This document shows positions 1-15,760 of a DNA stretch of 15,760 bases, piece by piece (within the stretch, counting starts at the first letter, position 1; every line of letters starts with the position of its first letter). The translations under genes were made by a program, and so were the position numbers. The stretch covers positions 1-15,760 of the forward strand of contig JAGREZ010000307.1 of NCBI GenBank assembly GCA_020446285.1. Direction: 5' to 3'. The notes below the pieces were generated by a model. The model was not told the origin of the DNA. It saw nothing but the letters and a program-made list of their open reading frames with translations, and searched no databases. The stretch is from Geminicoccaceae bacterium. GTDB lineage: Bacteria; Pseudomonadota; Alphaproteobacteria; Geminicoccales; Geminicoccaceae.

Positions 1-113
1 CGGAATGTGTCACTGGAGCTCTGTGCACATGCCGGCACGGCGGCCAATGCCACCGAACCGGTCGCCAGAAGAGCGATTGCACGAAGGAATCGGATCGAAG
101 CGGTCTTGCTCAT
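1..113 (-). CDS. N-terminus of a secreted protein, probably S41 family (CtpA-type) carboxy-terminal processing peptidase (partial)
   Basis: Only the first 37 codons are in the window; the gene runs off the left edge. The visible peptide is a clear Sec signal sequence: a basic start (MSKTASIRFLR), a hydrophobic core (AIALLATGSVALAAV) and a likely cleavage after PACA. The start codon shares its A with the stop codon of the envC-like gene (TGATG), so the two are probably translationally coupled. The S41/CtpA assignment rests on the conserved alphaproteobacterial order gpmI, EnvC-like protein, S41 peptidase, and not on any catalytic residue, since none is in view. S41 peptidases are periplasmic serine proteases with a PDZ domain that trim or degrade envelope proteins. 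A lipoprotein reading (VPAC as a lipobox) is possible but the proline makes it poor. Confidence 0.6.
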   Translation of the reverse strand, partial: MSKTASIRFLRAIALLATGSVALAAVPACAQSSSDTF

Positions 114-1450
114 CAACCACGCACCTTGTCTGACCTTGCCGCCAACCACGGCAGCGGATTGACCGGCATCCCTCTGTAGCGAAGCTCGAGATATAACCGG
201 GAGTTGCTGTCCAGACGTTCTGCCAGCCTGCCGACCATTTGGCCAGCCCTGACGATATCCCCTTCCCTGGGCCCGATATCACCGAAACCCGTCAACAAAG
301 TATGATATTCGTTTCCATGATCGATAATCAGGAGCAGCCCATAGTCCTTGAACGGCCCGGAGAATACGACTCTTCCGCCCACCGGCGCCACGATTTCCGC
401 ACCCGCATCCGCGGCAATGGTGATTCCGTTGCTCTTGCGTTCACCATCCTGATCACCGAAATCGAAAAGAATGGTGCCCTGCAGGGGCAGGAAGTCGAGC
501 TGCATCGACGAACCGGCGCTGCGGTTTTGCGTTCCCCCGGATTCCCGGACGCTGGCAACACGGTCTTTCGCCAGCGGCTCCCGACCTTCGGAGACGGACC
601 CTACCCGATGTTCGCCACCGCCCCGCTCACCCGACATGCCGTCTGCATCCAGGGGTGCGTCGGCGACCTCCTCGGCCTGCGCTTCGGCAATGGCAATCTG
701 ATCCTGCAGATTTCGCACCCGCTCTTCAGCCGCGCGAACCCGCCATTCCTGCTGATGCCGCACCCGGTCACGAAAATCACGAAGCGTGGACAGCGACTGA
801 AGTTCGCCTTCCACATCCCGCAACCGTTCCCCGAGCGCCGTCCGCGATCGACCGAGTGCTGCCAGTCTTGCCTGCAGCTCCAAGGTTTCCTCCCGGATCG
901 CATCAACCCGGAGACGAGCCGTCTTGCGCCTTGCACCGAGCGTCGCGATCCACGCTTTCAGACCAAGCGTCCGTTCTTCGCGATCACCCGCCGATGCCTG
1001 TCGTTCCTGGCGCACCAGAGCCACGCTCGCTGCCTTGAGCGCTTCATCGAGATCGACGAGGCGGGTCTGCTGATCGGCCTGTTCCACGGCAAGCGTTTCG
1101 AGATTCCGTGCAAGGATCGCCTGCAGGCTTTCCATGCGCCCGATCCCGGTGGCGACCGCCTTTCGATCATCGGTGAGCGCCCGATGTTCGAGGCGCGCCG
1201 CTTCGGCCTTCTCCACCAGACTGCGGACGAGGGCTTCCTGGCGCTGCAACTCACCGACCGCGATCTGAAGCCCTGCCGTCTGGATGGACCCGCCATCGTT
1301 ACGGACCAGCGCTGCATCGGCGATCCTGGTCGGAATGGCGAGCGAGATGAGGAACGCACCCACTGCAGCAGCGGATACCAGTGGGCGAAATGGACCGTTC
1401 GTGGGGACTCTCCCGACGACAGCGCGGTTCGAGCCGCTCGCCCCGGCCAT
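113..1450 (-). CDS. EnvC-like murein hydrolase activator (coiled coil plus degenerate LytM/M23 domain)
   Basis: This 445-residue protein probably sits in the periplasm and activates cell-wall amidases during division. The N-terminus has a hydrophobic stretch (about residues 24-46, ending IADA) consistent with a signal peptide. Residues about 50-260 are rich in heptad-like Leu/Ala/Glu/Arg and should form a long coiled coil, as in E. coli EnvC. Residues about 318-440 form an M23-like fold: the core GAEIVAPVGGRVVFSG, the segment YGLLLIIDHGNEYHTLL, and the ending MPVNPLPWLA match the family. The zinc ligands of active M23 peptidases are missing: the HxxxD position reads NGITIAA and the HxH position reads LYLELRY. 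This is typical of EnvC-type activators rather than hydrolases. It lies 4 nt downstream of gpmI and overlaps the next gene by 1 nt. The Shine-Dalgarno is poor at this ATG (GAGGG lies almost on the start), so translation may rely on coupling to gpmI. Confidence 0.88.
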   Translation of the reverse strand: MAGASGSNRAVVGRVPTNGPFRPLVSAAAVGAFLISLAIPTRIADAALVRNDGGSIQTAGLQIAVGELQRQEALVRSLVEKAEAARLEHRALTDDRKAVATGIGRMESLQAILARNLETLAVEQADQQTRLVDLDEALKAASVALVRQERQASAGDREERTLGLKAWIATLGARRKTARLRVDAIREETLELQARLAALGRSRTALGERLRDVEGELQSLSTLRDFRDRVRHQQEWRVRAAEERVRNLQDQIAIAEAQAEEVADAPLDADGMSGERGGGEHRVGSVSEGREPLAKDRVASVRESGGTQNRSAGSSMQLDFLPLQGTILFDFGDQDGERKSNGITIAADAGAEIVAPVGGRVVFSGPFKDYGLLLIIDHGNEYHTLLTGFGDIGPREGDIVRAGQMVGRLAERLDSNSRLYLELRYRGMPVNPLPWLAARSDKVRG

Positions 1451-1454
1451 GCCC

Positions 1455-2999
1455 TCAGGCCCGCCCGAGGAGACTGTTGCCGGTCATTTCGTCGGGTTTG
1501 GCAATGTTCATCAATTCGAGGATTGTGGGTGCCACATCGGCGAGGATCCCGTCCCTCAGGGTCGTGCCCGGATCCGTACCGGTAACAAAGCATGGCACGG
1601 GGTTGGTCGTGTGCGCGGTATGCGGGCCGCCGGTTTCGGGATCGATCATCTGTTCGCAATTGCCGTGATCGGCCGTCACGAACGCCCTCCCGCCAAGTTC
1701 CTGCAATCGGTCGAGGAAGCGCCCGAGACATCCGTCGACGGTTTCAACCGCGCGGATCGCCGCATTGAGATCACCTGTATGACCAACCATGTCCGGATTG
1801 GCGAAATTCACCAGAATGAAATCCGGCACATCCTCTCCAAGGGCTGACAACAGTCCCTCGACAAGCTCGTTCGCCGACATTTCCGGCTGCAGATCGTATG
1901 TCGCGACTTTCGGCGAGGGAACAAGGAGCCGCTGCTCGCCAGCCCGCGGGGTTTCGACACCACCATTGAAGAAGAAGGTGACATGCGGGTATTTTTCCGT
2001 TTCCGCGGCCCGGAGCTGCCGACAACCGCGATCGGCGAGCACATCCCCCAGGATGTTGGTCATGCTCAACGGTTCGAACAGGGTCAGCACATGCTGTGAC
2101 AGATCATCGGAATATCGCGTCATCCCGGCGATCACCGACCATTCGCGTTTCTTCCGTGAGAACCCGTCGAAATCCGGCAGTGTCAGCGCGCGCATGAGCT
2201 GGCGAACGCGATCCGCCCTGAAATTGGCGCACAGAAACGCATCGCCGTTTTCTGCCCCCGCATAGTCGCCGATCACACGCGGCTCTATGAACTCGTCACC
2301 CGTGCCGGCTTCATGGGATTTGAGAATGCCCTGAACGAGATCATCGACCCTCGGCGCATCAGCGTCGACGATCGCATGCCATGCCTTCTCCGTCCGCTCG
2401 AACCGGTTGTCCCGATCCATGGCGAAGTAGCGTCCGGACAATGTTGCGGGGAACCACCCCTCGACACCCTCGAGATCATCGAGAAACCGCTTCGCATATC
2501 CGACTCCGCCCCTCGGAGCGGTGTCCCGACCATCGAGAAAGGCGTGGACGGCAACCTCGATCCCCGCTTCGGTCAGAATCCGAACGAGCGCAACCATATG
2601 GTCCTGATGCGAATGAACGCCGCCGGGTGAAAGCAACCCCAGCAGATGCAGGCGCCCGCTTCCCGCACGGGCACGCCGCACCACTTCCATGATGGCCGGA
2701 TTCGCGGAGAGCGAACCGTCCCGGCAGGCCCTGTTGATCCGCGGCAGCTCCTGCATGACGATCCGACCGGCCCCGAGATTGAGATGCCCGACCTCCGAAT
2801 TGCCGAACTGGCCCTCCGGCAGTCCTACATTCTCGCCATCGGTTCGAAGGAATGCGTGCGGACACTTCGACCAGTGCCGGTCAAACACCGGCGTTTCGGC
2901 CAACGCCACGGCATTTGCCTCACGAAGGTCGGAGTGCCCCCATCCATCGAGAATGACGAGTGCGGCCGGGCCGCGATCCTTTGAAACAGTGCCGCTCAC
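1455..2999 (-). CDS. gpmI: 2,3-bisphosphoglycerate-independent phosphoglycerate mutase
   Basis: This cytosolic metalloenzyme interconverts 3- and 2-phosphoglycerate in glycolysis and gluconeogenesis. The family motifs are all present: LVILDGWG at the N-terminus (first metal Asp), GQFGNSEVGHLN with the phosphorylated Ser (about residue 68), GGVHSHQDH, DGRDTAPRGG, NPDMVGHTGD and VTADHGN near the C-terminus. The reading frame stays open upstream to about 3155, but conserved sequence begins only just before ALVILDGWG. I therefore chose the GTG at 2999, which gives 514 residues, the same length as the E. coli enzyme. A GGAG lies 13 nt before this GTG, so the ribosome site is not ideal and the start is less certain than the identity. 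It leads the operon with the envC-like gene and the signal-peptide gene. Confidence 0.95.
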   Translation of the reverse strand: MSGTVSKDRGPAALVILDGWGHSDLREANAVALAETPVFDRHWSKCPHAFLRTDGENVGLPEGQFGNSEVGHLNLGAGRIVMQELPRINRACRDGSLSANPAIMEVVRRARAGSGRLHLLGLLSPGGVHSHQDHMVALVRILTEAGIEVAVHAFLDGRDTAPRGGVGYAKRFLDDLEGVEGWFPATLSGRYFAMDRDNRFERTEKAWHAIVDADAPRVDDLVQGILKSHEAGTGDEFIEPRVIGDYAGAENGDAFLCANFRADRVRQLMRALTLPDFDGFSRKKREWSVIAGMTRYSDDLSQHVLTLFEPLSMTNILGDVLADRGCRQLRAAETEKYPHVTFFFNGGVETPRAGEQRLLVPSPKVATYDLQPEMSANELVEGLLSALGEDVPDFILVNFANPDMVGHTGDLNAAIRAVETVDGCLGRFLDRLQELGGRAFVTADHGNCEQMIDPETGGPHTAHTTNPVPCFVTGTDPGTTLRDGILADVAPTILELMNIAKPDEMTGNSLLGRA

Positions 3000-3319
3000 G
3001 AACCCAGCCCATCTCCGAAACCAGGAAATCTCCAGTGCATAACCAAGGTCGAATACTACTTGAAGACACAAAAAAACATAGGGAAAACCCACACCGCATG
3101 ACGCGATAATCGCCGTTTGTGCTACCGAAGCGCGAATTACGCCACAAACATGCAAGTCATCGGCAAGGGCGGGATCATCAGGTTCCGAACGATCGCCCGC
3201 CTCGCAAACAGACCCTGAAACCTCTTGATGTCATTCCTCTTTTCAAGCGCCGATCGTTCGAATCCAGACATATGAACGACCCGTGCCGACATCGATCCGA
3301 TGGCACCCGATCAGAAAAT
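3000..3319. other. Intergenic region between the acidic-protein gene and gpmI
   Basis: These 320 nt carry no convincing gene. They must hold the gpmI operon promoter on the minus strand, but I could not settle on a clear -35/-10 pair. Two dyads are visible: GTTTGTG (3115-3121) with CACAAAC (3143-3149) 21 nt apart, and CGAACGATCG (3186-3195) with CGATCGTTCG (3251-3260). A GGCGGG/CCCGCC pairing (about 3167-3201) could form a stem downstream of the acidic gene but has no T-run, so I do not call it a terminator. A run of seven A (3070-3076) becomes a T-run in the gpmI leader. Confidence 0.5.
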
Positions 3320-3763
3320 CTAGATGACGGGGTCCCCGACCGAAACGGCAATGTCGAGGCCGGATGGGAAATAGAGTGTCGGTCCGTGATCGAAGACCAT
3401 GAAGGAGAAGCCGTTCACATCTTCTCCGCCGACCTGCAGGTGATCCTGCACCACCCCCTTCTCGACGACATTCTGTGTGGCGTGCAGTTCGATGGGACTG
3501 TCTCCGGTCAAGACGAGCGCACCGGATTCGTCGGTCAGAAGGTCGGCAAGGTCGAGCGAGATCGGCGCCATCGCAACCTGCGAGCCTGCATCGAATTCTC
3601 CACCGAAACCGAACTCGTTCCCTACATCGATAAGCGACTGTGCCAGATCCTGAAGTTCGGGATAATCCGGTTGCGAGAATTCGTTGTCGTCGACCGATCC
3701 GATCGAAAGGTCCAGATTGTCGGATTCGTGACTGAGGGGATCGATGATGTGCGTTTCGGCCAT
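3320..3763 (-). CDS. Small acidic protein, candidate type I secretion substrate (hypothetical)
   Basis: I do not recognise a named family for the full protein. It has 147 residues with 18 Asp and 10 Glu against one Lys and no Arg, no Cys and no signal peptide, a composition typical of proteins exported by type I systems. Residues about 70-147 look like the terminal domain of large type I secreted RTX/VCBS adhesins: an I-x-LDLADLL segment, then LVLTGDSPIEL, a loop, then GFSFMVFDHGPTLYF and a hydrophobic end (DIAVSVGDPVI). The repeat region that normally precedes this domain is absent. The start is the ATG at 3763, with AAGGG 9 nt upstream. The gene lies downstream of the tolC terminator and next to a complete exporter; its upstream region has a CtrA-type box and a 12-bp palindrome. 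Role as substrate is inference; it could instead be an accessory factor. Confidence 0.7.
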   Translation of the reverse strand: MAETHIIDPLSHESDNLDLSIGSVDDNEFSQPDYPELQDLAQSLIDVGNEFGFGGEFDAGSQVAMAPISLDLADLLTDESGALVLTGDSPIELHATQNVVEKGVVQDHLQVGGEDVNGFSFMVFDHGPTLYFPSGLDIAVSVGDPVI

Positions 3764-3832
3764 GGCCTTTCACCCTTGTTCTGACGCCCGCATGCCTCGA
3801 TTGGGCGGACGATCGAAGTGTAGGTTCGGCCA

Positions 3833-3849
3833 GTTAACCAACGGTTAAC
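3833..3849. promoter_or_regulatory. Candidate CtrA-binding box upstream of the acidic-protein gene
   Basis: The sequence GTTAACC-AAC-GGTTAAC is a perfect 7-bp inverted repeat. It reads TTAA-N7-TTAAC on both strands, which is the full CtrA recognition pattern known from Caulobacter and other alphaproteobacteria. It lies 70 nt upstream of the ATG at 3763. A -10-like TACACT (minus strand, 3817-3822) is 11 nt downstream, which would put the box near position -31 to -33, where CtrA activates. Binding is inferred from pattern only. Confidence 0.55.
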
Positions 3850-3865
3850 CCGGCATGGAATCCGC

Positions 3866-3877
3866 GTATCATGATAC
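3866..3877. promoter_or_regulatory. Perfect 12-bp palindrome, possible operator
   Basis: GTATCATGATAC is an exact palindrome located 17 nt upstream of the CtrA-type box and between the tolC terminator and the acidic-protein gene. Its TATC/GATA arms resemble the TATCGATACA repeats upstream of the ABC exporter gene. No regulator is identified. Confidence 0.35.
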
Positions 3878-3903
3878 AACAAATGGAATTGTGCAGCCAA
3901 TTC

Positions 3904-3933
3904 AAAAAAAAGGCGGCTCCCGAAGGAACCGCC
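3904..3933 (-). terminator. Rho-independent terminator of the tolC-family gene
   Basis: On the minus strand a 9-bp stem (GGCGGTTCC with GGAGCCGCC, one G-U pair) closes a TTCG tetraloop and is followed directly by a run of eight T. It begins 27 nt after the tolC stop codon. This is a textbook intrinsic terminator and implies that the acidic-protein gene further downstream is transcribed from its own promoter. Confidence 0.93.
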
Positions 3934-3960
3934 CATCACATTCACTTGAATTCGCTCGGC

Positions 3961-6003
3961 TCAGTTCGAGGAAGACCCGAACACGGACGAAATGAAGCTG
4001 TCAAAGCTGTCATAACGGGCCGGTTTGCCCGCCCCGCCCTGCAGCTGGTAGGCCGGCTCGACCGGTTCCTCAACATCAACACCAGCTGTCAACGGCACGG
4101 GCTGGGAAGACGTCGTCGTGACGACAACGCGCTCACCACCAGCCGACACCGCATCGGACGTGCCAAAGACGCTCGCAAAGAAGCTGTCGAAGCTGCCATA
4201 GTCGGCAGGCGGCTCCCCGGACGAATCCTCGGCCGACGCAACAACCTCGCTCGAAGCCGGTTCGACCGCGACATCACCCGCCCGGGCCGTGGCAACCGCA
4301 TCATCCGCCACCACCGGACCATCCTCCGTTTCCGCAGCGGATCCGGCAACATTCGCCCAGAATTCGTCAAATGACGTATAGGTCGCCGCACCGCCGGCGA
4401 CGGTCGAGGCAGCCGATGTTTCACTCTCCACCGCCGCCTTGGGTGCCTCCTCAGGCACAACCGGGAGATTGCTGTCCACGGCGTCCGACTTGCCGGTGAA
4501 CGGTGAGATATCCATCGCATCCGCGGGCGGCTCTCCCGCTTCCTCGCCACGCAACGGCCTTGGCTCGGAATCCGGAGCAATCAGCTCCTCGCTCTTGCGT
4601 TCGATGGCCTCCGGTGTCTGCACATCGCCCTCGCCACGGTAGATCGTGACGTTTTCGCGCGGACGGGCGACATCGAAGGTGTTGAGAAGATCACCGACGA
4701 CCGCGAGAACCCGGTAAACCGCGAACTCTTCGGTATATTGCGAGGTGACGAGACTGACCCGGTCGAGAAAGAGCTCGTTCTCCGCATCCAGAACGTCGAG
4801 CAGATCGCGCTGGCCGATTTCGAACTGGCTTGCATAGGCATCGCGCGTGCGTCGCTGCGCCTGTGCCTTGGCCTCGATCGCAACCGTACGGCTGCGCGCC
4901 GTCTCGAGCGCATTGTAGGAAAGCCGCGCATCCTCTTCTGCAATACGACGCGCGTTCTGCAACTGGGCACGAGCCTCGTTCACACGGTGGAACGCTTCGC
5001 GTTCGAGGGCCATGTCGCCGCCACCGCGAAAGATATTGTAACGCATGACGAGAAGCGCCGATGCATCAACATTGCCACCTTTCACGCCATCGAGATTCTC
5101 ACCAGCCGTGGAACCAAGCTCGAGATCGAGGTGCGGATAGAAACCGCTGCGGGCCGCCCTGAGTTCGGCCGCAGCCACATCGACATCGGCTGCCGCGATC
5201 ATCACTGTCGGACTGTTGACGGAGGCAGCACCTGCCGCATCCTCCGGTGAAGGCGGAACGGCGGCGACCGGCGGTTCGCCATGCCCGAGATCCGACGGAC
5301 GCTCGCCAACGACGCGCTGATAGGTCGCGATCGCGTCGAAGAGATTTCCCCGGGCGATCACCTGATTGTCCTGTGCACGCGAAAGCCGGGCTTCCGCCTG
5401 CCGCACATCCGCGATATCGCCGCGACCGCTCTGTTCGAGATCGCGCACCTGAAGCAGGATGCTCTCGTGCTGCTGAACATTGCGTTCGTTCAGGGCGAGG
5501 ATTTCCTCGTTGCGCAGGATATCGAGATGGGCCTCGATGGCATCAAGGCCGATAAACTCGGCCGCCTCATGCACCCGGTACGCCGAACTGTCGACGCGGG
5601 CACGCTGACGCTCCACCTCGCTGTCGACTGCAAATCCGTCAAAGAGCATCTGCGAAAGACGAAGCTGGGCCTCGGAGCGGAAGAGAGTCGTGCTGGCATC
5701 GCCGTCCGGCGGCCGCGTCGTGCGCCGGCGCGTGCCGACACTGTTGGTGAACTCCGGACCGGTCGCCGCGCGCAAATCGACCGAGGGGAGATATTGGGAC
5801 CGCGCGAGGCGCAACTCCTGATCGACCGCACGCCGATCAGCCTTGACAACGCCGATTTCCGGATTTGAATGCAGCGCCGCCCGAATGGAATCCTCCAGGG
5901 AACCTGCATCCGCCACGCCCGCGCCGGCAAGCAACGAAGCCGAAGCCAACAGGGTTGGCAGCGACATGAACTTTCTTGCCGCCACGCCGATCCTTTTCTC
6001 CAT
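3961..6003 (-). CDS. TolC-family outer-membrane channel of a type I secretion system, with long repeat-bearing C-terminal tail
   Basis: This is the outer-membrane exit duct for the type I exporter encoded divergently beside it. From the chosen ATG (6003) the protein has 680 residues: a signal peptide MEKRIGVAARK plus a hydrophobic core, cut after VADA (about residue 33), then SLEDSIRAALHSNPEI, the usual TolC opening, and two outer-membrane efflux (OEP) repeats to about residue 445. Recognisable stretches are RSEAQLRLSQMLFDGF and FEIGQRDLLDVLDAENEL. Typical TolC proteins end near 430-490 residues. Here an Ala/Pro/Ser/Glu-rich tail of about 235 residues follows, with the motif Y-x-S-F-D-x-F at residues 542, 602 and 664. 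The open frame extends upstream to 6099 only through a TTG codon, and a promoter-like sequence lies across that stretch, so the ATG at 6003 is preferred. Its Shine-Dalgarno is weak. A LapE-like role is inferred from context. Confidence 0.92.
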   Translation of the reverse strand: MEKRIGVAARKFMSLPTLLASASLLAGAGVADAGSLEDSIRAALHSNPEIGVVKADRRAVDQELRLARSQYLPSVDLRAATGPEFTNSVGTRRRTTRPPDGDASTTLFRSEAQLRLSQMLFDGFAVDSEVERQRARVDSSAYRVHEAAEFIGLDAIEAHLDILRNEEILALNERNVQQHESILLQVRDLEQSGRGDIADVRQAEARLSRAQDNQVIARGNLFDAIATYQRVVGERPSDLGHGEPPVAAVPPSPEDAAGAASVNSPTVMIAAADVDVAAAELRAARSGFYPHLDLELGSTAGENLDGVKGGNVDASALLVMRYNIFRGGGDMALEREAFHRVNEARAQLQNARRIAEEDARLSYNALETARSRTVAIEAKAQAQRRTRDAYASQFEIGQRDLLDVLDAENELFLDRVSLVTSQYTEEFAVYRVLAVVGDLLNTFDVARPRENVTIYRGEGDVQTPEAIERKSEELIAPDSEPRPLRGEEAGEPPADAMDISPFTGKSDAVDSNLPVVPEEAPKAAVESETSAASTVAGGAATYTSFDEFWANVAGSAAETEDGPVVADDAVATARAGDVAVEPASSEVVASAEDSSGEPPADYGSFDSFFASVFGTSDAVSAGGERVVVTTTSSQPVPLTAGVDVEEPVEPAYQLQGGAGKPARYDSFDSFISSVFGSSSN
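3964..4380 (-). repeat. Three diverged copies of a Y-x-S-F-D-x-F-x-x-x-V-x-G motif in the TolC tail
   Basis: The copies are YTSFDEFWANVAGSA (4336-4380), YGSFDSFFASVFGTS (4156-4200) and YDSFDSFISSVFGSSSN (3964-4014, ending the protein). The Tyr residues are 60 and 62 residues apart, joined by low-complexity acidic Ala/Pro/Ser linkers. A fourth, degenerate unit may lie upstream: GEPPAD (4519-4536), AMDISPFTGK, then SDAV shares its flanks with the second copy (GEPPAD at 4201-4218, SDAV after the motif). The periodic aromatic/Asp motif suggests short linear binding sites in the periplasm; the partner is unknown. Confidence 0.85.
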
Positions 6004-6070
6004 GTGCCCATCCGCCAAGCTGCTGCGAAACCACCGAAAAACCCTAGGAAACCGGCGGTCGTTCGAGCGT

Positions 6071-6099
6071 TTGATATCCGGTGCGCATGGGGTCGTCAA
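6071..6099 (-). promoter_or_regulatory. Sigma-70-type promoter for the tolC-family gene
   Basis: On the minus strand TTGACG (6099-6094) and TATCAA (6076-6071) are separated by exactly 17 nt, close to the TTGACA/TATAAT consensus. Transcription would begin near 6064, giving a leader of about 60 nt before the ATG at 6003. Its position inside the upstream open frame supports that ATG as the real start. Confidence 0.65.
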
Positions 6100-6223
6100 T
6101 CGAAAACCCCCTTCACCTTACGGCTGCGCCGAAAGTGTGGTTTTTTTATTCTCGGGTTGCGATCTCCGGCCACAGTTCCCGGATATGGTATGGAGGCGGG
6201 CAACACCACCGGTCGATTTTCGA

Positions 6224-6258
6224 TATCGATACACTCAGTCGGATTTCTTATCGATACA
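6224..6258. repeat. Two direct copies of TATCGATACA, 25 bp apart
   Basis: Identical 10-mers lie at 6224-6233 and 6249-6258, 52 nt and more upstream of the exporter start. The core TATCGATA is itself palindromic. A 25-bp spacing is not a whole number of helical turns at 10.5 bp per turn, so same-face binding is not assured. They could be operator sites; no regulator is known. Confidence 0.35.
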
Positions 6259-6310
6259 TTTACACTCTTTGGCTAATTATCCTTCCTGACCGATCAGCGC
6301 GGAGCCCCGT

Positions 6311-8569
6311 ATGGCGCAAGTTTCGACCCGAAGCGCGGAAATCAGCCGCGAAGATCCGCCTGCAGACGACACGGTGCGGCCGGGCCAGCAACCGGCGACG
6401 ATGCCGTCTGCCGAACAGGCGGATGTCGGCTGGCGTGTGCGTCGGTACGATCGCGCACTGCTCGACCCGCTCCTGTCATCGCTCGAAACGCTTGCCTATC
6501 TCCTCGACCGCCCGACCTCGGCGGATGCTCTCAAGGCGGGTCTGCCGCTCGAGGATGGGCTGCTGACGCCCGAGCTCTTCGAGCGCGCGGCCGCGCGAGC
6601 GGGACTGTCCGCGAGGCTCGTCCGGCGCCCGCTGGCGCAGATCGATGCGGCGGACCTGCCCTGCGTCCTGCTCCTTGCGGACCGGCGTTCATGCGTACTC
6701 GCGGCGGGGAACCATGGCGGTCGCCTGCAGATCATCCGCCCGGAAACGGGCCGGGGCGTCGAGGAGATCGACGAAGCCAGGCTCGCGGAAATCTACGAGG
6801 GCTATTGCATCTTCGCGCGTCCGGAACTCGCCTATGAACAGCGTGCGCGGGACGTTCAACAGGAGTCGACAGGTCACTGGTTCTGGTCGACCTTCCTGCG
6901 GCAGTGGCCCACCTATGCCGAGGTGGTGGTCGCGGCCGTCCTGATCAACATGTTCGCCCTGGCGAGCCCGCTTTTCGTCATGAACGTCTACGATCGGGTC
7001 GTGCCCAACAATGCGACGGATACATTGTGGGTGCTTGCCATCGGCGCAATGATGGTCTTCGGTTTCGACTTCCTCCTGAAGACGCTGCGCGGCTACTTCA
7101 TCGACGCTGCCGGACGGATGACCGACGTCAGGCTCGCAAGCGGTATCTTCGAACAGGTTCTCGGAATCCGGATGGCACTCAGACCGCCATCCGCCGGGGC
7201 GTTCGCCAGTCAGTTGCGGGAATTCGAATCGCTTCGCGACTTCTTTACCTCCGCCACGATCACGACGCTTGTCGACCTGCCATTCGTCGCCTTCTTCATA
7301 GCGATCATCTGGTTCATCGGCGGACCGGTCGCCGCCGTTCCAGCGATCGCCCTGCCCATCGTGATCGTCGCCGGCCTGCTCCTGCAGATCCCGCTCAACC
7401 GCGTCGTCAAGCGCAGCGTCAGGGAAGCCGCGCAGAAGCACGGCGTGCTCGTGGAAGCCATCAACGGGCTGGAGACGATCAAGTCCATCGGTGCTGAGGG
7501 CCGACTGCAGCGGGGCTGGGAGGGATTTGTCGCCGCGACATCGAAATCGGGCAACCAGGCCCGCTTCCTTTCCGCAATCACGGTCAATCTCGCCGCACTC
7601 GCGACCAATCTCGTGACCGTCGGCGTGATCGTGGTCGGCGTCTATGAGATCGGCGAGGGCAACATGACGGTGGGTGCGCTTGTCGCCGCCACCATCATCT
7701 CCGGGCGGGCCATGGCTCCGCTCGGGCAGGTGGCCGGACTGCTCACCCGCTTCCATCAGGCGAAGACGGCGTACGATACGCTCGATCGCCTCATGGCGCT
7801 CGAGGTCGAACGTCCACCGAACAAGCGTTTCGTCGATCGCCGCGACCTTTCGGGCGGAATCGAGTTCAAGAATGTCTCGCTCACCTATCCCAACCAGAAG
7901 CTGCCGGCGCTGAGCGATGTCTCATTCCGCATCCAGCCCGGAGAACGGGTTGCGCTCATCGGACGGATCGGGTCAGGCAAGACCACGATCGAAAAGCTCG
8001 TGCTCGGCCTTTACGAACCGCAATCGGGCGCCGTTCTCATCGACGGGACCGATGTGCGCCAGATCGATCCGGCGGATCTCCGCCGCAATATCGGCTGCGT
8101 GCCCCAGGACGTGTTCCTCTTTCAAGGAACGGTTCGCGAGAACATCACCATGGGCACACCGCTCGCCGACGATGCTGCAATGCTCCGGGCCGCGGCGATC
8201 TCGGGCGTGGACCAGTTCGTCGACCGTCATCCGATGGGCTATGACATGAATGTCGGGGAACGGGGCGAAGCCCTTTCGGGCGGCCAGCGACAGGCGATCG
8301 CCGTGGCAAGATCCCTTCTTCTCGATCCGCCCGTTCTCATTCTCGACGAGCCCACGAGCGCCATGGACAACGGTTCCGAGAACCGCCTGAAGAACCGCCT
8401 CGGGGCAGAGCTCGCCGGACGCACGCTCATCATCGTGACGCACCGCGCGTCACTCCTGAGCCTCGTGGATCGCGTGATCGTGCTCGACAATGGCAAGATT
8501 GCCGCAGACGGCCCGAGAGACCAGGTTCTCAAGGCTCTCGCGGGTGGCCAGATCAAGAGTGCCGGGTGA
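6311..8569 (+). CDS. Type I secretion ABC transporter/permease, LapB/LssB type, with inactive C39-like domain
   Basis: This 752-residue half-transporter dimerises in the inner membrane and powers export through the adaptor and TolC-family channel. Residues about 40-185 form a C39 peptidase-like domain that lacks the catalytic Cys, as in exporters whose substrates keep an uncleaved C-terminal signal. Transmembrane helices lie around residues 203-225, 237-258, 315-340, 343-361 and 425-447. The nucleotide-binding domain shows Walker A GRIGSGKTT (551-559), Q-loop Gln 599, signature LSGGQRQ (655-661), Walker B VLILDEP (675-681) and H-loop His 711, so the ATPase should be active. The ATG has GGAG 6 nt upstream. 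The adaptor gene follows after 4 nt. The LapB/LssB subtype is a recognition call from architecture; the substrate is not shown by this gene. Confidence 0.95.
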   Translation: MAQVSTRSAEISREDPPADDTVRPGQQPATMPSAEQADVGWRVRRYDRALLDPLLSSLETLAYLLDRPTSADALKAGLPLEDGLLTPELFERAAARAGLSARLVRRPLAQIDAADLPCVLLLADRRSCVLAAGNHGGRLQIIRPETGRGVEEIDEARLAEIYEGYCIFARPELAYEQRARDVQQESTGHWFWSTFLRQWPTYAEVVVAAVLINMFALASPLFVMNVYDRVVPNNATDTLWVLAIGAMMVFGFDFLLKTLRGYFIDAAGRMTDVRLASGIFEQVLGIRMALRPPSAGAFASQLREFESLRDFFTSATITTLVDLPFVAFFIAIIWFIGGPVAAVPAIALPIVIVAGLLLQIPLNRVVKRSVREAAQKHGVLVEAINGLETIKSIGAEGRLQRGWEGFVAATSKSGNQARFLSAITVNLAALATNLVTVGVIVVGVYEIGEGNMTVGALVAATIISGRAMAPLGQVAGLLTRFHQAKTAYDTLDRLMALEVERPPNKRFVDRRDLSGGIEFKNVSLTYPNQKLPALSDVSFRIQPGERVALIGRIGSGKTTIEKLVLGLYEPQSGAVLIDGTDVRQIDPADLRRNIGCVPQDVFLFQGTVRENITMGTPLADDAAMLRAAAISGVDQFVDRHPMGYDMNVGERGEALSGGQRQAIAVARSLLLDPPVLILDEPTSAMDNGSENRLKNRLGAELAGRTLIIVTHRASLLSLVDRVIVLDNGKIAADGPRDQVLKALAGGQIKSAG

Positions 8570-8573
8570 CAGG

Positions 8574-9914
8574 ATGACCAGGAACAGCGAAGAATCCAAG
8601 CGCACCAACCGTCAGCACCAGCTCAGATCGACATTCTATTCGACCGACGAACTGCGCCCGAAGCTCTTCAGCCACCTGCTGCTCGGTTTCATCGTCGTGA
8701 TCTTCGTCGGGCTCGGGAGCTGGGCCGCCTGGGCGCGGCTGGATGAGGTCACGCGCGGGACCGGACGGGTGATCCCGTCACGCCAGACGCAGATCGTGCA
8801 GAATCTCGAAGGTGGTATCGTTGCCGAGCTCATGGTCCGCGAAGGCCAGGTCGTCGAAGAGAGCGAGGTGCTGATGCGCATCGACAATGTCCGTGCCGCC
8901 AGCGACTATCGCGAGACGAAGGCACGCTACCTCTCGCTGACGGCGGCCATCGCGCGCCTGACGGCAGAGATCAACGAAACCGCCATCAACTTTCCTCAGG
9001 AGGTGCTCTCGGAAGCCCGCGATCTCGCCGAAAGCGAGACCGCGTTCATGGGCTCGCGTCAGGCCGAACTCGAGGCACAGCTCGACATCCTGCGAAGCCA
9101 GGTCATCCAGCGTGAGCAGGAACTGGCGGAACTGAAGACCAAGCTCAACCAGTATGACCGCTCCTACAGGCTTGCTTCGGAGGAGCTCCAGCTGATCGCG
9201 CCACATGCCAAGACCGGCGTCGTGTCCAAATCCGACTTTCTTCAGAAACAGCGTGAGGTGAACGATCTCAAGGGCCAGTTCGAGCAGACCCGCCTCGCCG
9301 TTCCGCGCGTCGAGAGCGCCCTGCGCGAGGCGAACCAGCGGATCGAGAGCGCCTACAGCACATTCCGCTCGGAGGCACAGCGCGATCTCAGCATTCGCCG
9401 CGCCGAACTTGCCGGAATTCGCGAGATCATCGTTGCCGGCGAGGATCGGGTGAGACGCACCGAAGTCCGCTCACCGGTGCGGGGAACGATCAAGAGCGTG
9501 CATTTCAACACCATCGGCGGCGTCATCCAGCCGGGCGACCATCTCTTCGAGATCGTTCCGCTCGAGGACACGTTGCTGGTGGAAGCGCAGGTGCGCCCGG
9601 CCGATGTCGCGTTTCTTCGTCCCGGCCTTCCGGCCACCGTCAAGATCACCGCCTATGATTTCTCGATCTATGGCGGGCTTGCCGGGACGGTCGAGAACAT
9701 TTCGGCCGACACGATCGTCGACGAGCGTGGTGAAAGCTTCTATCGCATGCGTGTGAGGACGGCGGAGAGCTCGCTCGGAACGGCGGAGAAACCGCTCGAG
9801 ATCATTCCGGGCATGACCGCCGAGGTCGATGTGATCACGGGCGAGAAGACGGTGCTCGACTATATCCTGAAGCCGATCCTCAAGGCACGCGACCACGCCC
9901 TGCGCGAACGCTGA
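8574..9914 (+). CDS. Type I secretion periplasmic adaptor (HlyD/LapC family)
   Basis: This membrane fusion protein of 446 residues links the ABC exporter to the outer-membrane channel. A single transmembrane helix spans about residues 34-54. It is followed by a lipoyl half-motif (GTGRVIPSRQTQIVQNLEGG), a long alpha-hairpin of heptad-rich sequence (about 105-300), the second lipoyl half (VRSPVRGTIKSVHFNTIGG) and a beta-barrel ending in GMTAEVDVITGEKTVLDYIL, the normal HlyD-family C-terminus. The ATG at 8574 is used because it lies 4 nt after the exporter stop and starts right before the basic cytoplasmic tail; an earlier start would run inside the exporter gene. Its Shine-Dalgarno is weak (CAGG next to the ATG), suggesting translational coupling. 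I see no T-run terminator after it. Confidence 0.95.
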   Translation: MTRNSEESKRTNRQHQLRSTFYSTDELRPKLFSHLLLGFIVVIFVGLGSWAAWARLDEVTRGTGRVIPSRQTQIVQNLEGGIVAELMVREGQVVEESEVLMRIDNVRAASDYRETKARYLSLTAAIARLTAEINETAINFPQEVLSEARDLAESETAFMGSRQAELEAQLDILRSQVIQREQELAELKTKLNQYDRSYRLASEELQLIAPHAKTGVVSKSDFLQKQREVNDLKGQFEQTRLAVPRVESALREANQRIESAYSTFRSEAQRDLSIRRAELAGIREIIVAGEDRVRRTEVRSPVRGTIKSVHFNTIGGVIQPGDHLFEIVPLEDTLLVEAQVRPADVAFLRPGLPATVKITAYDFSIYGGLAGTVENISADTIVDERGESFYRMRVRTAESSLGTAEKPLEIIPGMTAEVDVITGEKTVLDYILKPILKARDHALRER

Positions 9915-10026
9915 ACCCCGTTGCAGCACACCGGATCCCGCCGGGGGGTGAACATTCGCCTCACCGGAAGCAGCCTGCTATGGTTCCACGAGGTCAGAAC
10001 CCCATCCCCGAGATCCGGCGAAAGAC

Positions 10027-11520
10027 ATGAAGAATTACGCCTCGTTGCGCGAGTTCATGGATCATCTCGAAGAGCGCGGGCGGCTCGTTCGCGTCCGTGA
10101 GCCCGTGTCGCCACGACTCGAGATCACCGAGATCCACACGCGGCTGCTCGCCGAACAGGGCCCGGCGGTTCTGTTCGAGAATGTCGAGGGCTCGGCCATG
10201 CCACTGCTCACCAATCTTTTCGGAACGGTCGAGCGCGTTGCCTGGGGCATGGGTCGTGAACCATCGGAGTTGCGGGCTGTCGGGGAGATGCTCGCCTTCT
10301 TCCGTCAGCCCCAGCCGCCGGAGAGCTTTCGCGAGGCGATCGGGATGATGCCGCTGATGAAGGCCGCATTGTCGATGAAGCCCAGAACGGCCAGTCATGC
10401 CCCCTGTCAGGAAATCGTGCTCGAGGGAAGCGACATCGATCTCGGCAGACTGCCGATCCAGTCATGCTGGCCGGGCGAGCCGGCGCCGCTCATCACCTGG
10501 CCGCTCGTCGTCACCCGCGGTCCCGGATCGTCACGCGAGGACGGCTTCAATCTCGGCATCTACCGTATGCAGGTGCTCGGCCGCGATCGTACGCTCATGC
10601 GCTGGCTCAAGCATCGCGGCGGCGCCCAGCATTTCCGCCGCTGGCAATCCGAACGTGCCGAGCCTCTTCCTACGGCTGTCGTTCTCGGCGCCGACCCGGG
10701 GACCACGCTTGCTGCCGTCACGCCCGTTCCCGATACGATGAGCGAATACCAGTTCGCCGGTCTCCTGCGTGGCCGGCGTGTGGAACTGGTCGACTGCGTC
10801 AGCGTACCGCTCAAGGTACCAGCCACCGCCGAGATCGTGCTCGAGGGACATGTCCTTGTCGACGAACAGGGCGACGAGGGGCCCTACGGCGATCACACGG
10901 GCTATTACAACAGCGTGGAATCCTTTCCCGTCTTCCGGATCACGGCCATGACCATGCGCCGAGATCCGATCTACCTCAGCACCTTCACTGGCCGGCCGCC
11001 GGACGAGCCATCGGTTCTCGGCGAGGCACTGAACGATGTTTTCCTCCCCCTTATTCGCCAGCAGTTTCCCGAGATCATCGATTTCTGGCTGCCGCCCGAA
11101 GGCTGTTCCTACCGCGTTGCCGTGGTCTCCATGAAGAAGGCCTATCCCGGTCACGCGCGCCGGATCATGATGGGCGTGTGGTCCTACCTTCGCCAGTTCA
11201 TGTACACCAAGATCGTCATCATCGTGGATGACGATATCGACGCGCGCAGCTGGACGGATGTCATCTGGGCGATGTCGACGCGATTCGACGCCAGCCGCGA
11301 TCTCGTGACCATCGATTCGACGCCGATCGACTATCTCGACTTCGCGTCACCGGAATCGGGGCTCGGTGGCAAGCTCGGCATCGACGCCACGAACAAGTGG
11401 CCCGGCGAAACCAGACGGGAATGGGGCGAGAAGATCCGCATGGACAACGACATCATCGAACGCGTCAGCCGCCGCTGGCAGGAATATGGCCTTCCCGGAT
11501 CGGGGAAGCCGATCTGGTGA
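10027..11520 (+). CDS. ubiD: 4-hydroxy-3-polyprenylbenzoate decarboxylase
   Basis: UbiD removes the carboxyl group of 4-hydroxy-3-polyprenylbenzoate in ubiquinone synthesis, using prenylated FMN made by UbiX, which is not in this window. The protein has 497 residues, the same length as E. coli UbiD, and aligns by eye over its whole length: [49 protein letters not shown] and HRGGAQHF (cofactor/metal region), [13 protein letters not shown] (catalytic Glu region), [60 protein letters not shown] and [10 protein letters not shown]. The ATG at 10027 is chosen because it sits right before the conserved [16 protein letters not shown]; the ribosome site is weak (GCGAAAG). Its stop codon overlaps the next gene start by 4 nt. 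Confidence 0.96.
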
Positions 11521-12320
11521 ACGATATCGAACGATCCGCAAACCTCGCCCGAAAAGCCGTCGCCGAAGCCGGCCAGATCGCCATGCGTCATTTCCGCAAC
11601 GGTCACAGGAGCTGGGAAAAGGGGCCCGGGCAGATCGTCACCGAAGCCGATATCGAGATCGACGGTTTCCTGAAGAAGGCGCTGCTGGAGGGAAGTCCCG
11701 CCGGCACGGGCTGGCTCAGCGAGGAAACCACCGACGACACCGACCGCCTCGATGCCAGGCGGCTGTGGATCGTCGATCCCATCGACGGCACCCGTTCGTT
11801 CGCGGAAGGCAGACCCGAGTTCACGATCTCCGTTGCACTGGTCGAGAACGGCCGGCCCGTCTGCGGCATCGTGCTCAATCCGGCAACGGATGAGTGGTTC
11901 GAAGCGCGACGCGGACACGGTGCGACGCTCGATGGCGGGGCCGTCTCCGTCACGTCGCACAAGAGCATCGATGGCGCCAGTATCGTCGTGAGCAGCAACG
12001 AAAATCGCCGTCGCAGATTCGACCGGATGTTCGAAAATGCCGATGTCCGCAGCATCGGCTCACTCGCGCTCAAGCTTGCGTTCGTCGCATCCGGACGTTT
12101 TGACGGTTTCTTCTCCTGGCGGAAATCACATGACTGGGACATTGCCGCGTCCGTGCTGCTGATCGAGGAAGCCGGTGGCCGAATCACCGACGCATGCGGC
12201 GAGGCCATTCGCCTCAACCAGCCATCACCGAGACAGAACGGGCTCATCGCGGCGGCACCCGCCCTGCAAGGGGAACTCGTCCGGCGTTCGCTGAAAAATA
12301 AGGCACGGAACGACGAATGA
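11517..12320 (+). CDS. Inositol monophosphatase-family phosphatase (CysQ/HisN/SuhB-like)
   Basis: This 267-residue metal-dependent phosphomonoesterase has all family motifs: GWLSEET (Glu 69/70), [12 protein letters not shown] (Asp 87, Asp 90) and DWDIAA (Asp 208), so it should be active. The GTG start at 11517 overlaps the ubiD stop (GTGA), with GGGGAAG about 8 nt upstream. A longer open frame reaches back to 11397 but lies inside ubiD. The family includes 3'(2'),5'-bisphosphate nucleotidase (CysQ), histidinol phosphatase (HisN) and inositol phosphatase (SuhB). Sequence alone does not separate these; the [10 protein letters not shown] and ENRRRRF-type features lean towards CysQ/HisN. It is probably co-transcribed with ubiD. 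Confidence 0.9.
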
Positions 12321-12567
12321 TGGATATAGCGATACGAAGCGGCGACGTCTTCCGCACTCCGATGTGGAATGAGCGGCGGCGGACGTTCCTCACATGCTGA
12401 AAAACCAATGATGTGCATTGATCTTTGCGATGCAAGGCGAAAAGCTGCAACGGCTCGCCATCCGTCACCCGACGGGGCGTGCGATGCGGTATCGACGCGG
12501 CGGGCGAACGCATGGCTGACCGACGCAGCTGCCGAACCTTCACCGAATTCCGAGCGGACAGACTCAA
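12321..12567. other. Intergenic region before the hydroxycarboxylate dehydrogenase gene
   Basis: These 247 nt hold no supported gene. A small CCGTC-ACCC-GACGG hairpin (about 12463-12476) and a loose TGCAT/ATGCA dyad (about 12415-12435) are visible. I found no clear promoter or T-run terminator, though the downstream pair of genes needs a promoter here. Confidence 0.4.
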
Positions 12568-13644
12568 ATGCACACGCTTCCTGCAACGCTTCTTGAAACG
12601 CTGGTTCACGCAACGGCGCGGGCAATCGGTTGTCCGGAGAACGAGGCCGGCGAGATGGCCCGGCATCTGGTCGGGGCCAATCTGGCCGGCCATGATTCGC
12701 ACGGCGTCGGCATGCTGCCGGACTATGTCCGCCTCGCCGACGTGGGCCTGCTGGTTCCGGGACACGAACCTGAAACGGTCCTCGACATGCCGGCACTGAA
12801 GATCCTCGATGCCGGGCGAGGCGTCGGCCAGTGGATGGCGAAACGGGCGATGGATATCGCTGTCGACGGCGCGAGGGAAGCCGGCTGCTGCACGCTCGCA
12901 CTGCGCAACAGTTCGCATGTCGGCCGCATCGGTCACTATGCCGAACAATGTGCCAGGGAGGGAATGGTCTCGATCCATTTCGTCAATGTGGCCGACCATG
13001 CGCCACTCCAGGCGCCGTTCGGCTGCTCGGATCCGCGGCTGGGCACCAACCCGTTCGCGGTCGGCTTGCCCGGCGAGGACGGCCCTGCCCTCGTCCTCGA
13101 CATGGCAACCAGCGCCATCGCCTTCGGCAAGGCCCGGGTCGCCCGCAACAAGGGTGTGCCGGTCCCGGCGGGCGCGCTCCTCGATGCAGACGGACATCCG
13201 ACCACCGATCCCACGGTCTATGTCGACACCAGAAAGGGCGCCCTGCGCTCGTTCGGCGAACACAAGGGATCGGGCCTCGCCATCGTCTGCGAGATGCTCG
13301 GCGGCGGCCTGAGCGGCGGTCTCACCATCCACCCGGATCACGAACGCCGCGACGGCATCGTCAATTCCATGCTCTCGATCGTCATCGACGCTGCAAGGTT
13401 GGGGGGGAATCGGCCGTTCGCGCAGGAAGTCGAGGCGATCAAGGACTATATCCGCCAATCGCGTATCGCACCCGGATTCGACGAGATCCTGATGCCGGGC
13501 GAGCCCGAGGCGCGCTCGCGCGCGAAACGCGGCCGTGATGGCATTCCGATCGATGCCAGAAGCCTCGATGACATACTGGCGGCGGCGCGGCAGGCCGGTA
13601 CGGACGCCGCGGTGATCGCCGAAGTCGAAGCCGCACGGAGCTGA
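12568..13644 (+). CDS. hcxB: Hydroxycarboxylate dehydrogenase B (YbiC-like, Ldh2/malate dehydrogenase family)
   Basis: This 358-residue NAD(P)-dependent cytosolic enzyme belongs to the Ldh2 (type 2 malate/lactate dehydrogenase) family and oxidises or reduces 2-hydroxy/2-oxo carboxylates. Landmarks are GHDSHGVGM (His 45), [11 protein letters not shown] (His 117, His 123), [79 protein letters not shown] and the tail [20 protein letters not shown]. These match E. coli YbiC (HcxB) in order and spacing, closer than to other Ldh2 members as far as I can judge by eye. The ATG at 12568 has GGAC about 9 nt upstream. The flavoprotein gene begins 4 nt after its stop. The exact substrate is not readable from sequence. 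Confidence 0.88.
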
Positions 13645-13648
13645 AGTG

Positions 13649-14755
13649 ATGGATCAGGTCGAATGCGTCGTCATCGGTGCCGGAGTCGTGGGCCTTGCCA
13701 TCGCGCGCGAGCTGGCCATCAGCGGCCGCGAGGTGATCGTACTGGAAAAGGAACCGCTCATCGGAAGCGAGACCAGCTCGCGCAACAGTGAGGTCATTCA
13801 CGCAGGCATCTATTACCCGACCGGCAGTCTGAAGGCGAAATACTGCGTTGAGGGAAAGAAATTCCTCTATCGCTACTGTGCGGAAAAGGGCGTAGCACAT
13901 GCCAATTGTGGCAAGCTGATCGTCGCCACCTCGGTCGATCAGAACGACAAGCTGCCGGCCATCCGCCGCAAGGCCGCCGAAAACGGCGTCGACGATCTCG
14001 AGGAATGGCCCGCGGAACGGGCCATCGAGATGGAGCCGGCGCTGTTCTGTACGGGTGCCCTCTGGTCACCCTCCACCGGTATCATCGACAGTCACGGGCT
14101 GATGCTCGCCTATCAGGGCGATGCGGAGGATCATGGCGCATTCATCGTCCTCAATACGCCGTTCGAGCGCGCACGGGCGCTTGCGGAAGGTATCGTCATC
14201 GAGGCCGGCGGCGAAGCGCCCATGGAACTCCTCGCCCGAACCGTGATCAATTCGGCCGGTCTGTTCGCGCCCGACGTCGCGGGACGCATCGAAGGCATCG
14301 ACCGGAACACCGTACCGAATGCCTATTTCTGCAAGGGGAGCTACTATACCCTGCCCGGCCGCTCGCCATTCAGCCGGCCGATCTATCCGATGCCGCACAA
14401 GGATGGCCTGGGCGTTCATGTTACGGTTGATCTCGGTGGCCAGTGCAAATTCGGCCCGGACATCGAATGGGTCGACGGAATCGACTACGAGGTCGAAGCC
14501 TCGCGCGCCGATGTCTTCTATGACGCCGTGCGCCGCTACTGGCCAGCCATCGAGGACGGGTCGCTCGAACGCGGCTATTCGGGGATTCGCCCCAAGATCG
14601 CGCCGAAGGAAGCGCCTGCCGCCGATTTCCTCATTCAGGGACCGAAGGATCACGGCGTGTCCGGGCTGGTCAACCTGTTCGGCATGGAGAGCCCCGGGCT
14701 CACGGGATCGGCCGCAATTGCGGGTGATGTCCGCAAGATCGTCGACGCGCTGTGA
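13649..14755 (+). CDS. FAD-dependent oxidoreductase, L-2-hydroxyglutarate oxidase/dehydrogenase-like (DAO superfamily)
   Basis: This 368-residue flavoprotein starts with a dinucleotide-binding motif [17 protein letters not shown] (Gly 10, 12, 15) ending in an acidic residue at the second strand (VLEKE, Glu 33), which binds FAD. The segment [20 protein letters not shown], then [20 protein letters not shown], and the C-terminal [18 protein letters not shown] are characteristic of the L2HGDH/LhgO branch. It probably oxidises a 2-hydroxy acid and passes electrons on to oxygen or quinone. GTG at 13646 and ATG at 13649 are adjacent; I chose the ATG, with GGAG 8 nt upstream, but the GTG also has workable spacing. 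Coupling to the hydroxycarboxylate dehydrogenase gene suggests a shared pathway. Glycerol-3-phosphate or another 2-hydroxy acid remains possible as substrate. Confidence 0.87.
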
Positions 14756-14812
14756 AGGTGTCAGCCATGCCCAACCTCAATTCGTGCGGGAAATTTGGCA
14801 ACATCAATCTTT

Positions 14813-14826
14813 AAGCGAACCCGCTT
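14813..14826. repeat. Short hairpin AAGCG-AACC-CGCTT touching the -35 element
   Basis: A 5-bp inverted repeat with a 4-nt loop ends inside the TTGCAT -35 element of the promoter below. It could be an operator half-site pair; too short to be sure. Confidence 0.25.
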
Positions 14827-14852
14827 GCATGGATTTCGGTTTGGGCTATAAG
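14825..14852 (+). promoter_or_regulatory. Sigma-70-type promoter before the small membrane-protein gene
   Basis: TTGCAT (14825-14830) and TATAAG (14847-14852) are 16 nt apart in a locally AT-richer stretch just after the flavoprotein gene. Transcription would start near 14859, about 34 nt before the GTG at 14893. It could also serve genes further downstream. Confidence 0.5.
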
Positions 14853-14892
14853 GGAAACTCCTGACAAAAAGAAACTGCGCCAGGAAAGACGG

Positions 14893-15117
14893 GTGATCAC
14901 GGGCTTGGACAGGGTGGCTATGGCAATGAGCAGAAGCGCAGCGTGGCAACGCCAGTCTCTGGTGTGGAATTCCGTTCCGGTCGAAACGAACACGGTCCAT
15001 GCCCGGTGCTACAGGCACAATACGGGCATCGGTCTCAATGCCCGCCTGCTGATCTGTGCGATGAGCCTCACGCTCTGGACGGGCATCGCACTCCTCGCGC
15101 GCATGGCTCTTTCCTGA
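14893..15117 (+). CDS. Small hypothetical single-span membrane protein
   Basis: I do not recognise this protein. The frame encodes 74 residues from a GTG with AGGAAAG centred about 7 nt upstream, or 65 residues from an ATG at 14920 with AGGG 5 nt upstream; both starts are reasonable. The N-terminal two thirds are polar and basic with two Cys in all (Arg-Cys-Tyr and Ile-Cys-Ala). Residues about 51-72 (ARLLICAMSLTLWTGIALLA) form one hydrophobic helix, followed by RMALS and the stop. A promoter-like pair lies just upstream, which supports expression. The stop codon opens a TGACCC/GGGTCA inverted repeat (15115-15138). The gene could be a small envelope protein, or a chance open frame in GC-rich DNA. 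Confidence 0.45.
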   Translation: MITGLDRVAMAMSRSAAWQRQSLVWNSVPVETNTVHARCYRHNTGIGLNARLLICAMSLTLWTGIALLARMALS

Positions 15118-15149
15118 CCCTTCCGTTTCTCCGGGTCACGTCCTGATGG

Positions 15150-15186
15150 CGGTGCCGGAAGATCCCGGCCATTCGTTCCGGTACCG
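15150..15186. repeat. Inverted repeat with 11-bp stem
   Basis: CGGTGCCGGAA (15150-15160) pairs with TTCCGGTACCG (15176-15186) over 11 positions with one G-U, around a 15-nt loop. No T-run follows, so it is not a standard intrinsic terminator. It may be a transcript-end structure for the small upstream gene or part of a structured RNA. Confidence 0.55.
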
Positions 15187-15203
15187 TGAATCCGGCGCAC
15201 GGC

Positions 15204-15220
15204 GCGATGGAAGCCATCGC
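15204..15220. repeat. Inverted repeat with 7-bp stem and AAG triloop
   Basis: GCGATGG (15204-15210) pairs exactly with CCATCGC (15214-15220) around three bases. It follows the larger stem by 17 nt. Confidence 0.45.
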
Positions 15221-15366
15221 CGGTCGTACTCCGTGACGAAACTCGCATGCGCTCCGCTTGACTTTCGCGGTGCATTTGGCTCCCTTCCTGCGGACTGGAG
15301 CAGACAATGCGGTATCGTCGGAGTGCCGGATGATTGTCGGGGCGGCGAACAATGAAGAACACGTCC

Positions 15367-15392
15367 GGAATTCGGCGGGATTCCCGAATTCC
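15367..15392. repeat. Inverted repeat with 9-bp stem
   Basis: GGAATTCGG (15367-15375) pairs perfectly with CCGAATTCC (15384-15392) around an 8-nt loop. It is AT-containing at its core and could be an operator or an RNA hairpin in the pqiA upstream region. Confidence 0.5.
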
Positions 15393-15453
15393 TGAATGTC
15401 GCCGATCCATTGATTGCTTTCCCGATGGGCCATCGCTTTCTTGATGATAAGGC

Positions 15454-15473
15454 CGGTTTGTGACAGTAAACCG
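15454..15473. promoter_or_regulatory. Dyad CGGTTT-N8-AAACCG, possible operator upstream of pqiA
   Basis: Two exact 6-bp arms are separated by GTGACAGT and lie 60 nt before the pqiA start, a common position for a regulator site. It does not match the SoxR box. Regulator unknown. Confidence 0.3.
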
Positions 15474-15533
15474 TTCCGCGCGCGGCCCTGTTCAGGCACG
15501 GGGTGAAGAAACCCGGGGTTCCAGACGATCGAC

Positions 15534-15760
15534 ATGAACACCGATTCGGACATCGCCGGGCCGCCGGAAGCGGCCTCTTCACCGCTGGTTGCCTGCCACG
15601 ATTGTGGCAGCCTTCACCGGCTGGGTGTCATTCGTGCCGGCGAGGCCGCCGTCTGCCGCCGCTGCGGCTCCAGCCTCGCGGTAGCGCACCATAACAGCAT
15701 CGAGCGCTCGCTGGCGTTGCATATCGCCGCGGCTGCGCTGTTCATTACGGCGAACACCCT
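15534..15760 (+). CDS. pqiA: PqiA-family (paraquat-inducible protein A) inner-membrane protein (partial, N-terminus)
   Basis: The first 75 codons are in the window; the rest lies beyond the right edge. PqiA proteins are multi-span inner-membrane proteins that work with MCE-domain PqiB in envelope lipid homeostasis. Visible features are two CxxC pairs (CHDCGSLHRL, Cys 21/24; CRRCGSSL, Cys 41/44) forming a rubredoxin-like zinc/metal site, then NSIERSLALHIAAAALFITANT, the start of the first transmembrane helix with the family pattern S-x-x-R-x-L-A-L and A-N. The ATG at 15534 is the only good start in frame before the first CxxC, though its ribosome site is weak. A long upstream region with several dyads may control it. 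No PqiB gene can be seen because the window ends. Confidence 0.88.
   Translation, partial: MNTDSDIAGPPEAASSPLVACHDCGSLHRLGVIRAGEAAVCRRCGSSLAVAHHNSIERSLALHIAAAALFITANT

What the first reader, a model, noticed from the sequence alone, without database searches (positions are those of the whole stretch)
3961..4668. TolC-family channel with a 235-residue periplasmic tail bearing three Y-x-S-F-D-x-F motifs at about 60-residue intervals
Seen: after a normal TolC core ending near residue 445, an acidic Ala/Pro/Ser-rich tail carries motifs starting at residues 542, 602 and 664, the last one ending the protein, plus a degenerate unit sharing GEPPAD and SDAV flanks. Established: the TolC C-terminus lies in the periplasm and is usually short. 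Inference: evenly spaced aromatic motifs on flexible linkers resemble multivalent binding sites, perhaps for the adaptor, a periplasmic protein, peptidoglycan, or the substrate.
Basis: partly seen in the sequence, partly recalled or inferred. Interest (0 to 1): 0.72.

Follow-up and report, generated by a model that had tools for sequence, protein, structure and literature searches.

The report
TolC tail with conserved helical motifs
A bacterial export channel carries a long floppy tail inside the cell envelope with a short, conserved, probably helix-forming motif repeated three times, which looks like a set of docking sites for an unknown partner, perhaps the pump part that the channel must join.

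Summary
In this type I secretion channel (TolC/LapE type, Geminicoccaceae), Y-x-S-F-D-x-F begins at residues 574, 634 and 696 of the 712-aa ORF (542, 602, 664 from M33) and nowhere else in the assembly held. A profile trained without this protein scores the copies 35.2, 29.9 and 22.5; the best of 20,000 shuffles of its tail scored 18.3. Of 121 homologues, 61 of 80 with tails of 100 aa or more have the motif and 0 of 41 others; 53 of the 61 have a copy within 12 residues of the C-terminus. AlphaFold2 makes each copy a short helix in a disordered tail. The 60-residue spacing is not conserved (46-68 in relatives), the fourth unit is not a motif copy, and the first ~50 tail residues are a separate conserved block. 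Best reading: a disordered tether whose amphipathic helices dock a periplasmic partner, most likely the HlyD adaptor, as published for the short OprM C-terminal peptide. The partner is not shown. A new variant of a known kind.

The parts
3961..6003 (-). tolC/lapE-type outer membrane channel, 680 aa from M33 (the longest ORF runs 3961-6099, 712 aa)
   Evidence: TIGR01844 type_I_sec_TolC 289 bits against a cut-off of 225; Pfam OEP; Foldseek to TolC structures, best E 1.5e-21; P0002 in the protein database starts at M33
4516..4665 (-). conserved block after the core (PRExIxIxR..TPExI..KS...PRPLRG.EAGEPPAD), residues 479-528 of the 712-aa ORF
   Evidence: Shared by long- and short-tailed orthologues; AF2 ten-residue blocks of pLDDT 94 and 86 at residues 461-480 of P0002
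3964..4515 (-). disordered acidic Ala/Ser/Val-rich tail that carries the motifs (184 residues)
   Evidence: AF2 pLDDT under 50 over 517-539, 557-598 and 614-660 of P0002; the whole 234-residue tail has net charge -30
4342..4380 (-). motif copy 1, YTSFDEFWANVAG (residues 574-586)
   Evidence: Profile score 22.5, 0 of 20,000 shuffles; AF2 helix 545-552 of P0002, pLDDT 82 for 541-550
4162..4200 (-). motif copy 2, YGSFDSFFASVFG (residues 634-646)
   Evidence: Profile score 29.9, 0 of 20,000 shuffles; AF2 helix 605-613, pLDDT 76 for 601-610
3976..4014 (-). motif copy 3, near the C-terminus, YDSFDSFISSVFG (residues 696-708)
   Evidence: Profile score 35.2, 0 of 20,000 shuffles; AF2 helix 667-675, pLDDT 76 for 661-670; DNA 72% identical to copy 2 over 54 nt
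6311..8569 (+). type I secretion ABC transporter (LssB/LapB type), divergent from tolC
   Evidence: TIGR03375 997 bits, cut-off 693; divergent neighbour of tolC in 19 of the 20 relative loci fetched, about 4.6 kb away in the 20th (G031)
8574..9914 (+). HlyD-type periplasmic adaptor, the favoured docking partner (inferred); start codon not settled, the ORF runs from 8490
   Evidence: TIGR01843 416 bits, cut-off 209
3320..3763 (-). small acidic ORF downstream of tolC, same strand, uncharacterised
   Evidence: No Pfam or NCBIfam match at E <= 0.001; homologues next to tolC in 14 of 24 family loci including the window; AF2 mean pLDDT 66

Best explanation
The C-terminal region of this type I secretion channel is a long disordered tether that leaves the equatorial domain into the periplasm and carries short amphipathic helices (Y-[DE]-S-F-x-x-F-h-x-x-h-x-G), one usually close to the end. 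Each helix is a docking motif. With three copies per chain and a trimeric channel there are nine sites, so a weakly binding partner could be caught by avidity over a large radius. The most likely partner is the HlyD-type adaptor encoded divergently beside it: the tether would catch and hold the adaptor/ABC complex before the channel and adaptor tips meet. Shown by computation: the motif, its conservation, its predicted helices and the predicted disorder between copies. From established TolC topology: the tail is periplasmic and the channel a trimer. Inferred: helix capping by the Ser and Gly, that it binds a protein, that the protein is the adaptor, and the avidity.
For: Motif is non-random and its exact pattern is unique to this gene in the assembly held; present in 61 of 80 long-tailed homologues, the window's own included, near the C-terminus in 53 of the 61; motif identity 0.70 against linker 0.49 over 22 chosen pairs; pooled pN/pS 0.37 in motif against 0.51 in aligned linker codons; mean hydrophobic moment higher at 100 degrees than in other tail stretches (0.36 against 0.24, sd 0.13) and not at 160-170 degrees; AF2 helices at the three copies. 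Precedent for the partner: deleting 13 disordered C-terminal residues of OprM lowers MexA affinity and prevents tripartite assembly, with the authors proposing a transient recruiting contact (PMC8868134: abstract and passages, Discussion read in full); OprM lacking 20 C-terminal residues fails with VceAB and is rescued by a VceA hairpin mutation (PMC4790312 and PMC8277102, passages).
Against: No binding partner was identified. HlyD orthologues are about as similar to the window's in motif-less relatives (63-65% in G006, G030, G023) as in two-copy ones (62-65% in G002, G013, G016), so overall adaptor similarity does not track the motif; site-by-site covariation was not tested. Motif-less relatives keep the same ABC-HlyD-TolC set, so the motif cannot be needed for the basic pump. 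PMC4790312 also reviews a study in which deletion of OprM's C-terminus downstream of its LGGGW motif left the protein functional (passage). The purifying-selection contrast is modest, rests on 91 motif codons, and fails in one of the four pairs with motif codons (L023/L024: 0.47 motif, 0.43 linker). The moment difference is under one sd, and copy 1 of the window is also 0.30 at 160 degrees.
Confidence: 0.45

Rival explanations
1. The motifs dock another periplasmic or envelope partner (an outer membrane lipoprotein, a peptidoglycan-bound protein, or the secreted substrate), positioning the channel or plugging it.
For: A TolC-binding lipoprotein, YbjP, was recently described in Escherichia coli, so accessory partners of the periplasmic part exist (PMC13082787, passages). 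Same motif evidence as for the best explanation.
Against: No candidate partner was found, but none was searched for systematically.
Confidence: 0.25
2. The helices are membrane anchors: they insert into the periplasmic face of the inner or outer membrane and hold the tail there.
For: Predicted amphipathic helices with large aromatics.
Against: The 13-mers are neutral or acidic in 25 of 29 profile instances, and -1 to -2 in the window's copies; helices that bind bacterial lipid are typically basic (recalled, no call).
Confidence: 0.12
3. The motifs are assembly signals: aromatic sites for periplasmic chaperones, or a BAM-type C-terminal signal, that help a channel with a long tail to be assembled.
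For: Aromatic-rich and usually near the C-terminus.
Against: The hydrophobic pattern is on average helical, not alternating as in a beta-signal (the beta-signal pattern is recalled); orthologues without the motif exist.
Confidence: 0.1
4. The motifs bind the acidic protein encoded just downstream.
For: All eight family genomes counted as having two or more copies carry the acidic gene next to tolC: five by the strict motif, three (G015, G026, G028) by looser aromatic-helix variants counted by eye.
Against: Six genomes with zero or one copy carry it too; the tree gives only 2-3 independent contrasts, sign test p 0.5-1. The ORF begins without an evident signal peptide (my reading; no predictor was run), so it may never meet the tail.
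Confidence: 0.05
5. The motifs are chance or low-complexity drift.
For: The tail is low-complexity and its linkers drift.
Against: 0 of 20,000 shuffles reach any copy; the motif recurs in 61 homologues.
Confidence: 0.02

Closest known systems
OprM C-terminal peptide (residues 473-485) of the MexAB-OprM efflux system
   Same: Flexible peptide leaving the equatorial domain of a TolC-family channel, outside the tip-to-tip interface, needed for adaptor affinity and assembly (PMC8868134)
   Different: 13 residues, no repeated motif mentioned in what I read; a multidrug pump, not type I secretion
LapE / TolC of type I adhesin secretion (LapEBC)
   Same: Same channel, ABC and adaptor families (TIGR01844, TIGR03375, TIGR01843); several homologues are named 'adhesin transport system outer membrane protein'
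   Different: Of the 72 loci below the top eight in the named-genome scan, 71 could be read; none has the motif or a tail of 100 aa
Bucl8 of Burkholderia (TolC-like with collagen-like region and low-complexity tail)
   Same: TolC-like channel with a long repetitive C-terminal extension (PMC8277102, passage)
   Different: Collagen-like Gly-Ala-Ser repeats, with fibrinogen binding reported; no aromatic helices mentioned in that passage
YbjP-TolC
   Same: An accessory partner bound to TolC on the periplasmic side (PMC13082787, passages)
   Different: A separate lipoprotein, not a tail motif

Membership tests
TolC family, type I secretion (TIGR01844) | Profile score above the curated cut-off over the core | tested here: met
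   289 bits, cut-off 225, residues 66-474
TolC family, type I secretion (TIGR01844) | TolC fold of the core | tested here: met
   The AF2 model matches TolC, OprM, CusC and VceC structures
LapBCE-like type I secretion system | LssB/LapB-type ABC and HlyD adaptor beside the channel | tested here: met
   TIGR03375 and TIGR01843 above cut-off; kept in relatives
LapBCE-like type I secretion system | Large adhesin substrate with retention module and LapG/LapD control (recalled) | not tested
   No ORF of the window was identified as such; the rest of the genome was not searched for it
OprM-type C-terminal recruiting peptide (as mechanism) | C-terminal segment flexible and outside the folded core | tested here: met
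   AF2 pLDDT under 50 between the motifs; a prediction, not a measurement
OprM-type C-terminal recruiting peptide (as mechanism) | Loss lowers adaptor affinity and assembly | not testable with these tools
   Needs binding and assembly assays
BAM C-terminal beta-signal | Alternating hydrophobic pattern in a C-terminal strand (recalled) | tested here: not met
   Mean moment raised at 100 degrees, not at 160-170; predicted helix. Copy 1 of the window is 0.30 at 160 degrees
Bucl8-like collagen tail | Collagen-like Gly-Ala-Ser repeats | tested here: not met
   Absent from the tail as read

The most novel reading that the evidence does not exclude
A lineage of alphaproteobacterial secretion channels has evolved a multivalent periplasmic fly-casting tether: up to nine similar helical docking sites per trimer that capture and hold a pump component or substrate, tuning secretion by motif number. 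Long tails with other repeats in two other alphaproteobacterial families (f106, f114) would be independent inventions of the same device.
Probability: 0.3. Interest if true: 0.68.

Novelty: new variant of a known kind. Interest (0 to 1): 0.5.

Why it matters
How outer membrane channels find the right adaptor is unsettled; C-terminal parts of OprM and TolC are implicated, and the OprM one is unresolved in structures (PMC8868134). A natural, repeated, well-defined motif gives a 13-residue peptide with which such a recruiting step can be tested directly, in a family where copy number runs naturally from 0 to 3.

Tried and rejected
Chance in low complexity: rejected. A 60-residue tandem unit: rejected. 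Copies 2 and 3 are alike in DNA over 54 nt (72%), and the two other repeat families found in the tail are pairs of 17 nt; Tandem Repeats Finder reports nothing there. The fourth degenerate unit: does not score. Motif shared with other proteins: the exact pattern is only in this gene; a looser pattern over 31 family genomes gave 46 matches against 61 in its reversed control. I read frames in 20 of the 30 loci it returned: besides tolC they were mostly one enzyme with YP[ST]FSRFW, which I recall as acetyl-CoA synthetase, and chance frames; one match in the window's own genome (G000:C331) got no locus that I read. Tracking with the acidic gene: suggestive, undecided; in that tree G028 was left out and G031 was scored as lacking the gene because its copy is not next to tolC. 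One acidic homologue (G031, L044 13844-14287) has WDSFGEF in its N-terminal part; none of the 12 homologues read has it, so I treat it as probable chance. Fold of the acidic protein: weak model, no match at E <= 0.001. Class-wide channels: tails of 21 of 26 loci beyond the family could be read; 20 further matches had no locus and were not fetched, some with open frames over 540 aa. Literature: the listings (some showing only part of the hits, e.g. 12 of 39) held no title on this tail motif; the library lacks most subscription papers; the single Geminicoccaceae+TolC hit (PMC9659566) was seen only as a listing.

Full report
What was checked. The three Y-x-S-F-D-x-F motifs are at 574, 634 and 696. 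The protein is a type I secretion TolC (TIGR01844; Pfam OEP), beside an LssB-type ABC transporter and a HlyD adaptor. Named relatives place it in or near Geminicoccaceae.

Is it more than chance? In the 4.2 Mb assembly held (87% complete) the back-translated pattern occurs three times, all in this gene; the reversed control has none. From 121 homologues (the 120 listed of 384 at E <= 1e-100, the window's own protein among them, plus P0004) I took a set non-redundant at 80% core identity: 44, of which 27 have tails of at least 100 aa. A 13-position profile trained on 26 of these, without the window protein, gave 35.2, 29.9 and 22.5 for the three copies; 20,000 shuffles of the same tail peaked at 18.3. 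With a lax threshold (1% of shuffled tails) the motif is in 19 of the 27 (9 with one copy, 7 with two, 3 with three), and 13 of the 19 have a copy ending within 12 residues of the C-terminus. With a strict threshold over all 121: 61 of 80 long-tailed proteins have it (35, 20 and 6 with one, two and three or more copies), 0 of 41 shorter-tailed ones, and 53 of the 61 have a copy within 12 residues of the C-terminus. The 121 overlap the training set and are related, so this is a count, not an independent test. Nineteen long-tailed proteins miss the strict motif; by eye several of these end in a looser aromatic helix (for example DEFFATVKQAFG or DLWASLKRVFG).

Anatomy. The commonest letters are Y-[DE]-S-F-G-S-F-[WFLI]-x-A-[LV]-[FT]-G: a Ser at a likely helix start, hydrophobics at helical spacing, Gly at the end (the capping reading is inference). 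The mean hydrophobic moment of the motif is 0.36 at the helical angle against 0.24 (sd 0.13) for other tail stretches, and not raised at 160-170 degrees, though copy 1 of the window reaches 0.30 at 160. AlphaFold2 on a 59-row alignment gave mean pLDDT 79 and pTM 0.67, with helices at 545-552, 605-613 and 667-675 of P0002 (blocks of pLDDT 82, 76 and 76) separated by stretches under 50. The first ~50 residues after the core are a different thing: a conserved block found also in relatives that lack the motif and end soon after it, with its own confident helix (464-471). So the disordered part is about 185 residues, not 235. Spacings between copies in ten multi-copy proteins of the non-redundant set, the window's included, run from 46 to 64, and up to 68 in the wider list.

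Conservation. In 22 pairs that I chose, pooled identity was 0.76 in the block, 0.70 in the motif and 0.49 in the linker; in one pair (P0023/P0042) the motif was slightly less conserved than the linker. In six DNA pairs, four of them with motif codons, pooled pN/pS was 0.19 core, 0.37 block, 0.37 motif and 0.51 linker; the motif figure rests on 91 codons and in one pair (L023/L024) was not below the linker. Copies 2 and 3 of the window are 72% identical in DNA over 54 nt.

Distribution. In the family 24 of 31 held genomes, the window's included, have the channel at E <= 1e-80. On a quick tree of 24 channel cores (23 family members without G028, and one outgroup) presence of the strict motif needs 5 changes and multi-copy tails 3. 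Outside, 71 of the 72 loci below the top eight of the named-genome scan could be read, and 0 have the motif or a tail of 100 aa (that scan kept the best 80 of 565 relatives). In a class-wide sample 45 of 385 genomes matched; of 26 loci held beyond the family 21 could be read: none has the motif, but 4 have long tails with other repeats; 20 further matches had no locus and were not read.

Neighbourhood. M23 peptidase, gpmI-type mutase, an acidic ORF, tolC, then divergent ABC and HlyD is the order here, largely kept in the 20 relative loci fetched. The acidic gene lies next to tolC in all eight family genomes counted as having two or more copies, in six with none or one, and in none of the ten others. 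Of these counts, the copies in G015, G026 and G028 (two each) and in G008, G029 and G004 (one each) are looser aromatic-helix variants counted by eye; by the strict motif the multi-copy genomes are five of five with the gene. Only 2-3 independent contrasts exist, so co-occurrence is undecided.

How it most likely works. A transient contact between a flexible C-terminal peptide of the channel and the adaptor is proposed for OprM on binding and assembly data (PMC8868134; see also PMC4790312, and PMC8277102, passages). The simplest account here is an enlarged, multivalent version. The step from a conserved helix motif to adaptor binding is inference; overall adaptor similarity does not track the motif, and relatives without it keep the same pump.

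Noticed in passing
L207, L209, L210 (unnamed family f106) and L205 (f114): Type I secretion TolC relatives with other long repeat-bearing tails: LDPxAPLDP-type repeats with aromatic tips (TPYSLFDE, TPYGLFD, or PYGMF near the end), and AKPVAVKEAPPAEE-type repeats. Long tails may have arisen several times in Alphaproteobacteria.
   Followed up: partly
window 3320-3763 (-): Small acidic ORF family with a conserved C-terminal beta-rich domain and a disordered N-terminus with one predicted helix; a second match in the same genome (G000:C497); found in 10 of 240 alphaproteobacterial genomes sampled.
   Followed up: partly
L044 13844-14287: The acidic homologue of G031 contains WDSFGEF, close to the TolC motif, while its own TolC lacks a tail.
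   Followed up: partly
L073, L099 (named Pelagibius) and L212 (unnamed): LapE-type channels of these alphaproteobacteria end in a short shared aromatic tip (P.QA.VE..SWAEG followed by a few residues ending in D).
   Followed up: no
P0002, P0006, P0007, P0010, P0057, P0069, P0089, P0094: In 8 of the 10 multi-copy proteins of the non-redundant set the first copy has Trp at motif position 8, whereas in 7 of the 10 the last copy has L, I or F there: copies may be specialised.
   Followed up: no
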